This document shows, piece after piece, positions 1 through 64,000 of a stretch of 64,000 bases of DNA; position 1 is the first letter of the stretch, and each line of letters begins with the position of its first letter. The notes beneath the pieces are model-generated. The model had not been told where the DNA came from. It was given only the letters and a program-made list of their open reading frames with translations, and searched no databases. Position numbers and translations under genes: made by a program. This DNA is from Lacticaseibacillus yichunensis (GTDB lineage Bacteria; Bacillota; Bacilli; Lactobacillales; Lactobacillaceae): NCBI RefSeq assembly GCF_003946405.1, contig NZ_RHOG01000002.1:62001-126000 (forward strand). The letters run 5' to 3'.

Positions 1-446
1 TTGATGCTGGTGTTCCAGGCGTCGCTTTCGATCAGCGGCTGGACCAAAATGGTGCGCACCCCGGCAAGATTGCCGGCCGCCACATCCGTCAGCAGTTGGT
101 CGCCCACCATCACGCATTCGCGTTTGGTGAGACCAAGATAATGGACGGCTTTATTGATTCCAACCGGCAATGGCTTCATCGCCCGCGCAACAAATGGCAG
201 GTCCAATTTTTCAAGGGCCCGCCCCACGCGCTTGGCGTTGTTGTTCGACACGACCATCACGGTAATGTCGGCTTGGTGCATCGCGGCGAGCCAGTCGCGC
301 AGTTCTGCGGAGCCGTCTGGGTCGTTCCACGCCAGCAAGGTGTTATCTAGGTCGCAAAAAACCGCGCGGATGCCTTGCTCTTTCAAGCGCGCGGCGGTCA
401 AGCCGTAGACAGCCTGGACCAGCCAGGTAGGTTTGAAAAGTGACAC
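1..446 (-). CDS. yqeG: YqeG family HAD IIIA-type phosphatase (C-terminus off window)
   Basis: Partial gene: 148 codons are visible and the C-terminus lies beyond base 1. It starts at a GTG (444-446) with AGGAGG six bases upstream. HAD motifs are clear: DLDNTL at residues 32-37 (nucleophile D32), the VVSNNN motif II near 65-70, the K91 region, and GDQLLTD at 115-121 for metal binding. This matches YqeG, a small predicted phosphatase whose substrate is not established. In relatives yqeG often follows rplT on the same strand; here about 5.5 kb separate them. A minus-strand promoter is visible at 483-511. Confidence 0.9.
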   Translation of the reverse strand, partial: MSLFKPTWLVQAVYGLTAARLKEQGIRAVFCDLDNTLLAWNDPDGSAELRDWLAAMHQADITVMVVSNNNAKRVGRALEKLDLPFVARAMKPLPVGINKAVHYLGLTKRECVMVGDQLLTDVAAGNLAGVRTILVQPLIESDAWNTSI

Positions 447-482
447 GTTGTTCCTCCTCATGACAAAAGGTCATATCAGTTT

Positions 483-511
483 ATTATACTACGCGCGCAA
501 TGTCTTGCCCA
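483..511 (-). promoter_or_regulatory. Candidate promoter of yqeG
   Basis: On the minus strand a perfect TATAAT (483-488) lies 17 bases from TGGGCA (506-511, 4 of 6 to the -35 consensus). A short inverted repeat, ATGAC/GTCAT (460-464 and 470-474), falls in the leader between it and the yqeG ribosome site. Confidence 0.55.
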
Positions 512-920
512 ACCGGAAACGGATTTGGGCATATCTTGTGTAATCAAGGACATCAGTTTGTCCCGTTTTGACGCGCTCATCGACAATGACCATACACTTG
601 CCTGAACTCGTTCTTTGCCTGGTCGACCAAGCAGTCTGTCTTGTCAATATATCGCGGTCATATAAAGTCCAAAGTTCTTGTCCCCCAACGTTTTCCGCTC
701 ACAGCCTCGCCGTGCGCTGACTTTTTTCTTCTATTATAATAGCGTAATCGACGCGCGCAGCATCCGCCGGCGGTCTTACTTGTGGCTGTCCGCAGCAACA
801 GCCGCCCTCCCCCAAGTGCTTTTGTTTCCTCTTTTGGGCGGCCCCCTTTACAATGGAGGTAGGTTGCTTTTTATGACACGGTTGATATACTTACTATAAA
901 TAAGTTGGGAGGCGATAGCG
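512..920. other. Intergenic region upstream of the detoxification operon
   Basis: No convincing gene. It holds a perfect 12-bp palindrome, CTATTATAATAG, at 731-742. A possible plus-strand promoter is ATGACA (873-878), 16 bp, TATAAA (895-900), but that would place the start almost on the ribosome site (GGGAGG, 907-912), so the real promoter may lie further upstream. No MhqR-type operator was recognised. Confidence 0.4.
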
Positions 921-1742
921 ATGTTGCATCATGTTTCTTTGCTCACTGGCTCCGCTGCGGCCACGCGTGATTTTTACGAGGAACGACTGGGGCTGCGGTT
1001 GGTGAAAAATACAGTCAATCAGGAAGATCTGAAGATGCGCCATTTATTTTTCGGCGACCGCTTTGGCACGCTGGGGACAGTGATCTCGTTTTTTGTCATC
1101 GATCATCTTGGGTCGCGGTATGACGATGGCGATTTTCTGACCGGCGTGACGCTTGGGATTCCAGATGGGTCCGCCGCCTATTGGACCGCGCGGCTGGGCG
1201 GGCTGACGGTCACGGATCCAAACGATGTCGCGATCACGTTGGTGGAAAATGGGCCGGCGTTGCCCGCGGCGCGGCAGGTCGCAGGATCTGTGCCGGGGGA
1301 TCATCAGATCACCGGGCTGGTTAGCACGTCGCTTGAGACCACCTCAACCGCAGAGGCGCAGCGGTTTGCCTCGACGATGCTGGCGGATGATCCGGGGCTG
1401 ATCTTGCGGCCTGGCCATGCCGGCACCCATCGTTTCGGCCGCGGCAGCATGGATCATGTCGCATTCGTCGTGCCGGACAAGGGTGCGCTCGATGACATCG
1501 CCGCCCGCGCTTCCGCCAACCAGTTTGTCATTGAAAAGTTTGCGGATCGCGGCTGGTTCACAAGTTTGTATGTGCTCACGCCGGGTGGGGTGCGCATCGA
1601 GTTTGCCACGCCAGGCCCCGGCTTCACGCTGGATGAGCCTGTCGAAACACTGGGCCAAGGGCTTGGCCTGCCACCATTTTTAGAGGCAAAACGACCAGTG
1701 ATCACTGCCTATTTTCACGATAAAGGAGTCGATTTCTCATGA
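921..1742 (+). CDS. VOC family ring-cleaving dioxygenase
   Basis: 273 aa with two vicinal-oxygen-chelate modules. The first opens with LHHVSLLTG and the second carries DHVAFVV (H179) and RIEF (E227), which place metal ligands as in Fe(II) extradiol dioxygenases. The closest family is the YkcA/MhqA/MhqO group, which cleaves hydroquinone or catechol rings. It is shorter than the usual ~310 aa, so the N-terminal module is compact. The ribosome site is GGGAGG. Its stop overlaps the next start (ATGA at 1739-1742), so the two dioxygenases are translationally coupled. The substrate is inferred from family and neighbours only. Confidence 0.85.
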   Translation: MLHHVSLLTGSAAATRDFYEERLGLRLVKNTVNQEDLKMRHLFFGDRFGTLGTVISFFVIDHLGSRYDDGDFLTGVTLGIPDGSAAYWTARLGGLTVTDPNDVAITLVENGPALPAARQVAGSVPGDHQITGLVSTSLETTSTAEAQRFASTMLADDPGLILRPGHAGTHRFGRGSMDHVAFVVPDKGALDDIAARASANQFVIEKFADRGWFTSLYVLTPGGVRIEFATPGPGFTLDEPVETLGQGLGLPPFLEAKRPVITAYFHDKGVDFS

Positions 1743-2707
1743 TCAAACATCCCCTGCTTGGAATGAACCATGTGACCGCGATGGCCAGCTCGCCGCAAGC
1801 GATCTTTGACTTGATGAGCAAAACACTCGGCCTGCATTTGATCAAAAAGACCGTCAACCAGGATGCCATCGACACGTATCATTTGTACTTCACGGATGAC
1901 ACAGGGACTGCCGGCACCGACATGACGTTTTTCACCTTCCCCAATCAGCTGCCGGGTATTCGCGGGACGAATATGATCTCGCGTGTCAGCTTCCGCGTGC
2001 CCAACGACGCGGCGCTCGACTTTTGGGAGGACCGCTTGAATGACCGCGACATCGAGCACGATCCGGCCGAGAGCCAATTCGGCAGCCGCCATCTGAACTT
2101 TCGCGATGAAGATGGTCAGGAATATCAGCTTATCTCTGATGAAAATACACATGGCGTGGCAGGCGGCACTCCATGGCGGCATAGCGACGTTCCAGCAGAA
2201 ATGGCGATCCTCGGCCTGGGTCCGGTGACGGTGACCGTTGCCGATCAGGAACATATGCATTTTGTCGCCACGGATCTGATGGGCTATCGTCAGCTGGCCG
2301 CGGATGGCAACTTTACCTTGTACGAGACAGGCGAAGGTGGCCACGGCGCGCAGCTGATCGTCGAACACCGCGATGACCTGCCCCTGGCCGTGGAAGGGTT
2401 TGGCCAGATTCACCACGCGGCCTTCAACACCGAGGACCGTGAGACCCTGCAATTTTGGATCGACCGCATTTCCGATTATCGCTTGCCGCAATCCGGATTT
2501 GTGGAGCGCTACTACTTCCAGTCCGAATATTTCCGGGCGGCGCCGCAGATTCTGTTTGAGATCGCCACCGCGGGACCTGGCTTTTTGCAGGATGAAACGT
2601 ATGATGAGGCCGGGATTCACCTGGAGCTACCGCCATTTTTGGAAGCGCAGAGGGCCAGCATCGAAGCCGGCCTCACCCCCATCGAGACCAGATGGCGTGG
2701 CCGCTGA
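1739..2707 (+). CDS. VOC family ring-cleaving dioxygenase (second copy)
   Basis: 322 aa, full length for the YkcA/MhqO family. Likely metal ligands are H11 (GMNHVTAM), H225/H226 (QIHHAAFNT) and E274 (LFEIATAG). It shares the segment with LGL, a basic stretch and KxTVNQ with the preceding protein, so the pair look like diverged duplicates. It overlaps the upstream gene by four bases and lies 12 bases before the esterase gene. The likely role is opening quinol or catechol rings; the substrate cannot be read from the sequence. Confidence 0.87.
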   Translation: MIKHPLLGMNHVTAMASSPQAIFDLMSKTLGLHLIKKTVNQDAIDTYHLYFTDDTGTAGTDMTFFTFPNQLPGIRGTNMISRVSFRVPNDAALDFWEDRLNDRDIEHDPAESQFGSRHLNFRDEDGQEYQLISDENTHGVAGGTPWRHSDVPAEMAILGLGPVTVTVADQEHMHFVATDLMGYRQLAADGNFTLYETGEGGHGAQLIVEHRDDLPLAVEGFGQIHHAAFNTEDRETLQFWIDRISDYRLPQSGFVERYYFQSEYFRAAPQILFEIATAGPGFLQDETYDEAGIHLELPPFLEAQRASIEAGLTPIETRWRGR

Positions 2708-2719
2708 GAAAGGACAATT

Positions 2720-3337
2720 ATGGCTGAGATCAAATTTGTTTCCGGCTCGCCGTTGCGCGTCCCACTCATCGTCCTTCACGGCACCGGCGGCTCGGTGGAC
2801 GACCTGATTCCAATCGGCCGGTTTCTTGCGCCTGGGAGCCCCATCATCAGCATCGGCGCGCCCCTGATCGAAGATGGCCAAAGTCGCTATTTTCGCCATT
2901 TGCCAAAGGGCGGCTTTGACCTTGCCGACTTGGCCGTTCAAACGGATTGGCTGCTCGATGAAATGAGTGCCGCTGCCGCGGACAATCGGGTGCCGCTTTC
3001 GGCCGCGATCGTGATTGGCTATTCAAACGGCGCCAACGTGGCGGTTCGGGCGCTGATGACGCGGCCCGTGCCGTACCGCACCGCCGTCCTCTTCCACCCG
3101 ATGAGCTTGGGCGTGATCACAAACTTTGCCAAGCCAGCCGACGCCGAAGTTTGGCTTTCTCATGGCAGTCGCGATGCAATCGTATCGGCCGCCAATTTCA
3201 CCGAGCTGACAAACGACCTCACCCAGGCCGGCGTTCAGACAACGATTTTTACGCATGACCAAGGCCACAACCTCAACGAAGACGAGCTGAAAAGTGCGCG
3301 CACCTGGCTTCAAGACTCCGGCCGGCTGCATCTTTAA
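2720..3337 (+). CDS. Alpha/beta hydrolase, MhqD-like carboxylesterase
   Basis: 205 aa, the size of the phospholipase/carboxylesterase family. HGTGG at residues 20-24 forms the oxyanion loop, GYSNGAN gives nucleophile S102, and D152 (SHGSRDA) and H183 (DQGHNL) complete the triad. The ribosome site is GAGAAAGGA. In Bacillus, MhqD hydrolases sit in quinone-responsive operons with the same kind of dioxygenases, which supports a role in handling ring-cleavage products. That role is inference from context. Confidence 0.85.
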   Translation: MAEIKFVSGSPLRVPLIVLHGTGGSVDDLIPIGRFLAPGSPIISIGAPLIEDGQSRYFRHLPKGGFDLADLAVQTDWLLDEMSAAAADNRVPLSAAIVIGYSNGANVAVRALMTRPVPYRTAVLFHPMSLGVITNFAKPADAEVWLSHGSRDAIVSAANFTELTNDLTQAGVQTTIFTHDQGHNLNEDELKSARTWLQDSGRLHL

Positions 3338-3354
3338 TAGAAGGAAGCGATAGA

Positions 3355-4284
3355 ATGAACCGTTATGGATTTTCGACATTTGGCGCGCCATCAGTTTTTG
3401 AAACGATCCAAGCCAAGGCGCTTCCGCCAATCGCGGGAGTGGTTCAGATCACGGTCCAAGGGGTCGGCCTCAATCCGTATGATGCCGCATTGCGCCGCGG
3501 TGAACAGGCTAAAATACGGCCGCTCACTTTTCCCATTGTGCCGGGAACGGATGTCGTCGGCACAGTCACCGCGATCGGCAAAGGCGTCACCGAATTTGCG
3601 CTTGGCGACACGGTGATCAACTACCGGCCGATCGGTGGGTACAGTGAAGTCGTGAACGCCTCTGTTTCCAAAGTCGCCAAAATGCCAGACGCGATGCCGC
3701 TCACCCAGGCTGCCGGATTGGCGCAAGCTGGCGTGGCGGCGCTTGCGGCGTTGAGGCAGGTCAACCTGCACCCCGGCGCGACCCTCGCGATTCAAGGCGC
3801 GTCGGGTGGGGTTGGCAGTTTGCTGGTGCAACTGGCACGAACCGCTGGCCTCCACGTGATCGCGCTCGCCAGCCGGCCGAATTTGCCCTTGTTAAAAAAA
3901 TTGGGCGCTGACTTAGCCTTGGCGACTGATGACTTGGGTAAGATCGCCGATGTTTTCGGCACCGCCGACGCCGTGATCAATGCGACCGGTGGCGGCCATG
4001 AGTTGGCCACCAGCATCGAATTGGTCAAGCCGGATGGCAAATTGCTTACAACGGCCTGGGTCGACGTCGATCTCAGCACGCGTCCGCATGTGACCCGCCT
4101 GCAGCTGGGCACGATCAAAGTCGACAACGGGGCATTGCTCCATGAGCTGGTCGATACCGTGGCGGCCGGCGCGCTGAGCGTCCCGCTGGCGGATGTTCTG
4201 CCATTTGACCTCGCCGGCGTGATTCGCGGCCATGAATTACTGGAGACCCGCCATGCCCCAGGGAAAATCGTGCTGGTGAAATAG
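3355..4284 (+). CDS. Zinc-independent MDR oxidoreductase, quinone reductase-like
   Basis: 309 aa medium-chain dehydrogenase/reductase. The N-terminal GroES-like half contains PGTDVVGTV. The Rossmann half has GASGGVG at 148-154, the NADPH-binding loop of quinone oxidoreductases. The catalytic-zinc cysteines and histidines of alcohol dehydrogenases are not seen. It is last in the four-gene cluster and ends at a strong hairpin, so the operon appears to cover quinone reduction, ring opening and ester hydrolysis. Confidence 0.85.
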   Translation: MNRYGFSTFGAPSVFETIQAKALPPIAGVVQITVQGVGLNPYDAALRRGEQAKIRPLTFPIVPGTDVVGTVTAIGKGVTEFALGDTVINYRPIGGYSEVVNASVSKVAKMPDAMPLTQAAGLAQAGVAALAALRQVNLHPGATLAIQGASGGVGSLLVQLARTAGLHVIALASRPNLPLLKKLGADLALATDDLGKIADVFGTADAVINATGGGHELATSIELVKPDGKLLTTAWVDVDLSTRPHVTRLQLGTIKVDNGALLHELVDTVAAGALSVPLADVLPFDLAGVIRGHELLETRHAPGKIVLVK

Positions 4285-4292
4285 TTGTCATG

Positions 4293-4345
4293 AAAAAAGA
4301 CAGGATCTGCGCAGCTTCGCGGTTGCGTGGGATCCTGTCTTTGTC
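4293..4345. terminator. Bidirectional terminator between convergent genes
   Basis: Perfect 12-bp arms (4296-4307 and 4331-4342) around a 23-base loop. A run of six A on the plus strand gives a strong U tract for the minus-strand gene; the plus-strand tail is weaker. Confidence 0.85.
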
Positions 4346-4398
4346 TATAGCCGTCGTTGGGCGTCATGATCGTTGAAGCGCCGAATGCATGAGGCAAC

Positions 4399-5510
4399 CT
4401 AATCTTTGGCCGGCCGCTGCGTTTCTTGATCAAAATTGTTGCGCACGACCCGCACCGGTTTTGCGGCCGGATCAAGGACCAGCACCAGATCATGAAAACT
4501 GCCATCGCCGCTTGGCCAGATCAGATCGTGATGCTCCTCGGTGAGACCCAAGAACGTCACGTCCGGTTCAGCCTTGGCCAGCAAATTTTCAAGTCGTCCT
4601 TCAGTCGTGGTCATTGAGTCCCCACTATCATCACTGCCATCATTGATCATCGCAACGATCTCGTGCCAATCCACACGCGCCGACTCCGGCCATTTTTTCA
4701 TCCGTTGGGGCAACAGTGGCCCGCCGTTTGTTAACTGGTAAACGAGCCGGTACGGTTTGACGGGCATACTATGCGTGAGCGTGATCAAGGTCGGGTTCTC
4801 GCGCATCTTACTGGCATATTTGCGGATCGCATTTTTCACATAATACCAACGAGCGGCGGCCAGAATCACGGCTATCATCACTGCGTAAAAGCCCAAGCCC
4901 AAGAAGTCCACGTCAAATGGGTACCGAACGAGCAATGCGAATTCCAGCTTAAAATATCGCCAGTCAAAGCCAGTGCTGGAGGTCATATGGTATGCAAACC
5001 AGACCAAAAAGCCAAACCAGACCACGCTAACGCGGCCATACCAGGCGAGCACCCGGTCAAGGGTCGTGCTGACTGAATACGACTTGCCCAAGACCCGGTC
5101 ATCGCTCAGCGTTTCGCGTATCCGTGCGAGATATGGCAGGGCCGTCAGATCTTCTATTGTATCAGCCTCTTCATGTGTCGTCGGCGCCGTCCCTGTTTCA
5201 GAGTCAGCTACTTGGTCGGCGTCGGGAGTCGAAGTCCTATTTGAATCGGTCGAATCGTTACCTTCACTTTCAATTTGCGTTTCGGTGATGTTGGTTGCTT
5301 CCCCTGCCTCGGATTCAGCTGAAAATCGCTGACTACTGATTCAGCACCAGAGGTTTCATCATTGGCTCGGTCGTTCGTTTGCACTCGATCATCGGAGGCC
5401 AACTGGCTCGCCGACACACCTGTCAGTGTATTGTCATCGTTGTCGGTCAGTTCATCACTATTATTGTGCATATCTGTTTGGTCATCTTGTGTGAGTCTAC
5501 CAATTGTCAT
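4399..5510 (-). pseudogene. Membrane protein of unknown function, interrupted by a frameshift
   Basis: Not recognised. The gene seems to begin at ATG 5508-5510, with GAGG seven bases upstream, and reads an acidic Ser/Thr/Asp/Asn-rich segment. At the A4 run 5322-5325 (TTTT on the coding strand) the sensible frame changes. The second frame continues the same acidic composition, then gives YLARIRETLSDDR, two membrane segments (around codons 15-35 and 63-82 counted from TTG 5091) and a soluble tail ending at 4399. One extra T would fuse the halves into about 370 aa. TTG 5091 has no ribosome site. Possible causes are a recent deletion, a sequencing indel, or a -1 slip on TTTT. Confidence 0.6.
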
Positions 5511-5616
5511 CAGGGGGCCTCGCTTTTTCCAGAATGGTAAAAGCATAACACGCGTGGCTCGGCAGATCTCCTCAAGGACGACAAAATAGAGTTTGATGAA
5601 TGACACATCTAGCAAT

Positions 5617-5898
5617 TGTGATGCCGTCACATTATTTTGTCCGCACGCCCCTCGGATGTCCCCGAGAAATAATGTGATGCCATCACACCAAGTCACCGTC
5701 CATCAAGAGGATATGCCAAAATCCGCGATATCAGAGATTGCAAACTTGCTCTCAGACGCGAAAATTATAGATATTTGCGATATCAGAGATTGCCATACAG
5801 GGCACCGTCTACCGCGCCAGTTTTCCCCGGGCGTACTCCGGGTATGCGAATTTGCACGCCCCCCGGATATCCCCGACAAATAATGTGATGCTATCACA
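5617..5898. promoter_or_regulatory. Three copies of a TGTGATGCYATCACA palindrome
   Basis: Palindromes lie at 5617-5631 (one half imperfect), 5673-5687 (perfect) and 5884-5898 (perfect). The last two sit inside a larger ~50-bp direct repeat (5641-5690 and 5851-5901) that includes a GC-rich block with GGATRTCCCC and AAATAATG. The first lies just upstream of a possible minus-strand -35 (TTGCTA) for the gene ending at 4399. The form is that of an operator for a dimeric regulator, related to but spaced differently from the CRP consensus. The regulator is unknown. Confidence 0.5.
5725..5793. repeat. 17-bp direct repeat pair between the palindromes
   Basis: GCGATATCAGAGATTGC occurs exactly at 5725-5741 and again at 5777-5793, 52 bp apart, or close to five helical turns. 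Each copy is itself a weak inverted repeat (GCGAT/ATTGC). The spacing would put two bound proteins on the same face of the DNA. Confidence 0.55.
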
Positions 5899-5981
5899 CC
5901 AACGCAACGCCAAGCCGACCGGCGTGCGGACACGCCACATTCCAGGCAACCTTGCACCTTTTTCCGCACCAAAAAAGGCAC

Positions 5982-6008
5982 AAAAAAACCGTCCCCGAAA
6001 GGACGGTT
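5982..6008 (-). terminator. Terminator of infC-rpmI-rplT
   Basis: ACCGTCC (5988-5994) pairs with GGACGGT (6001-6007), followed on the minus strand by seven T. It lies ten bases after the rplT stop. Confidence 0.9.
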
Positions 6009-6017
6009 GTCGATCTG

Positions 6018-6374
6018 TTATGCCAAAGCTTTCTTTGCGGCGTCTGCCAGAGCGGTGAAGCCCTCTGGGTCGGCGATCGCGATGTCAGCAAGCATCTTAC
6101 GGTTCATGTCGATGTTGGCCACTTTCAGACCGTGCATCAACTTGCTGTAAGAAATGTCGTTCATACGGGCTGCGGCGTTGATCCGAGCGATCCACAGGCT
6201 GCGGAAGTTGCGCTTGGTCGCGCGACGGTCGCGGAATGCGTAACGATAGGATACCATGACCTGGGCATTGGCTGCCTTGAACAACAGATGCTTGGCCCCA
6301 CGATAACCCTTGGCGAGCTTCAAGACCTTCTTACGACGCTTACGAGTAACAGTTCCACCTTTAACACGTGGCAT
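6018..6374 (-). CDS. rplT: 50S ribosomal protein L20
   Basis: 118 aa, the standard length for L20, opening MPRVKGG with the strongly basic N-terminal tail and carrying [16 protein letters not shown] in the globular part. L20 binds 23S rRNA early in large-subunit assembly. In Firmicutes it also represses its own operon by binding the infC leader. AGGAGG lies seven bases before ATG. Third gene of infC-rpmI-rplT, followed by a terminator. Confidence 0.98.
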
Positions 6375-6455
6375 AGGAAATTCCTCCTCTAATAAATACG
6401 AATACGTTCTGCGGTGCGACGCTCGTTTTCAGATGCGTCCTGCACTGGCAGGCAA

Positions 6456-6656
6456 TTACTTCATCTGGCTGAGCATCTGGCGGATCCGCTTCATATCGGA
6501 ATGGGATACCAGTGCGGACTTGCGAAGCTGGCGACGCTGCTTCTTAGTCTTGCCGTGGAAACGGTGGCTGGTGTACGCGTGACCGCGCTTCAGCGCACCA
6601 CTAGCAGTTTTCTTGAAACGCTTTGCAGATGCACGGTGTGTCTTGAATTTTGGCAT
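6456..6656 (-). CDS. rpmI: 50S ribosomal protein L35
   Basis: 66 aa, opening [15 protein letters not shown], diagnostic of L35, with the basic [12 protein letters not shown]-type core visible as [13 protein letters not shown]. It is a structural component of the large subunit. AGGAGG precedes the ATG. It lies between infC and rplT, the arrangement conserved across most bacteria. Confidence 0.98.
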
Positions 6657-6686
6657 AACGATCTTCCTCCTAAACTTCTTCCCTGA

Positions 6687-7220
6687 TCACTTTTTTGCGT
6701 TGGTGTCAGGTTTTGGTGCGAGCATCATGAACATGCTCCGGCCATCCATCTTCGGACGAGCCTCAACGTTGGCGATGTCTTTAACGGCTGTCGCCATCTG
6801 TTCCAGAACTTTTTGCCCCAAGTCCTTATGGGTGATCGCACGTCCGCGGAAACGAACGGAGACCTTTACCTTGTCCCCTTTTTCAAGGAACTTGGTCGCG
6901 TTTTTGAGGCGCGTGTTGAAATCCGCTTCACCGATGGTCGGAGACAGGCGAATTTCTTTGATGCTGATGGTTTTCTGTTTCTTGCGTGCTTCACGCTGCT
7001 TTTTTTGCAGCTCGAAGCGGAACTTGCCGTAATCCATGATGCGAGCGACAGGCGGCTTCGCGGTCGGAGAAACCAAGACCAGGTCCAAGTTTGCATCCTG
7101 CGCCAGCTGCAGGGCTTCGCGGGTATCCTTGACGCCAAGCTGTTCGCCGGTCGAAGAGATCAGGCGTACTTCGCGTGAACGAATCCCATCATTGACCATC
7201 ATATCTCGTGCTATGGCAAT
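6687..7220 (-). CDS. infC: Translation initiation factor IF-3, ATT start
   Basis: Initiation factor 3, which binds the 30S subunit and checks start-codon pairing. The N-terminal domain carries [12 protein letters not shown]; the C-terminal domain carries KVSVRFRGR. The start was chosen at ATT 7218-7220: the only ribosome site, GGAGGTG (7222-7228), lies directly before it, the preceding in-frame codon is a stop, and the first ATG (7200-7202) would be 21 bases away. That gives 177 aa beginning M-A-I-A-R-D-M-M. IF-3 disfavours AUU starts, so this codon is the classic autoregulatory device of infC. Confidence 0.95.
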
Positions 7221-7228
7221 TCACCTCC

Positions 7229-7387
7229 GAATAAATTTCGAGAAAACGGGGCCATCTGCCCGTTAACAGAATACGGCGAAGACCATATAAAGGTCCCCGC
7301 CGTATGTATATACCGTACATATGAGCCTAGCGGTGCAAAGCACGTGGGCGAGAAGCGGGAACTTCTGCTTGTTTTCTCAACTTGAAT
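7229..7387 (-). promoter_or_regulatory. infC operon leader, probable L20-responsive leader
   Basis: About 150 bases of untranslated leader separate the promoter from infC. On the minus strand a short hairpin near the 5' end (GCAGAAG... with CGCTTCTC) is followed by larger pairable GC-rich blocks around 7265-7320. In Firmicutes this position holds the L20 leader, where free L20 causes early termination. The leader identity is inferred from position and length; I did not confirm the full consensus fold. Confidence 0.6.
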
Positions 7388-7416
7388 AGTATACGGGAAA
7401 AATCAGCCAGCGTCAA
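7388..7416 (-). promoter_or_regulatory. Promoter of infC-rpmI-rplT
   Basis: TTGACG (7411-7416), 17-bp spacer, TATACT (7388-7393), read on the minus strand. A near-consensus housekeeping promoter, as expected for ribosomal genes. Confidence 0.85.
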
Positions 7417-7466
7417 GATTCTTTGTGGGAGGCATTCATGCCTTCATTTTGACTCGAAGACTCGGG

Positions 7467-7838
7467 TCATTCATCCCCATCATCATTCCAATGCGATAGC
7501 TGGTCGATCATGTCCTGCCGGCTGTGGAAAAAGCGCATCCCCCAGGTCAGCGCGCAGATGCCGACCGCCCCGAAGACTGCGATCCAGACTGGATAAAAAT
7601 TGATCGCGCGGAACCAGGCGACAGCGATAAACCCTGTGGCCACCAGCGCCGCTACTAATGCGACCGCCAAAATGGTCATCAACCCACGCCCATTTTTCGC
7701 GGCTAACCGCTGAAACCGTGTTTCGCGATCACCGGGCAACACCGCGGCCAAAAGAATGATCGCCGTGGTAATCAACGCGCCGACCACCCTTGCGATCAGA
7801 TATAAAAGAAGCCAAGAACCCCACAGCGCGATCAACAT
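7467..7838 (-). CDS. Small three-segment membrane protein, unknown function
   Basis: 123 aa, not recognised. The start ATG (7836-7838) has GGAGG six bases upstream; an in-frame TTG five codons earlier is not needed. Three hydrophobic stretches fall roughly at residues 3-30, 50-72 and 80-100, separated by a charged loop with PGDRETRFQRLAAKNGR. The tail is acidic (HWNDDGDE). It lies between infC and the divergently placed rsgA, and no partner is apparent. The hydrophobic pattern and good ribosome site support a real gene. Confidence 0.75.
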   Translation of the reverse strand: MLIALWGSWLLLYLIARVVGALITTAIILLAAVLPGDRETRFQRLAAKNGRGLMTILAVALVAALVATGFIAVAWFRAINFYPVWIAVFGAVGICALTWGMRFFHSRQDMIDQLSHWNDDGDE

Positions 7839-8028
7839 TTTCCGCCTCCACAAGAAACCAGTCTATCATAACGGGGCGAGTGTGCGGGCAGAAAATCGAG
7901 GCCGACCACGCAGAAATGAGACGACGAAAAAACCGGCTGGCACTATTAATTTTATAATTAACCATGCTATACTGGCGACAACAGCCGCGCAGACGTCGCG
8001 GCGGCTTCGGAAAGGATGTGTGCATGCT
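7839..8028. other. Intergenic region with candidate promoter before rsgA
   Basis: AT-rich island at 7940-7975 with a TATACT -10 at 7968-7973 on the plus strand and only a weak -35 (ATTAAT). It is likely the promoter region for the sORF and rsgA. Nothing else is recognised. Confidence 0.35.
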
Positions 8029-8091
8029 ATGACAAATAAGTTGAGCATTGTGATGGGCGTTGGCCCGTCGGTGGAGGGAATCGCCTTCTAG
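8029..8091 (+). other. Possible 20-codon leader ORF before rsgA
   Basis: ATG 8029 to TAG 8091 would encode 20 residues (MTNKL...GIAF). AAAGGA lies 12 bases upstream, a loose fit. Its last codons fall in a hairpin, GGAGGG (8073-8078) with CCCTCC (8095-8100), just before the rsgA ribosome site. This could be a leader peptide, or chance. Confidence 0.3.
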
Positions 8092-8126
8092 CAGCCCTCC
8101 AGATCTATTAGGAGGAACACACGAAA

Positions 8127-9191
8127 TTGACATTAACTGAATATGGTCTCACCCCTGCCCGCGCGGCTCAGCAGCCGGCCGAGCTCACCCTTGCGCGCAT
8201 CACCACGCAGGATCGCACGTTGTATACCGCAGCCACGGAAACTGGGCCGGTGCGCGCCGAAGTGGCTGGCCGGCTTGCGAACATGGCGGCCGGGCCGGAA
8301 GAATTTCCCGCGGTCGGCGATTGGGTCCTGCTTCGCGGCACGCCAACTGCTGGCGACGTGGCGATCATCGAACGGCTCCTGCCGCGCACCAGTGTTTTCA
8401 GCCGAGTCGCGGCCGGGCGTAGCGGCGCCGAACAGGTCGTCGCAGCCAATGTGGACACACTGATGCTGTGCATGGCGCTGGATGAGAATTTCAACCTGCG
8501 CCGCATGGAGCGCTATTTGGCCGTGGCCAATGCGAGTGGCGCCATGCCTGCGATCGTTTTGACCAAGGCGGACAAGGCGCCCGACCTCACCGACCAACTG
8601 AGCGCCGTCCGTGCCCTGAGTGGCAACGCGCCCGTCGTATTTTGCGATGCGACGCGGACCGATGGCATCGTCTCGCTGGCTGCCTTGATCGAGCCAGGCA
8701 AAACAGTGGCATTCCTTGGGTCATCAGGTGTGGGCAAAACCACCCTGATTAACCGGCTACTTGGGGAAGACCGCTTGGCGACGGGCGCGATACGCGAAAA
8801 TGATGCCCATGGCCGCCACACTACCACAAGCCGTGACCTCTTGCTTTTGCCCAGCGGCGGCATTGTGATCGACACGCCGGGCATGCGGGCACTTTCGCTA
8901 CTCGACGCCGACACGGAAACCACTTTTGCGGATATCACGGATCTCGCGACGCAATGCCGGTTCAATGATTGCACGCACCAGCAAGAACCCGGTTGCGCAG
9001 TGCAAGCGGCGATCGCAGCGGGGACGCTTGACCCTGAGCGCCTTGCCAGTTTCCGCCGCCTGCAAGAAGAGCAAGCCGTGAATGTGGCATTGCGCGGGCG
9101 GGCCCGGGAGCGCGCGAAGATCGACCAGATCTTTGGCAGTCGCAAACAGATGAAACAGGTCATGCGGACTGCCAAGCAGCGGCGCAGATAG
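8127..9191 (+). CDS. rsgA: Ribosome small subunit-dependent GTPase A (long form)
   Basis: 354 aa circularly permuted GTPase of the RsgA/YjeQ family that helps 30S maturation. An N-terminal OB-like part is followed by the G domain: TKAD (G4), SSGVGKTT (P-loop, near residues 195-202), DTPGMR (G3). The C-terminal zinc motif CRFNDCTHQQEPGC follows, then a basic tail RAKQRRR-like. The start is TTG with AGGAGG eleven bases upstream; no ATG fits. It is longer than the ~300-aa Bacillus YloQ type, so a second, shorter RsgA may exist elsewhere in the genome (inference). Confidence 0.92.
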   Translation: MTLTEYGLTPARAAQQPAELTLARITTQDRTLYTAATETGPVRAEVAGRLANMAAGPEEFPAVGDWVLLRGTPTAGDVAIIERLLPRTSVFSRVAAGRSGAEQVVAANVDTLMLCMALDENFNLRRMERYLAVANASGAMPAIVLTKADKAPDLTDQLSAVRALSGNAPVVFCDATRTDGIVSLAALIEPGKTVAFLGSSGVGKTTLINRLLGEDRLATGAIRENDAHGRHTTTSRDLLLLPSGGIVIDTPGMRALSLLDADTETTFADITDLATQCRFNDCTHQQEPGCAVQAAIAAGTLDPERLASFRRLQEEQAVNVALRGRARERAKIDQIFGSRKQMKQVMRTAKQRRR

Positions 9192-9231
9192 CCGCGAACC
9201 CCCGAGATACCAGCTACGTATATAATAGAGG

Positions 9232-9275
9232 AAAAACGACGGCGTTACCTCGCAAAATGGGGCAACGCCGTTTTT
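9232..9275. terminator. Terminator after rsgA
   Basis: ACGGCGTT (9239-9246) pairs with AACGCCGT (9264-9271), followed by five T; five A precede it, so it can act in both directions. Confidence 0.88.
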
Positions 9276-9336
9276 GATTCATTCGAGTTATTTGCAACCA
9301 TCAGGGAAAACGTCTCAGGACCGTTCTTTAAATGGC

Positions 9337-9376
9337 AACAAAAACCGCCGCAAAGCGATCACGCGCTGCGACGGTT
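9337..9376 (-). terminator. Terminator of thrS
   Basis: ACCGCCGCAAAGCG (9344-9357) pairs imperfectly with CGCTGCGACGGT (9364-9375), followed by a T tract on the minus strand, 22 bases after the thrS stop. Confidence 0.85.
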
Positions 9377-9398
9377 CAAGAAAGCACGAATTCAGTTG

Positions 9399-11372
9399 TT
9401 AGTCAGCGAGCTGGCTGCCTTCGCCGCGCTTGTGTTTGCCATCGCGGCTGAAGTTGTTGATCTCAGCTTGGACGGAATCCATAAACATGTTGGCCGGCAT
9501 TTCTTCAGCCTTGCTTTGGCCAAACTTACGAACAGAGACGGTCGCGGCGTTCAATTCCTCTTCCCCGACAACGATCGTGAATGGAATCTTGCGGGTCTGC
9601 GAGTCGCGGATCTTGTAGTTCATCTTTTCGTTGCGGCTGTCGAGCTCAACGCGGAAGCCCTTCTTGAGCATTTCTTCCTTGAGCTGCTTGGCATAAGCCA
9701 TGTGCGCGTCGAGGTTGACCGGCACGATCACGACCTGAGTTGGAGCGAGCCAGGTTGGGAAGGCGCCTTTGTAGATCTCGGTCAGATAGGCGATGAAGCG
9801 CTCCATGGTGCCGACGATGCCGCGGTGAATCATAACTGGGCGATGTTCCTGGCCATCGGCGCCGACGTATGTCAAGCCGAAGCGCTCCGGCAGCATGAAG
9901 TCCAGCTGAATGGTGGACATCGTTTCGTCGTTGCCCAGCGCTGTCTTGGTCTGGATGTCGAGCTTCGGGCCGTAGAAGGCAGCCTCGCCTTCTGCTTCGT
10001 AGTAGTCCAGGCCAAGGTCATCCATGGCGGCCTTCAGCATGCTTTGGCTGCGGGTCCACATTTCCTCGTCGTCAAAATACTTTTCCGTATTCTTCGGATC
10101 GCGGTAGGAAAGACGGAAACTGTAATCGGAGATATTGAAGTCTTCATACACCGCCATGATCAGGCGCAGGATCTTTTTGAATTCTTCCTGGACTTGGTCA
10201 AGGGCGACAAACGTGTGGCCATCGTTCAACGTCATTTCACGGACGCGCTGCAGCCCGGAAAGCGCGCCGGATTTTTCATAACGATGCATCATGCCAAGTT
10301 CCGCGATGCGCAGCGGCAATTCACGATACGAGCGAATGTGGTGCTTGTAGATCTGGATGTGGCTCGGGCAGTTCATCGGCCGCAATTCCAGCATTTCGCC
10401 ATCGCCCATGTCCATCGGTGGGAACATGTCTTCGCGGTAGTGTTCCCAGTGGCCGGATGTCTTGTACGCGCTCAGGTTCATCAGAACTGGGGTGTAGACG
10501 TGCTCATAGCCGTCCGCGAGCTCCTTGTCGATGATGTAGCGCTCGATCACGCGGCGAATGGTCGCCCCATTTGGCATCCAGTATGGCAGGCCGGCGCCGA
10601 CGTTTGGATCAACGAAAAACAGATCCTGGTCGCGCCCGATCACACGGTGGTCACGTTCCTTGGCCTCTTCGCGGCGCTTGGCGTCTGCTTCAAGGTCGGC
10701 TTCCTTGTAGTAAGCCGTCGCGTAGATCCGCTGAAGCATTGGGTTGCTTGACTTGCCCTGCCAGTATGCGCCGGCAACGGACAACAACTTGAAATGCTTG
10801 AGGTCCTTCAGACTTGGCAACAGAACTGCTTCTTCGAAGTCGAAAAAGTCGCCCAGCTTAAAGCCATCAACGGTGTCGCCTTCGATCGCATCGATCAATT
10901 CGAGCTTGTATGGGTCGTCTGCGAACAATTGCTTCGCCTCGGCCTTGGTCAGGGACGCCTTTTCAATTGCCGGAGCATCCTTGACGATCGCCGCCATTTT
11001 GGCTTCGATCGCTGGCAATTGGTCGATCGTCAGCTGGCCATCATCGCGGTCGGTGTCGTAGAAAAAGCCATCCTCATCCGCCTGGCCTTCGCCGAGCCGC
11101 ACTTCTGGATGCAGGTCCTTGATCGCGGCAGCCAACACAAACGCGGCCGTTTGACGCAGGACGTTGAGCCCGTCTTCGCTGTCTTTGGTGATGATCTCGA
11201 TGGCGCCGTCTGCAGTCAGGCTGTCTTGAAGGTTGACGAATGCGCCGTTGAATTTGCCTGCGACGGCTTTTTTCGCCAGCGAGGTGCTGATAGCCTTGGC
11301 CACCGCCTCAACGGTCACGCCGTCATCGTATTCCTTGACGCTGTTATCTGGAAATGTGAGCTTGATCGACAT
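9399..11372 (-). CDS. thrS: Threonyl-tRNA synthetase lacking editing residues
   Basis: 657 aa class II synthetase that charges tRNA-Thr. TGS domain (1-62), N2 domain (about 63-225), catalytic core with [15 protein letters not shown] and MIHRG zinc ligands, then the anticodon-binding domain. The N2 editing domain is unusual. The HxxxH pair seen in editing enzymes (RHSAAH) reads RQTAAF here (Q74, F78). The DLCRGPH motif reads DFEEAVL (E180, L184), so C and H are also gone. The fold appears kept ([11 protein letters not shown]). GGGAG precedes ATG. A T-box leader controls it. Confidence 0.97.
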
Positions 11373-11429
11373 TGTAAAAACTCCCTTTGTTTAAATTTGA
11401 AAGCTGTGTCCCTTTTCGAACACTTGACC

Positions 11430-11680
11430 ATAAAAAAACGCCTCGGATATCTTTACCGATACCCGGGACGATCTCTCGCGGTTCCACCCGACTTGAAAGC
11501 ACTGCTTTCCACTCTATGCTCGTAACCTGAGCACTGGGCCATCGCTGGCACACTCGGAAAGCGGTGTGGATCAGGTCTTGCTCGGCTTTCAGCCACGGCC
11601 GGGGCTCTCTGGTGAAACATGATCCTTTAACTTTCGTCTTTGATACCCTGATTAAACCACAGCCAGCAAAACGGCGCAAG
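11430..11680 (-). promoter_or_regulatory. T-box riboswitch of thrS
   Basis: The minus strand carries the T-box core GGGTGGAACCGCG (complement of 11477-11489), preceded by a long stem I region and followed by a terminator hairpin at about 11439-11470 with seven T (11432-11438). Uncharged tRNA-Thr should stabilise the antiterminator. An ACC in the stem I region around 11565 is a plausible threonine specifier, but I did not fold the loop. A weak promoter, TTGCGC-17-TTTAAT, sits near 11653-11681. Confidence 0.92.
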
Positions 11681-11689
11681 CGCGAGTTT

Positions 11690-11718
11690 GAAAAAACTTT
11701 TCGGCTCGGCGAAAAATT
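11690..11718 (-). terminator. Terminator of nrdR-dnaB-dnaI
   Basis: TTTTCG/CGAAAA arms (11698-11703 and 11710-11715) followed by a T run on the minus strand, just after the dnaI stop. Confidence 0.75.
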
Positions 11719-11734
11719 GGCGCGTGATCAGGCG

Positions 11735-12670
11735 TCAGCGCGACCCATTTCGCCGCTCTTGGCCGCCGACATGAATCTCATCGGCCAAAAATCGGATGCG
11801 CTCCATGATCCGGCGTGCACGCACCTCTTCCAGGTCCTTCCCCGATTCCTTGCCCGACAAGAAATCGGTGAGCTCGGCCATGCTTTTATTCGAGGTAAAA
11901 AGCGTCGGCAACTCCTCTTGCATCCGGTACTGAAGCAGCACCCCGAGCACCTCGTCACGCAGCCAAGCACTGTACGATTCGGCGGCGATGTCATCGAGCA
12001 TCAAAACGGGCACCTTTTTCAATCGGCCGAGTTTGTCTTCGGTGGTGTGATCATTGATCGCGTTTCTGATCTCAAGGGCAAAGGTCGGATAATGCACCAT
12101 GGTCGAGGCGATGCCGCGGTCCGCCAAGTGATTGGCAATCGCGCCCAAAAGATAAGTCTTGCCCACGCCAAACGGGCCGGTCAGGTAAAGGCCGCGGTGG
12201 AATTCCTGCGGGGCCTCATCCATCGCGTCGGTGAAACGGGTCGCGGCGAGCAATGCGGCGGCTCGGCCGGTTGGATCATAGTCTTCAAGCGCCGCGGTGC
12301 GAATCGCCTTGGGCATGTTGACCGAGGTGATGAGCGACGCCTGATGGGCCACTTGGTCCGCTGCAATCTTAGCCGGCGTCGGCTCATACATGATGTCGAT
12401 CAGCCGGTTGGACACGACGAGCTGGGGCATGTAGCCGGAATTTGGCAACGCCTGGTCCTCGCCTTTGCCATCGCGGGCGGTCACATATTCGTAGATCTTG
12501 GCCGCGCCGCGAGTCACCGCATCGTCCGCCAATTCATCCTTGTGCGCCGTCAGCCATGCCTGCACCGACGGATCTGCGACTGCCTGTTTGACCAGCTCGG
12601 CATATCTGCCGGTCAGTTGGCGTTGGTCCATGATCGCGGCGATCTGGTCGCGTACATTTGTCAGATTCAT
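11735..12670 (-). CDS. dnaI: Primosomal protein DnaI (helicase loader)
   Basis: 311 aa AAA+ ATPase that loads the replicative helicase DnaC/DnaB onto DNA. An N-terminal helicase-binding region (1-130) precedes GPFGVGKTY (P-loop, near 170), VLMLDDIAAE (Walker B) and the TSNKS sensor segment. Length matches Bacillus DnaI. Its ATG overlaps the dnaB stop by four bases (12667-12670), so translation is coupled. It closes the nrdR-dnaB-dnaI cluster. Confidence 0.95.
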   Translation of the reverse strand: MNLTNVRDQIAAIMDQRQLTGRYAELVKQAVADPSVQAWLTAHKDELADDAVTRGAAKIYEYVTARDGKGEDQALPNSGYMPQLVVSNRLIDIMYEPTPAKIAADQVAHQASLITSVNMPKAIRTAALEDYDPTGRAAALLAATRFTDAMDEAPQEFHRGLYLTGPFGVGKTYLLGAIANHLADRGIASTMVHYPTFALEIRNAINDHTTEDKLGRLKKVPVLMLDDIAAESYSAWLRDEVLGVLLQYRMQEELPTLFTSNKSMAELTDFLSGKESGKDLEEVRARRIMERIRFLADEIHVGGQERRNGSR

Positions 12671-14091
12671 TGCTGGTTGCCGCCTTTCTTATCCGTCTGT
12701 TTGATCCGCGCGAGTCGGGCATCGAGCTCGGCTTGTTGGGCCGGAGTCAATGCATCCCCTTGCGCCTGGTAATCATCTTTCAACCAATCCGGCACTGCCT
12801 CTTGTCGACTCGGGCGCCCGCTGTTTCGGCGGGAGCGCGGCTGCGAAGAGGTCGTCGGGTTGGCGGCCGCTGTTTTCAGATAGGCCAGCGCCGCCTCAGG
12901 TGAGCCGACACCGGCCTTCGCCCATTCATTAGCCACCTTGTTCAGGTATTTTTCATTGATCGTGTCATTGGTCTGATAGATCGAGTCGATCAAGATATTC
13001 AACGTCGCATCGTCAAAGACATGGCGGCGGCTGAGGTCGCGCACCGCCCATTCTTCATCACGCGAGACAAACATGCTCGGCCCCTTTTGCTTCTTGCGCT
13101 GTTCCATGAATTCGCGCACCGGCAAGTCGCGTGCCTGCTTGAGCAGCGTCGTTTCGGCCGGGGTGTAAGTGGCAGTTGCGCCCTGCATTTGCGACTGGGC
13201 GGTTGTCCCTGGCTGCTGCGTCTGCGTGGCATCGCCCGTCTGCGGCTGGGCTTGGCCCTGCGCCGTGGCCGCATTTTCCGCTGGCCGGAAATTGGCCTGC
13301 CCGGTGGAAAACTCCTGCTCCGCAAAATTTTGTACAGCCTTCAACTTAAACTTACCAGTCAGTGGATCGGCGGCGTGCTGCAATAGCCGTGCCAGGCTCG
13401 GCACATCGAGGCCATAGAACTTCGCCACCTGATAAAGGCCCGCGCGCTGGGCATCCACGCTGCCCTGATCGACGCCGGTTCGCGTGAGCATCGCAGCCAG
13501 CAGCGCCCAGTCATAGCCGTCGCCATTGCCCAAGCTGACAGCCGGCTGCGTTTTTGGCCCGTCTGACTGCGCCGGCCGCTGAAGCACATGGGTCAGATGA
13601 AAGACATCCAGAAACTGGGCGGACACATCCTGCCAGGTGTCGCGGCGCACCGGATGCAATTCGTATTGCCCCTGCAACTGCAGGTAGCGCGTCTCCCCGA
13701 CCTTGTCATACAGCAGCATTCCCAGCAAGTCGTCCGCGAAAAAGCGATTCGGCGCGACCGGGGCATACAGCTCATAGGCAAAATAGCGGCCGAGTTGATC
13801 GACGGTGGAATACGTTTTGAGCAAGCCCACTGCCTCGAGTTTGACCCGCGCCTCAAATAAGCCATCCAGATCGACGTCGATCAGATCCAGCAACCGCGTC
13901 TGAGGAGGCCGTTTGGAAAATTGTTGCGGCTGTTTGGCCTCGCGCCAAAGCGTCAAATATAAACTGAGCGCGGCCGGGCCGACCAGTGGCTGATATAAAC
14001 AGATTGCGACATCTTGATCTAGGTCGCTTAAATACGTGGCCTGGGTGACGAGATACCCGTCTTGGGCCATGAATGTGGTGGGTCGTTTCAT
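12667..14091 (-). CDS. dnaB: Replication initiation and membrane attachment protein DnaB
   Basis: 474 aa, Firmicutes-type DnaB (not the helicase), which acts with DnaD and DnaI in loading the helicase at oriC and restart sites. The start is ATG 14089-14091 (MKRPTTFM) with AGGAG seven bases upstream. The first ~300 residues are the DnaB/DnaD domain 1-like part. A Gln/Thr/Ala-rich linker (about residues 255-300) follows, then a conserved C-terminal domain containing SMFVSRDEEW and NEWAKAGV. The tail is basic. It overlaps dnaI by four bases. Confidence 0.93.
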   Translation of the reverse strand: MKRPTTFMAQDGYLVTQATYLSDLDQDVAICLYQPLVGPAALSLYLTLWREAKQPQQFSKRPPQTRLLDLIDVDLDGLFEARVKLEAVGLLKTYSTVDQLGRYFAYELYAPVAPNRFFADDLLGMLLYDKVGETRYLQLQGQYELHPVRRDTWQDVSAQFLDVFHLTHVLQRPAQSDGPKTQPAVSLGNGDGYDWALLAAMLTRTGVDQGSVDAQRAGLYQVAKFYGLDVPSLARLLQHAADPLTGKFKLKAVQNFAEQEFSTGQANFRPAENAATAQGQAQPQTGDATQTQQPGTTAQSQMQGATATYTPAETTLLKQARDLPVREFMEQRKKQKGPSMFVSRDEEWAVRDLSRRHVFDDATLNILIDSIYQTNDTINEKYLNKVANEWAKAGVGSPEAALAYLKTAAANPTTSSQPRSRRNSGRPSRQEAVPDWLKDDYQAQGDALTPAQQAELDARLARIKQTDKKGGNQQ

Positions 14092-14213
14092 CGGCGTGCT
14101 CCTTTCTTTTGACTGCCGCAATTGACTTCGGCAACGCGATTGGCCGCCTCCCCGCGCCGGGCTGCTTTGGCAACGCGGTAGGCTGCTTCGACAACGTGGC
14201 CAGGTGCTGGCCG

Positions 14214-14245
14214 CAAAATAAAGGGCCTGGCGCGCAGCCAAGCCC
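14214..14245 (-). terminator. Hairpin after nrdR
   Basis: GGGCTTGG pairs with CCAGGCCC (complements of 14238-14245 and 14223-14230), followed by TTTATTTTG. It probably attenuates read-through from nrdR into dnaB rather than stopping it fully. Confidence 0.65.
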
Positions 14246-14259
14246 CCGGCGCTTTTGCG

Positions 14260-14730
14260 CTATTTCTGGTCAGTCTGTTCCTTTTTCATCATGTCCTGAA
14301 GTTCGGACATGAAAACGGACATATCTTTGAACTGGCGATAGACACTGGCAAACCGAATATACGCCACGTCGTCTACGTCGGCCAACAGCTTCATGACATA
14401 CTCGCCGATGACCTGACTGGAGACTTCGTTGTCGCCGATCGCCCGCAACTTGTTTTCGACCTGCTCGACGATATTTTGCATCTGCTCCATCGTGACAGGC
14501 CGCTTTTCCGCTGCTCGAATCAAGCCTTTCAAGATCTTCTCGCGATTGAACTCTTCGCGGGTCCCATTTTTCTTGATCACCAACAGCGGCGTCTGCTCGA
14601 CGCGCTCGAAGGTCGTGAAGCGGAAGCCGCAATTCTCGCATTCCCGCCGCCGCCGAATCGCGCGACCACCATCTGTCGGGCGAGAGTCAACGACGCGCGA
14701 ACTATTGTGATGACAATGTGGGCATAACAA
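14260..14730 (-). CDS. nrdR: Transcriptional repressor NrdR
   Basis: 156 aa. Zinc ribbon CPHC...CENC in the first 35 residues, then an ATP-cone domain (about 49-139, [19 protein letters not shown]). NrdR senses dATP/ATP and represses ribonucleotide reductase operons. The start is TTG 14728-14730, giving M-L-C-P-H-C, with AAGGTGG four bases upstream; no in-frame ATG is available. It heads the nrdR-dnaB-dnaI cluster behind an extended -10 promoter. Confidence 0.96.
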
Positions 14731-14762
14731 GGCGCCACCTTCTTATCCAGGGTTTATACGTC

Positions 14763-14771
14763 ATTATAGCA
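14763..14771 (-). promoter_or_regulatory. Extended -10 promoter of nrdR
   Basis: TGCTATAAT on the minus strand, about 33 bases before the TTG start. No good -35 at the usual spacing, as allowed for extended -10 promoters. Confidence 0.65.
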
Positions 14772-14826
14772 TATTTATTTTGCTGCATATGCGACCAAGC
14801 TTGAGTTCACAAGAAAAGCGCGGCCG

Positions 14827-15429
14827 TCACGCCATTTTTGTCACGGCCTTGAGCAGCGCATCGACTTGCTTCTCGCGAATCGCCTGGCCGCGGCTGTTGT
14901 CGATGAGAAAATCCGCCCGCGCGACCTTCTCGTCCAGTGGCATCTGGGCCTCAATGCGTGCCTGGGCCGCCGCCTCGGAAAGCCCATCACGTGCCATCAG
15001 CCGGGTGAGTTGCACCGATTCCGGCAGTGTCACCACCGCCACGCCGTCAAACGCCTTGTCCCAGTTGGTCTCATACATCAGCGGAATGTCGCCCACGATC
15101 ACCGGGGCGCCGGTTGCGGCCGCCTCGTCCAGCGCGCGCTTCAATGCGACGCGGATGTGGGGCTGATCGATGGCGTCCAGCTGCCGGCGCTTGGCCGGAT
15201 CGGCGAAGATCAGCGCCCCTAGCCGCTTGCGATTCAGCGCGCCGTCTGGGGTCAGCACATCCGCCCCAAACGCCGCCGCGATCTCCTGCAACACTGGTGC
15301 GCCGGGCGCCATCACCTGATGCGCAATCACATCCGCATCAACAACAAGGCAGCCGCGCTGTTTGAACACGGCTGCAACCGTGCTTTTGCCGGTCGCAATG
15401 CCGCCGGTCAGCCCGAGCCAATACGTCAT
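14827..15429 (-). CDS. coaE: Dephospho-CoA kinase
   Basis: 200 aa, last enzyme of CoA synthesis, phosphorylating the ribose 3'-OH of dephospho-CoA. P-loop GLTGGIATGKST at residues 5-16, DADVIAHQV in the acceptor site, and IPLMYE. The start ATG (15427-15429) overlaps the mutM stop (ATGA), with AGAGG upstream, so a longer in-frame reading is not needed. It lies in the polA-mutM-coaE cluster. Confidence 0.96.
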   Translation of the reverse strand: MTYWLGLTGGIATGKSTVAAVFKQRGCLVVDADVIAHQVMAPGAPVLQEIAAAFGADVLTPDGALNRKRLGALIFADPAKRRQLDAIDQPHIRVALKRALDEAAATGAPVIVGDIPLMYETNWDKAFDGVAVVTLPESVQLTRLMARDGLSEAAAQARIEAQMPLDEKVARADFLIDNSRGQAIREKQVDALLKAVTKMA

Positions 15430-16274
15430 GGCAGTCGCCTCTTTCTCAGCGGCTGACAATGCGGGCAAAAATGGGTCCCGCGTTCGCCGACTTTGGTCTT
15501 CAAGATCTCTGTCCCGCAGCGCGCACACGGCGTTCCCTCTTGACCGTAAACATGGAGTTGTTCCTGGAAGCGCCCGGTGTGGCCGCCTGCATCCAAGAAC
15601 GAATGGACCGTGGTGCCGCCCAGTTCGGTGGCGGTGGCCAGCTCCTGGATGATGTTGTCATGAAGGCGCACGACTTCCGCACGCTTGAGGGTCGCGGCGG
15701 GCTGAAGCGGCGAGAGCTGGCTGAGCCACAGCGTTTCATCGGCATAGATGTTGCCGATGCCGGCGACCACGTTTTGATCCAGTAGCACGGATTTGATTGG
15801 CGCTTTCCGCCGGTGCAAAGCATCGTAAAAAGTCGCCGCGGTCCAGCTTGGGTCATCCGGCTCCGGACCTAGTGTCGAAAGACCACTGACCGTCGAGTTT
15901 TCCGTGCCGGTCAGCACCAGCTGCATCCGCCCAAACTTGCGCATGTCGGCGTAGCGCATTTGCGAGCCATCCGCAAAGGTGAACCAGACATGCATGAAGC
16001 GCGGCGGCTCCTGATCCGCAGAGGCGGCCAATTGATACTTGCCTTCCATGCGTAGATGCGACACCAGCGTTAAGTCCTGGTCAAAGCGAATCAATAAGTA
16101 TTTGCCGCGGCGGTCGACGCCAGTGATGGTGCGACCGATCAGCGCGGTGCGAAACGCGGTCAGCCCGCCGATCAAGGTCTTCGGCCAATTGGCATCGACG
16201 GCCGTGACCGTTTTGCCCACGACCAATTTGGACAGGCCGCGGCGCACATTTTCGACCTCAGGTAATTCAGGCAT
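15426..16274 (-). CDS. mutM: Formamidopyrimidine-DNA glycosylase
   Basis: 282 aa. Begins MPELPEVE, where P1 (after Met removal) and E2 are the catalytic residues that excise 8-oxoguanine and nick the strand. The helix-two-turn-helix region contains GIGNIYADE. The C-terminal zinc finger is CARCGTEI...CPHC. AAGGAAG precedes ATG. Four-base overlap with coaE. Confidence 0.97.
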   Translation of the reverse strand: MPELPEVENVRRGLSKLVVGKTVTAVDANWPKTLIGGLTAFRTALIGRTITGVDRRGKYLLIRFDQDLTLVSHLRMEGKYQLAASADQEPPRFMHVWFTFADGSQMRYADMRKFGRMQLVLTGTENSTVSGLSTLGPEPDDPSWTAATFYDALHRRKAPIKSVLLDQNVVAGIGNIYADETLWLSQLSPLQPAATLKRAEVVRLHDNIIQELATATELGGTTVHSFLDAGGHTGRFQEQLHVYGQEGTPCARCGTEILKTKVGERGTHFCPHCQPLRKRRLP

Positions 16275-16339
16275 TTTGTTCTTCCTTTATCTCGTTATAA
16301 AAGTGGCCGCATGATTCGAACCCAAGTGATTACGACTCA

Positions 16340-16483
16340 GACCCGGCACTTGGCCCACTTCCGTATCGTCCACCACTTTGACAGCAGTGTCGTGGACCAA
16401 ATGTCCGGGTCCGAGCAGCTAAGGTTCGCATCGCCTGGTCCAAAGAACGGACCTGGTGATGCGGACACTTACCTGTCGGACCC
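16340..16483. repeat. Intergenic hairpin element between polA and mutM
   Basis: Two nested hairpins. The first has GTCCAC/GTGGAC ends at 16369-16374 and 16392-16397. The second has GGGTCCGA (16407-16414) and TCGGACCC (16476-16483) at its ends, GGTCC/GGACC around the loop and paired TCGCATC/GATGCGG between. GGCCCACTTCC also occurs twice (near 16352 and 16498). No T tract follows, so these are not ordinary terminators. They resemble in style, not sequence, the hairpin family found later in the window. Confidence 0.55.
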
Positions 16484-16510
16484 AAGATCGACATTCGGCC
16501 CACTTCCCAT

Positions 16511-19153
16511 TTATTTTGCGTCGAACCAGGTCGGGCCGTAATGGCTTTCGACCTTCAATGGCACCGCCAGCGAGACGGCGGAATCCATCACCTTGGGCAC
16601 GAGCTCGGCCAGCGTCGCCATTTCTTCTGCCGGCCCCTCGAAGATCAGCTCATCGTGGACCTGTAGCAACATCCGCGAATGCAAGTGGTTCTCATCGAGC
16701 ATCGCCTGCATCCGGATCATCGCCACTTTGATGATATCGGCGGCGCTGCCTTGAATCGGCGAATTCATGGCCGTGCGTTCGGCAAAACTGCGCAGGTTGA
16801 AATTGCGCGAGTGGATGTCGCCCAGATAACGATGGCGATGCATCAAGGTTTCAACATACCCCTGCTCGCGGGCGACCTTCACCATTTTTTCCATGTAGTC
16901 GTGGACTTGCGGGTATTGCTCGAAATAGCCGTCGATGAACGCCTTGGCCTGCTTGCGAGTGACGCCGATGTTCTTGGCCAAGCCAAAATCGGAGATGCCG
17001 TACACGATTCCGAAGTTGGTCGCCTTGGCTTGCCGGCGCATGTCCGGGGTGACCTGATCCGGCGAATCCAGGCCAAAGATCTTCATCGCGGTATTGGCGT
17101 GGATGTCGCGGTCTTCCTTGAAGGCTTCCTGCATGTTCGCATCGCCGGAAATATGGGCGAGCACGCGCAATTCGATCTGCGAATAATCACTGGAGAAGAT
17201 CTGCCAACCCGGCTTGGACGGAATGAACGCCTTACGGACCTGCTTCCCCTCATCGCGCGCTGGAATGTTTTGCAGATTGGGATCCACGGAAGACAGCCGG
17301 CCCGTTTGCGTTAAGGTCTGCAGATAGCGCGTGTGAATTTTGCCATCTGCCAGCTGCGCATTTAATAAGCCGGTGACATAGGTTGAAAAAAGTTTGGCGA
17401 CTTGCCGGTAATCCAGAATGTCCTGAATGATCGGACTGGCCGATTTCAATTCCTCAAGCACCTCGACGCTGGTGGAATACCCCGTCTTTGTTTTCTTGAT
17501 CACGGGCAGGTTGAGTTTTTCAAACAGGACCTCGCCGAGCTGTTTCGGGGAGTTCAGATTGAACTTCACTCCAGCTTCGGCGTAGATCTTTTCCTCCAGG
17601 ACCGTCTGGGTGCTGCGCCACTGGTCCCCCATCGCCTTGAGCGTCGCGCGCTCAAGCGTGATGCCGGTGATTTCCATTTGCGCGAGCACCTGCGCCAGCG
17701 GCATTTCCAGCTCGGTGAACAGATGCGTCTCTTCCTGTTCCTTCAGCTTGGTGGTCAACAGCGGCTGCAGGGCTAAGATTGCCCGGCCTTTTTCAACAAA
17801 ATGCGTAAACAGCGCCACCTCGTCTGGGACGTGGCGCTTGGCCCCTTTGCCGTAGACCGTTTCATCAAATGGCACGCTGACGCCATGATCTTGCGCGATC
17901 TGGCCGAGGTCGTTGGCGTTTTGATCAGGGTTCAGCAAATAGGACGCCAGCAGCACATCAAACGCAAGCGCGGGCAGCGTCACGCCAAGGCGGGCGGCGG
18001 CCACGATATCGCGCTTGCCGTCAAATACAGCCAGCTTCGCCTCCGTCAGCCAGGTCTGCACCGCGGGCAGGGTCAACAGCGTGACATCACTGCTGACAAA
18101 AGCCTGATCCGCAGTGACAACAAACCAGCCGATCGGGTCTGCGGTATGATAATTTTCCGTCAGCATCTCTACTTCAAATGCAGCCGGTTCATGGACGTCG
18201 AGCAGGGCGGCTAAATTGGCGTCGTCGAGGACGGTGTAGGTAATGGCTTCGTGGACCGCCGTTTCCTGTGCACTGGCCGGCAACTTGGCCAATGCCTGGC
18301 GCATGTCCAGCCGGGTGTAAAGCGCACGCAATTTTTCGATATCTGGGCCGGCGTAATGCAGGTCGTCCAGGCCGATCGTGAGCGGCGCGTCGACTTTGAT
18401 GGTCGCAAGAGTCTTGCTGAGGCGAGCCTGGGCCTCGTCGTTCACCAAGTTTTCCTTCATTTTGCTAGGCTTGAGCTGATCCAGATTGTCATAGAGATCT
18501 TCGATACTGCCGAACTGGGTGACCAACTTGATCGCCGTTTTTTCACCGACCTTGGTGACGCCGGGATAATTGTCCGAGGTGTCGCCCATCAGGCCCTTCA
18601 TGTCGATGATTTGAGTCGGGGTCAGGCCGAATTTATCCTCGATGTGCGCCGGCGTGTAGGTCTCAAGCTCCGCAACGCCTTTTTTGGTCACCTGCACCGT
18701 GATGTGATCCGTGGCCAGTTGAGTCAAATCGCGGTCGCCGGTCACAATGGTGGTCTCCCACCCTGCTTTTTCCGCTTCGCGGGAAAGGGTGCCGATGATG
18801 TCATCCGCTTCGTAATCCTGCAATTCATAATGGGCCATGCCGTGATCGTCGAGCAGTTCCTTGATCACGGGCAACTGCTCGAGCAGCTCAGAAGGCGCGG
18901 CGTCACGCTGGCCTTTGTAGTCGCCGAACATCTTGGTCCGAAATGTACCGCCACTTTTATCAAAGGCCACGAGAATCTTGTCGGGCTTTTGCTGGGCCAC
19001 AATGTTGTCGAGCATGTTATTGAAGGCGAACACCGCATTGGTGTGCAGGCCTTCGCTGTTGGTGAAGCGGTCCATCTGGGTGTACAGCGCGTAGAATGCG
19101 CGGAACGCGACTGAATTGCCATCAATCAATAATAATTTCACCTTGTCTGCCAT
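16511..19153 (-). CDS. polA: DNA polymerase I
   Basis: 880 aa. The 5'-3' nuclease domain (1-290) opens with LLLIDGNSVAFRAF. The middle 3'-5' exonuclease domain lacks the DxE catalytic pair (the corresponding strand reads AFEVEML), so proofreading is probably absent, as in Bacillus stearothermophilus Pol I. The polymerase domain holds DYSQIELR (motif A), RRQAKATNFGIVYG (motif B) and VHDELIFE (motif C). It fills gaps in Okazaki processing and repair. The start ATG 19151-19153 has AGGAGG six bases upstream. Confidence 0.97.
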   Translation of the reverse strand: MADKVKLLLIDGNSVAFRAFYALYTQMDRFTNSEGLHTNAVFAFNNMLDNIVAQQKPDKILVAFDKSGGTFRTKMFGDYKGQRDAAPSELLEQLPVIKELLDDHGMAHYELQDYEADDIIGTLSREAEKAGWETTIVTGDRDLTQLATDHITVQVTKKGVAELETYTPAHIEDKFGLTPTQIIDMKGLMGDTSDNYPGVTKVGEKTAIKLVTQFGSIEDLYDNLDQLKPSKMKENLVNDEAQARLSKTLATIKVDAPLTIGLDDLHYAGPDIEKLRALYTRLDMRQALAKLPASAQETAVHEAITYTVLDDANLAALLDVHEPAAFEVEMLTENYHTADPIGWFVVTADQAFVSSDVTLLTLPAVQTWLTEAKLAVFDGKRDIVAAARLGVTLPALAFDVLLASYLLNPDQNANDLGQIAQDHGVSVPFDETVYGKGAKRHVPDEVALFTHFVEKGRAILALQPLLTTKLKEQEETHLFTELEMPLAQVLAQMEITGITLERATLKAMGDQWRSTQTVLEEKIYAEAGVKFNLNSPKQLGEVLFEKLNLPVIKKTKTGYSTSVEVLEELKSASPIIQDILDYRQVAKLFSTYVTGLLNAQLADGKIHTRYLQTLTQTGRLSSVDPNLQNIPARDEGKQVRKAFIPSKPGWQIFSSDYSQIELRVLAHISGDANMQEAFKEDRDIHANTAMKIFGLDSPDQVTPDMRRQAKATNFGIVYGISDFGLAKNIGVTRKQAKAFIDGYFEQYPQVHDYMEKMVKVAREQGYVETLMHRHRYLGDIHSRNFNLRSFAERTAMNSPIQGSAADIIKVAMIRMQAMLDENHLHSRMLLQVHDELIFEGPAEEMATLAELVPKVMDSAVSLAVPLKVESHYGPTWFDAK

Positions 19154-19282
19154 GTGCGGCCTCCTTTTTCTCGTTTCCATTGTACCAGATTTTGCAGGGT
19201 CAGCGGGTGGGTCCTCGATGGCAAGGTCTGAGGTTTTCTATCTAGCTAAGAAGCTTATTTTGTGAAAACGCCCGGCTGAGCT

Positions 19283-19411
19283 CCGGCCAGAAATGGCTGG
19301 AACGCTCCCAAGTGACTTTAAGCCCGCAAAGACCGCGGTCTTAAAGCTCACTTTCGGTGTAAGCGGCACAGCCGCTAACACCGACGAGGGGGCTGAGCCA
19401 TTTCTGGCCGG
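19283..19411. repeat. Structured intergenic element with a three-way-junction layout
   Basis: A perfect 16-bp outer stem (19283-19298 with 19396-19411) encloses two internal hairpins. Hairpin one is GTGACTTTAAG (19312-19322) with CTTAAAGCTCAC (19340-19351), containing the perfect palindrome AAGACCGCGGTCTT (19329-19342). Hairpin two is CGGTGT-A-AGCGGC, loop ACA, GCCGCT-A-ACACCG (19355-19383). It lies upstream of polA and downstream of the BI-1 gene. The rest of 19154-19620 shows no gene. Confidence 0.65.
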
Positions 19412-19620
19412 AACCCACCCTCATATTGCACATTCCAGTTACACACCATTTGAATTCATAAAAGTTGTCATAAAACTCACGACACTGATCAACTCCGATT
19501 ACTCCGATCTTCACATCAGAGCAGTCGACAAAGAAAAAATCAGATACTGACAAGAACAGGTCCCGCACTTTTCGTTGCATTGTCGCACGTTGCTTCGGCT
19601 CTCGGAAACATCGCCTAGAA

Positions 19621-19660
19621 TCAAACAAGCACCCACCCGTTTTGTTAGGTGAGTGCTTAC
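19621..19660 (-). terminator. Terminator of the BI-1 family gene
   Basis: AAGCACTCACC pairs with GGTGGGTGCTT (complements of 19648-19658 and 19627-19637), followed by TGTTTGATT on the minus strand. Confidence 0.8.
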
Positions 19661-19671
19661 ACAAATTCTTA

Positions 19672-20382
19672 TTAATCTCGACTCACGCCACCGAAGATGC
19701 GGAGGATGACGAGGAAAAGGTTCAGGAAATCGAGGTAAAGCATCAAGGCGCCCTGGGTCACAAGGGCGTTTTCCGCGATAAGGCCGTCGCCGGTGCCGCC
19801 TGCTGTCAGGTAGACTTGCTTGAGCTTTTGGGTGTCAAACGCGGTCATCACGATGAAGATCGCGAGGATGGCGTAGTTGATCAGCCACTGCAAGCCACTT
19901 GATGCGATGAACATATTGACGAGGGACATCACGATCACACCCCACAGCGCGGTGTAGGCGATGCTACCGGCTTTGCTGAGGTCCTTGTGACCGAACCGTC
20001 CAACGAGGGACATGGAGACGAAGATCACCGCGGTCACGACGAAGGCTGCAAAGATGTTGATCGTCGGATAGACCATCAAGACCAGGCTGATCTGGAAGGC
20101 AAAACTGGCGGAGAACAGGTAGAACATCAGATTGCCAAAGGACGTATTTTGCTGCGCGCGCCGGCCGCTGACCATAAATGTCATGATAAACGGCAAGAAC
20201 AGAAAGATCCATGCCAGGATCTGGTGCTGGCCAATGAAGGTCAGATACTGCTGCTGAAATGGCACTGCCAGCAGATAGGACAACAGCCCGGTCAATCCAA
20301 GGCCGAGACCCATCTTCGTGTAAACCTTGCTAAAGAACGACGCAACGCCCGCGTCGTCATTCACCACTCGACGTTCATCCAT
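19672..20382 (-). CDS. Bax inhibitor-1 (BI-1/YccA/YetJ) family membrane protein
   Basis: 236 aa with seven hydrophobic segments from about residue 25 to the end, typical of the BI-1/TMBIM fold. Conserved pieces include MGLGLGLTGLLSYLLA near the N-terminus, SMSLVGRFGHKDLS and a C-terminal YLDFLNLFLVILRIFGG. Bacterial members such as YetJ are pH-sensitive calcium leak channels; the role here is unproven. The start ATG 20380-20382 was chosen over an upstream in-frame codon because AAAGGA lies ten bases before it. It has its own promoter and terminator. Confidence 0.9.
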   Translation of the reverse strand: MDERRVVNDDAGVASFFSKVYTKMGLGLGLTGLLSYLLAVPFQQQYLTFIGQHQILAWIFLFLPFIMTFMVSGRRAQQNTSFGNLMFYLFSASFAFQISLVLMVYPTINIFAAFVVTAVIFVSMSLVGRFGHKDLSKAGSIAYTALWGVIVMSLVNMFIASSGLQWLINYAILAIFIVMTAFDTQKLKQVYLTAGGTGDGLIAENALVTQGALMLYLDFLNLFLVILRIFGGVSRD

Positions 20383-20426
20383 TGAATCAGATCCTTTCTG
20401 GAACACGTATTGTTTGTATAGAAGCT

Positions 20427-20455
20427 ATTATACGAAACGCAGGCTGACTTGTCAG
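20427..20455 (-). promoter_or_regulatory. Promoter of the BI-1 family gene
   Basis: CTGACA (20450-20455), 17-bp spacer, TATAAT (20427-20432) on the minus strand. The -35 overlaps the end of murC. Confidence 0.8.
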
Positions 20456-21780
20456 TTAGACTTTGGACTGAGATCACTTAGAAGATCCGCGAACGCGTTC
20501 TCGTATTTTTGCACATCCCCGGCCCCCATGAAGACGAAGACCGCGTTTTTGTAATCCAACAGCGGTGACATGTCTTCAAGCTCGATCACATGGCCACCTT
20601 CTGGAATCTTAGCCGCAAGATCCGCCGCCGAGACCGCGCCCGACTTTTCACGCGCAGAGCTGAAGATCGGCGTCACGTACACGGCGTCGGCCGCATTCAA
20701 GGTCTTGGCGAAATCATCCAGGTACGCGATCGTCCGCGAAAAAGTGTGCGGCTGGAAGATCGCCACGATCTGCTTATTCGGGAACTTTTGGCGGGCGGCA
20801 TCAAGGGTCGCGCGAATCTCGCTTGGATGGTGCGCGTAATCGTCGATGATGACGGCATCCGCCACCGTTTTTTGCGAAAAGCGGCGCTTGACGCCAGCAA
20901 AACTGGCCAGCTCGCGCGCGATGAATTCTGGGTCGAGATTCTCGGTCGTGGCCACGGCGACGACAGCCAATGCGTTCAAAACGCTATGCTCGCCGAACAA
21001 CGGCACGTGGAAATGGCCGATGAGTTCGCCATGATGAAACGCGTCGAAGCTCGAACCCGTGGTGGTGCGCACCACATTTTTCGCGACATAATCATCGCGG
21101 TCATCTAAGCCATAATAATAGATCGGCACCTTCGCGGACAGCTTGCGGAGCCACTTGTCATCGCCCCAGGCAAAGATCGCCTTCTGGGTCTGGTCAGCTT
21201 CGGTCTGAAACGCGGAGTAGACGTCTTCGATGCCGGTGTAATAATCCGGATGGTCATAATCGATGTTGGTCATGATCGTATAATCCGGATGATACGCGAG
21301 GAAATGGCGGCGGTATTCATCCGCCTCAAACACAAAGAACTGGGAATCCGGAACGCCTTTGCCAGTGCCATCGCCGATCAGATAACTGGTCTTGGCGATG
21401 CCAGACAAGGTGTGCGCAAGCAGGCCGGTCGTGCTGGTCTTGCCGTGCGCGCCAGCCACACCGATGCTGGTGTATGGCGTCATGAATTTGCCAACGAATT
21501 CGTGGTAGCGATAAAAGGTCAGCCCAAGTTCATGCGCGCGCAGAACTTCCGGGTGCTCATCGGTGAAACTGTTGCCGCAGATCACGGTGTAGCCCGGCTT
21601 CAGGTTGTCCGGATCAAATGGCAACGACTGAATGCCGGCCTGTTCAAGCCCACGTTGAGTGAAAGTGTACTGGGTGATGTCGCTCCCTAATACCGTGTGG
21701 CCAAGATCATGCAAGATCAGCGCCAGTGCGCTCATCCCCGAGCCCTTGATACCGATAAAATAATACGTGTCCTCTGTCAT
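20452..21780 (-). CDS. murC: UDP-N-acetylmuramate--L-alanine ligase
   Basis: 442 aa Mur ligase adding the first amino acid of the peptidoglycan stem peptide. The N-terminal UDP-binding part has [11 protein letters not shown], the central ATP-binding loop is GAHGKTSTT (near 108-116), and the C-terminal part has [17 protein letters not shown] precedes ATG. It lies 17 bases after sftA, the same order as in Bacillus ytpS-murC. Confidence 0.97.
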
Positions 21781-21797
21781 GATGTTTCCTCTCTGTT

Positions 21798-24407
21798 CTA
21801 TTGATCACTCAGGCGAGCCAAGTCTTCCTGGGTCAAGTATACATCCCGCGGCTTTGAAGCGTTAGCCGGCGAGACAAAATGCCGGCGCTCCAGTTCATCG
21901 ATCAGTTTGGCCGCATGATTGTAGCCGATGGAAAAGACGCGTTGAAGCTTAGACGTTGAGACCTCTTGTTGATCCACGAGATACGCCATCACTTGCGGCA
22001 TGAGCGGATCTTGGTCCGCAGCGGCTTCTGATTTATGAAGCAAGGTCTCCGGCTGAAAATCGTAATGGACTGGCGCTTGTTGCTTGACGAACCCGACCAC
22101 GTCATCGATCGCCTGGTCGATGAACGTCCCCTGCAGACGGCGGGCTTGGCTGGCCCCGCTGCCCAGGTAAAGCATATCGCCCTTGCCCAGCAAACGTTCC
22201 GCCCCAGCGGTATCGATGATGGTGCGCGAATCGACCTGACTAGCGACCATGAAGGCGATACGGGTCGGAATATTATTTTTGATCGTGCCTGTGATGACAT
22301 CGACGCTTGGCCGCTGTGTTGCCACCAGCAAATGAATGCCGGCTGCCCGCGCCTTGGCTGTGATGCGCGCAATATAATCCTGAACTTCGCTGGACGCGAC
22401 CATCATCAGATCGGCCAGCTCATCGATCACAATCACGAGATATGGCAGCTGCAGGCCGTAGTCGCCATGCGCCGCCGCTTTTTCATTAAATTGCTTCAAG
22501 TTGCGGACACGCGCGGCTTCCAATTTCTTGTAGCGGTCATCCATTTCCTGGACCGCCCACTTCAACGCGGCTGCGGCGGCTTTTGGATCTGAGATCACCG
22601 GCGAGACCAAATGCGGCAGGCCATTATAAACAGCCAACTCCACCGCTTTTGGATCGATCAGCAGCAGGCGCACCTGTTGCGGCGTGGCCTTATACAACAG
22701 CGAGGTCAGGATGCTGTTGATGAAGACCGACTTCCCCGATCCGGTTGCCCCGGCGATCAGCCCATGCGGCATGCGCCCGAGATCCGTGACCACCGGCTGG
22801 CCGAACAAGTCGACCCCAAGCGCCACGGTCAACGGCGAGCGGGCGTCTTGGAAAACAGGGCTCTGGAGCACTTCACGCAACATCACTGGCCGGGGATGGA
22901 GGTTTGGTATCTCAATACCCACAGTCGTTTTGCCCGGAATTGGTGCCTCGATACGAATGTCGCGCGCGGCCAATGCCCGCTTGAGGTCATCGGTCAGATT
23001 AGTGATCTTATTGACCTTCACCCCTGGCCCGACTGCGACCTGAAACTGGGTGACGGTTGGGCCAATGGTTTTATCGACCACATGCGCGTCAACGTTGAAG
23101 GCCGCCAGCGTTTTATCCAGCTGGCCCATTTGATTGACCGCCCATGTTTCCTGCGCGTCCTCATCGCCGGTCGCAACTGGATCGAGCAGGTCGAGCGATG
23201 GAAATTCGTATGGCGCGGGCTGGACTGTGGTCGTTGCCGTTGCTTCTTTGTCGCCAAGGTCATTTGCGCTCTGGTGCGACGAAACGGTCTGCGGTGCTGT
23301 GAGGTCGGCGGTCAAGGCAGGTACCTCTTTAACGACGGGCTCGGATTGCGTCGCGGTCGGCTCAGCCGCGGGGGTGTCAGTCGTTGCTGCGACCGTTGTC
23401 CGAGCTGCCTTTTTCTTTGCTAAGTATGCCTGGACCTGTTGGCTGACCGCGCGGCGATCCGGCAGCAAGGACCGCTCTTCGCGGCTGGCCGCCTGCGTTG
23501 CCGTGGTCGTGGCCCGTTTTTCAGGATGCCGTCGGGTCTGATCCATCATTTCCGTCAACGTCGCCGCCACATAAGTATGCGCGGATCCGGTCGGCGCTGG
23601 GGCGGTCTCGTCTTGATCTGACGGGTTGGATGTCCCCGGTTCGCCGATCGACTGTTTCTGGACTGGAGCCGGTGCCGCGTCATCAGTCGATGTGGTAAGT
23701 TCAGCGTCTGCCACTTCGTTCGTTGGCTCGAACACAGTGGCTGACTCGTCCATGTCCGGCGAATGGGGCGCATTTTCCTCGGCGTCCGCTGTCTCGTTTT
23801 CGGACAGGTCCGCGGCCTCTTCTGAGTCAGTCTGATGCTCTTGATCGGCATCTAGAATCGGCTCATCCTCGAGGTTTAGCCCCGCTTGTGAAGTGGGCGC
23901 GTCATCGGTCTCAGAGTCTTCATCTACCGGTGCTTCATCCTGGTCCGCTTCCACTTCTTCGACATCCGGCAACGCCGATTCGTCAGGTGCGTCATCAACG
24001 GCATCGACCGCTTCCACCGAAACGAATTCTGAAGCGACCGGATCATCCTCCTCGTCCTCTTCGCTGGCGAGGAAAAATACGGCGTCGTCTGGGCGCTCAA
24101 GGCGGGTCAAAAGCGCGCTGTAATCGATCTTCACGCGTTGCGCCCGATCGACCAAACTGGCCGGCGTGGTAAAGGCGCTCATCGGCATGGTACGCGCCAA
24201 TGCCGCGCCAGGCCGGGTCTCAGTCTGTGTGGCCGCTGCGGTCTTAGGCGCGTGCGCCGCCGGTTTTGTTTTCGCGACCGGCTCTTTGGTTGGACGGGCG
24301 GTCGGGTGTTGCTGGCGCGGCGGCAATTCGTAGTCGTCGTTGGCGTCGTCAAATTTTGCCGGCGAAATTGGCTTGCGGCCAAAAGCCGGACCGTCATAAT
24401 GAGCCAT
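21798..24407 (-). CDS. sftA: Soluble FtsK/SpoIIIE-type DNA translocase (SftA-like)
   Basis: 869 aa. The motor domain has the FtsK beta core, Walker A GATGSGKS near residue 550, [23 protein letters not shown] (Walker B) and ATQRPSVDV; the C-terminal gamma winged helix is at about 800-865. No transmembrane segments are seen at the N-terminus. Instead the first ~400 residues are acidic and Ala/Thr/Asp/Glu-rich, as in cytosolic SftA rather than FtsK. SftA helps clear DNA from the septum before division. The position before murC matches Bacillus ytpS. AGAGGA precedes ATG. Confidence 0.92.
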
Positions 24408-24484
24408 TGCGATCTTCCTCTCTTGTGCTAATGCACCTATTTTACCATAGAACGGTACTTTTCCCGGCTGGAAACACTAAAAAA

Positions 24485-24727
24485 GGGTGCGGAGGTGCGC
24501 GAATATGGTCGAGCAGGTAGGCTAGCCCGGCGCTGGATGGCGCTCTTAGCCATCGAGTGCTGGGCATACCTAGCTGTCTCGACCATGCGCACCGGAGCCC
24601 GACTAAAAAGGGTGCGGAGGTGCGCGTTTAGGGGTGGGCAGCTGACTTGGCTCTGGCACTTGGGGCGTCCTTTGCCCCGAGTGAGGGAGACAGTTAGATG
24701 TCCCGCCCCTGCGCACCGGAACCCCAC
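24485..24727 (+). repeat. Hairpin-family repeats, two tandem copies
   Basis: Copy 1 at 24485-24604, copy 2 at 24610-24727. Each opens GGGTGCGGAG and ends with CGGARCCC. Both share a basal arm GTGCGC/GCGCAC, but the outer arm differs: ATGGTCGAG with CTCGACCAT in copy 1, GGGGTGGG with CCCGCCCC (one G-U pair) in copy 2. The loop-closing stem is GATGGC/GCCATC in copy 1 and GGGGC/GCCCC in copy 2. They lie between ytpR's terminator and the sftA start. No T tract follows. Confidence 0.8.
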
Positions 24728-24767
24728 AAAAAAGGAACCAAGACAAAACTGTTTGTCTTGGTTCCTC
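24727..24767 (-). terminator. Terminator of ytpP-ytpR
   Basis: Perfect 15-bp arms (24733-24747 and 24752-24766) with a four-base loop and a T6 tract on the minus strand. Confidence 0.93.
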
Positions 24768-24822
24768 GAAAGGTCTTCTCATGATCGCCATCCAGCCCTA
24801 TGAATCGCGAAATACGGGTCTG

Positions 24823-25461
24823 TTAGTTGGCTGCGGCCACCACTTCAGCCGCAACTTCAGGGTCATATGGGGTCCCAGCCGGAATGCTGGCTGGCATCAA
24901 CAAGATGCCTCGTGCAGCCGGTGCACCCGGCACCGCGAGTTCGCGTGCCGCGCACAGCATGCCGTAAGAATCGACGCCGCGCAATTTGCCCGGCCAGATG
25001 ATCTTGCCATCGGGCATCATGGTGCCTGGCAGCGCAGCGACAACGGTCTCGTTCAACGCGACGTTGGGCGCCCCGCAAACGATTTGGCGGACATTGCCGT
25101 TGCCAAGGTCAACTTGGGTGATGTGCAGATGGTCTGAATCCGGATGCGCCTCGATCGCGACGATCTTGCCGATGACCAGCGTCGGCGCCTCATTCAGAGG
25201 TAACACACCGTCAAAACCGGCCGCTTCCAGTGCCTGGTTCAGCGTGGTCACGTCGGCTTCACTGAGCGCCAACTGCCCGTCGCCGGTCAGCGTCGGCAGC
25301 CACTGTGAGACGTTGAAGAAATTGAAGCCAAGTGCCGCACCGGCGTCGTCGAAAATACCGACGATATCGCCTTTTTGCGTGGTGGTCTCAACGGCGCTGT
25401 CTGGCGCAAGCACAACGATCAAAGTGTCGCCCCACGCTTCCTTGTTCATGCTGGTGATCAA
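24823..25461 (-). CDS. ytpR: YtpR-like tRNA-binding domain protein
   Basis: 212 aa. The C-terminal half (about 100-205) is an EMAP/tRNA-binding OB fold related to the PheT N-terminus: IGKIVAIEAHPDSDHLHITQVDLG and the GKLRGVDSYGML motif. The N-terminal half matches YtpR. The function is unknown; tRNA binding is inferred from the fold. The start TTG (25459-25461) was chosen because AGGAGG is seven bases upstream, whereas ATG 25447-25449 is nineteen bases away. It lies 25 bases after ytpP. Confidence 0.9.
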   Translation of the reverse strand: MITSMNKEAWGDTLIVVLAPDSAVETTTQKGDIVGIFDDAGAALGFNFFNVSQWLPTLTGDGQLALSEADVTTLNQALEAAGFDGVLPLNEAPTLVIGKIVAIEAHPDSDHLHITQVDLGNGNVRQIVCGAPNVALNETVVAALPGTMMPDGKIIWPGKLRGVDSYGMLCAARELAVPGAPAARGILLMPASIPAGTPYDPEVAAEVVAAAN

Positions 25462-25486
25462 AATAGGACCTCCTGAGTAATTAAAA

Positions 25487-25816
25487 TCAGATTGCGGCTG
25501 GCTGCAAGTTATTGATAAAGGCTTCGACTTCCGCCTTGGTCTTCCGATCCTTGTTGACGAACCGGCCGATCTCCTTGCCATCTTCCAGCGCGATAAAACT
25601 TGGAATGCCCATCACACCCATGTCTTGGGCGATCTCGATATTGTCATCGCGATCGACGTAGATGAATGAGAACTCCGGATACTCCGCTTCGATCGCCGGC
25701 ATTGCAGGCTTGATGAATTGGCAATCTGGGCACCAGTCAGCACTGAAAAACAGCATCTTCTTGCCAGGGGCCTTCGCCGCCTCCAAAATTGCCTCATTGC
25801 TATCGAATTTTTCCAT
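25487..25816 (-). CDS. ytpP: Thioredoxin-like protein YtpP
   Basis: 109 aa thioredoxin fold with active site WCPDC (C29, C32) and GIPSF carrying the cis-proline. Family members are thought to reduce disulfides or act on bacillithiol-type mixed disulfides; the lactobacillar partner is unknown. The start ATG 25814-25816 has AAAGGGATG seven bases upstream, while the earlier in-frame ATG overlaps that site. First gene of ytpP-ytpR. Confidence 0.93.
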   Translation of the reverse strand: MEKFDSNEAILEAAKAPGKKMLFFSADWCPDCQFIKPAMPAIEAEYPEFSFIYVDRDDNIEIAQDMGVMGIPSFIALEDGKEIGRFVNKDRKTKAEVEAFINNLQPAAI

Positions 25817-25956
25817 GATCAACATCCCTTTCGCTTACATTTGATAAGTACATTTTACACGTTTCCGGGGAAGATGCAATGCATTCTCCCTGCCTGCCGG
25901 TTATAATGAAACCAGTTTTGATTTTGCCGCACAGCGGCGATGTTCGGAGGAAGCTC

Positions 25957-26277
25957 ATGCGAAAAAATCAATGGTTGCTGATCGGCGTGCTGGCCCCGCT
26001 TGCGGTGGGCGTGATTGCCGAAAGCGCGCGGCGCTATTACTGGCATCATCTGTTGCCAAACCGGCTCTTCAAAGTGATGAAACAAGACGTTGCCACCACG
26101 CATACCGTGACTGGCGGCTGGATCGAGATGGACCCCGCCTATCTCACTGAAGGGTCTTTCTCACAAGCGACCTATCAAGGCGGTGTGACGACCGAAGATG
26201 GCGAAGTGATCAAGTTTTTGATTAGAGGGAATGGGGAGCGGATTCTTCCGCAAACCGCGCCGTCAGTTGATAAATAG
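25957..26277 (+). CDS. Small membrane-anchored protein, PepSY-like
   Basis: 106 aa. One N-terminal hydrophobic segment (about residues 6-20) after basic MRKN, then a short extracytoplasmic domain with [11 protein letters not shown] and TYQGGV. It resembles small secreted proteins of lactobacilli distantly related to PepSY domains; the function is unknown. CGGAGG lies six bases before ATG. Its 3' end overlaps the convergent trmB by 56 bp. Confidence 0.75.
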
Positions 26278-26887
26278 CGCCACCTTTTTCACTGAACTTG
26301 TGCTCATATTCCGTCTCGACATTTTCGGACAACCGGGCATCATTGTGCACGTCCACACTGACAAGGTCAAACTGCATGCCGAAATTATTCATGCTGACCA
26401 GCGAATATTCAAACAGGCCGCGGTTATCCGTCTTGAACTGCAAAACCCCGGCCGGCTTCAAGATCGCGCGGTACTGGGCCAAAAATGTCTTGTAGGTCAG
26501 GCGACGTTTCTCGTGCCGCGTTTTCGGCCAGGGATCTGAGAAGTTCAGGAAAACCCCGGTGATCTCACTTGGCGCAAAATAAGTCGTGAGATCGGCCCCG
26601 TCGCCTAAGATCAATTGTAGGTTCGGCAGTTTCAGTGCAACTTGTTTGCGTAGGATATAGCCGATCGCCGATTCTTGTATTTCGAGCGCGAGGAAATTCC
26701 GATTGGGATGTTGCTGCGCCATCTCGGTAATGAAGGCACCCTTTCCCGACCCGACCTCAAGATACAGTGGTTGATTTTTGGCAAACCGTTCCTGCCATCT
26801 GCCCGGCATGTTCTCCGGGCGCGTTAAGATCTCGTTTGGGTTCGCCGCGATCAGCGGGGCTGCCCATGGTTGGTTGCGTAAACGCAT
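26222..26887 (-). CDS. trmB: tRNA (guanine-N7)-methyltransferase
   Basis: 221 aa class I SAM-dependent enzyme that makes m7G46 in the tRNA variable loop. [11 protein letters not shown] is the SAM loop, [18 protein letters not shown] is the family signature, and YEHKFSEKG lies near the end. The start ATG 26885-26887 has GAGGAG eight bases upstream, better than the codon five residues earlier. It follows ytmP on the same strand, as in Bacillus, with a hairpin in between. Confidence 0.96.
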
Positions 26888-26904
26888 TACTTCTCTCCTC
26901 ATAA

Positions 26905-26935
26905 AAGCACCGGTGCGACGTCCGCACCGGTGCTT
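26905..26935 (-). terminator. Strong hairpin between ytmP and trmB
   Basis: Perfect 13-bp arms, AAGCACCGGTGCG and its complement (26905-26917 and 26923-26935), five-base loop, followed by only TTTT. It ends about six bases before the trmB ribosome site, so it may be a partial terminator or may affect trmB translation. Confidence 0.7.
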
Positions 26936-26938
26936 ATT

Positions 26939-27715
26939 TTAGTCTTGTTGATCAAGCACTTCTTGCATCTTGAGCAGTGCGGCATTCATTTCTGTGTAGC
27001 GCTGGGCGTCAAACATCCGCTGCGTTTCATCCAACAGATGAAGCAAGCCGTACCATTGCAGGCGAGTGGCCAGATCTGCCGTTAATTTCGTGCCATACGC
27101 ATCGAGCCATTCTTGCCACTGCGCGCGCGGCACATAGTTGAACAAAACAACAGACAGGTCAAAGGCGGGATCGCCAAGCGAGGCTTGATCCCAGTCGACC
27201 AGATAAAGCCGCCCGCTGTCGGACAGCAGCCAGTTCTTATGATTGAGGTCCCCGTGGCACACGCGCAATTCGCGTTGCGGCGGCAACGTCATCAGCGCAG
27301 CGACCGCCTGTGCGACCACCGCGTGTTGCCGAAGCGTTGGCGCCAAATTGACCAGCACGCGTTCGCGCAACGCAGGCAACGACTGACCTTGGCCGCCAAC
27401 TTTTTGAAGCATCCGGCGAAGCAACACCGAATTGTGGACCTTGCCTAAAAGTTGTGCGACGATCGGCGAGCACATTTGCTCGCGCGTCAGCGTTTTGCCA
27501 TTGACCCAGTCTTGAGCCGTTAAAACATCACCGGTAGAAATGCGTTTGGTCCAGATCAGCTTCGGGGTCACCCCTTCCACTGATAAGGCCGCCAAAAATG
27601 GGGACGCATTACGTTTTAAAAAGAATTTCTCGTGGGCATAAACGCCCATAAATGCCCCACCGGTCGTGCCGCCAACTGGCTCTAGCGACCATCCGGGGTC
27701 TAAGTCAAAATTCAT
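26939..27715 (-). CDS. ytmP: YtmP-like aminoglycoside/choline kinase-fold phosphotransferase
   Basis: 258 aa. A GTTGGAFMG-type nucleotide loop near residue 16, then CHGDLNHKNWLL (catalytic loop, HGDxxxxN) and LVDWDQASLGDPAFDL (metal-binding DWD), as in aminoglycoside and choline/thiamine kinases. The physiological substrate of YtmP is unknown. The start ATG 27713-27715 has GGGAG nine bases upstream. Neighbour of trmB. Confidence 0.88.
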   Translation of the reverse strand: MNFDLDPGWSLEPVGGTTGGAFMGVYAHEKFFLKRNASPFLAALSVEGVTPKLIWTKRISTGDVLTAQDWVNGKTLTREQMCSPIVAQLLGKVHNSVLLRRMLQKVGGQGQSLPALRERVLVNLAPTLRQHAVVAQAVAALMTLPPQRELRVCHGDLNHKNWLLSDSGRLYLVDWDQASLGDPAFDLSVVLFNYVPRAQWQEWLDAYGTKLTADLATRLQWYGLLHLLDETQRMFDAQRYTEMNAALLKMQEVLDQQD

Positions 27716-27808
27716 CTGCCAAAACTCCCATCCCAACGCACCGATCTTCTGTGAGCTAAAATCAATATTACAAGCCGCCAGCCCCACCGTCAAGGCAATA
27801 TTGAGGAA

Positions 27809-28266
27809 GGGTGCGGAGCCGAGCGTTTAGGGGTGGGCAGATAGTTCGGCCTGGGCGGTTGATGGCGCACTCGGCCATCGAACGACCGGGACGACTATAT
27901 GCCCCACCCCTGCTCGGCGAAGCCCAACTAGGGTGCGGAGGCCCGCGGGATGGTGGAACAGCTAGGTCGGCTCAGGTGCTTGGTGGCGTTCCTTGCCACC
28001 GAGTGCATGAGACGCCGCATGTTTCCACCATACGGGCCGGAGCCCTACTATCAGGGTGCGGAGCGGGGCGTTTAGGTCTGAGCAGCTAGTTCGGCCTGGG
28101 CGGTTGATGGCGCACTTGGCCATCGAACGACCGGGCCGACTAGCTGCCTCAAACCTGCCCCGCGGAGCCCTACTATTAGGTGCAGAGCCAAGCGTTTAGG
28201 TCTGAGCATCTAGTTCGGTCATCGACTGCTCAGGCCGACTAGATGCCTCAGACCTGCCCCGCGAAA
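27809..28266 (+). repeat. Hairpin-family repeats, four tandem copies
   Basis: Copies at 27809-27928, 27931-28048, 28054-28172 and 28179-28266. The arm types are CCGAGC + GGGGTGGG, GGCCCG + ATGGTGG, GCGGGGC + GGTCTGAG, and again GGTCTGAG in copy 4. Each has a matching complementary right arm. Closing stems are GATGGC/GCCATC, GGTGGC/GCCACC and GATGGC/GCCATC. Copy 4 has lost about 30 bp around its loop but kept the outer arms. The array fills the gap between ytmP and ecsB; nothing else was found in 27716-28279. Confidence 0.82.
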
Positions 28267-28279
28267 ACGAAATTCCTGC

Positions 28280-29491
28280 CTACCTTGCGTCCAATTTTGC
28301 CAGCCGCAGCGGCAGATACCACAACGCAAACGCCAGGGCCAGCACCACGCCAGCCGCGAGGACAACACCAACTTTGAGCCACGCCCCGCTGAGGGCTGCA
28401 CCGATTGCTAAGATCACCGACATCAATAGCAATAGGACCAGCACCAGCCGGCCAAACGAGGCCTTTTTTTGCTTGAGCGACAACGGGTACAGATGGGTGA
28501 AGACGATCTCGTCATAGGCCAGGTAAAATGGCAACAGCTGAAAGCCGACCAGGTAGACGAAAAGCAAGGCGAAGAGCCCTGCCAACCACCATTGCTGGAC
28601 AAAGGCTAAGATTGCCGCGCCAATCACCGCCAACCGCAAAAACAGGCCGAAAAATTCTGTGCGGCGCAGAAACCCGCGCACATAGAGATAGGTCCAACTG
28701 CTGGCATAACGTTTTGGCACCAGCTTCGTAAAGATATCCAGGTATTTGCGGCGATGCACCCCACCGCCAATGCCTGGGACGTCGGTGAAGAGATTATAGA
28801 AGCGATAGATGCGGCCCATGCGCGCCGATTCGCGCTTGATCAGCAGCTGCCAGTCGAGTTGCGCGGGCTGGAACCAATCGCCGATCCGCCAGCGGAGCAA
28901 GAGGTCGCAGGCCAAGGCCACCGCCGTCGTGATCACCGGATGAATCCAGATGCCGGCCATCAATCCGGCCCAGGCGACCAAGATCAACACCGCTCGCGAA
29001 AGCCAGATCGGCAAATGCAGCGTGTAATTGCCCAGCAATTGAAGCCACAAGTCGACATCCTTGAACAACCACAGCGCGAGCAGAATCAACCCCAGCGACA
29101 ACCAATCGCCGTGATGCAAGACGCCGAGTAGCGGCCAGGCCGCCAGCGTGGCGAGGAGCAAGGTCGCCAGTGGCAAAAGCGCGCTGTACCGCCGGGCCCG
29201 AAATAGGTAGCCGGCAAAATCACTGGTGCGCGGCAACAGAAATGTCGCATCTGCCGCTTCCGCCAGCGTGGCCAGATCACCGAGCCCAACAACTAAGGCC
29301 AACACGGCGGCCAGGGCTGGGGTGAACCACCATTGGGGCGTCAGATCATGGATCAGCTGACTATAGCCGTACAACAGCGCGCCCAATAGAATGATCAGGG
29401 CCAACACGAAATGGTCGTTGAAAACCAGCTGCAGGTATTTGAATTGTTCTTTTGAGTGCCGCGCCAGCCGCGTTTTCCACAGCTTATTCAT
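28280..29491 (-). CDS. ecsB: ABC transporter permease EcsB
   Basis: 403 aa with about ten hydrophobic segments, opening MNKLWKTRLARHSKEQFKYL, typical of EcsB. With EcsA it forms an exporter affecting competence, protein secretion and regulated proteolysis in Bacillus; the cargo is debated. It overlaps ecsA by eight bases. Confidence 0.93.
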   Translation of the reverse strand: MNKLWKTRLARHSKEQFKYLQLVFNDHFVLALIILLGALLYGYSQLIHDLTPQWWFTPALAAVLALVVGLGDLATLAEAADATFLLPRTSDFAGYLFRARRYSALLPLATLLLATLAAWPLLGVLHHGDWLSLGLILLALWLFKDVDLWLQLLGNYTLHLPIWLSRAVLILVAWAGLMAGIWIHPVITTAVALACDLLLRWRIGDWFQPAQLDWQLLIKRESARMGRIYRFYNLFTDVPGIGGGVHRRKYLDIFTKLVPKRYASSWTYLYVRGFLRRTEFFGLFLRLAVIGAAILAFVQQWWLAGLFALLFVYLVGFQLLPFYLAYDEIVFTHLYPLSLKQKKASFGRLVLVLLLLMSVILAIGAALSGAWLKVGVVLAAGVVLALAFALWYLPLRLAKLDAR

Positions 29492-30221
29492 GTGCGGCCT
29501 CTTTCGTCATGGCCAAATAAATGTCGTCCAGCCGCCCTGCCGGCAAATTGAACTGACGCTGCAAGCTGGCCAAGTCGCCGGTCGCCCGCACGCCGCCATC
29601 TTTGAGGAGCACGAATTGATCTGCAACTTCTTCGGCGGTATTCAAGATGTGCGTCGACATCAAAATGGCTGCCCCTGCCGCCCGTTTTTCCTCGACCAAC
29701 GCGAGCAAGTCGTGGACGCCCAGCGGATCCAAGCCGGTGAAGGGCTCATCGATCAAGAACAGGTCGGCATCCGTCATGAACGCGCAGACGATCATGACCT
29801 TCTGCTTCATCCCCTTGGAAAAATTATCCGGGAACCAGTCCAGTTTGTTGGCCAGCCGGAACGTTTCCAACATCGCGTTCACTTTCGGCCAGGTCTGGTC
29901 CTGATCCAGCTGATACGCCATCATGGTCAGCTCGAGGTGTTCCTTGAGGGTCAACTCCGGATAGAGCACCGGCGTTTCCGGCACATAGGCGATCGCCTGC
30001 CGATACGCATCGGGGTCGTCGGCCAGCGTCTTGTCGCCGATCGTGATCGTCCCGCTCATTGGCTTCAGCAGACCGATGATATGTTTGATCGTCGTCGACT
30101 TGCCCGCGCCGTTCAGGCCGATCAAGGCAGTCACTTCGCCATCTGGGGCGGAAAAGTCCAGGTTTTTGATCACCGGCATTGCCCCATAGCCGCCGGTGAG
30201 ATGGTTGATCACTAAGCTCAT
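29484..30221 (-). CDS. ecsA: ABC transporter ATP-binding protein EcsA
   Basis: 245 aa. Walker A GLNGAGKST near residue 37, signature FSKGMKQK (the variant of LSGGQ common in EcsA), Walker B LFLIDEPFTGLD, and a switch histidine in MSTHIL. The start ATG 30219-30221 has GAGG seven bases upstream. Divergent from hit, the same arrangement as Bacillus ecsAB-hit. Confidence 0.95.
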   Translation of the reverse strand: MSLVINHLTGGYGAMPVIKNLDFSAPDGEVTALIGLNGAGKSTTIKHIIGLLKPMSGTITIGDKTLADDPDAYRQAIAYVPETPVLYPELTLKEHLELTMMAYQLDQDQTWPKVNAMLETFRLANKLDWFPDNFSKGMKQKVMIVCAFMTDADLFLIDEPFTGLDPLGVHDLLALVEEKRAAGAAILMSTHILNTAEEVADQFVLLKDGGVRATGDLASLQRQFNLPAGRLDDIYLAMTKEAAHE

Positions 30222-30244
30222 TTGAATACCTCGTTCTCTTCGTT

Positions 30245-30275
30245 TTGACAACGCTTTTTACGTCCAGTTTATGAT
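30245..30275 (+). promoter_or_regulatory. Promoter of hit with an overlapping cre-like site
   Basis: TTGACA (30245-30250) with TATGAT (30270-30275) at 19 bp, or TTTATG at 17 bp. TTGACAACGCTTTTTA (30245-30260) matches the CcpA cre consensus WTGNNARCGNWWWCAW at 14 of 16 positions and covers the -35, which would suit repression. Binding is a guess. Confidence 0.5.
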
Positions 30276-30320
30276 AACATGAAACCAGCCCACAGAATTA
30301 ATAGGAAAGAGGAATCAGTG

Positions 30321-30749
30321 ATGACGGATTGTGTATTTTGTAAGATCGTAAGCAACGAGATCCCCAGCACCGTGGTCTACGAAGACGATGTTGTGAAGGC
30401 GTTCTTGGACCTCACCCAGGTCACGAAGGGCCACACGCTGGTCGTCCCGAAAAAGCATGTCCCGGATATTTTCGCCTATGATGCCGAGCTGGCCGCCCAG
30501 GTTTTTGCCCGGCTGCCAAAGATCGCCCGCGCGATTCGCGACAGCGACCCGAAGATCACCGGCATGAATATCCTCATCAATAATGGGGAAGTCGCCTATC
30601 AAAGCGTGTTCCATTCCCACATTCATTTGATTCCGCGCTATGATGCCAGCGATGACTTCAGCATCCACTTTGGCGACCACAGCGCGCAATACGACAGCGC
30701 CAAGCGCCAGGCCGTCGCGGACAGCATCACTGAAAAGGTAGGCGACTAA
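30321..30749 (+). CDS. hit: HIT family nucleotide hydrolase
   Basis: 142 aa histidine-triad protein. CVFCKI near the N-terminus (possible zinc half-site) and HSHIHLIPR with the catalytic histidine triad near residues 98-104. Such proteins hydrolyse AMP-conjugates; the natural substrate is not settled. The start ATG 30321 has GAGGA seven bases upstream. Divergent from ecsA; followed one base later by the YtxH-like gene. Confidence 0.95.
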   Translation: MTDCVFCKIVSNEIPSTVVYEDDVVKAFLDLTQVTKGHTLVVPKKHVPDIFAYDAELAAQVFARLPKIARAIRDSDPKITGMNILINNGEVAYQSVFHSHIHLIPRYDASDDFSIHFGDHSAQYDSAKRQAVADSITEKVGD

Positions 30750-30750
30750 C

Positions 30751-31149
30751 ATGGCAAAATTTGGCAAAGGCTTTTTACTTGGGGCAGTGGCTGGCACCCT
30801 CTTCGCCCTTTTGACCGCGAAAAAAAGTGGGCCGGAGCGGCAACGGGCCATCGCCGATTATGTCGATGATGTGACCAGCGCGACAGGCGATATGCAGCAC
30901 GCGACCACGCGCCTCGGTAATGCCATCAAGGACCTGCAACGCGAGCTCAAAGAGACCCTTCAGCCGGCGCTCAAAGACATCAGCGATGACGTCACCGATT
31001 TTCAGTTCCAAGCAGAAGGCGCCACGGCCGCGATGCAGGAACACCTCGATGCCATCGAAGCCGCAGCAGGCCCACTGACGGACCTGACTGCCAGTGATGA
31101 CGCCCTAGCGGGTCAAAGCGACGGGCCGTCATCTGAGAAGACAGCGTGA
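30751..31149 (+). CDS. YtxH domain protein
   Basis: 132 aa. An N-terminal glycine-rich hydrophobic segment (GKGFLLGAVAGTLFALLTA, residues 5-23) followed by KKSG and long amphipathic helices, as in the YtxH/YtjA family of small stress-associated proteins. Function unknown. AAGGTAGG lies before ATG, which begins one base after the hit stop, so the two are co-transcribed. Confidence 0.85.
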   Translation: MAKFGKGFLLGAVAGTLFALLTAKKSGPERQRAIADYVDDVTSATGDMQHATTRLGNAIKDLQRELKETLQPALKDISDDVTDFQFQAEGATAAMQEHLDAIEAAAGPLTDLTASDDALAGQSDGPSSEKTA

Positions 31150-31255
31150 TAGAAATTTGAAAGTTCTGTGAACACCGGGCCAACAAGCGCTTCAATGTGC
31201 TAAACTAGGACCCAGTGCTTATCATAAGCAAAATCTGGACTTAGGATGTGTGATA

Positions 31256-32164
31256 ATGAAAAAATGGATCGCCGGTCTCGCCGGCATTCTTCTGGCCGTC
31301 ACCTTAGCAGGTTGCTCCTCGGGCGACAGTGCGACCGTTGCAAACATGAACGGCGCGAAGATCACCAAGCAGGAGTACTACGATGAAATGAAGACTAGTT
31401 CCGTTGGCGGCGAGGCGACCCTTCGCAACATGATCTTGGCCAAGGCGCTTGATCAGCAGTACGGCAAAAAAGTGACCACCAAACAAGTCACCAAGCAGTA
31501 CAACGCCGTCAAGAAGAGCTATGGCACCTCATTTGCCTCTGCCCTTGAACAAAATGGTCTGACCACCAAGAGCTTCAAGGAAGAGATTCGCACTTCCCTT
31601 CTTTCCGAAGTCGCTTTGAAGGATCTCAAGAAGGTCACCCAAAAGCAGCTCGATACGCAGTGGAAGTCTTACGAGCCAAAGATCACCGTTCAGCACATTC
31701 TGGTTGCCAAGAAAGCCAAGGCTGAAGACATCATCAAGCTTTTGGCCAAGGACAACACTGAAAAGAACTTCAACGCTTTGGCAAAGAAGTACTCGACGGA
31801 TACCGGCACCGCGACCAGCGGCGGCAAGATTGCGGCGTTCGACAACACGGATACCAGCCTCGACTCCGACTTCAAGACTGCGGCCTTCAAGCTGAAGCAA
31901 GGCGAATACACCACCACCCCGGTCAAGACGACTTATGGCTACCATGTCATTCGCAGCATCAAGAACCCGGGCAAGGGCAAGGAATCCGATCACACCAAAG
32001 AACTCAAAGAGCAACTTTACACGACCTGGGAATCCGACAGCACCGTGATGACCAGCGTGATGGAGCAAGTGCTTGAAAAGGCCAATGTTTCCATCAAGGA
32101 CAAGGACCTGTCAGACGTCTTGGACGTTTACACAAGCACCAGCTCCTCTGCAGCAAGCAACTAA
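31256..32164 (+). CDS. prsA: Foldase lipoprotein PrsA
   Basis: 302 aa. A signal peptide ends in lipobox LAGC with the modified cysteine C20. A parvulin-type PPIase domain follows (about 140-230: VQHILVAKKA, ALAKKYSTD, YGYHVI). N- and C-terminal helical parts form the chaperone bowl. PrsA helps exported proteins fold at the membrane surface. The start ATG 31256 has AGGA nine bases upstream. An extended -10 (TGCTAAACT, about 31198-31206) lies upstream. It ends at its own terminator. Confidence 0.96.
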   Translation: MKKWIAGLAGILLAVTLAGCSSGDSATVANMNGAKITKQEYYDEMKTSSVGGEATLRNMILAKALDQQYGKKVTTKQVTKQYNAVKKSYGTSFASALEQNGLTTKSFKEEIRTSLLSEVALKDLKKVTQKQLDTQWKSYEPKITVQHILVAKKAKAEDIIKLLAKDNTEKNFNALAKKYSTDTGTATSGGKIAAFDNTDTSLDSDFKTAAFKLKQGEYTTTPVKTTYGYHVIRSIKNPGKGKESDHTKELKEQLYTTWESDSTVMTSVMEQVLEKANVSIKDKDLSDVLDVYTSTSSSAASN

Positions 32165-32172
32165 GCGCAATG

Positions 32173-32200
32173 AAAAAGTCGGCTGAGGCCGGCTTTTTTT
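32173..32200 (+). terminator. Terminator of prsA
   Basis: AAGTCGGC (32176-32183) pairs with GCCGGCTT (32188-32195), followed by T7. Confidence 0.92.
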
Positions 32201-32203
32201 GTA

Positions 32204-32590
32204 GGGTGCGCAGCCGAGCGTTTAGGTCTGAGCGGATAGTCTGCCTTGGGCGCTTGAGGCGTACTTCGCCTCGAGTGCACAAGACAGCTAGACGTCTCAG
32301 ACCTGCTCGGCGGAGCCCGACTTGAGGGTGCGAAGGCCCGCGGGATGGTGGAACGACTAACTTGGCTCGCGTGCTTGATGGCGTACTCAGCCATCGAGTG
32401 CACGAGACAGTTAGACGTTGCCACCATGCGGGCCGGAGCCAAACTGTAGGGTGCGCAGCCGAGCGTTTTGGGGTGGGCAGGTAGTTCGGCCTGGGCGGTT
32501 GATGGCGCACTTAGCCATCAGGCGACCGGGACAACTACATGTCCCACCCCTGCTCGGCGGAGCCCAACTGTCGGGTGCAAGGTCCAACTT
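32204..32590 (+). repeat. Hairpin-family repeats, three copies and a fragment
   Basis: Copies at 32204-32320, 32326-32444 and 32449-32569; a fragment GGGTGCAAGGTCC begins near 32573. Copy 1 combines CCGAGC with GGTCTGAG, copy 2 GGCCCG with ATGGTGG, copy 3 CCGAGC with GGGGTGGG, each with matching right arms. Closing stems are GAGGC/GCCTC, GATGGC/GCCATC and GATGGC/GCCATC. Copy 2 is a close relative of 27931-28048 and copy 3 of 27809-27928. The array lies between two convergent terminators. Confidence 0.82.
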
Positions 32591-32600
32591 GAACGCACAA

Positions 32601-32665
32601 CAAAATCGCCGATCGCAGACACCCACAGAAAATCCGTGAGCCTTGCGATCGGCGATTTTGTTTTG
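32601..32665. terminator. Bidirectional terminator downstream of yhaM
   Basis: Perfect 17-bp arms at 32601-32617 and 32644-32660, 26-base loop, A/T runs on both sides. Confidence 0.85.
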
Positions 32666-32710
32666 TTCATCTACTGTTGGTGAGCCTGTTTGCGCTGACT
32701 GGCGATGTCC

Positions 32711-33679
32711 TCACTTCGGATCCGGGTACCCCTGTCCTTTTTCCGGGCGGTAGAAACGACGGTTGTCCATCCCAAATAACCGCTCAGTGAAGGTCCCAGG
32801 CTCAACGCGCTGGTATGCCGTCGTCAGCATGTTGATTTCGGCATCTAACTCGTCCAGGTCGTGCAGAATTTGCGCTTCAAGGAGTTGCGGGCGCACTGGC
32901 GAACCGTATTCGAGCAAGCCGTGATGGGCAAGCACCACATGCCGCAACATGATCATGTCCTCACTCGCCGGATCGATTTTCAATTCCTGCGCCGCCACCA
33001 CGATGGCCTCGTCGATCAGCACAATGTGGCCGATCAGGTTGCCTTCCATCGTATACTCCGTGGAGACCGGGCCGGACAGCTCGATTGTTTTGCCCAGGTC
33101 ATGTAAGATCGCGCCTGCATAGAGCAGCGATTTATTCACGCTGCTGTATTGCGCCGCCACGCTTTTAGCCAGGCGCAAAATACTCAGCGTGTGGAATGCC
33201 AAGCCGCCGGTGAACGCATGATGATTAGACTTCGCCGCCGGATAGGTCAAAAACGCCTGCTTGTGATCGCCAAGCACCTTGCGCACGATGCGGTTCCAGT
33301 TGGCATTGGTGATCTGGAAGATAAAATCGTTGAGCTCTTCGCCCATATCGTCCGCTGTTTCCGGGGCGTGCTCAACATATTTGCTCGGGTCATTGCCCTC
33401 TTCCTGAGTCGCAAGGCGCACCGAATAAAGCTTGATCTGCGGGTTGCCCTGATACAGCTCGCGCTTACCGCTGACCTGCACCACTTCGCCGGCTTTGTAC
33501 TGCGCAATGTCAGCCTCAGAGGCATCCCAGAACTTGGCCGAAATGTGGCCGCTTGCGTCTTGGAATGTGAAGGCGATGAATTTGTTGCCGTTTTTGGCCT
33601 GCCGCACTTCGGCCGTTTTGACCAGCACCGTCAACTTGACCTCATCGCCGTTTTGATAATCGAATATCTGTTTTGCCAT
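32711..33679 (-). CDS. yhaM: 3'-5' exoribonuclease YhaM
   Basis: 322 aa. An N-terminal OB fold (about 1-110) is followed by an HD hydrolase domain with HHAFTGGLAFHT, ILHDLGK and HVVLAHHG ligands. YhaM trims RNA 3' ends, for instance after intrinsic termination. The start ATG 33677-33679 (MAKQIFDY) has AGGTGG six bases upstream. It follows the YheA-like gene, with a terminator between. Confidence 0.95.
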   Translation of the reverse strand: MAKQIFDYQNGDEVKLTVLVKTAEVRQAKNGNKFIAFTFQDASGHISAKFWDASEADIAQYKAGEVVQVSGKRELYQGNPQIKLYSVRLATQEEGNDPSKYVEHAPETADDMGEELNDFIFQITNANWNRIVRKVLGDHKQAFLTYPAAKSNHHAFTGGLAFHTLSILRLAKSVAAQYSSVNKSLLYAGAILHDLGKTIELSGPVSTEYTMEGNLIGHIVLIDEAIVVAAQELKIDPASEDMIMLRHVVLAHHGLLEYGSPVRPQLLEAQILHDLDELDAEINMLTTAYQRVEPGTFTERLFGMDNRRFYRPEKGQGYPDPK

Positions 33680-33733
33680 ACGCCCCACCTGTCTTCTATT
33701 TACCCCCATCATACCGATAACCTGCGCAAAGCG

Positions 33734-33768
33734 CAAAAAAATACCGTCCATCGCTGGACGGCGTTTTC
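33734..33768 (-). terminator. Terminator between the YheA-like gene and yhaM
   Basis: CCGTCCA/TGGACGG arms (33744-33750 and 33755-33761) with a T7 tract on the minus strand. Confidence 0.85.
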
Positions 33769-33778
33769 TGTGCAGTCA

Positions 33779-34144
33779 TTACTGTGCGTCAGGCTTTTTC
33801 ATGTTGGCTTGGTAAAGCGCCACGATTGGCTGGGCGATGACCCGGTTGAGGTCATCCATCACCGTTGAAAGTGCCTGCTCGCGGGCCAGCAGGTCGTTGA
33901 TCGGCTGCATGTTCTGCATCTTTTCACCGATCGTCTGCAGGCCGGCCATTTCTTCCTGCGTGATCTCTTGGCCAGTGGCTTGTTTTTGCTGCAACTCGAC
34001 TTGCTTGTCTTGGAACTGTTGGAACATCGCATAAGCGACGGCGTCCAGCTTCAGCATGTCATATGCCTTTTTCAAGTCCTGGAACTGTTCACTGGCCTCG
34101 AGGTCCTTTGCCAGTTGGTCTGCGGTATCGTATACGTTTGCCAT
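33779..34144 (-). CDS. YlbF/YmcA/YheA family protein
   Basis: 121 aa, almost all helical and Gln-rich, opening MANVYDTADQLAKDLEASE as in YheA-like members. Bacillus YlbF and YmcA form the Y-complex that steers RNase Y; YheA paralogues have no settled role. The start ATG 34142-34144 has GAGG six bases upstream. It lies 26 bases from the PBP gene on the same strand and next to yhaM, so an RNA-decay link is possible but not shown. Confidence 0.85.
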   Translation of the reverse strand: MANVYDTADQLAKDLEASEQFQDLKKAYDMLKLDAVAYAMFQQFQDKQVELQQKQATGQEITQEEMAGLQTIGEKMQNMQPINDLLAREQALSTVMDDLNRVIAQPIVALYQANMKKPDAQ

Positions 34145-34170
34145 AACGCGCCTCATTTCCCGAGTGTTGA

Positions 34171-36258
34171 CTAGTCGAACCAGTCACGAATGTCATTATA
34201 CCATTTTCCGACGGTATCCTTGGCCGAGTCGACGCCATCTTGCACGCCTTTTTGCAGCCCCGACCAGAAATCCGCCGCGTCGTCGTCCGTGCTTGGCGTT
34301 TGAAGCGTCGCGCGGGCCTTGGCATCGGTGGTGTTGAATTGGGTCTTAGCCGTGTACGGCAAAATGTTGCTCATTTCCAATTTGAAAATGCTGGCAACCC
34401 CGCTGGTGCTGGTGCCTTCAAGAAAATGCGTGCTGTCGGTCGTGGAAAAGCCGGTCCAAGTTGCCACCACCACATCCGGGGTGTAACCGACCACCCACTG
34501 ATCGCGGGTGCCGTAACCCCAGCTGCTTGGTACCTCGGTGGAGCCAGTCTTGCCGGCCACCGTGTAACCGGTTGGCGCCGCAGTCTGCCCGGTGCCATCC
34601 TTGAAGACCCCGATCATCATGGACGTCATTTCGGTCGCCACACTTTTTTTCATGATCGTCTTGCTGGTGGTCTTCGTATTGTCCACCACCGTCTGGCCCG
34701 TCGCATCGACGATCTTGGTGATGAAATGCGTCTCCGGCAACTTGCCACCATTGGCAAACGCCGAATACGCCCGCGCCATGGTCAGCGGAGAAAAACCGGT
34801 GGTGACGCCGCCCAACACAGCCGCCAGGTTCTGATCCTCTTTCTTCAGATCAATGCCAAACCGCGCGAGGCTCTGCACGCCGGTGTCCACGCCCAGCTTG
34901 TTCATGAGCCACACCGCTGGCGCATTCAGGGACTGGGCCAGGGCCGTGTACATCGGCACACTGCCGAGATACTGCCCGGTCGGATTGGTCGGCGTGTACT
35001 TATTTTTCCCGTAACTGAGCTTCTTATCCGTCAAGATCGAGTCATACGAGTAGCCATTTTCAAGTGCAGGCGTGTAGACCATCAAAGGTTTGATCGTCGA
35101 GCCCGGCGAGCGCTGGAGCTGGGTGGCGTAATTGTAGCCGAGGAAAACATGCTGGCCGCGCGCCCCAACCACGGCGAGCACGCCACCAGTTTTCGGATCG
35201 ACGACCACCGAGGCGGCCTGCGCCTTGGTGCCATCGGAGGCATTCGCCGGAAACGCCCAATCCTGGGCAAAACTGTTCTGGAGCTGCGTTTGCGCGGTCG
35301 GGTCCATCGTCGTGTAGACGCGATACCCCTTATTCAGCAACTGGTCCGGCTGAATGTTGTACTTGTCGCGCGCCTCTTCGATCACCGAATCGAAGAACCA
35401 CGGGTACTTCTCGGCCGTTGCTTGGGAGTAATTATCGACGACAGTCAGCTTCGTTGCCTTGGCCGCGTCGGCATCGGCCTGGGAGAGCTTGTTGTTGTCG
35501 ACCATCAGCCCGAGAATTAGATTGCGGCGTGCAACCGCATTGTCCATGTGATCGGCCGGGTTGTAATAGCTCGGATTGCGCAACATCCCCGTCAACGTCG
35601 CCGCCTCGCTCACCGTGAGTGCCGCCGCGTGCTTGCCGAAATAGCGCTCGGAGGCATCCTCGACGCCCCACACACCATTGCCGAAATAGGAATTGTTCAG
35701 GTACATGGTCAGGATATCTTTTTTCGAGTAAACTTTAGTGAGTTGCACGGCCAAAAAGATCTCTTGGGCCTTGCGCAGGTAGCTCTGCTTTTGCGTCAAC
35801 AGCGTGTTTTTCGCGAGCTGCTGGGTAATGGTGCTGCCGCCGCCGGTGATCTCCCCGCGATGGATGACCAGGTTGAGCACGGACCGCGCGATACCTTTGA
35901 TGGAAAAGCCTAAGTTTGAATAAAAAGTCCGGTCCTCGGTCGAGATCACCGCGTTTTGCATCGCCGGGGCGATCTTGTCGAGCTCCACATAAGTCCCTTT
36001 TTGCCCATATAACGTGCCGGCGACTTTACTATTTTGATCATAGATCGTCGTCTTGGTCTGCATCGTGCTTTTGATCTCTTGCACATCCGCCGTTTTCGCC
36101 TTGTAGGTAAAAAAGGCGGAGAACGCCAAGAACACGACCAGCAGCACCAAGATCAGCCACCGGACGATCTGAAATCGTCTCAAGAACCAGCCGATTGCAT
36201 GGCGCATGCGGCTGAGTAGCGCACGCACCCGCGCGCCAAATGTATCCGTATTTTGCAA
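34171..36258 (-). CDS. Class A penicillin-binding protein (PBP1A/2A type)
   Basis: 695 aa bifunctional peptidoglycan synthase. A basic cytoplasmic tail, one membrane anchor (about 31-52), a GT51 domain with the catalytic EDRTFY glutamate and GGGSTITQQLAKN, then a transpeptidase domain with SPGSTIKPL (nucleophile Ser), SLN and KTGSTEV. The tail (after 640) is Asp/Thr-rich. The start is TTG 36256-36258 with AGGAGG seven bases upstream. It builds lateral or septal wall; which one is not evident from the sequence. Confidence 0.95.
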   Translation of the reverse strand: MQNTDTFGARVRALLSRMRHAIGWFLRRFQIVRWLILVLLVVFLAFSAFFTYKAKTADVQEIKSTMQTKTTIYDQNSKVAGTLYGQKGTYVELDKIAPAMQNAVISTEDRTFYSNLGFSIKGIARSVLNLVIHRGEITGGGSTITQQLAKNTLLTQKQSYLRKAQEIFLAVQLTKVYSKKDILTMYLNNSYFGNGVWGVEDASERYFGKHAAALTVSEAATLTGMLRNPSYYNPADHMDNAVARRNLILGLMVDNNKLSQADADAAKATKLTVVDNYSQATAEKYPWFFDSVIEEARDKYNIQPDQLLNKGYRVYTTMDPTAQTQLQNSFAQDWAFPANASDGTKAQAASVVVDPKTGGVLAVVGARGQHVFLGYNYATQLQRSPGSTIKPLMVYTPALENGYSYDSILTDKKLSYGKNKYTPTNPTGQYLGSVPMYTALAQSLNAPAVWLMNKLGVDTGVQSLARFGIDLKKEDQNLAAVLGGVTTGFSPLTMARAYSAFANGGKLPETHFITKIVDATGQTVVDNTKTTSKTIMKKSVATEMTSMMIGVFKDGTGQTAAPTGYTVAGKTGSTEVPSSWGYGTRDQWVVGYTPDVVVATWTGFSTTDSTHFLEGTSTSGVASIFKLEMSNILPYTAKTQFNTTDAKARATLQTPSTDDDAADFWSGLQKGVQDGVDSAKDTVGKWYNDIRDWFD

Positions 36259-36381
36259 AACGGCCCCTCCTGTCAGATCTTGCCTATTTTACCATACAGG
36301 GAATACAGGGCTTCCGACCCAAGCCGGAGTTTAACGATTTTTCAATACATCCGGGCCTCAGTCAGGCGGAAAGGAGACACG

Positions 36382-37212
36382 ATGCCCATCTTTACCCTTC
36401 ACGAGACAGCCCCCGCGGCGGCCAGTGTGCGCGCGCTGCTTTCGGCGTGGTTGGTGCCGAAAAAGACCCAGCACCTTTTACGCATCAACAAAGCCGTCAC
36501 CATCGATGGCTTCTATCAAAATTTCAATGAACCCGTCGCAGCCGGCGCCCAGGTCACTTTAACGCTTCGCGATGACGCCCCGCCGACCTATGCCCTCGCC
36601 GCCGAGCCGCCCACGATTGTTTTTGAAGACGACCAAGTGCTGATCTGCGACAAGGCGCCCGGCGTCAAGCCCCATCCCAACCAGCCAGGTGAAAACGGGA
36701 CGCTGCTCAACCAAGCGGCGCGCTATCTGGACCCCCGGCCCGCCTATATCACCCACCGCCTCGACATGGCGACAAGCGGTTTAATGTTGATCGCCAAGGA
36801 TCCCCTGACCCAGGCCATTATCGACCGCGAACTTGCGGTCAAAACAATGACCCGATCTTACGTCGCCCTGGTGCCAGCAGGCTTGCCGGCAAGCGGTATG
36901 ATCACCGCCCCTATTGGCGAGGATCCCGACGACAAGCGCAAGCGCATGGTTCGCCCGGATGGCTTGCCGGCCGTCACCCATTACGAGACGCTTGCCGTGC
37001 GGGATGGCATCGCGCGGTTGAGGCTGACCCTTGAGACTGGACGCACGCATCAATTGCGCGTGCACCTCGCCTCGATCGGCGCGCCGATCATTGGTGATCC
37101 GCTTTACAGCACGCGCCCGGCTTCACGGCTGATGCTGCATGCGGCCGAAATGCGTCTGATCGAGCCGTTGTCGAGTCGCGACTTACACTTTGAATCGCCA
37201 GTGCCATTTTAG
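36382..37212 (+). CDS. RluA family pseudouridine synthase
   Basis: 276 aa. An S4-like N-terminal part (SVRALLSAWLVPK, about 1-70) is followed by the catalytic domain with THRLDMATSGLM holding the conserved aspartate, and GRTHQLRVH in the tail. It converts uridine to pseudouridine in rRNA or tRNA; the exact site (RluD- or YjbO-like) cannot be assigned. The start ATG 36382 has AAAGGAG five bases upstream. It is divergent from the PBP gene. Confidence 0.93.
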   Translation: MPIFTLHETAPAAASVRALLSAWLVPKKTQHLLRINKAVTIDGFYQNFNEPVAAGAQVTLTLRDDAPPTYALAAEPPTIVFEDDQVLICDKAPGVKPHPNQPGENGTLLNQAARYLDPRPAYITHRLDMATSGLMLIAKDPLTQAIIDRELAVKTMTRSYVALVPAGLPASGMITAPIGEDPDDKRKRMVRPDGLPAVTHYETLAVRDGIARLRLTLETGRTHQLRVHLASIGAPIIGDPLYSTRPASRLMLHAAEMRLIEPLSSRDLHFESPVPF

Positions 37213-37219
37213 GGAGACT

Positions 37220-37267
37220 AAAAAAGCGTTGCGCCAAGCTGTGATCAGCTTCGTGCAACGCTTTTTC
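37220..37267. terminator. Terminator after the pseudouridine synthase gene
   Basis: AAAGCGTTGC (37223-37232) pairs with GCAACGCTTT (37255-37264), with A and T runs on both sides. Confidence 0.88.
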
Positions 37268-37307
37268 GATGGCTGGGCGGCGGATGGACACGCCTATTTC
37301 CAGTCAG

Positions 37308-37421
37308 GTTCCGGCCCGCATGGTGGGACCAGCTAACTGTCTCGTACACTCGAGGCCAAAAACGCCTCAAGCGTCCAAGCCAAGTTAGCTGACCCACCGT
37401 CCCGCGGGCCTCCACACCCTT
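37308..37421 (-). repeat. Hairpin-family repeat, one copy on the minus strand
   Basis: Read on the minus strand: GGGTGTGGAG start, basal GGCCCG/CGGGCC, outer TGGTGGG-type arm, closing stem GAGGC/GCCTC. It lies directly after the argR stop, filling the gap between the convergent synthase gene and argR. The only single, reverse-oriented copy. Confidence 0.78.
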
Positions 37422-37875
37422 ATTCGATAAAATTATTTTTGTATTGTTTGTTGAACCATTCCGCGCTCGCAACGTCTGGGCTGATCACCACGATGGTATC
37501 GTGGCCCGCCAGCGTCCCCACGACCTGCGGAAAATCGATCGTATCCAAGATGGCCGCCAGGAGATTGCCATTGGACGGAATGGTCTTGATGATGTTCATG
37601 AACTCAACGCGAGTGATCGACAAGCCGACCTCGCGCACCGAGTTGCCCAATCGTTCGAGTTCGGATTCTGAATCGCCGCGGAATAGCGTGTAACGGACCG
37701 TCCCAGTGCCATCTTGGGCCTTGACCACGCGCATTTCGCGAATGTCACGGGAAATCGTCGCTTGCGTCGCGTCGATGCCCGCGTTTTTGAGCTCGCTGAG
37801 CAGCTCCTCTTGCGTGCTGATCGATTTCTGGTTGATGATCTTCGCAAGCGCCGCCTGTCGTTCCGCTTTATTCAT
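37420..37875 (-). CDS. argR: Arginine repressor
   Basis: 151 aa. An N-terminal winged helix (1-70, TQATISRDIREMRV) and a C-terminal arginine-binding/hexamer domain (about 80-150, LDTIDFPQVVGTLAGHDTIVV). Represses arginine synthesis and activates catabolism. AGGAGG lies about seven bases before ATG. It follows argS on the same strand. Confidence 0.96.
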   Translation of the reverse strand: MNKAERQAALAKIINQKSISTQEELLSELKNAGIDATQATISRDIREMRVVKAQDGTGTVRYTLFRGDSESELERLGNSVREVGLSITRVEFMNIIKTIPSNGNLLAAILDTIDFPQVVGTLAGHDTIVVISPDVASAEWFNKQYKNNFIE

Positions 37876-37906
37876 AGAATCCCTCCTCTATCGGGTATCG
37901 GGGCAA

Positions 37907-39589
37907 CTACATTTCAGCCGGCGCATGCACACCCAGCAGCGCCAAGGCGTTGGTCAAGACATCGCTCGTTGCCTGAACTAGGGCCAGCCGTGCTGGCAAT
38001 TCTGCATCATCCGTGAGCACTTTGGTGGTGGCATAGTACTGGTTGAAGGACTTGGCCAACCGCAGTGCGTATTTGGCGATCACAGACGGCTCATAAGTGT
38101 CGGCCGCGCGCTTGATGATATTCGGGTAATCACCGAGAGCCTTGAGCACATCCCACGCCGCCGGATCCGTGAGTGCCACTTCAGGCAGCGGCTGAGCCGT
38201 GGCCTTGGCTAAAATACTGTGAGCACGCGCATTGGTGTACTGCACGTATGGGCCAGTCTCCCCTTCAAAGCGCACAACTTCTTCAAGGTTGAAGTCAAAA
38301 TTGTCCAATCGCTCATTTTTCAGATCATGGAAGATCACGGCGCCGACGCCGACTTCGCGGGCGACCTGATCGGCGTTTTCAAGATCCGGATGCTTGGCGG
38401 CGATCTGCTGTTTTGCCAACGTAATGGCATCGTTCAGCACTTTTTCGAGCAAAATGATGTTGCCCTTACGCGTCGACAGTTTTTTCCCGTTTGCAGTGAT
38501 CAAGCCAAACAGCACATGGGTGATCTCGTTAGCCCAATCATACCCCATTTCCAGTAAGACAGCTTTCAATTGCTGGAAATGCTCGCGCTGTTCGCCGCCA
38601 ACAACATACAAACTCTTGACGAAATCGTAATGATCATGGCGATAGATCGCCGCCGCAAGATCACGCGTCATGTAAAGCGTTGCGCCGTCGGACTTACGGA
38701 TGAGCGCCGGGTTGAGATCGTACTTGCTGAGATCCACGATCTCTGCGCCCTGACTCTCCTTCAGCAGACCCTTGTCTTGCAGTGTCTGCACCACGGCATC
38801 CATTTTATCGTTGTAAAACGCCTCGCCGTTATAAGAATCAAAATCGACGTCCAGCATTTTATAGATTCGGTTGAATTCCGCCAAAGACGCCTCGCGGAAC
38901 CAGGACCACAGATGCTTGGCCTCTTCATCGCCGTCTTCCATCTTCTTGAACCAGGCGCGCGCCTCTTCGTCGAGTTCTGGCTTGGTCTCGGCCTCTTTGT
39001 GGAAACGGACATAATATTCCAGCAGGTGCTTGATCGGCTCGGCCTTGACTTCTTCTTCAGAGCCCCAAAGCTTATAGGCGACGATCAGCTTGCCGAATTG
39101 CGTGCCCCAATCGCCCAGATGATTGATCTTGATTGGGCTGTAGCCGACCTTCGTCATGATGTTCGCCAGCGCATTGCCGATCACGGTCGAGCGCAGATGA
39201 CCCATGCTCATTGGCTTGGCGATGTTCGGGCTGGACATATCGATCGGCACATTGCCCTTGCCCAGCGTCAGGTCACCATAATTGTCTTGCTGCTCGGCAA
39301 TCGTGGTCAAAACACTATGGGCGTAGCTGACCTTATCAAGGAAGAAATTGACATAGCCGCCAACCGCTTTGACCTCTTGGAACGGGGTGGCATCGATTTT
39401 TTCCACCAGGTCCTTGGCGATCATCGGAGGCGCCATATGCCGAATTTTCGCCAGCGTGAACGTTGGGAAGGCGTAATCGCCTATCGCTGAACTCTTCGGC
39501 GTCTCGACGAGCTTTGCGATGTCCGCCTCGCTGACCTCGTCTTTAAGTACAGCCGCCAATGCCGTCACAACTTCTTGTTTGAAATCCAT
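37907..39589 (-). CDS. argS: Arginyl-tRNA synthetase
   Basis: 560 aa class I enzyme. Signature SSPNIAKP...GHLRST, and the KMSKS equivalent is KLSTRKGN, a normal ArgRS variant. The C-terminal anticodon-binding domain carries the ALRLAKSFNQYY segment. The start ATG 39587-39589 has AAGGAGG five bases upstream. Controlled by a T-box; argR follows 31 bases later, so arginine supply may tune both. Confidence 0.97.
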   Translation of the reverse strand: MDFKQEVVTALAAVLKDEVSEADIAKLVETPKSSAIGDYAFPTFTLAKIRHMAPPMIAKDLVEKIDATPFQEVKAVGGYVNFFLDKVSYAHSVLTTIAEQQDNYGDLTLGKGNVPIDMSSPNIAKPMSMGHLRSTVIGNALANIMTKVGYSPIKINHLGDWGTQFGKLIVAYKLWGSEEEVKAEPIKHLLEYYVRFHKEAETKPELDEEARAWFKKMEDGDEEAKHLWSWFREASLAEFNRIYKMLDVDFDSYNGEAFYNDKMDAVVQTLQDKGLLKESQGAEIVDLSKYDLNPALIRKSDGATLYMTRDLAAAIYRHDHYDFVKSLYVVGGEQREHFQQLKAVLLEMGYDWANEITHVLFGLITANGKKLSTRKGNIILLEKVLNDAITLAKQQIAAKHPDLENADQVAREVGVGAVIFHDLKNERLDNFDFNLEEVVRFEGETGPYVQYTNARAHSILAKATAQPLPEVALTDPAAWDVLKALGDYPNIIKRAADTYEPSVIAKYALRLAKSFNQYYATTKVLTDDAELPARLALVQATSDVLTNALALLGVHAPAEM

Positions 39590-39610
39590 ATTTTCCTCCT
39601 TCTGGGTGCT

Positions 39611-39800
39611 GAAAAAAACCCGTCCCTTTTCCATTTGAAAAAGAGACGAGTTGCCCCGCGGTACCACTCTTGTTGACTGAACGTCCACTCAATATGAAAT
39701 TCCTTCTCAAAAGCGCGCCACCGCCGTCCGCCAGCCGCTCGCACCCCCGCGGCCTCACTGAAAACAGACAAACGATCTCCTCTTCGTCAATGAAGGTTGT
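39611..39800 (-). promoter_or_regulatory. T-box riboswitch of argS
   Basis: The minus strand has AGAGTGGTACCGCGG (complement of 39656-39670), the T-box core, followed by a terminator hairpin and T7 (39611-39652). A stem I region extends upstream to about 39790, where TTGACA occurs just after the tRNA-Gly terminator without a clear -10. The arginine specifier codon was not assigned. Confidence 0.9.
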
Positions 39801-39804
39801 TAAT

Positions 39805-39835
39805 GTCAAAAAAAGCCGGCGCTTGCGCACCAGCA
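39805..39835 (-). terminator. Terminator of tRNA-Gly
   Basis: GCTGGTGC, loop GCAA, GCGCCGGC (complements of 39827-39834 and 39815-39822), then T7 on the minus strand. Confidence 0.9.
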
Positions 39836-39838
39836 AAA

Positions 39839-39909
39839 AGCGGTCGACGAGAATCGAACTCGCGACACCAGCTTGGGAAGCTGGAGTTTTACCACTAAAC
39901 TACGACCGC
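39839..39909 (-). tRNA. tRNA-Gly, anticodon CCC
   Basis: The acceptor stem GCGGTCG/CGACCGC is perfect (39903-39909 with 39840-39846). D arm with TAGTTTAGTGGTAAAA, anticodon stem CCAGC/GCTGG with loop TTCCCAA, and T arm with GAGTTCGATTCTC. The anticodon CCC reads GGG. The discriminator is U73 as in bacterial glycine tRNAs. CCA is not encoded. It is a single tRNA with its own terminator, ahead of the argS T-box. Confidence 0.96.
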
Positions 39910-39963
39910 AACAACATGAAATATTATAGCGGCCAGAAGGAAGATAAGCAAGAGGAAAATTTA

Positions 39964-40175
39964 GGGTGCGGCGCGGAGCGCTTAGGGGGTGGGCAGCTAA
40001 GTCCAGCAGACGCGTGAGGCGCTCTTTGCCTCGGGCGGCTGATGGCTTAGATGTCCCACCCCTGCCCCGCGAAGCCCGACTACGGTGCGTAGGCCCGCGG
40101 GATGGTGGGGCGGCTAGGTCGGCGGACAGTCCTGGTTCCCGCCCTCACCTCGGACAAACAAACGCCCCATTAGCC
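39964..40175 (+). repeat. Hairpin-family repeats, one full and one decayed copy
   Basis: Copy 1 at 39964-40080: GGGTGGG/CCCACCC outer arms, closing stem GAGGC/GCCTC, end GCGAAGCCC; its basal arm is less well paired. A second copy starts at 40083 (GGTGCGTAGGCCCGCGGGATGG) but loses its right half by about 40175. They lie between tRNA-Gly and the promoter at 40236. Confidence 0.7.
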
Positions 40176-40235
40176 ACTCAAAGCTGCAAGCAAAATGTTC
40201 GGCCAACTTTAAATTATGAGAAAGGTCAAATTTTC

Positions 40236-40263
40236 TTGCCTAACTCTTTAACCGTGCTATAAT
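40236..40263 (+). promoter_or_regulatory. Promoter of the 40296 gene
   Basis: TTGCCT (40236-40241), 16 bp, TATAAT (40258-40263) with an extended TGC before the -10. Confidence 0.85.
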
Positions 40264-40295
40264 AAATAGAGAAAAAGTAGAAGGGAGCGATCGGC

Positions 40296-40685
40296 ATGGC
40301 CAAAACAACGCGACGATATTACTTTGCGGCGCGTAACGAGCGCACGACCCACGGCTACCGGATCAATTTTGTCAACATTCCGCAAGCAGAAGCAAGTGGG
40401 ACGACTTACGAAGAGACAGTCTACTATTCTTACCGCGTGCTCGCTGAGTTCCTCGCTCACCTGCCAAAGGACGAAGCAGCCCTGACCGCTTACACGCTCA
40501 ACCAGATGCCTGACACCGAAGACAACAACGTCTTTTATTCACTAGTGAGCGTGACACCTGATTTTGATCCACACAAAATGGTGACCCATTTCACATTGCC
40601 ACAAGCGCCACCTGCTGAAATTCGACGCAAGGCCAGCAAGCTCGCCCAACTAGTTGCTCATCAAAGCAAGGTGGCCTCACTTTGA
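40296..40685 (+). CDS. HicB-like fold protein, unknown function
   Basis: 129 aa, not firmly recognised. The first 65 residues, with RYYFAARNERTTHGYRI and a TYEETVYYSYRVLAEFL helix, resemble the small HicB-like domain that degenerate RNase H folds share, but no HicA toxin is adjacent. The remainder is helical and polar. AGGGAGCG lies upstream of ATG and the promoter is strong. The next gene starts inside its stop codon, so the two are coupled. Confidence 0.65.
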   Translation: MAKTTRRYYFAARNERTTHGYRINFVNIPQAEASGTTYEETVYYSYRVLAEFLAHLPKDEAALTAYTLNQMPDTEDNNVFYSLVSVTPDFDPHKMVTHFTLPQAPPAEIRRKASKLAQLVAHQSKVASL

Positions 40686-40861
40686 CGCTTAGTCGCATCA
40701 CGCTCGGCGTATTTCTAGTCGCGGGCACTGTTTTTCTTGTTAGCCTGATCACATGGCTGATCGTCATGATTGCCAACCGCGAGCCTAAATGGCCGCGGCG
40801 TGTCACGATCGGCAGCGCGGCCGTCGCGATTCTTGCCCTGGCCGTTAACGCGTTATTATAA
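40682..40861 (+). CDS. 59-aa two-segment membrane microprotein
   Basis: Starts at TTG 40682-40684 overlapping the TGA of the upstream gene, with AAGGTGG seven bases before it, and ends TAA 40861. Two hydrophobic segments (about residues 6-27 and 40-57) are joined by a basic loop NREPKWPRR. Unknown function. The tight coupling, ribosome site and following terminator support a real gene. Confidence 0.75.
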   Translation: MTLSRITLGVFLVAGTVFLVSLITWLIVMIANREPKWPRRVTIGSAAVAILALAVNALL

Positions 40862-40867
40862 CCCCAA

Positions 40868-40910
40868 CAAGCGCAGACCCGAACGTTCTTGTCAGGGAGC
40901 TGCGCTTTTC
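40868..40910 (+). terminator. Terminator of the two-gene unit
   Basis: AGCGCAG (40870-40876) pairs with CTGCGCT (40900-40906), extended by CCC/GGG, then TTTT. Confidence 0.8.
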
Positions 40911-41010
40911 GTGTGGAATTAGGTAAAAATCAGCTGGTCAAACAGCGTGTGGTATGCTTTAATAGACCAGATGAAAATTTTCCTAGACGCATAGCAAAGG
41001 AGTGGCACAC

Positions 41011-41952
41011 TTGGTCAATTTGCACACGACGATCGGCTCGTTTGGGTTCGACAATGTCTTGATGAATGCCAGTGGGGTCCGCTGCATGACGGCAGCCGAC
41101 CTCGATAAACTCGCAGACACCGTGGCGGGAACACTGATCACAAAAAGCGGGACCCCTGAGGCACGCACGGGCAATCCTAGCCCCCGCGCAGCCGGGCTTC
41201 CCTTTGGCAGTATCAATTCGATGGGCCTGCCAAATCTCGGCATCGACTATTACATCGATTACGTTGAAAAGTTCCAGGAAAAGCATCCTGACAAGCCGAT
41301 CTTCCTGTCGGTTGCTGGGCTTGGCCCCGACGACTACCATGTGATCGCCAAAAAGATTCAGGCAAGCAACTTTACGGGCCCGACCGAATTCAACCTCAGC
41401 TGCCCGAACGTCCCAGGTAAGCCGCAGATTGCCTATGATATCCCGACGACCCGCCGCATTTTGGATGACATGTTCTCGTTTTTCACCAAACCTGCGGGCA
41501 TCAAATTGCCACCGTATTTTGACCTGACCCAATTCGACGACATGGCGGCCGTGCTGAACGACTATCCGCTGACGTTCATCAACTCGATGAATTCGATCGG
41601 CAACGGCATGGCAATCGACCCGGAGACAGACACCACTCTGATCAAGCCCAAGGGCGGCTTCGGCGGTATCGGCGGCACCTACGCCAAGCCGATCGCGCTG
41701 GCCAATGTCCGCGCCTTCCGCCTTCGCCTGCGTCCGGAGATCGCGATCATCGGCACTGGCGGTGTCACCTCTGGCCGCGATGTCTATGATCTGATTCTCT
41801 GCGGCGCCAGCATGGTCCAGCTCGGCACCGTGCTCGGCATCGAAGGCCTCGGCGTCTTCCAGCGTCTGACAGAAGAGCTGTCCGCTGAAATGGCGAAAAA
41901 AGGTTACACCTCGATCAGCGACTTCCAAGGAAAATTGAAAACACTCGACTAA
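41011..41952 (+). CDS. pyrD: Dihydroorotate dehydrogenase, class 1A (fumarate-dependent)
   Basis: 313 aa, the size of class 1A enzymes. NASGVRCMT, SINSMGLPN, FNLSCPNVPGKPQ (catalytic cysteine region) and GTGGVTSGRDVYDLILCGAS (FMN phosphate site). Cytosolic; oxidises dihydroorotate with fumarate. It stands apart from other pyr genes. The start TTG 41011-41013 was chosen because AAAGGAG is eight bases upstream; an in-frame GTG at 41002 overlaps that site. Confidence 0.94.
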   Translation: MVNLHTTIGSFGFDNVLMNASGVRCMTAADLDKLADTVAGTLITKSGTPEARTGNPSPRAAGLPFGSINSMGLPNLGIDYYIDYVEKFQEKHPDKPIFLSVAGLGPDDYHVIAKKIQASNFTGPTEFNLSCPNVPGKPQIAYDIPTTRRILDDMFSFFTKPAGIKLPPYFDLTQFDDMAAVLNDYPLTFINSMNSIGNGMAIDPETDTTLIKPKGGFGGIGGTYAKPIALANVRAFRLRLRPEIAIIGTGGVTSGRDVYDLILCGASMVQLGTVLGIEGLGVFQRLTEELSAEMAKKGYTSISDFQGKLKTLD

Positions 41953-41957
41953 GCCCC

Positions 41958-41994
41958 TTCCCCTTCACGATTTTTGTGAGGGGGATCTTTTTGT
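41958..41994 (+). terminator. Terminator of pyrD
   Basis: CCCCTTCAC (41960-41968) pairs with GTGAGGGG (41976-41983), then ATCTTTTTG. Confidence 0.85.
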
Positions 41995-42031
41995 CTGGCG
42001 GCTTCACTTGGTCCAACGAGCCCTGTTTCGG

Positions 42032-42074
42032 GCAAAACAAAAAGGGTCAGAATCGAAAAAAAAGATTCGGCCCC
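42032..42074 (-). terminator. Terminator of the 42-kb RNA candidate
   Basis: On the minus strand GGGGCCGAATC pairs with GATTCTGACCC (two mismatches) around a T-rich loop, then TTTTTGTTTT (42034-42043). Confidence 0.75.
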
Positions 42075-42400
42075 TATGTACGACAAACACACCGGTCGAC
42101 GTGTCTTTTCAGCCATGGCCAGTGTGCATTGGAGACTTTAGATTAGGAGACTGAGGGCGCCTTGCCGCGGGGCTTAGCGGGATCAGATTTTCAACCTGGC
42201 AGCTTGATCAAGGTGCGATTTTTGCTGCCGGACAACGGTGGTACTGGTGGTACGCCCTCTCGCCTAATTTATGACACCACTGACTCGGATGCCCTTCATA
42301 GCGGCTGCTCTAGGTTTGCGACGGGGGTGGACTCCCTCGCCGGGCACGCCGTCTCGGAGGAAAGCAATCTGTGTGGCCACGCCAGATACCTCTTCAACTG
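42043..42400 (-). ncRNA. Candidate free-standing structured RNA, unknown family
   Basis: About 357 nt between a consensus promoter and a terminator, with no credible ORF. Nested helices in the minus-strand RNA: complement of 42374-42380 with 42115-42121 closes the molecule; 42351-42353 plus 42342-42346 with 42282-42284 plus 42290-42294; 42263-42268 with 42142-42147 and 42253-42259 with 42153-42159; an inner GGCAGC/GCTGCC hairpin (42198-42203, 42224-42229). It is the right size for tmRNA or RNase P RNA, but neither the tag-reading segment nor GAGGAAAGTCC was found. It stands alone between pyrD and sdaAA. Confidence 0.6.
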
Positions 42401-42406
42401 TTGGTT

Positions 42407-42436
42407 AATATACACCCGTGAAAACGGTTTTGTCAA
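42407..42436 (-). promoter_or_regulatory. Promoter of the 42-kb RNA candidate
   Basis: TTGACA (42431-42436), 18 bp, TATATT (42407-42412) on the minus strand. A second GTTGACAAA lies 13 bp further upstream (42442-42450), forming a direct repeat. Confidence 0.8.
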
Positions 42437-42607
42437 CTTTATTTGTCAACAATTTAAATGCGTAAGAACCACGTCTCATCGGCATTTCTACCGATGTCTT
42501 GTCAGCTCCCGATATATTTATTTAAAATAACTTTTCCGCTTGGCCAATTTGGAATCACGACCCCTTCCTGTCAGATGAATGCCCCGACGTTTTTCAATCC
42601 TTCGCCA

Positions 42608-42645
42608 CACAAAAGGCCCCCTCGCGCATTGAGGAGGCCTTTTGC
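42608..42645 (-). terminator. Terminator of sdaAB-sdaAA
   Basis: AAAGGCCTCCTC pairs with GAGGGGGCCTTT (complements of 42631-42642 and 42612-42623) with a short loop and TTTT. Confidence 0.88.
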
Positions 42646-42680
42646 AAGATGCTTCATCTTTATCTGGCGGGCAAATTGCC

Positions 42681-43556
42681 TTAATTGGTCGCATCGCCGA
42701 AGATCTGTTTTTGCAGGCGCTGGCCTGTTGGTGTGGTCGCAAGGCCGCCTTCCGCTGTTTCGCGGAAGATCTGTGGCATCTGGCGTCCGACTTGATACAT
42801 TGCGGTGATCACTTCATCCGGTGGAATCACGGAGCGAATCCCGGCCAGCGCCATGTCAGCCGAGACCAAGGCCTGCGAGGCGCCCATCGCATTGCGCTTC
42901 ACGCACGGCACCTCGACCAGCCCTGCGACCGGGTCGCAGATCAAGCCGAGCATATTGGCAAGAGTGATGGCCACGGCTTGGGCGGCCATGTCGGCGGTGC
43001 CGCCCTTTGCGATCACCAAAGCCGCCGCAGCCATCGCGGAAGCCGAGCCAACCTCTGCCTGGCAGCCGCCTTCCGCGCCGGCAATGCCCGCTTTGTTGGC
43101 AATCACCAAGCCAAACGCCCCAGCCGTGAACAGATAATCCACTTGGGCATCTCGATCCATGTGCAGCTGGTCGCGCACCGCCATTAACGTCCCGGCAAGC
43201 ACCCCGGCCGAGCCCGCTGTCGGTGTCGCGCAGATCAGGCCCATTTTCGCATTGACCTCATTCACCGCCACCGCATTGCGTACCGCGGTCAAAACAGTCG
43301 GGCCAAGCAGACTCTCGCCAGCATCTAAATACTGATCGAGGCGTTTGGCATCTCCGCCCGTCAGCCCGGTCACGGACCGCACGCCGGCGACGCCTTCCGT
43401 CACCGACGCCTCCATCACGGTCAGATTTTTCGCCATGATCGCACGAATGGTCTCGCGGTCCTTACCGCTGGTCGCCATTTCGGTGGCGATCATCAAGTCT
43501 GCGACTGACGGATAATTGGCACTTTGCTCGATGATATCTTGAATGGAATAAAACAT
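42681..43556 (-). CDS. sdaAA: L-serine dehydratase alpha subunit
   Basis: 291 aa. The iron-sulfur enzyme's conserved blocks are present: CATPTAGSAG, AEGGCQAEVG and CDPVAGLVEVPC, the cysteines that hold the [4Fe-4S] cluster. Converts serine to pyruvate and ammonia. GGGGG precedes ATG by five bases. It lies nine bases after sdaAB and ends at a strong terminator. Confidence 0.96.
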   Translation of the reverse strand: MFYSIQDIIEQSANYPSVADLMIATEMATSGKDRETIRAIMAKNLTVMEASVTEGVAGVRSVTGLTGGDAKRLDQYLDAGESLLGPTVLTAVRNAVAVNEVNAKMGLICATPTAGSAGVLAGTLMAVRDQLHMDRDAQVDYLFTAGAFGLVIANKAGIAGAEGGCQAEVGSASAMAAAALVIAKGGTADMAAQAVAITLANMLGLICDPVAGLVEVPCVKRNAMGASQALVSADMALAGIRSVIPPDEVITAMYQVGRQMPQIFRETAEGGLATTPTGQRLQKQIFGDATN

Positions 43557-43565
43557 GGCGTCCCC

Positions 43566-44234
43566 CTACTCGAAATACGTGACGTTTTGCATGTGCGGCA
43601 ATGCACGTAACTGCGGCACGAGGTCCGGGCGGCGCACATCACTTTCAATGATCATGATTGCCTTTTCCCCCTTGGCCGCTCGAGTCACCGTCATCGTCGC
43701 GATGTTGACATCATTGTCGCTGAAAATACTGGTGACTTGCGCGATCATGCCAGGCACATCTTGATGCACCGTGATGAACGTCGGGGTGCCCATGGAAAGC
43801 GAGATCTTGAACCCGTCGATCTCATTGATCTGAATGTTGCCGCCGCCGATCGATACCCCCACCACCGACATCGTCCGCGCGCCTTTTGTCAAAACGATCC
43901 GCGCGGTATTGGGATGATCAACCTTATCACTTTTTGGCACAAAACTGACTTTGATGCCTTGTTCATAAGCCAAGTGGAGCGAATCGCGCAACCGCGGATC
44001 GGCCGGGTCCATCCCGAGCAGGCCGCCAACCAGCGCAATGTCAGTTCCGTGGCCACGATATGTTTTGGCAAAAGATTCATACAGATAGATGTCGACTTTT
44101 TCCGGGACCTCACCAAAGATATCCCGGACGACTTTGCCGATGCGTGCTGCGCCGGCTGTGTGCGAGCTGCTGGGGCCAACCATGACCGGGCCGATGATGT
44201 CAAAAACGCTTCGAAATCGCAATGCTTTATCCAT
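43566..44234 (-). CDS. sdaAB: L-serine dehydratase beta subunit
   Basis: 222 aa. The N-terminal domain has GPSSSHTAGAARIG; the C-terminal ACT domain (about 148-220, FITVHQDVPGMIAQV) may sense serine. The start ATG 44232-44234 has GAGGTG four bases upstream, and an in-frame ORF extending further has no ribosome site. It forms the two-subunit enzyme with the downstream alpha gene. Confidence 0.96.
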   Translation of the reverse strand: MDKALRFRSVFDIIGPVMVGPSSSHTAGAARIGKVVRDIFGEVPEKVDIYLYESFAKTYRGHGTDIALVGGLLGMDPADPRLRDSLHLAYEQGIKVSFVPKSDKVDHPNTARIVLTKGARTMSVVGVSIGGGNIQINEIDGFKISLSMGTPTFITVHQDVPGMIAQVTSIFSDNDVNIATMTVTRAAKGEKAIMIIESDVRRPDLVPQLRALPHMQNVTYFE

Positions 44235-44349
44235 GTCACACCTCATCTTCGTTTCTTTCTGCATTATCGCACAAACAAAGGGGCCACCGGGCAAAAAATT
44301 AGGAGCGAGACAAAAGTCTGCTCCATTATTTCGCCATTTCTGACATAAC

Positions 44350-45042
44350 TTACTTGAAATAGTACCGTGCCGTCTCAAGGGCGCTGGTCGCCATAATCGA
44401 CTTGCCATACTCTGACAAAACGGCTGCGGAAATATTGGCCCGGTCGCCAAATTCAAGGGCAAGTGCCAGTTGATCGTGTGCCTCATCGGCTGAGACGTGG
44501 TCCGTGTAGAAGGTCAGGACCAGGTAATAGTCGTTCTTGTATTGATAAAGGTCGCTCGCCGCCCCTTCCAAGCGCAGCTGTTTGGCGAGCGCCACGAAAT
44601 CCTCGAAAGAGCCAAAGCGCAGGACAAATTCTTCTTGGGCCGCACCATCGCCATCGATATAGCCGCCCTCGTCGACGGCTTCGGTGGCGGAGTCATCATC
44701 TAAAGCGCGTAATTGTTGTTTGATGAAATCGGGAACATCCTGGTCGCCATCATCAGCAGACGCGTCATCTTGCGCCTCATCTTCATCGTCGTCTTCGCCG
44801 AGGTCCACATTGCGGCTGATCAAAAGCTCCAACCCGGACTGACTCGGCATCACCTGGAACGTGACCGCGTCATTGGTCGCAAAGGTGTGATCCTTATCGA
44901 CCTCATCGAGAATACTATAGAAGAAATTCTCGATCTGCTTGTGGTTGCCCAACAGATCAAGGACAGTGATTCCGCGCTCGGCCAGATCATCGTTGCCAAG
45001 CAGGACACGAATCGTGTTCTCATTGAGTCGTTGCATTTCCAT
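44350..45042 (-). CDS. mecA: Adaptor protein MecA
   Basis: 230 aa. N-terminal MEMQRLNENTIRVLL, a very acidic linker (about 82-128, Asp-rich), and a C-terminal domain that binds ClpC (FGSFEDFVALAKQL and SEYGKSIMATSALE). MecA delivers ComK-like or misfolded substrates to ClpCP and can titrate Spx-type regulators. The start ATG 45040-45042 has GAGGTG eight bases upstream. It is next to spx. Confidence 0.95.
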   Translation of the reverse strand: MEMQRLNENTIRVLLGNDDLAERGITVLDLLGNHKQIENFFYSILDEVDKDHTFATNDAVTFQVMPSQSGLELLISRNVDLGEDDDEDEAQDDASADDGDQDVPDFIKQQLRALDDDSATEAVDEGGYIDGDGAAQEEFVLRFGSFEDFVALAKQLRLEGAASDLYQYKNDYYLVLTFYTDHVSADEAHDQLALALEFGDRANISAAVLSEYGKSIMATSALETARYYFK

Positions 45043-45184
45043 GACCACTGCACCTCACTTTGTTATGCGTCATAAACGCCATCGTGTGTCTGTAATCATT
45101 ATACCAGATTACTAACTTCCGGATAGTCTACCGCAATCACCATCAAAACGCAAACAGAACACGGCGCCGAGCGCGCAACTAGGA

Positions 45185-45320
45185 AGGGGGCGGAGCGGGG
45201 AAACTAGGTCTGAGCGGGTAGCTTAGCTCGGGCGCTTGTGGCGCACCTCGCCTCGAGTGAAAGGCGCACCTAACTCCCTCGTCCATGCGGCCCAAAGCTG
45301 CCACGTGCAGGCCCGGACAC
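45185..45320 (+). repeat. Decayed hairpin-family repeat
   Basis: GGGGGCGGAG start, GGTCTGAG arm and a recognisable GGCGCTTGTGGCGCACCTCGCC-like middle, but the right arm no longer matches. It sits between mecA and the spx terminator. Nothing else was seen in 45043-45328. Confidence 0.55.
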
Positions 45321-45328
45321 TCTCAGCC

Positions 45329-45360
45329 ATAAAAAAGGCGCCCCAAAACCTGGACGCCAA
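45329..45360 (-). terminator. Terminator of spx
   Basis: GGCGTCC pairs with GGGGCGCC (complements of 45352-45358 and 45337-45344), followed by T6. Confidence 0.82.
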
Positions 45361-45365
45361 CGGTA

Positions 45366-45764
45366 TTAGTAGCCTGACATTAATTGGGCCTGCTGAAGCT
45401 CGATCGCTCGCACCTTGCGCGGCAAGAAACGGCGAATCTCATCTTCATTGAAGCCAACCTGAAGCCGTTTGTCATCAGCAATGATCGGCCGCCGAATCAG
45501 CGCAGGGGTCTGCACCAACAGGTCAAGAAGCGCCGTCATTGACATATCATCAAGATCCAATCCGAGTTCATGGAATGTCCGGGAACGGATCGAGATCAAT
45601 TCCTCAGTCCCATTTTCGGTCATGCGCAAAAGCGCTTTGATTTCCGTCGCATTCAGCGGGTCAGCGACGATATTGCGCTCAACAAACGGTATCTTATGTG
45701 CTTTGAGCCAAGCACGGGCTTTGCGGCATGAGGTGCAACTAGGTGCATAATATAGCGTTACCAT
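45366..45764 (-). CDS. spx: Transcriptional regulator Spx
   Basis: 132 aa ArsC-fold regulator that binds RNA polymerase alpha CTD under thiol stress. Redox switch C10-TS-C13 (PSCTSCRKA), then RSRTFHELG, RRPIIADDKRLQVGFNEDEIRRFLPR-type C-terminal half. The start ATG 45762-45764 has AAGGAG nine bases upstream. Its neighbour mecA encodes a ClpC adaptor. Confidence 0.96.
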   Translation of the reverse strand: MVTLYYAPSCTSCRKARAWLKAHKIPFVERNIVADPLNATEIKALLRMTENGTEELISIRSRTFHELGLDLDDMSMTALLDLLVQTPALIRRPIIADDKRLQVGFNEDEIRRFLPRKVRAIELQQAQLMSGY

Positions 45765-45817
45765 AAGCGCTCGCTCCTTCAAACGATAAATTCACAAAGC
45801 ACTGATCTACAATTATC

Positions 45818-45847
45818 AGTATAAAGGAACGAACCCTGTCTTTACAA
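45818..45847 (-). promoter_or_regulatory. Promoter of spx
   Basis: TTGTAA (45842-45847), 18 bp, TATACT (45818-45823) on the minus strand. Confidence 0.65.
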
Positions 45848-45926
45848 TCACATTGAAAAAAATATTTTTGTTTTTCTCGCAACTGCCCGTTGTCATTATT
45901 GACGTTTTTGGCCATTATCAAGCGGC

Positions 45927-45957
45927 TAATGAACATTTAGCCGTGTTATGTTCATTA
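45927..45957. promoter_or_regulatory. Perfect 10-bp inverted repeat upstream of spx
   Basis: TAATGAACAT (45927-45936) and ATGTTCATTA (45948-45957), 11-bp spacer, no T tract. It looks like an operator in the spx upstream region or a weak hairpin after the convergent-side MBL gene. The AT-rich surroundings (45765-46020) contain no gene. Confidence 0.45.
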
Positions 45958-46020
45958 ACGGCGTCTTCAGCATATGCTTAACTAGATAAATTACAGAAAT
46001 AAAATTATCGTTTTATATTG

Positions 46021-46758
46021 TCAGACCATGAAGACCGCGCCTTGGGTCGCCAATTCAACCGGAATGTCTAACGCAGCGGCCTGCGCCTGCGCCAATAGTG
46101 TATCGAGTGGAAGCTGCTGCGGTAAATGCGTGAGCAGTAGGCGTTTAACCCCGGCGGATTGGGCGAGCTGGCCGGCCTCTGGCGCTGTTAAATGCCAGCG
46201 CGGCGCGGGTTTATCGGCCAGGAAGTTTGTGTCGGCCATTAACAGATCAGCGTCCTTGGCAAATGGCGCCAACCCGGCAAAGGCGCGGGTGTCGCTGGTA
46301 TTAACCAGCACCCGCCCTGTTTCTTTTTCGACTAGCCGCACCGAAAATGCTGGCACCGGGTGTTCTGTTTCCAAAAAAGTGGCGGTCAGTGGTCCTAACT
46401 CTAGCGTCGTGCTGCCATCGTAACCCACGCCTTTGGTAAAGTCGCCAAATGTCAGCGCGGCAAAATTCAGCGGGTCTTTCGTGTGTCCATAAATTGGAAG
46501 GGGACTCACTTTCGCTGGCCCTTGATGAAGCTGGCAGTAATACTGCAAAACGCCGACGTCCGCCGTGTGATCATGGTGATAGTGAGTCAAAAGCACCGCA
46601 TCCAGTGCGCTGGCCGGTAGCACCTTTTCTAGCGCAATCAACGCGCCTGATCCCGCATCCATCAAGAGATGGTAGTCCCCGCTCTCCAGTAAATAAGCTG
46701 AGGTCCCGATTCCATTTGCAGGATAGCCGCCTAGATAGCCAAGAATCGTCAATTTCAT
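46021..46758 (-). CDS. MBL-fold metallo-hydrolase (YhfI-like)
   Basis: 245 aa. The metal motif is HYHHDHTAD, with later ligands in EHPVPAFSV and LLLTHLP. Similar to Bacillus YhfI, a cyclic-nucleotide or nuclease-type MBL protein without a proven substrate. The start ATG 46756-46758 is nine bases after AAAGGA; an ATG two codons earlier is only three bases from it. Divergent from the ABM-domain gene with a 59-bp gap. Confidence 0.88.
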   Translation of the reverse strand: MKLTILGYLGGYPANGIGTSAYLLESGDYHLLMDAGSGALIALEKVLPASALDAVLLTHYHHDHTADVGVLQYYCQLHQGPAKVSPLPIYGHTKDPLNFAALTFGDFTKGVGYDGSTTLELGPLTATFLETEHPVPAFSVRLVEKETGRVLVNTSDTRAFAGLAPFAKDADLLMADTNFLADKPAPRWHLTAPEAGQLAQSAGVKRLLLTHLPQQLPLDTLLAQAQAAALDIPVELATQGAVFMV

Positions 46759-46817
46759 TGTCATTCGTCCTTTCCGCTTTTTGGAAGCGTTATACTGAGT
46801 GCATGGGGGGTGTATTT

Positions 46818-47384
46818 TTGTCACATCAAATGCAAATGGTCTTGGGGACCACTTACTTTTTAAAACAGTTGTATCAAAAGGCGCCAGAGTCGCTGCGCCT
46901 GGCCGAGGGCATGATTCAAGGACAAAGTTCATTGCTGCTTGATTCAACTGGCAGCGTGCCATTTGAGGCGCCGCTGCGCTATCAGATTCGTGACCACTAT
47001 CAGGAAGTGCCGCAAGATGGCTTTCTTTACCTAATGTATTTTCGCTTGAATGAGGACGAAAGCAGTGTCTTCGAGAGTCAGGTCAAGCGGCTGCTGGACG
47101 AGGCGGATCGCATTGCCGGCCTGCAAAGCATGCACCTGCTCAAGCTCGACAGCAAGCACATCGAATTCGTCGTCATGAGCACTTGGCATGATAAACTTGA
47201 TCCTTACACCAATCGGTCCTTGCCGCTAGTCGAACCGCTGCGCGTCTTCAAGCACCGCGCGGCCGCCGGGGAAGGCTACCATGAAAGCGAGTATCACTTC
47301 ACGACGCCCGAAGCCCTGGCCGATAGCGAGGAAAAAGAGCACCGGCCGCTTGATCTGAAGCGGCTATTTCACCAAGGCAAATAA
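46818..47384 (+). CDS. Antibiotic biosynthesis monooxygenase-domain (TRAP/HmoB-like) protein
   Basis: 188 aa. The last 110 residues look like the ABM dimeric alpha-beta barrel: LDSKHIEFVVMSTWHD followed by an aromatic YTN. TRAP/HmoB relatives bind haem or were linked to stress; the role here is unknown. The start was placed at TTG 46818-46820 because GGGGGTG lies five bases upstream. ATG 46803 overlaps that site and longer readings run into mutually exclusive coding strands. TATACT at 46791-46796 with an overlapping cre-like TTGGAAGCGTTATACT. Confidence 0.75.
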   Translation: MSHQMQMVLGTTYFLKQLYQKAPESLRLAEGMIQGQSSLLLDSTGSVPFEAPLRYQIRDHYQEVPQDGFLYLMYFRLNEDESSVFESQVKRLLDEADRIAGLQSMHLLKLDSKHIEFVVMSTWHDKLDPYTNRSLPLVEPLRVFKHRAAAGEGYHESEYHFTTPEALADSEEKEHRPLDLKRLFHQGK

Positions 47385-47394
47385 TCACGAGACG

Positions 47395-47432
47395 CTGGCC
47401 CGAAACAATTGTTTTGGGCCAGTTTGTATTTG
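47395..47432 (+). terminator. Hairpin after the ABM-domain gene
   Basis: CTGGCCC (47395-47401) pairs with GGGCCAG (47416-47422), followed by TTTGTATTT. Confidence 0.7.
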
Positions 47433-47535
47433 ACCGAGTCAAGTATCGGCTTGGCCTGGCAGCGTATTCGCTCGAATGCCCGTGCCCGCCCCAGCCGAGA
47501 GATGTAGAAAACGGCGCGCCAGACGCAATTTTCGC

Positions 47536-49545
47536 CTAGCCATACCGGTCCGTCAATTGCGCCGCCAGCCAGGCAAAGGCCAGATCGATGAGGGAATAGA
47601 TTGCCCAGACGACGAGCACCAAGCCGCCTGTCTGCCCGGCCGTGGCTGAGGCGATGAAATGCACGATCACAAACGCGTTGATGCTGGCAAAAATAAGCGG
47701 CGCGAGATACACCCCAAACGTTGAGACATAAGCCACGTCTGTCAGCTGGCTGGTCGGCATTCCCAGCTGCCACAGCACGCGCCGCACCGGGGCACGTCCC
47801 TGCGCATGGGTCACCTGCTTTAGGAGCAAAATGCAGGCGGTCGCGACCAGCACCGCCCCACCCATCAAAAGCGTGATGAAGACGGCGAAGCCAAACAAGG
47901 TATCCACCGCGCGAGCCATTGGCCTACGCACGTTCAATCCTGACCGGCTAAACGAATCATCGGTGTCCTTGGTCGCGGTCGGCAGCTTATCGCCCTTGCG
48001 CACTGCCTGATCGTAGCGCACATAATCGATCTGGGTTTGATCATCGAGCTGCTGTTCCACGCGATGGCCGGCCGCTGTCTCCTTGAGCCAATAAACCGCC
48101 AGCGGGTCATTGACCCCTTTCATTTCCTCATAATCGCTGTCGGCCACCACCAGACCACGGTCAAAATAGATCGCGGAGCCCAGCGGAAAAGCCGTGGTCA
48201 GATCGCTGATCAACAGCGTTCGCCCGTCCGCCGGAAATGTGATCTGGCGGCCCGCATTGACCAACCGTTGCGCTGGCCCGCGCCGCAAGAAGGCCGGGTC
48301 GGACAGGACCAACGCGGCCTGGCCAGGGGCAACCTGCAAGGCAGGCAGATTCGGTTGCCATTGCCGAATCCGCTGATAATCGCTGAGCCGCATCACTTGA
48401 TACAGCGTGGTGGTGGGATCGTCGCGGCCCTGCCGACGCAACGTCGTTTTCCCCACCATCCGTTTGGTCGTCACTTGCGCCTGCCGCGTGATCAAGCCGG
48501 CCGCCTTTTTTTCCACCAGGGCTTCGTTTGATGCGGAAGTGGTGATCGGTAGCGGCATACTATTTTCCACCTCGCGCTGACCCAACTGCAGGAGCATCGC
48601 GGCACTGCCGAGCACAGCAATCGTCAGGGTGGACAGCAGCGTGATCAGCCACAGCGCAAAATGGTCGCGTCGCCACCATCGATACAACGTGTTCGCCGCC
48701 AGCAACCATTTTGCATGCCGGCGGACGACCCGCCAGCGCGCCAGCAGAAACGCGGCGGCCGGCAGCGATTGGCGAAAGACCAGATAGGTGCCAGCGATGC
48801 CGCAAAAAGTCAGGAGGCCCAGTTGTCCCCATCCTGGCAGGCCCGTCAGCTGACGAACCGGCCGGACCCAGGCAAAATAGTTCCCGGTGCCGATTGCAGA
48901 CCAGCCCACCAAAATCACCCCGGCACAGGCCAACACGACCTGCCAGCCGCTCAGGCGAGGCGGCAAATGCTGCGCCTCAGCGCGGCGGCCGCGCTGGTGT
49001 CCCAAAGTGCGGATGAATGCCGCATTGACCGCACCGATGATGAGGTACACGAGTAGGAACAGCCCCGTCAGCTGACCGGCGATCTGCGGCGACCACTGAA
49101 TGCCCACCGCGGTTTGAAAGCCCATCAGGCGCACAAGTGCCATCGCCAACAATTTTGACAAAAGCACCCCGCCGACCAGCCCGATCACTAAGGCCGCCGC
49201 GCCAGTCATCAGCGCTTCCCAGATCAATACCCCACCCAGCCGGCTACTGGGCATTCCCAGCAGTCGATACATATCTAGCTCCTCGGTGCGCCGGGCCAGC
49301 AAAAGCGTGTTCAAATAGATCAAAAAGGCCACGATGAAGATCAGCAGTAGGATCCACGCCAGGGTCATGACCGCCGGCATCAGGCGCGAATCCTCAAGCA
49401 CGCTGCCAGTCGCATGCATGAGCGGCCGCATATCGATCAAGGCGCCGACCGCATATGCCAGCGCGATCAAGACCCCGGCTGCCACTGCGCCGATCAGGGT
49501 GCTGTGGCGATGGCGTTTCAGATTAGTCCACGCGAGGTGTCTCAC
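47536..49545 (-). CDS. BceB-type ABC transporter permease
   Basis: 669 aa FtsX-like permease. About ten membrane segments: one near 17-38, a group at 58-180, a block at 225-325, a large extracytoplasmic loop (about 330-545, with ITTSASNEALVEKKAAGL at its start) and three at the end. This arrangement fits Bce-type peptide detoxification modules, in which the permease also senses the antibiotic. It overlaps the ATPase gene by 23 bases. The ligand is unknown. Confidence 0.88.
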   Translation of the reverse strand: MRHLAWTNLKRHRHSTLIGAVAAGVLIALAYAVGALIDMRPLMHATGSVLEDSRLMPAVMTLAWILLLIFIVAFLIYLNTLLLARRTEELDMYRLLGMPSSRLGGVLIWEALMTGAAALVIGLVGGVLLSKLLAMALVRLMGFQTAVGIQWSPQIAGQLTGLFLLVYLIIGAVNAAFIRTLGHQRGRRAEAQHLPPRLSGWQVVLACAGVILVGWSAIGTGNYFAWVRPVRQLTGLPGWGQLGLLTFCGIAGTYLVFRQSLPAAAFLLARWRVVRRHAKWLLAANTLYRWWRRDHFALWLITLLSTLTIAVLGSAAMLLQLGQREVENSMPLPITTSASNEALVEKKAAGLITRQAQVTTKRMVGKTTLRRQGRDDPTTTLYQVMRLSDYQRIRQWQPNLPALQVAPGQAALVLSDPAFLRRGPAQRLVNAGRQITFPADGRTLLISDLTTAFPLGSAIYFDRGLVVADSDYEEMKGVNDPLAVYWLKETAAGHRVEQQLDDQTQIDYVRYDQAVRKGDKLPTATKDTDDSFSRSGLNVRRPMARAVDTLFGFAVFITLLMGGAVLVATACILLLKQVTHAQGRAPVRRVLWQLGMPTSQLTDVAYVSTFGVYLAPLIFASINAFVIVHFIASATAGQTGGLVLVVWAIYSLIDLAFAWLAAQLTDRYG

Positions 49546-50299
49546 GGCGCTTGCCTCCCCCGTTGATGGTCGCTTCCATGTCGATGATCTGGTCGAAAAA
49601 TGCCTGGCGGGAGCCGCTTCGGGTCACCTCGGCAAAATACGCGCCATCGCGAATAAAAATGATGCGATTACAAAAACTGGCCGTGAACGCATCATGCGTC
49701 ACCATCATGATCGTGCGATCCTCTTCCAGATTCAATTTTGTCAGATAACTGAGTAACTCCGTGGCGGCCATGGAATCTAGACTCCCGGTCGGCTCATCCG
49801 CTAAGATCAGCGCCGGCTGCGTGATCAAGGCGCGTGCGGCGGCCACGCGCTGGCGCTGGCCAAGGCTAAGCTCGGTCGGATAGCGCGCCAGCAAGCCCGT
49901 CAGATCGAGCAAGTCCGCCACATGGGCCAGCCGCGCGTCGATGTCGCTGGGCACAGGCGGGACAAAGGTCAGGGGCAACGTGATATTGGTCGCCACGGTG
50001 AGATCCGACAGCAGATTGAGCTCCTGGAAAATGAACCCGACTTGTTCGCGCCGGTATTTGGCCAGCGCCGCATCATTGAGCTGGGTCAGATCGACCCCAC
50101 CGACCCACACGCTCCCAGTCGTCGGGGTGTCTATGGAAGCAATAATATTCAGTAGGGTGGATTTTCCGGCTCCACTTGGCCCCATAATGCCCACAAACTC
50201 GCCGGCATCAATGTGAAAACTGAGATCGTTGAGCGCCCCGACTCGGTTGAACCGGTGACCATAGATCTTTGTCAAATGATCGACTGTGACAATGCGCAT
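49523..50299 (-). CDS. BceA-type ABC transporter ATP-binding protein
   Basis: 258 aa. Walker A GPSGAGKST near residue 40, Q-loop FIFQELNLL, signature ELSLGQRQRVA, Walker B LILADEPTGSLD and H-loop VTHDAF, all of the MacB/BceA class. The tail reaches KRRETPRVD and overlaps the permease start. GGAGG lies upstream of the ATG. It is divergent from the two-component genes, the usual Bce layout. Confidence 0.93.
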   Translation of the reverse strand: MRIVTVDHLTKIYGHRFNRVGALNDLSFHIDAGEFVGIMGPSGAGKSTLLNIIASIDTPTTGSVWVGGVDLTQLNDAALAKYRREQVGFIFQELNLLSDLTVATNITLPLTFVPPVPSDIDARLAHVADLLDLTGLLARYPTELSLGQRQRVAAARALITQPALILADEPTGSLDSMAATELLSYLTKLNLEEDRTIMMVTHDAFTASFCNRIIFIRDGAYFAEVTRSGSRQAFFDQIIDMEATINGGGKRRETPRVD

Positions 50300-50431
50300 T
50301 TGGGCGCCTCCTTATGTTATGTTGCCGGCCGCACCCCGCCATTTCCATTAAGCCAGCCAGCCGGATGTCACATCCCCTTACCAGCGCAATGCGCGGCGTG
50401 CAATACGTCCCAATGATAACAGATTTTCGCG

Positions 50432-50471
50432 ACCCGCGCCGCTTGTGTCGCGCGGGTAAAACCGCTACGAT
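50432..50471 (+). promoter_or_regulatory. Promoter of the two-component operon with inverted repeat
   Basis: TTGTGT (50443-50448), 17 bp, TACGAT (50466-50471). A perfect 8-bp inverted repeat, ACCCGCGC/GCGCGGGT (50432-50439 and 50450-50457), brackets the -35. Confidence 0.65.
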
Positions 50472-50492
50472 AGTAGAAAATGGAGGTCCGCT

Positions 50493-51167
50493 ATGTTCAA
50501 GATCATGATCGTAGAAGACGACGCAACGATTGCCAACTTGATCGCCCAAAATCTAGTCAAGTGGCAGTTCACGCCGGTCGTAGCCACCGACTTCAACCGC
50601 GTCTATGAGCAATTTCAAAGTGAAAAACCGCATCTGGTCCTGCTAGACATCAACCTGCCTGTTTATGACGGCTATTACTGGGTCCAAAAGATTCGCCAAG
50701 ACAGTCTCGTACCAGTCATTTTCATCTCCAGCCGCAACACCAACATGGACATGATCATGGCGATGAATCTCGGCGGCGATGATTTTGTCACCAAGCCGTT
50801 TGCGATGGAAGTGCTGCTCGCGAAGATCAACGCGCTGCTTCGCCGGACCTATAATTACAGCGACCAAAACAGCGAGGCGCTTGAATACAACGGCTTGATC
50901 TTGAACCTACAGACCGGTGGCGCCAGCATCAACGGCCAAGAGATCGACCTGTCGAAAAATGAATACAAGCTCCTTCAGATCCTGATGCGTAGCCACGGCC
51001 AGATCGTTTCTCGCACCCGGCTGCTCAAGGACCTTTGGCAGGACGAACGGTTCGTAGACGACAACACCCTCACCGTGAACATCAACCGGCTGCGGCGCAA
51101 GATCACAGACGCCGGGCTCCCCGATTACATTCAAACCAAGGTTGGGCAGGGCTACCTGATTCCGTGA
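50493..51167 (+). CDS. OmpR-family response regulator (BceR-like)
   Basis: 224 aa. The receiver domain has acidic pocket EDD (8-10), phosphorylation site D52 (LLDINLP) and K102-like TKPF. The winged-helix output domain ends in VGQGYLIP. GGAGG lies six bases before ATG. It likely controls the divergent transporter; the target operator was not identified. Confidence 0.92.
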   Translation: MFKIMIVEDDATIANLIAQNLVKWQFTPVVATDFNRVYEQFQSEKPHLVLLDINLPVYDGYYWVQKIRQDSLVPVIFISSRNTNMDMIMAMNLGGDDFVTKPFAMEVLLAKINALLRRTYNYSDQNSEALEYNGLILNLQTGGASINGQEIDLSKNEYKLLQILMRSHGQIVSRTRLLKDLWQDERFVDDNTLTVNINRLRRKITDAGLPDYIQTKVGQGYLIP

Positions 51168-51194
51168 CCGCTGCCGCACAGAAAGGACTGCGCC

Positions 51195-52256
51195 ATGACA
51201 TTTCGAGATTACCTGCGCGATCACCTGCCGCATCTCCTCTTTTTCTTCGGCGGGTTGTTGCTCCTGTCGATCGGCCTGTGGCTGGATCCGCAGCATCGCA
51301 TCGCCTTTTCCACGTTTGGCTACCTCGACTTGTTGTTGACGCTTCTGCTTTGCGGCTTTGGCCTGTGGCGGTTCAGCCGAGAGCGCCGTTTTTTCGCGCA
51401 ACTGCAGGCGCGCCGCACCGCCGGCCCCGATGCGCTTAACTGGCGCATGCCGGTCAGCGGCTCGCAGCGGGAAAAATTGATTGCTGAAAGTCTCAACAGT
51501 CTGCTTCAAGCGCATCAACAACAGCTCTCTGCCTTGATTGCCCGCCAGCAAGATCAAAAGACGTTCATCGACTCCTGGGTCCATGAGATCAAAGTGCCAC
51601 TGGCAGCGGTGGAACTGCTGACGGACAGCCTAGATGGTCAGGCGCCCGAAGTGTCCCTCAATCAGATCGCCTTGCAACTCGACAAGATCGACCAAAATGT
51701 GGAACAAGTCCTGTATTACTCACGCCTGGACAGTTTTTCCCGCGATTACCTACTGCAGGAGTATGATCTCGGCACCCTGGTCAATGAAGTGGTTGTCAGC
51801 CAGCGCAACAGCTTCATTGCCGGCCGGCTGAGTTTTGCCCTCACCGGCGACAAGGCCAGCGTGGTGACCGATGAAAAATGGCTCCGTTTTATTTTCACCC
51901 AGCTGGTCAGCAACGCAATCAAGTATAGCGCGCCAGGTGGCAAGATCACCGCGACCATCGCTCAGGCAAGCCACGAAGTCACCCTGACGTTGACGGATAC
52001 AGGCATCGGCATTCCCCAAGACGAATTGCACCGCGTGTTTGAAAAAGGCTTCACCGGCACGAACGGGCGCAATGCCAATCAAAAATCCACCGGCCTGGGC
52101 CTTTTTCTTGCCGCCCAGCTCGCGGAAAAGCTTGGCCATTCCCTGACGCTCACCTCCACAGTCGGGCAAGGGACGGCCGTCACCATTCATTTCACCCATC
52201 TCAAGTATTACGACCAGGAAGGTGCGACCCTGCACAAGCCCGCGGTCCATCAGTAA
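51195..52256 (+). CDS. Intramembrane-sensing histidine kinase (BceS-like)
   Basis: 353 aa. Two close membrane segments (about 13-30 and 43-60) with almost no extracellular loop, as in BceS kinases that rely on the transporter for sensing. H130 in SWVHEIKVP is the phosphoacceptor. The ATPase domain has N-box NAIKYS, DTGIGIP and GLGLFLA. AAAGGA precedes ATG. Confidence 0.92.
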   Translation: MTFRDYLRDHLPHLLFFFGGLLLLSIGLWLDPQHRIAFSTFGYLDLLLTLLLCGFGLWRFSRERRFFAQLQARRTAGPDALNWRMPVSGSQREKLIAESLNSLLQAHQQQLSALIARQQDQKTFIDSWVHEIKVPLAAVELLTDSLDGQAPEVSLNQIALQLDKIDQNVEQVLYYSRLDSFSRDYLLQEYDLGTLVNEVVVSQRNSFIAGRLSFALTGDKASVVTDEKWLRFIFTQLVSNAIKYSAPGGKITATIAQASHEVTLTLTDTGIGIPQDELHRVFEKGFTGTNGRNANQKSTGLGLFLAAQLAEKLGHSLTLTSTVGQGTAVTIHFTHLKYYDQEGATLHKPAVHQ

Positions 52257-52267
52257 GGAGGCGCGTC

Positions 52268-52981
52268 ATGCTCACAGCAGCACTCACATTTTCACAATGG
52301 GTCTGGATGGAAAAACTCAGCACGATCTGGATTCCTGTCTGCATGTTTGGCGGCGGCGCCTTGATCCTGGTCGCCGCATTCAGCGCAATCTACCAACAGC
52401 GGTCCCTGGTGAAAAAATGGTTCCTCGGTATCTCCATCACATTGATCGGCGTTGCGACGATCAGTGGCCTGGTCATGTGGCATTTGATTCAGCCGTATCG
52501 GACCTTGTTGCCATATGTGTCGGCGCGGGTGCGCGTCGAAAAAGTTGAGCTTGGCCGACTGGTCCCCTTAGATGGGAATGAAGTAGCCACCATGTCCCGC
52601 CTCAACAACTGGCGCGATCTCGACAAGTTGCCGATGTATCAACGCCAGACAGTCGCGCAGCCCGTCAAATACCTCGGGCAGTCGAACAACACGGAATATT
52701 TTGAGTTAGCCAACAAGATCTTCTCCTTTTCAGGCAAGGTGCAGATTGCGCCCGGAAAAGAGACGGAATTGATCGGCTACCAGTTCACCCTCAGCGACCG
52801 GCGCTACACCAAGCTAGGCTTCATCGATCCGTCCGGCATCTCCACCACCACCCTGGCCATCGCCCCTGCACAAAAAAAGCGGACCTATGAGCCGCCTTCC
52901 ACGGTCAAGATCCACTATTTGCAACAAGATGGCGGCCAATGGTTAGGCGAAAACGACGGGTCCGTCGACGACCCAGACTAA
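52268..52981 (+). CDS. Membrane protein downstream of the kinase, unknown function
   Basis: 237 aa, not recognised. Two membrane segments (about 18-41 and 50-71) and a ~165-residue outside-facing domain with LGRLVPLDGNEVATM and SGISTTTLAIAP. AAGGAGG lies six bases before ATG and only 11 bases separate it from the kinase, so it belongs to the same operon. An accessory sensor or a target of the system is possible; there is no direct evidence. Confidence 0.75.
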   Translation: MLTAALTFSQWVWMEKLSTIWIPVCMFGGGALILVAAFSAIYQQRSLVKKWFLGISITLIGVATISGLVMWHLIQPYRTLLPYVSARVRVEKVELGRLVPLDGNEVATMSRLNNWRDLDKLPMYQRQTVAQPVKYLGQSNNTEYFELANKIFSFSGKVQIAPGKETELIGYQFTLSDRRYTKLGFIDPSGISTTTLAIAPAQKKRTYEPPSTVKIHYLQQDGGQWLGENDGSVDDPD

Positions 52982-52991
52982 GCGCCGCGCC

Positions 52992-53564
52992 TTACCGTTT
53001 CAGATTCGCCCAGATCTTGACCTCACCTGCTTCAAGGCTTGCCGGGACATCGATGATGCGCTGATTGGCACTGCCGCGAAATTGCAAAGTGAGGTCTTTT
53101 TCTGCTTCCAGGAACCGGCCATCGACTAAAATATCGAGCAGGCCCAGCAGTTCGAGTTTGTCGGGCGACTCCACCAACAATTCATCCCATTTGTACCCCG
53201 TCCAGCTCCAGATGTCTTTTGTGTGGCCAAATTCGGCCCGCACCCGGCGGCAGAGCTGCAAGCAGACCTGGGTATTCAAAAAGGGTTCCCCGCCAAGTAG
53301 CGTCAGGCCCTGCACATAAGGTTGCGCCAAATCGGCGATGATCTGATCTTCAAGTGTCTGGGTATAAGGCGACCCATAGCGAAAATTCTGCGCGACCTTG
53401 TTGTAACAACCCGGGCAGGCAAACTTGCAGCCGGAGACATAAAGGCTGCAACGGACCCCTTCCCCGTCGACAAACGTGAAGGGCTTATAACTGGCCACGT
53501 TGCCAAGCGAGAGATCGCTGGCCAGCCATTCCTGGGGCTGAGGATCATTTGGTTTTGTGAGCAT
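52992..53564 (-). CDS. nrdG: Anaerobic ribonucleotide reductase activating protein
   Basis: 190 aa radical-SAM activase. The cluster motif is SGCKFACPGCYNK (C46, C50, C53), followed by GGEPFLN (SAM site). It puts the glycyl radical on NrdD. The start ATG 53562-53564 is nine bases after AAAGGA; the in-frame ATG three codons earlier abuts that site. It overlaps the upstream short NrdD-like gene by 20 bases. No full nrdD is in the window. Confidence 0.93.
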   Translation of the reverse strand: MLTKPNDPQPQEWLASDLSLGNVASYKPFTFVDGEGVRCSLYVSGCKFACPGCYNKVAQNFRYGSPYTQTLEDQIIADLAQPYVQGLTLLGGEPFLNTQVCLQLCRRVRAEFGHTKDIWSWTGYKWDELLVESPDKLELLGLLDILVDGRFLEAEKDLTLQFRGSANQRIIDVPASLEAGEVKIWANLKR

Positions 53565-54351
53565 CGTCGTCATTCCTTTCGATAAAACTGAGGTGCAGAT
53601 GCGGCCGCGGGGCAGCTACCTGCCGCTCCGGCGCGATGACCCCACTGGCAGTAAGGCGGAGCACCTCGCCTTTTGCTTGATCCGCCTCGCCGCATTGCGG
53701 GCAGCGATAACCCCCGCCGATGTGGCTGAAGCGGCCCTGGAAGCCGCAGACAAAGCAGCGGTCGCGCGGCGCATCGAGTAAAATGGCGCGCGCATGATGG
53801 CGGGCGAACTGCCAACTGGCGATCAGCGCCGCCGGATTTTCCGTCAGGTCTGGCAACTGCATGACCAGCCGCGTTGGATGCGCGGCCCCCGCCCATTGAA
53901 ACAGGGTCTCAGCCGTGCGCGTCTCGGTCGGCAGGGCCATTGCTAGTTCCGCCGGCGTGCCGGTCCACAAGCTGGGCGTCAAAAAGCGAGCCGCGCATTG
54001 GGCCAGCAGTGGCAGGTAGGACGGCGCCGCAACTGCCTCGGGCCAGCTGAACCAAAGCTGGGGGCCAAACAGTCGGTGATGTGGCCCATCCCCTGCCAGC
54101 AGCCTGGTCAAGATGGCCATCTGAAGCAAACCGTCACCGCCCACTAAGACCGTTTTTTGCCGATCGGCGGACAGCAGGCGGGCCGCAAGCTGATCGGCGG
54201 TTACCGACGAAAGTGAAGCCGGGGCATCCCCAATCAGCGCCAAGATCGCAGGGCCTGGGGTCGCAAGCCACCGGGTGATGGCATTTTCCAGCTGGCCCGG
54301 ACAGCCGGTGAGCAGTGGCCCAGCCGCCGAGCGTTGTGCACTCCCATTCAT
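53545..54351 (-). CDS. Short protein with an NrdD-like zinc and radical-loop tail
   Basis: 268 aa. Residues 196-245 look like the end of class III ribonucleotide reductase: DRCFVCGFQG...YRCPQCG gives four zinc cysteines (C199, C202, C217, C220), then RLTASGVIAP where NrdD has the radical loop (C/S-G-Y-L-G), with G237 a possible equivalent. The N-terminal 195 residues are not the NrdD barrel: no ATP cone or active-site cysteines are recognisable, and I do not know them. It overlaps nrdG. The start ATG 54349-54351 has GGGG nine bases upstream. Confidence 0.7.
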   Translation of the reverse strand: MNGSAQRSAAGPLLTGCPGQLENAITRWLATPGPAILALIGDAPASLSSVTADQLAARLLSADRQKTVLVGGDGLLQMAILTRLLAGDGPHHRLFGPQLWFSWPEAVAAPSYLPLLAQCAARFLTPSLWTGTPAELAMALPTETRTAETLFQWAGAAHPTRLVMQLPDLTENPAALIASWQFARHHARAILLDAPRDRCFVCGFQGRFSHIGGGYRCPQCGEADQAKGEVLRLTASGVIAPERQVAAPRPHLHLSFIERNDDDAHKTK

Positions 54352-54415
54352 CGCCGTCACCCCCTCGTGTCCTGTTTAATATACCACAAGCCCGCTAGAT
54401 ATCGTGCACGCTTGT

Positions 54416-54462
54416 AAAAAAAAGCGATGGTCCCACAAGATATGGGGTCATCGCTTTTTTGT
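54416..54462. terminator. Bidirectional terminator between purD and the NrdD-like gene
   Basis: AGCGATGGTCCCA (54423-54435) pairs with TGGGGTCATCGCT (54443-54455), with A8 and T6 runs on the two sides. Confidence 0.88.
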
Positions 54463-54467
54463 CTAAT

Positions 54468-55706
54468 TCAGGCCAGCGCGTGCCAACCGATGTCGCTGCG
54501 ACACGCCAGCGTGCCCTGCAGCGCGGTCATGCGCGCATAGGCCTCGGCTTGGGCCTCCGCGAGATCTGCGCCTGCGCCAATAACGGTGAAGATGCGCCCG
54601 CCACTGGATTTGAGGCCATCCGCCCCGCGCGCCACCCCCGCGGGAACCCACCACGTGCGCTGGTGCGCATCCGGGAGAACCACTGGAACGCTGGGCCGCG
54701 TCGCTTCTGGATAGCCTGGATGCACCGCCACGACGCCACAATACGTCTGGCCATCCAGTCGGAGCGTCGGTTGCTTGCCCGCAAGCAGGTCTTGGATCAA
54801 TTGGTAAAAATCGTTTTGAATCTGTGGGAGCAACACCTGGGTCTCCGGATCGCCAAAGCGCAGGTTGTACTCAAGAATTTTCGGCCCGGCCGCGGTGAAC
54901 ATCAGGCCAATGTAGAGCACCCCGCAGCCGTACAGCCCATCCACGGTCATGCCGGCCAAGGTCTGGTCGACCAGCGCGCGGGCCTGATCTCGTTGTGCCT
55001 GGGAAAACTGAGGCGCAGGAGAATATGCCCCCATGCCGCCCGTGTTTGGCCCCTCATCATGGTCGAAGCGTCGCTTATGATCCTGCGAAAGCGGCAAGAT
55101 CACGCGGCTCATGCCATTGAAGAGCGCCATCACCGAGACCTCTTCGCCGCTCAGATATTCCTCGAGCAACACAGCCGCATAGGGATTATCCGCATAGGCC
55201 TTGGCCAGTGCCGCATTGGCGGTGACCAGATCGAGGGCCACGGTGACCCCCTTGCCAGCGGCCAACCCGTTTTCCTTGATCACGACGGGCACGCCACCCT
55301 TGGCCAATTGCGCTTGCGCCTCCTGAAGCGAATGCACGAGCGTCGCCTGGGCGGTCGGCAACTGGTGCCGCGCCATGAACGCCTTGGCGAACTCTTTTGA
55401 GCTTTCCAGTTGCGCGATCTGCTGGGTCGGCCCAAAAACAGGCAACCCCGCCTGGGAAAAAGCATCCACAATGCCCGCTGCAAGTGGCGCTTCAGGGCCG
55501 ATGAAGGTCAGGGCCACATGCTGCCGGGCAAATTCGATCAAGCTGGCCTGATCATTTTCCGTGACCGGTACGGTGGTCAGCCCCAATAGCGGCATGCCGG
55601 CATTCCCCGGCGCCACAAAGACCTGATCCACTTCAGGCGCCGCCAAGAACGCTTTGCCCAGGGCACTTTCTCGCGCGCCATTGCCGACGATCAACACATT
55701 GACCAT
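54468..55706 (-). CDS. purD: Phosphoribosylamine--glycine ligase (GAR synthetase)
   Basis: 412 aa ATP-grasp ligase, second step of purine synthesis. N-terminal GNGARESALGKA, ATP-grasp loop KENGLAAGKGVTVA, and NTGGMGAYSPAP with ENRFGDPE-type motif (EYNLRFGDPETQ). It ends the pur operon at a strong terminator. AAAGGAAG precedes ATG. Confidence 0.96.
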   Translation of the reverse strand: MVNVLIVGNGARESALGKAFLAAPEVDQVFVAPGNAGMPLLGLTTVPVTENDQASLIEFARQHVALTFIGPEAPLAAGIVDAFSQAGLPVFGPTQQIAQLESSKEFAKAFMARHQLPTAQATLVHSLQEAQAQLAKGGVPVVIKENGLAAGKGVTVALDLVTANAALAKAYADNPYAAVLLEEYLSGEEVSVMALFNGMSRVILPLSQDHKRRFDHDEGPNTGGMGAYSPAPQFSQAQRDQARALVDQTLAGMTVDGLYGCGVLYIGLMFTAAGPKILEYNLRFGDPETQVLLPQIQNDFYQLIQDLLAGKQPTLRLDGQTYCGVVAVHPGYPEATRPSVPVVLPDAHQRTWWVPAGVARGADGLKSSGGRIFTVIGAGADLAEAQAEAYARMTALQGTLACRSDIGWHALA

Positions 55707-55723
55707 GTTTGCCTTCCTTTCGC

Positions 55724-57253
55724 CTAGTGCCGGAAATGCCGCACGCCGGTCGTGACCATCGCGATGCCGTAACGGTCCGCCATGGCGATCGAATCCGCGT
55801 CCTTGATGCTGCCACCGGGTTGAATGATCGCCTTGATGTCATGCTTGGCGGCATATTCGACACAGTCATCCATCGGGAAAAAGGCATCCGAGGCCATCAC
55901 CGCGCCGGCAAAATTCTTTTTCTGCTGGGCTTCGGTCAGCGCCAGTTCAACGGAGCCGATGCGGTTCATTTGCCCTGCGCCAATGCCGAGGGTCTGACCA
56001 TCTTTTGCCACCACGATTGCATTGCTCTTCACATGCTTGACGACCTGTTGCGCAAAAAGTAGCGACTTGATCTGATCAGGCGTTGGCTGCACCTTCGTGA
56101 CGACAGTCAGATCCGCTGCCGTTTCGATTGCCGCATCACTTTCCTGGCGAAGCAACCCACCCAGCACAGAAACAGTCTCCAGATGCGGGACGTTCGGGGT
56201 GTCGCTGAGTTGAATCTGAATCAGGCGCACATTTTTCTTCTTCGCCAACACCGCAAAGGCATCATCGTCAAACGCCGGGGCCATGATCAGCTCCAAAAAC
56301 AGTGCGTGCATCTTTTCAGCGGTAGCCAGATCAACTGGGCGATTCAAGGCGATGATGCCACCGAAAATCGACATCGGATCGGCCTCATAGGCTTTGTCCC
56401 AGGCCGCCTCGATCGTCTCGCCTTCCCCGATTCCGCACGGGTTCATGTGCTTCACAGCAACCACGGTCGGGGCGCTGAATTCGTTGACCATCGCCAGCGC
56501 CGCATCCGCATCCTTGATGTTGTTGTAGGACAACTCTTTGCCATGCAGCTGCGTGCCGCTTGCCAGTGAAGCCTTAGGAGGATTTGGAACGGCATAAAAG
56601 GCCGCGTTTTGATGACTATTTTCACCATAGCGCAAGGACTGCTTCTTCACATACGTTGGGGTAAAAGTCGCAGGAAATGGCTCGGGATCCAGGTACGCGG
56701 CGATCTGGGCGTCATAGGCCGCGGTCGTCGCAAAGACTTTCGCAGCAAGCTGGCGGCGAAGCGCGGCATCATCGGCATCGAGGCCGGCCAGCACGGCTTC
56801 GTAATCGGCCGGATCCACCACGGCCCACACGCTGTCGCTGTTTTTGGCGGCCGCACGCAGGGCACTCGGGCCGCCGATGTCGATCTGCTCGATTGCCTCG
56901 GGACGGGTCACATCTGGTTTTTGAATCGTCTCAGCAAATGGATAGAGGTTCACGCAGATCACATCGATCGGGGTGATCTCATGTGCCGCGAGCGCCGCCA
57001 TGTGCGCAGGCTCGTCGCGCTTCGCCAAGATGCCGGCGTGAATGCGTGGATGCAAGGTCTTCACGCGGCCGTCGAGCATCTCCGGAAACCCGGTGACCTC
57101 ATCGACGCCTGTCACCGCCAAACCGGCTGCCTCGAGCACTTTCTTGGTGCCGCCCGTCGAGACCAGTTCAAAGCCTCGCGCCAAAAGCCCGGCGGCAAAT
57201 TCCGTCAATCCCGTTTTGTCAGAAACACTAAGCAATGCACGTTTCACAGTCAA
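55724..57253 (-). CDS. purH: Bifunctional AICAR transformylase/IMP cyclohydrolase
   Basis: 509 aa, last two steps to IMP. The N-terminal cyclohydrolase has [10 protein letters not shown] and ELVSTGGT; the C-terminal transformylase has [14 protein letters not shown] and KHMNPCG (catalytic K/H). The start TTG 57251-57253 is four bases after AAGGAG and overlaps the purN stop; GTG two codons later (57247) is an alternative. Confidence 0.96.
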
Positions 57254-57819
57254 AACACTCCTTTTTCAATGAGGTGGTCCACAGTTGTCGGCAATAGGTG
57301 GTGCTCTACTTCATGAATCCGTGTTTCAAGGGTGGCCAACGTGTCATCCGGCCGCATGCGCACCGGCTCTTGGGCAATGATGCGCCCCGAATCGATGCCG
57401 GCATCCACAAAATGCACCGTTACGCCGGTCACTTTGACGCCATAGGCAAACGCATCCGCGATGCCGGAACGCCCCGGAAAACTTGGAAGCAGGGCCGGAT
57501 GCAAGTTGATGATGCGCTCGGGAAAAGCGGCTAACAGCGTCGGGCCGATGATGCGCATGAAGCCGGCCAGCACCAGCCCATCCGCCTGAGGTAACCGCGC
57601 CACCAGCGCCGCTTCCGCTGCCGCTTTGGTCGGGTAGGCGCGATAGTCGATCAGAATCGTCGGCACGTGTGCCGCCTCGGCCTTGGCCAACACCGGCGCG
57701 GCTTTGTGGTCGCAAACAAGACCGACGAGCGCGACATCGGGGCGGTCGGCAAAATACTCGGCCAGCGCCTCAAAATTAGAGCCTGTCCCAGAGGCAAAAA
57801 CAATCAAGCGCGTCGTCAT
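57250..57819 (-). CDS. purN: Phosphoribosylglycinamide formyltransferase
   Basis: 189 aa, formyl-tetrahydrofolate-dependent third step. [12 protein letters not shown] phosphate loop, GFMRIIGP, and [12 protein letters not shown] with the catalytic histidine. The start ATG 57817-57819 has GGAGG five bases upstream and overlaps the purM stop. Confidence 0.96.
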
Positions 57820-58817
57820 GCTTGCCTCCATTCCACCGCGTCCTGCGTGCGATGCTGAACCGTCCCAAGGAGGCGGCTATGCGGCAAGGCCGCCTGGATC
57901 CGCGCCGCATTTTCTGGCGCGACCGCCAGTACCATGCCATACCCCAGGTTGAAGGTGCGGCGCATCTCGACCAAGCTGAGATCCCCGGCCGCTTGAATGC
58001 GCTGAAACAGTTCCGGCCAGGCCCATTCCGTCAGCACGGCGGCGCAGTCATACGGCAGCATGCGCGGCACATTTTCGGTGAAACCGCCGCCTGTGATGTG
58101 CGCGATGCCATGAATCAGGCCTTGGGCGATCAGCGGCTGCACTTCCTTGACGTAGATCGTCGTGGGACGCAGCAACGCATTTTTCAATTCGGTGCCATCC
58201 GACAACGGCCTTGCGTCGAGGTCCGTTTCCGCCAGCAACGCCCGGATCAGTGAGTACCCGTTACTATGGGCGCCGCTACTCGGCAGGCCGATCAACACAT
58301 CCCCTGGCGCGACCCCTTGAGGCAAGATCGCATCCGCCTCGGCCAGCCCGACCGCAAACCCAGCCAGGTCATAATGGCCCTGGGGATACATCCCCGGCAT
58401 CTCGGCCGTCTCCCCGCCAATCAGCGCCATGCCGGCCAGCGAACAGCCATACGCGATGCCGCGCACAACTGTCTCGACTTGGGCCGGCAACAATTTATCC
58501 GTCGCTAGGTAATCCAGGAAAAAGAGCGGCGTGGCGCCGTCAGCCAGCAGATCATTGGCCACCATTGCGACAAGGTCCACGCCGATGGTGTCATGCTGGT
58601 CACATTGAAGCGCCAACAGTAATTTGGTGCCGACCCCGTCCGTCGCCGCCATCATCACCGGCTTTTTGGCATGCGGCAAGCGGTATGCCGCGGAAAAGCC
58701 GCCCAGTCCGGCCAGCACCTGGTCGTTTTGCGTGGCTTTGGCAAGCGGCGCAATGCGCGAAACAACCTCATCGCCGGCTGCGATATCGACCCCTGCGCTT
58801 TTATAATCATGCGTCAC
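57816..58817 (-). CDS. purM: Phosphoribosylformylglycinamidine cyclo-ligase
   Basis: 333 aa AIR synthetase. TDGVGTKLLLA, DLVAMVANDLL, GGETAEMPG and HITGGGFTEN are the family blocks; the N-terminal YKSAGVDI opens the fold. Four-base overlaps with both purF and purN show tight coupling. Confidence 0.96.
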   Translation of the reverse strand: MTHDYKSAGVDIAAGDEVVSRIAPLAKATQNDQVLAGLGGFSAAYRLPHAKKPVMMAATDGVGTKLLLALQCDQHDTIGVDLVAMVANDLLADGATPLFFLDYLATDKLLPAQVETVVRGIAYGCSLAGMALIGGETAEMPGMYPQGHYDLAGFAVGLAEADAILPQGVAPGDVLIGLPSSGAHSNGYSLIRALLAETDLDARPLSDGTELKNALLRPTTIYVKEVQPLIAQGLIHGIAHITGGGFTENVPRMLPYDCAAVLTEWAWPELFQRIQAAGDLSLVEMRRTFNLGYGMVLAVAPENAARIQAALPHSRLLGTVQHRTQDAVEWRQA

Positions 58818-60298
58818 GCTGACACCTCCGCGATATTGATTGCCAAATGACTCAGTTCCTCACTCAGATGCGGCTGGTAATCATCCAGCGGCGTCGGGTA
58901 TTCGCCAGTGAAGTAGGCGACACAAAGGCCACCATTCGGCGCGGTGGTCTTGAGTCCAATACTGGCTTCAAGGCCGGCGACGGATAAAAAGCCCAGCGAA
59001 TCGACGCCGAGAATCGCCTTCATCTGACTGACACTGTGATTAGCCGCAAATAATTCTTTTGTCGTCTGAATATCGATGCCATAAAAACATGGGAAACGCA
59101 GCGGCGGACTGGCGATACGCAGATGCACCTCTTTGGCCCCGGCATCCTTGAGCAGTTGGACCAGCTGAATCGCCGTGGTTCCTCGCACGATCGAGTCATC
59201 GATCAACACGATGCGTTTGCCTGCAACCACTGCCGGTACAGCACTGAGCTTGAGCCGAACACTGCGCTCACGCAGCGCCTGAGTCGGTTGGATGAACGTA
59301 CGGGCAATGTATTGGCTCTTCACTAACCCAAGCTCATATGGAATGCCACTTTCCTGCGCATAGCCCAGCGCGGCCGAAAGTGAGGAATTCGGGACACCGA
59401 CCACGATGTCCGCATCGATCGGCTGCTCTTGAGCAAGGCGCCGCCCCATTTTTTCACGGGCCAGATGGACATTGACGCCATGAATCTCGGAATCCGGGCG
59501 GGCAAAATAAATGAACTCCATGGAACACACCGCCAGTTGGGTCTGGGTCGTAAAATGATCCCGCACCAAACCGGCATCCGTGATCTCGACCAACTCACCC
59601 GGCTCAACATCGAAGCAAAAAGTTGCGCCAACCGCAACCAGCGCCGCCGTTTCACTGCAAACGACATAACCGCCGCTTGGGAGCCGGCCGACCACTAAGG
59701 GCCGAAAGCCGTTGGGATCCACCGCCGCGTAAAGGCCGCTTTCAGTCAAGATCGCGAAGGCAAACCCACCATGGACCTGATTCAACGCCGCCTTCAACTG
59801 GCCGATAAAGGTCGAGGCAGGACTCCGCCGCACCAAATGCATCAAGACTTCGGTGTCACTGGTCGACTGAAAGATCGCCCCATTGGCCTCAAGCTGAGCG
59901 CGCAATGACGCTGCATTGGTCAAATTGCCGTTATGCGCCAGGGCGATCGCCGAATCGGTAAACCGAAACAGCAGCGGTTGAATGTTTTCCAAAATACGGC
60001 CGCCAGCCGTCGCGTAACGCACATGCCCTAATGCGGCATCCCCACGCAATTGCTGCAGGGAAGCCGGCTGAGCGAACACCTCCGCCACCAAGCCAAAGCC
60101 ATAATGCCGACGCAGGCCTTCTGGGGTCTTGCCGACAATGCCGGCGCCTTCTTGGCCGCGATGCTGCAGGGTGTGGAGCCCCAAATGCGTTAATTCAGCC
60201 GCATGTGGATCGCCCCAGACCCCAAAAACACCGCATTCCTCATTCAGGCTTTTGATCTCTTCCGGCGCAGTCCCGGTTGCGGTCACTTCAGTAGACAT
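58814..60298 (-). CDS. purF: Amidophosphoribosyltransferase
   Basis: 494 aa, committed step of purine synthesis. A ~21-residue propeptide precedes the catalytic C22 (EECGVFGVWG). The glutaminase domain has LQHRGQEGAG; the PRTase domain has VLIDDSIVRGTT. Feedback inhibition by nucleotides is expected for the family. It overlaps purL by 16 bases and purM by four. Confidence 0.97.
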   Translation of the reverse strand: MSTEVTATGTAPEEIKSLNEECGVFGVWGDPHAAELTHLGLHTLQHRGQEGAGIVGKTPEGLRRHYGFGLVAEVFAQPASLQQLRGDAALGHVRYATAGGRILENIQPLLFRFTDSAIALAHNGNLTNAASLRAQLEANGAIFQSTSDTEVLMHLVRRSPASTFIGQLKAALNQVHGGFAFAILTESGLYAAVDPNGFRPLVVGRLPSGGYVVCSETAALVAVGATFCFDVEPGELVEITDAGLVRDHFTTQTQLAVCSMEFIYFARPDSEIHGVNVHLAREKMGRRLAQEQPIDADIVVGVPNSSLSAALGYAQESGIPYELGLVKSQYIARTFIQPTQALRERSVRLKLSAVPAVVAGKRIVLIDDSIVRGTTAIQLVQLLKDAGAKEVHLRIASPPLRFPCFYGIDIQTTKELFAANHSVSQMKAILGVDSLGFLSVAGLEASIGLKTTAPNGGLCVAYFTGEYPTPLDDYQPHLSEELSHLAINIAEVSA

Positions 60299-62490
60299 GG
60301 CAAGGCCTCCTCATTGATGGTGGCCAATTCGTGAACTGGCACGGTCAGGGTCTGGTCATTTGTTGCCACAGTCAGCACTGCCGGTTGAACGACGCCGGTC
60401 AAATGGGCATCATCCCCCATTGCAGACTCAAACGCGACTTGGTTTTCAGGCGCAACGGTCACAATGAAGCGGCCCTGAGTCTCGCTGAACAGCCAGCTTG
60501 CAGGTAGCGGCAGATCCACTTTTGCCCCTAATCCGCCGGCGATCGCCATGTCGCTCAATGCGACCAGCAGTCCGCCATCGCTCACATCATGGGCGGCGGT
60601 GACCAGATGTTGCCGAATCGCCGCCAAGAGCCGACGCTGGGTGGCCGCGTCTTGAGTCAGGTCAAATGGGGCAAGCGCCCCGGCAACCGCGCCTGTGGTC
60701 ACTTGTTGCAATAAGGAGCCGTTGAAATCTGGCCCAGTCTCGCCGATCACATAGATCAGCTCGCGGACCTGTTTGAAAGCCGGCGTGGTGATCGTCGAAA
60801 GATCCTCGATCAGCCCGACCATCCCGATCATCGGGGTCGGATAGATTGCCTCGCCATTGGTCTCGTTGTACAGCGACACATTGCCGGAGATCACAGGCGT
60901 ATTCATGGCTTTGCAAGCCGCCGTGATGCCCTTGGCTGATTCAGCCAGTGAGTAGAAGCTTTCCGGCTTTGTCGGGTCACCATAGTTCAAACAGTCTGTG
61001 ATGCCCAGCGGCTCGGCGCCCGTCGCCACCAAATTACGGGCGGCTTCGGCAACTGAGATCGCCCCACCGATCTCTGGATCCAAATACAGATACCGACCGT
61101 TTGAATCGGTGGTCATCGCCAGCGCCCGGTGCGTGCCGCGTACCCGCACAACGGCGGCATCTGCCCCGGGGCCAAGCACCGTATTTGTCTGCACCTGCGC
61201 ATCATAGCGCCGATAGATTGCCTTTTTGTCAGCCACATTAGGATCCGCTAACAATTGACGCAGGGTCGACAACAGTGACAGCGCCCCTGGCTCAAAATCA
61301 GGCGCCGGCTGCTGCAGGCGTGCAGGTTGAACGCCCTTTTGGTGATAGACCGGCGCCTCGTCGGTCAAAACAGCCACCGGCACATCGCACACCAATTCGC
61401 CGCGATGCAAAAGTCGGTATTGGTGCCCCTCATCGACGCGCCCGCAAACAACAGCGTCTAAGTCATACCGCTTGAATAGCGCGACGATCTCGTCCTCATG
61501 TCCCGCCTTCACGCAGAGCATCATGCGCTCCTGCGATTCGGACAACATGATCTCAAACGGCGTCATCTCGGGCTCGCGTTGCGGAATCAGGTCAAGGTCA
61601 AGCGTCATGCCGGAATTGGCTTTGCCCGCCATTTCGACGCTGGAGGAAACGAGCCCGGCCGCCCCCATATCCTGCATGCCGACCAGCGCGTCTTGGTGTT
61701 CGCGGGTCACTTCAAGGCAGGCATCCATCAGCAACTTTTCCATGAATGGATCGCCGACCTGAACCGCTGAGCGATTCGCCGCCTCCTCATCGGAAAATTC
61801 GGCCGAGGCAAAGCTTGCGCCATTAATGCCGTCGCGGCCTGTTTTCGCCCCAACATAGACCAAGGCGTTCCCTACGCCGGCTGCCTTGCCGCGCTGAATC
61901 GCGTCGGTATCCATCACGCCGACACACATCGCGTTGACCAGCGGGTTGCGGGCATAACTATCCGCAAACCGCGTCTCCCCGCCGACCGTCGGAATCCCGA
62001 TCGCATTGCCGTAGTCCCCGATGCCAGCCACGATCTGGTCGATCAATTGCCGCACATGCGAATCCTTGGGGTCGCCAAACGCCAGTGAATCCAGCAGGGC
62101 GATCGGCTTTGCCCCGATGGAAAAAATATCGCGGATGATGCCGCCCACGCCGGTCGCAGCGCCTTGATAAGGCTCCACCGCACTGGGATGATTGTGGCTC
62201 TCCGCCTTGAACACAACGGCCTTACCTTCCCCGATATCAATGACGCCAGCGCCTTCGCCAGGCCCCATCAGGACGCGGTCGTTTTTGGTCCAAAACGTCT
62301 TCAGCACCGGCTTGGAGTATTTGTAGGCACAGTGTTCACTCCACATCCCGCTTGCCAAGCCGACCTCTGTGAAATTCGGACGCCTGCCCAACAGTTCGGT
62401 CAGACGATCGTATTCATCCTCGTTCAACCCGAGCCCCAAATAAGGCTTTTCGGTCGCAATCTGGTCAGGCGAAAGTTCTTGTTGCAACAT
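60283..62490 (-). CDS. purL: FGAM synthase subunit PurL
   Basis: 735 aa, the small-PurL type that works with PurS and Pur[12 protein letters not shown] near residue 50, [27 protein letters not shown], and a second half with [12 protein letters not shown]. It binds ATP and FGAR; ammonia comes from PurQ. It overlaps purQ by 26 bases. Confidence 0.97.
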
Positions 62491-63163
62491 CGGCAGGTGC
62501 TCCTTTCATCGCGTTGATCAGAGAGTCAAAAACGCCAAGGCCATCAGTACCACCGAGTAGCGTCTCGACTGCGCGCTCCGGATGAGGCATCATGCCTAAA
62601 ACATTGCCGCGGGCGTTTGTCAGCCCGGCAATGTCGTTTCGACTGCCATTTGGATTTTCCGCATAGCGGAACACCACCTGGCCATTTTTCTCAAGGTCTG
62701 CCAGCGTCGCGTCATCCGCATAATAATTGCCTTCGCCATGCGCGATCGGCAGCGTGATCTGCTGGCCTTCCGAATAGGCCGTGGAAAATGCGGTGCGAGC
62801 ATTAGCCACGATCAGGGGCGTCGGTTGGCAGATAAATTGAAGCGAGGTGTTCCATTGCAGTGTCCCAGGCAGGAGCCCAGCCTCCGTCAAGATCTGAAAC
62901 CCATTGCAGACTCCGAGGACAAAGCCGCCTGCCGCCGCAAAATCTTTGAGCGCTGACATGATCGGCGCAAATTTGGCGATCGCGCCGCTTCGCAGATAAT
63001 CCCCATAGGAAAAACCGCCTGGAACCACCACGCAATCGAACCCAGCCAGCGAGGTCGCCTGGGCAGAAACAAGCTGAACGTCTTGCCCGGCAACCTCGCC
63101 GATCGCCCAAGTCATGTCGGTATCGCAGTTGGAGCCTGGAAAACTCAGCACCGCCGCCTTCAT
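62465..63163 (-). CDS. purQ: FGAM synthase glutaminase subunit PurQ
   Basis: 232 aa class I amidotransferase. [17 protein letters not shown] oxyanion loop, nucleophile Cys in GVCNGFQIL (near residue 89), and PHPERAVE with the catalytic His/Glu. Supplies ammonia to PurL. Four-base overlap with purS. Confidence 0.96.
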
Positions 63164-63426
63164 TCGGTCACCGCCCCGTCGCTCACAGGCTCAAGGGTGA
63201 ACCGGTAGGACTCCGTATTGATATTTGCCAGCATCGTGTCACAGATTCGATCGACCTGCGCTCGCACCGCCGCCTCATCCCCGCTGAGCAGCAATTCAAA
63301 ATACTTGCCGACCAGCACGTGCTGCACGTTGTCATCGCCCAGCCGTGCCAGAGTGTTTTGAATCACCTCAGCCTTGGGATCCAGGACAGACGGCTTGTAA
63401 TTGACAAAGATCTTGGCCTTAAACAT
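63160..63426 (-). CDS. purS: FGAM synthase subunit PurS
   Basis: 88 aa. Opens [20 protein letters not shown] and carries the two-strand/helix layout of PurS, which bridges PurL and PurQ. The start ATG 63424-63426 has AAGGAG six bases upstream. It overlaps purC by eight bases and purQ by four. Confidence 0.95.
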
Positions 63427-64000
63427 GTTGGACTCCTTTCTGCAACCGAGCGAAGACTTCCTCATACACCGGGGTCAGTGGCCCCTCGTTTTTTCGAAAG
63501 ACATCCTTGTCCAGCGACTCACCTGTCGCCTCATCGACCAACCGGAAGTTATCCGGCGACAATTCATCGGCCAAGACCAACGTCCCGTCGCTCAGGCGAC
63601 CGAATTCCAACTTGAAGTCGACCAACTTGATGCCGATCGCCGCAAAGCGCCGTGTCAGATACGTATTGACCGTGTCGGACAAGGCGTGTACCTGCTTGAG
63701 CGTGGCCGCGTCTGCGATCTTGAGGGCAATGATCTGCTCGTCGTTGATGAATGGATCATCCAGCGCATCGGATTTGAAATAAAATTCGTGAACGGCTGGA
63801 GTCAGCGGCAGTAGGTGCGCCAACGCGAACTTCCGCTCAAAGGAGCCGGAAACAAAATTGCGGACGACCGCCTCCAGCGGCAGCATCGTTGCTTTTTTGA
63901 CCAGCATCGTCGTCTCATCCGGCGCGGAGAGGTAATGCGTTGGCACACCGGTTTCGGTCAGCTCCGCAAACAACATGGCAGAAATACGGCGATTCACCGC
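63419..64000 (-). CDS. purC: SAICAR synthetase (N-terminus off window)
   Basis: Partial: 193 codons to the stop, the start lying beyond 64000. PLEAVVRNFVSGSFERK-type segment, LVDFKLEFG and ADELSPDNFRL identify PurC, which joins aspartate to CAIR. First visible gene of the pur operon; purE/purK probably lie further upstream. No purine riboswitch can be judged because the promoter is outside the window. Confidence 0.96.
   Translation of the reverse strand, partial: AVNRRISAMLFAELTETGVPTHYLSAPDETTMLVKKATMLPLEAVVRNFVSGSFERKFALAHLLPLTPAVHEFYFKSDALDDPFINDEQIIALKIADAATLKQVHALSDTVNTYLTRRFAAIGIKLVDFKLEFGRLSDGTLVLADELSPDNFRLVDEATGESLDKDVFRKNEGPLTPVYEEVFARLQKGVQHV

Follow-up and report, generated by a model that had tools for sequence, protein, structure and literature searches.

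The first question raised by this locus was whether the gap between pyrD and sdaAA in Lacticaseibacillus yichunensis contains a gene. The window, a 64,000-nucleotide stretch of contig NZ_RHOG01000002.1, had been given a preliminary description that proposed a free-standing, structured RNA of no recognised family in this gap. The second question was what such an RNA would do. Large structured bacterial RNAs are usually encoded by a single gene.

A stand-alone gene with its own signals

The predicted gene lies on the minus strand (Table 1). Its upstream neighbour is the serine dehydratase alpha gene sdaAA (42681-43556, PF03313), and the dihydroorotate dehydrogenase gene pyrD (41002-41952, PF01180) is tail-to-tail with it. 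Both transcription signals named in the preliminary description were found again. The core promoter agrees with the consensus at 11/12 positions. The intrinsic terminator was read from the sequence and is present in the copies described below; a simple scan did not list it because its stem is interrupted. A divergent plus-strand promoter-like site, TTGTCA-18-TAAAAT, was set aside since it overlaps the two upstream boxes and its -35 element is not retained in all copies.

Table 1. Features of the window RNA gene, with further copies of two congener RNAs
Feature	Position	Strand	Evidence
RNA, ~360 nt from predicted start to terminator T run	42041..42400	-	Alignment of 14 full-length copies, this one included, in two genomes; 94% interspecies identity
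Core promoter TTGACA-18-TATATT	42407..42436	-	Promoter scan; retained in all copies having the 5' side
Upstream box 1, GTTATTTTAAATAAATATATC	42511..42531	-	One window match against 0 expected; occurs together with box 2 (genus search)
Upstream box 2, CTGACAAGACA	42495..42505	-	Copy alignment and genus search with box 1
5' domain: helix GAGG/CCTC closing around hairpin ATCTG..CAGAT with GGCC loop	42357..42392	-	Paired in every copy; loop from folding
GGCC apical loop, proposed self-kissing site	42375..42378	-	Invariant in all copies with the 5' side; self-complementary
Second hairpin, entire stem swapped between subtypes	42318..42340	-	Two pairs changed on both sides (alignment A1); shifted pairing register of subtype A read by eye
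Nearly invariant core GCAAACC..CTATG..GTCATAAATTAGG, including hairpin GGCAYC/GGTGTC	42263..42319	-	Copy alignment and helix analysis
Inner domain, closed by ATTAGG (42268-42263)/CCTAAT (42147-42142) and GAGGGC (42259-42254)/GCCCTC (42158-42153)	42142..42268	-	
3' hairpin GCACACTGG/CCGGTGTGT	42087..42127	-	Paired in 100% of cells
Intrinsic terminator, stem-loop GGG..GAATC-T8-C-GATTC..CCC and T run	42036..42074	-	Read from sequence; present in copies
Overlapping GTG frame of 38 codons, considered non-coding	42264..42380	-	Substitution pattern; no Pfam match
Further G011 RNA copies	L179, L180, L187, L190, L196, L188, L192, L198		
Further G013 RNA copies	L199, L200, L204, L206, L211, L213		

Rfam 15 was searched with the window RNA and four other copies, and gave no match at the gathering or a relaxed threshold. 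The OLE, ROOL, GOLLD and HEARO models did not match these sequences even at a relaxed E-value. A highly diverged housekeeping RNA (RNase P, 6S, tmRNA or SRP) would fit the size of the RNA, and the Rfam 6S model (RF00013) finds nothing in the window genome (G000) or in G021 at E 0.001. This silence is uninformative, as the model is insensitive in the genus and reached its cut-off in 0/30 congeners; it also gave no match over the window RNA or the four other copies. RNase P RNA is encoded elsewhere (301 bits at G000:C67, and 304 bits), and the window RNA is not a class B RNase P RNA by RF00011. ARAGORN and Rfam found no tmRNA over the window RNA, and ten copies in just two species do not fit a housekeeping role. 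We consider this identity practically negligible, in keeping with the earlier failure to find housekeeping hallmarks. Two annotation points emerged from these searches. Rfam annotation of 6S RNA fails in the genus, all 30 Lacticaseibacillus genomes falling under the cut-off. A T-box-like leader near the trp locus of the window genome (L005:215-458, minus strand, 85.5 bits) scored just under the gathering score.

Ten copies at shared loci in two sister species

A nucleotide search of 60 relatives placed matches to the window copy at ten dispersed sites in its own genome, with 71-98% identity across the greater part of the query or as far as a contig end. The preliminary description had called the gene isolated; it is one of ten genomic copies. 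About as many copies were found in one congener, Lacticaseibacillus mingshuiensis 117-1, and none in the other relatives. By their 4-kb flanks 10/10 loci each pair with one L. mingshuiensis locus and so occupy the same chromosomal places, some copies being split or cut by contig ends.

R1, a covariance model built on the 5' domain, recovered the RNA in 2/399 family genomes and 2/396 order genomes. Two weak R1 matches (L063 and L078, one per genome set) are at chance level for ~790 genomes, and matches to the core pattern in metagenome-assembled genomes (L034, L039) were dismissed for want of a covariance-model match. Searches of phages, plasmids and viral contigs returned nothing credible for the family; three viral contigs share a 17-mer with it. 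As far as these searches reach, the RNA family is confined to two sister species. In four congeners sdaAA and pyrD are adjacent with a gap of only 54-88 bp, which suggests that the RNA was gained in the common ancestor of the two species.

The neighbours of the copies are unrelated: multicopper oxidase, Cys/Met lyase-type enzyme, pepX, glnA, MFS transporter, Na/H exchanger, valS and sdaAA/pyrD. No neighbour gene common to the copies was seen, and at most loci the RNA and the gene downstream of it are arranged tail-to-tail. Amid these unrelated flanks the boxes and promoter are retained. Every copy with a 5' side has box 1, box 2, a variable spacer of near-fixed length, and a core promoter of the form AAATAAAGTTGACAAAACCGTTT..TATATTAATC with some variants. 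Across 30 Lacticaseibacillus genomes the double box is restricted to these RNA genes, bar four stray three-mismatch matches. Judged by these shared elements, the ten genes resemble a private regulon.

The copies also differ beyond the RNA. B-type copies (L041, L042, L044-L048) keep ~110 bp past the terminator, directly 3' of the RNA, with hairpins CGATTCT..AGAATCG and GTGC..GCAC that resemble bidirectional terminators. A-type copies, including the window copy, are without this segment.

Constraint on the RNA and exchange among copies

Between the two species, identity was 94% for the RNA, ~90% for the boxes and 61% for the promoter spacers, the last figure leaving out two loci whose spacer boundary was not found. 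Four-fold codon sites in sixteen neighbouring genes were 81% identical. The higher identity of the RNA and boxes than of four-fold sites and spacers indicates that both are constrained by selection. Hypermutation was dropped as an explanation of the 61% spacer identity; to the eye, nearby intergenic DNA looks about as diverged, and drift is explanation enough.

The 5' subtype at G000:C10 is not the one at its orthologous locus G021:C1, and there are switches of terminator version as well. Such switches indicate gene conversion, in which copies exchange sequence but stay put. In L. mingshuiensis the window copy's orthologue (L050:8010-8377, minus strand) has a partly broken GAGGGC/GCCCTC helix and other unusual changes, and it may be decaying.

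These observations bear on whether the copies are what is left of a MITE-, PATE- or HEARO-like non-autonomous mobile element, once dispersed in an ancestor and now only inherited. Like MITEs and HEARO-type RNAs the copies are dispersed, intergenic and lineage-restricted. The short sdaAA/pyrD gap in four congeners and the high density reached by similar-style congener families would also fit. Unlike such elements, the copies have no transposase neighbours or HEARO match, and when their edges were compared no terminal inverted repeats or target-site duplications were seen. They also lack a common neighbour gene, all ten positions are frozen across both species, and conservation of the RNA exceeds that of synonymous sites, which would not hold for an inert relic. 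We regard a relic as improbable; it stands second among the rival explanations.

Covarying helices

Fourteen full copies from two genomes were used to draw a ten-helix model with the same sequences in view. In this model 95.9% of cells are paired and seven pairs have changed on both sides; the covariation stems from few independent events (three subtypes). Neither its covariation score nor its count of doubly changed cells was equalled in any of 500 shuffles, and slid controls paired in 34-48% of cells. The two helices named in the preliminary description held over the 14 copies: ATTAGG/CCTAAT is paired in 100% of cells, and GAGGGC/GCCCTC in 95%, where one pair has changed on both sides. The helix analyses gave no support for the 7-bp pairing between the RNA ends that had been claimed with them.

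The first hairpin is paired in every copy and defines three 5' subtypes (ATCTG/CAGAT, TTCTG/CGGAA or GTTCG/CGAAC), three compensatory states in which 3 pairs have changed on both sides. The helices of the RNA covary in this alignment, and those of the 5' domain do so when taken alone. The inner domain contains a length-variable segment that holds 9-nt repeats in the other subtypes. The fold energy of the window copy is unremarkable (z = +1.25), with 87/100 shuffles folding at least as well, so the case for an RNA rests on conservation and covariation. Taken with the lack of an Rfam match, the private promoter architecture and the selection on the RNA, the covarying helices support a real, undescribed, stand-alone non-coding RNA gene, as had been proposed at the outset.

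The main rival explanation is a multicopy trans-acting base-pairing sRNA or sponge of the LhrC kind, in which ten copies would raise dose, C-rich stretches would pair with targets and self-pairing would be incidental. C-rich stretches do occur in the RNA (UUUCCYCC, an AAGCCCC loop and UACCACC repeats); they are retained in all copies, and the inner segment varies in repeat number. The 5' stretch is partly paired in helix 1, and most of the invariant positions lie in the structured core. LhrC-type sRNAs are about 100 nt long; RNAs of the window family measure ~360-410 nt from predicted start to terminator, and the window RNA is ~3x the LhrC size. LhrC of Listeria (PMC4132741) is a known case of a multicopy, co-regulated sRNA whose CU-rich target sites are redundant, and it shares with the window RNA several stand-alone copies under one apparent regulation (here ten loci with shared boxes) and CU-rich stretches. 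The window RNA differs in being far larger, more structured and spread over ten loci in unrelated contexts. On balance we find a base-pairing regulator rather unlikely.

A conserved GTG frame

The preliminary description found no open reading frame with a ribosome site. This stood in part: all copies that retain the 5' side share an uninterrupted GTG frame of 38 codons, preceded by an SD-like AAGAGG/AAGGGG, but its substitutions are not coding-like. Such a frame raises the possibility of a messenger or dual-function RNA for a 38-residue peptide, the more so as its length is constant across the three subtypes despite indels between them. However, of nine codons that vary within subtypes eight change the encoded residue and one does not, and the peptide's first half shows no relation from one subtype to another, a pattern that argues against coding. 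Two of the residue-changing substitutions keep helix 4 paired, the SD-like sequence and start sit within helices, and Pfam gave no match to the peptide. We hold a peptide product to be very improbable.

Many-copy RNA families in other congeners

Congener G011 has a different stand-alone RNA gene in its sdaAA/pyrD gap (L084:2430-3000, minus strand). In a 400 kb sample of this genome blastn detected five more copies, and covariance model R3 another three that are more distant; G006 has a further relative (L232:1439-1625). This family is ~400 nt long with its own conserved promoter and terminator, forms at least two subfamilies, and gave no Rfam match over the G011/G006 RNA. Congener G013 has an RNA between pepX and glnA (L120:3891-4453, minus strand) and, in addition to it, six copies in 308 kb; a relative occurs in G007 (L121:3891-4467, minus strand). 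The G013/G007 family has an invariant UAGCGC loop on a hairpin whose stem is swapped between copies. Extrapolation from the samples gives an estimate of several dozen copies each in G011 and G013.

Both families resemble the window RNA in having their own promoter, ~400 nt length, many dispersed copies, a first hairpin with a self-complementary loop and whole-hairpin replacements. They differ in sequence: blastn and covariance models found no significant match to the window RNA, and pairwise alignment gave a weak signal for G013 (z = 3.7, one of 55 pairs). Homology was not claimed from the GCAA..CTATG..CATAA likeness of the window and G011 RNAs; the unfiltered R1 matches are noise, and the same pattern occurs elsewhere by chance. 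Orthology from shared gaps (sdaAA/pyrD in G011; pepX/glnA in G013/G007) was also rejected, coincidence being likely with dozens of copies in such gaps.

Two other kinds of repeat were noted. The G013 sample contains a second, mostly non-coding repeat distinct from the G013 RNA (L206:1375-1944, L208:16366-16904, L210:9585-10274). GC-rich palindromic repeats of ~95-130 bp are dispersed, tandem or single (L118:3957-4216 in G018, L119, L168, L183, L216, L234), and in a 400-kb sample of G027 form ~eight clusters (L235, L247, L250-L252).

We tentatively raise the possibility that Lacticaseibacillus has a superfamily of stand-alone ~400-nt RNA genes, of which each genome would have between ten and several dozen dispersed copies, homogenised inside a species, beyond the reach of blastn between species, and sharing a self-pairing 5' kissing hairpin. 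The window gene would then belong to a new class of multi-gene RNA assemblies.

A self-complementary loop and a proposed function

The loop of the 5' hairpin is self-complementary GGCC in all window-family copies with a 5' side, and is itself without covariation there, being invariant. First-hairpin loops elsewhere are GGCC or GAUC in G011, CGCG in G006 and GCGC in G013; the G007 fold is an exception. Shuffled 5' segments have a self-complementary loop in 18-47% of cases, and the pattern is therefore suggestive, not proof. In OLE RNA a switch from GGCC to GAUC or AGCU speaks for a symmetric kissing loop that joins two molecules (PMC12286853). The window RNA has the same kind of loop, and its oligomerisation is surmised whereas the OLE contacts have been shown.

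OLE, ROOL and GOLLD are, like the window RNA, long, structured and without a coding frame, and lactobacilli are among their hosts (PMC12286853). An abundant 520-nt RNA of lactobacilli is also known, the L. salivarius lncRNA (PMC5643018). The window RNA differs from OLE, ROOL and GOLLD in having no Rfam match, a length of ~360 nt and ten dispersed chromosomal genes with one promoter type.

The gene family itself is well supported. We infer that the window RNA is transcribed and acts in trans and, by analogy with OLE, that it forms a kissing dimer through the GGCC loop. The explanation that we favour, and think probable if far from certain, is a ten-member family of stand-alone RNA genes with one dedicated two-box promoter, whose folded RNA acts in trans and is most likely joined through GGCC. 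The same promoter and boxes on all ten genes would yield one co-regulated RNA species, and ten genes for it would amount to dosage amplification as for rRNA. The product would act in trans as a folded RNA, two molecules most likely being joined by their 5'-hairpin loops into a kissing dimer or an assembly of more molecules.

That one unannotated 360-nt RNA has ten synchronised genes, and that congeners have dense families of other such RNAs, would suggest an RNA function with a high demand for dose, overlooked so far by annotation. The two host species are food-associated, and the shared loci make the RNA family directly testable.
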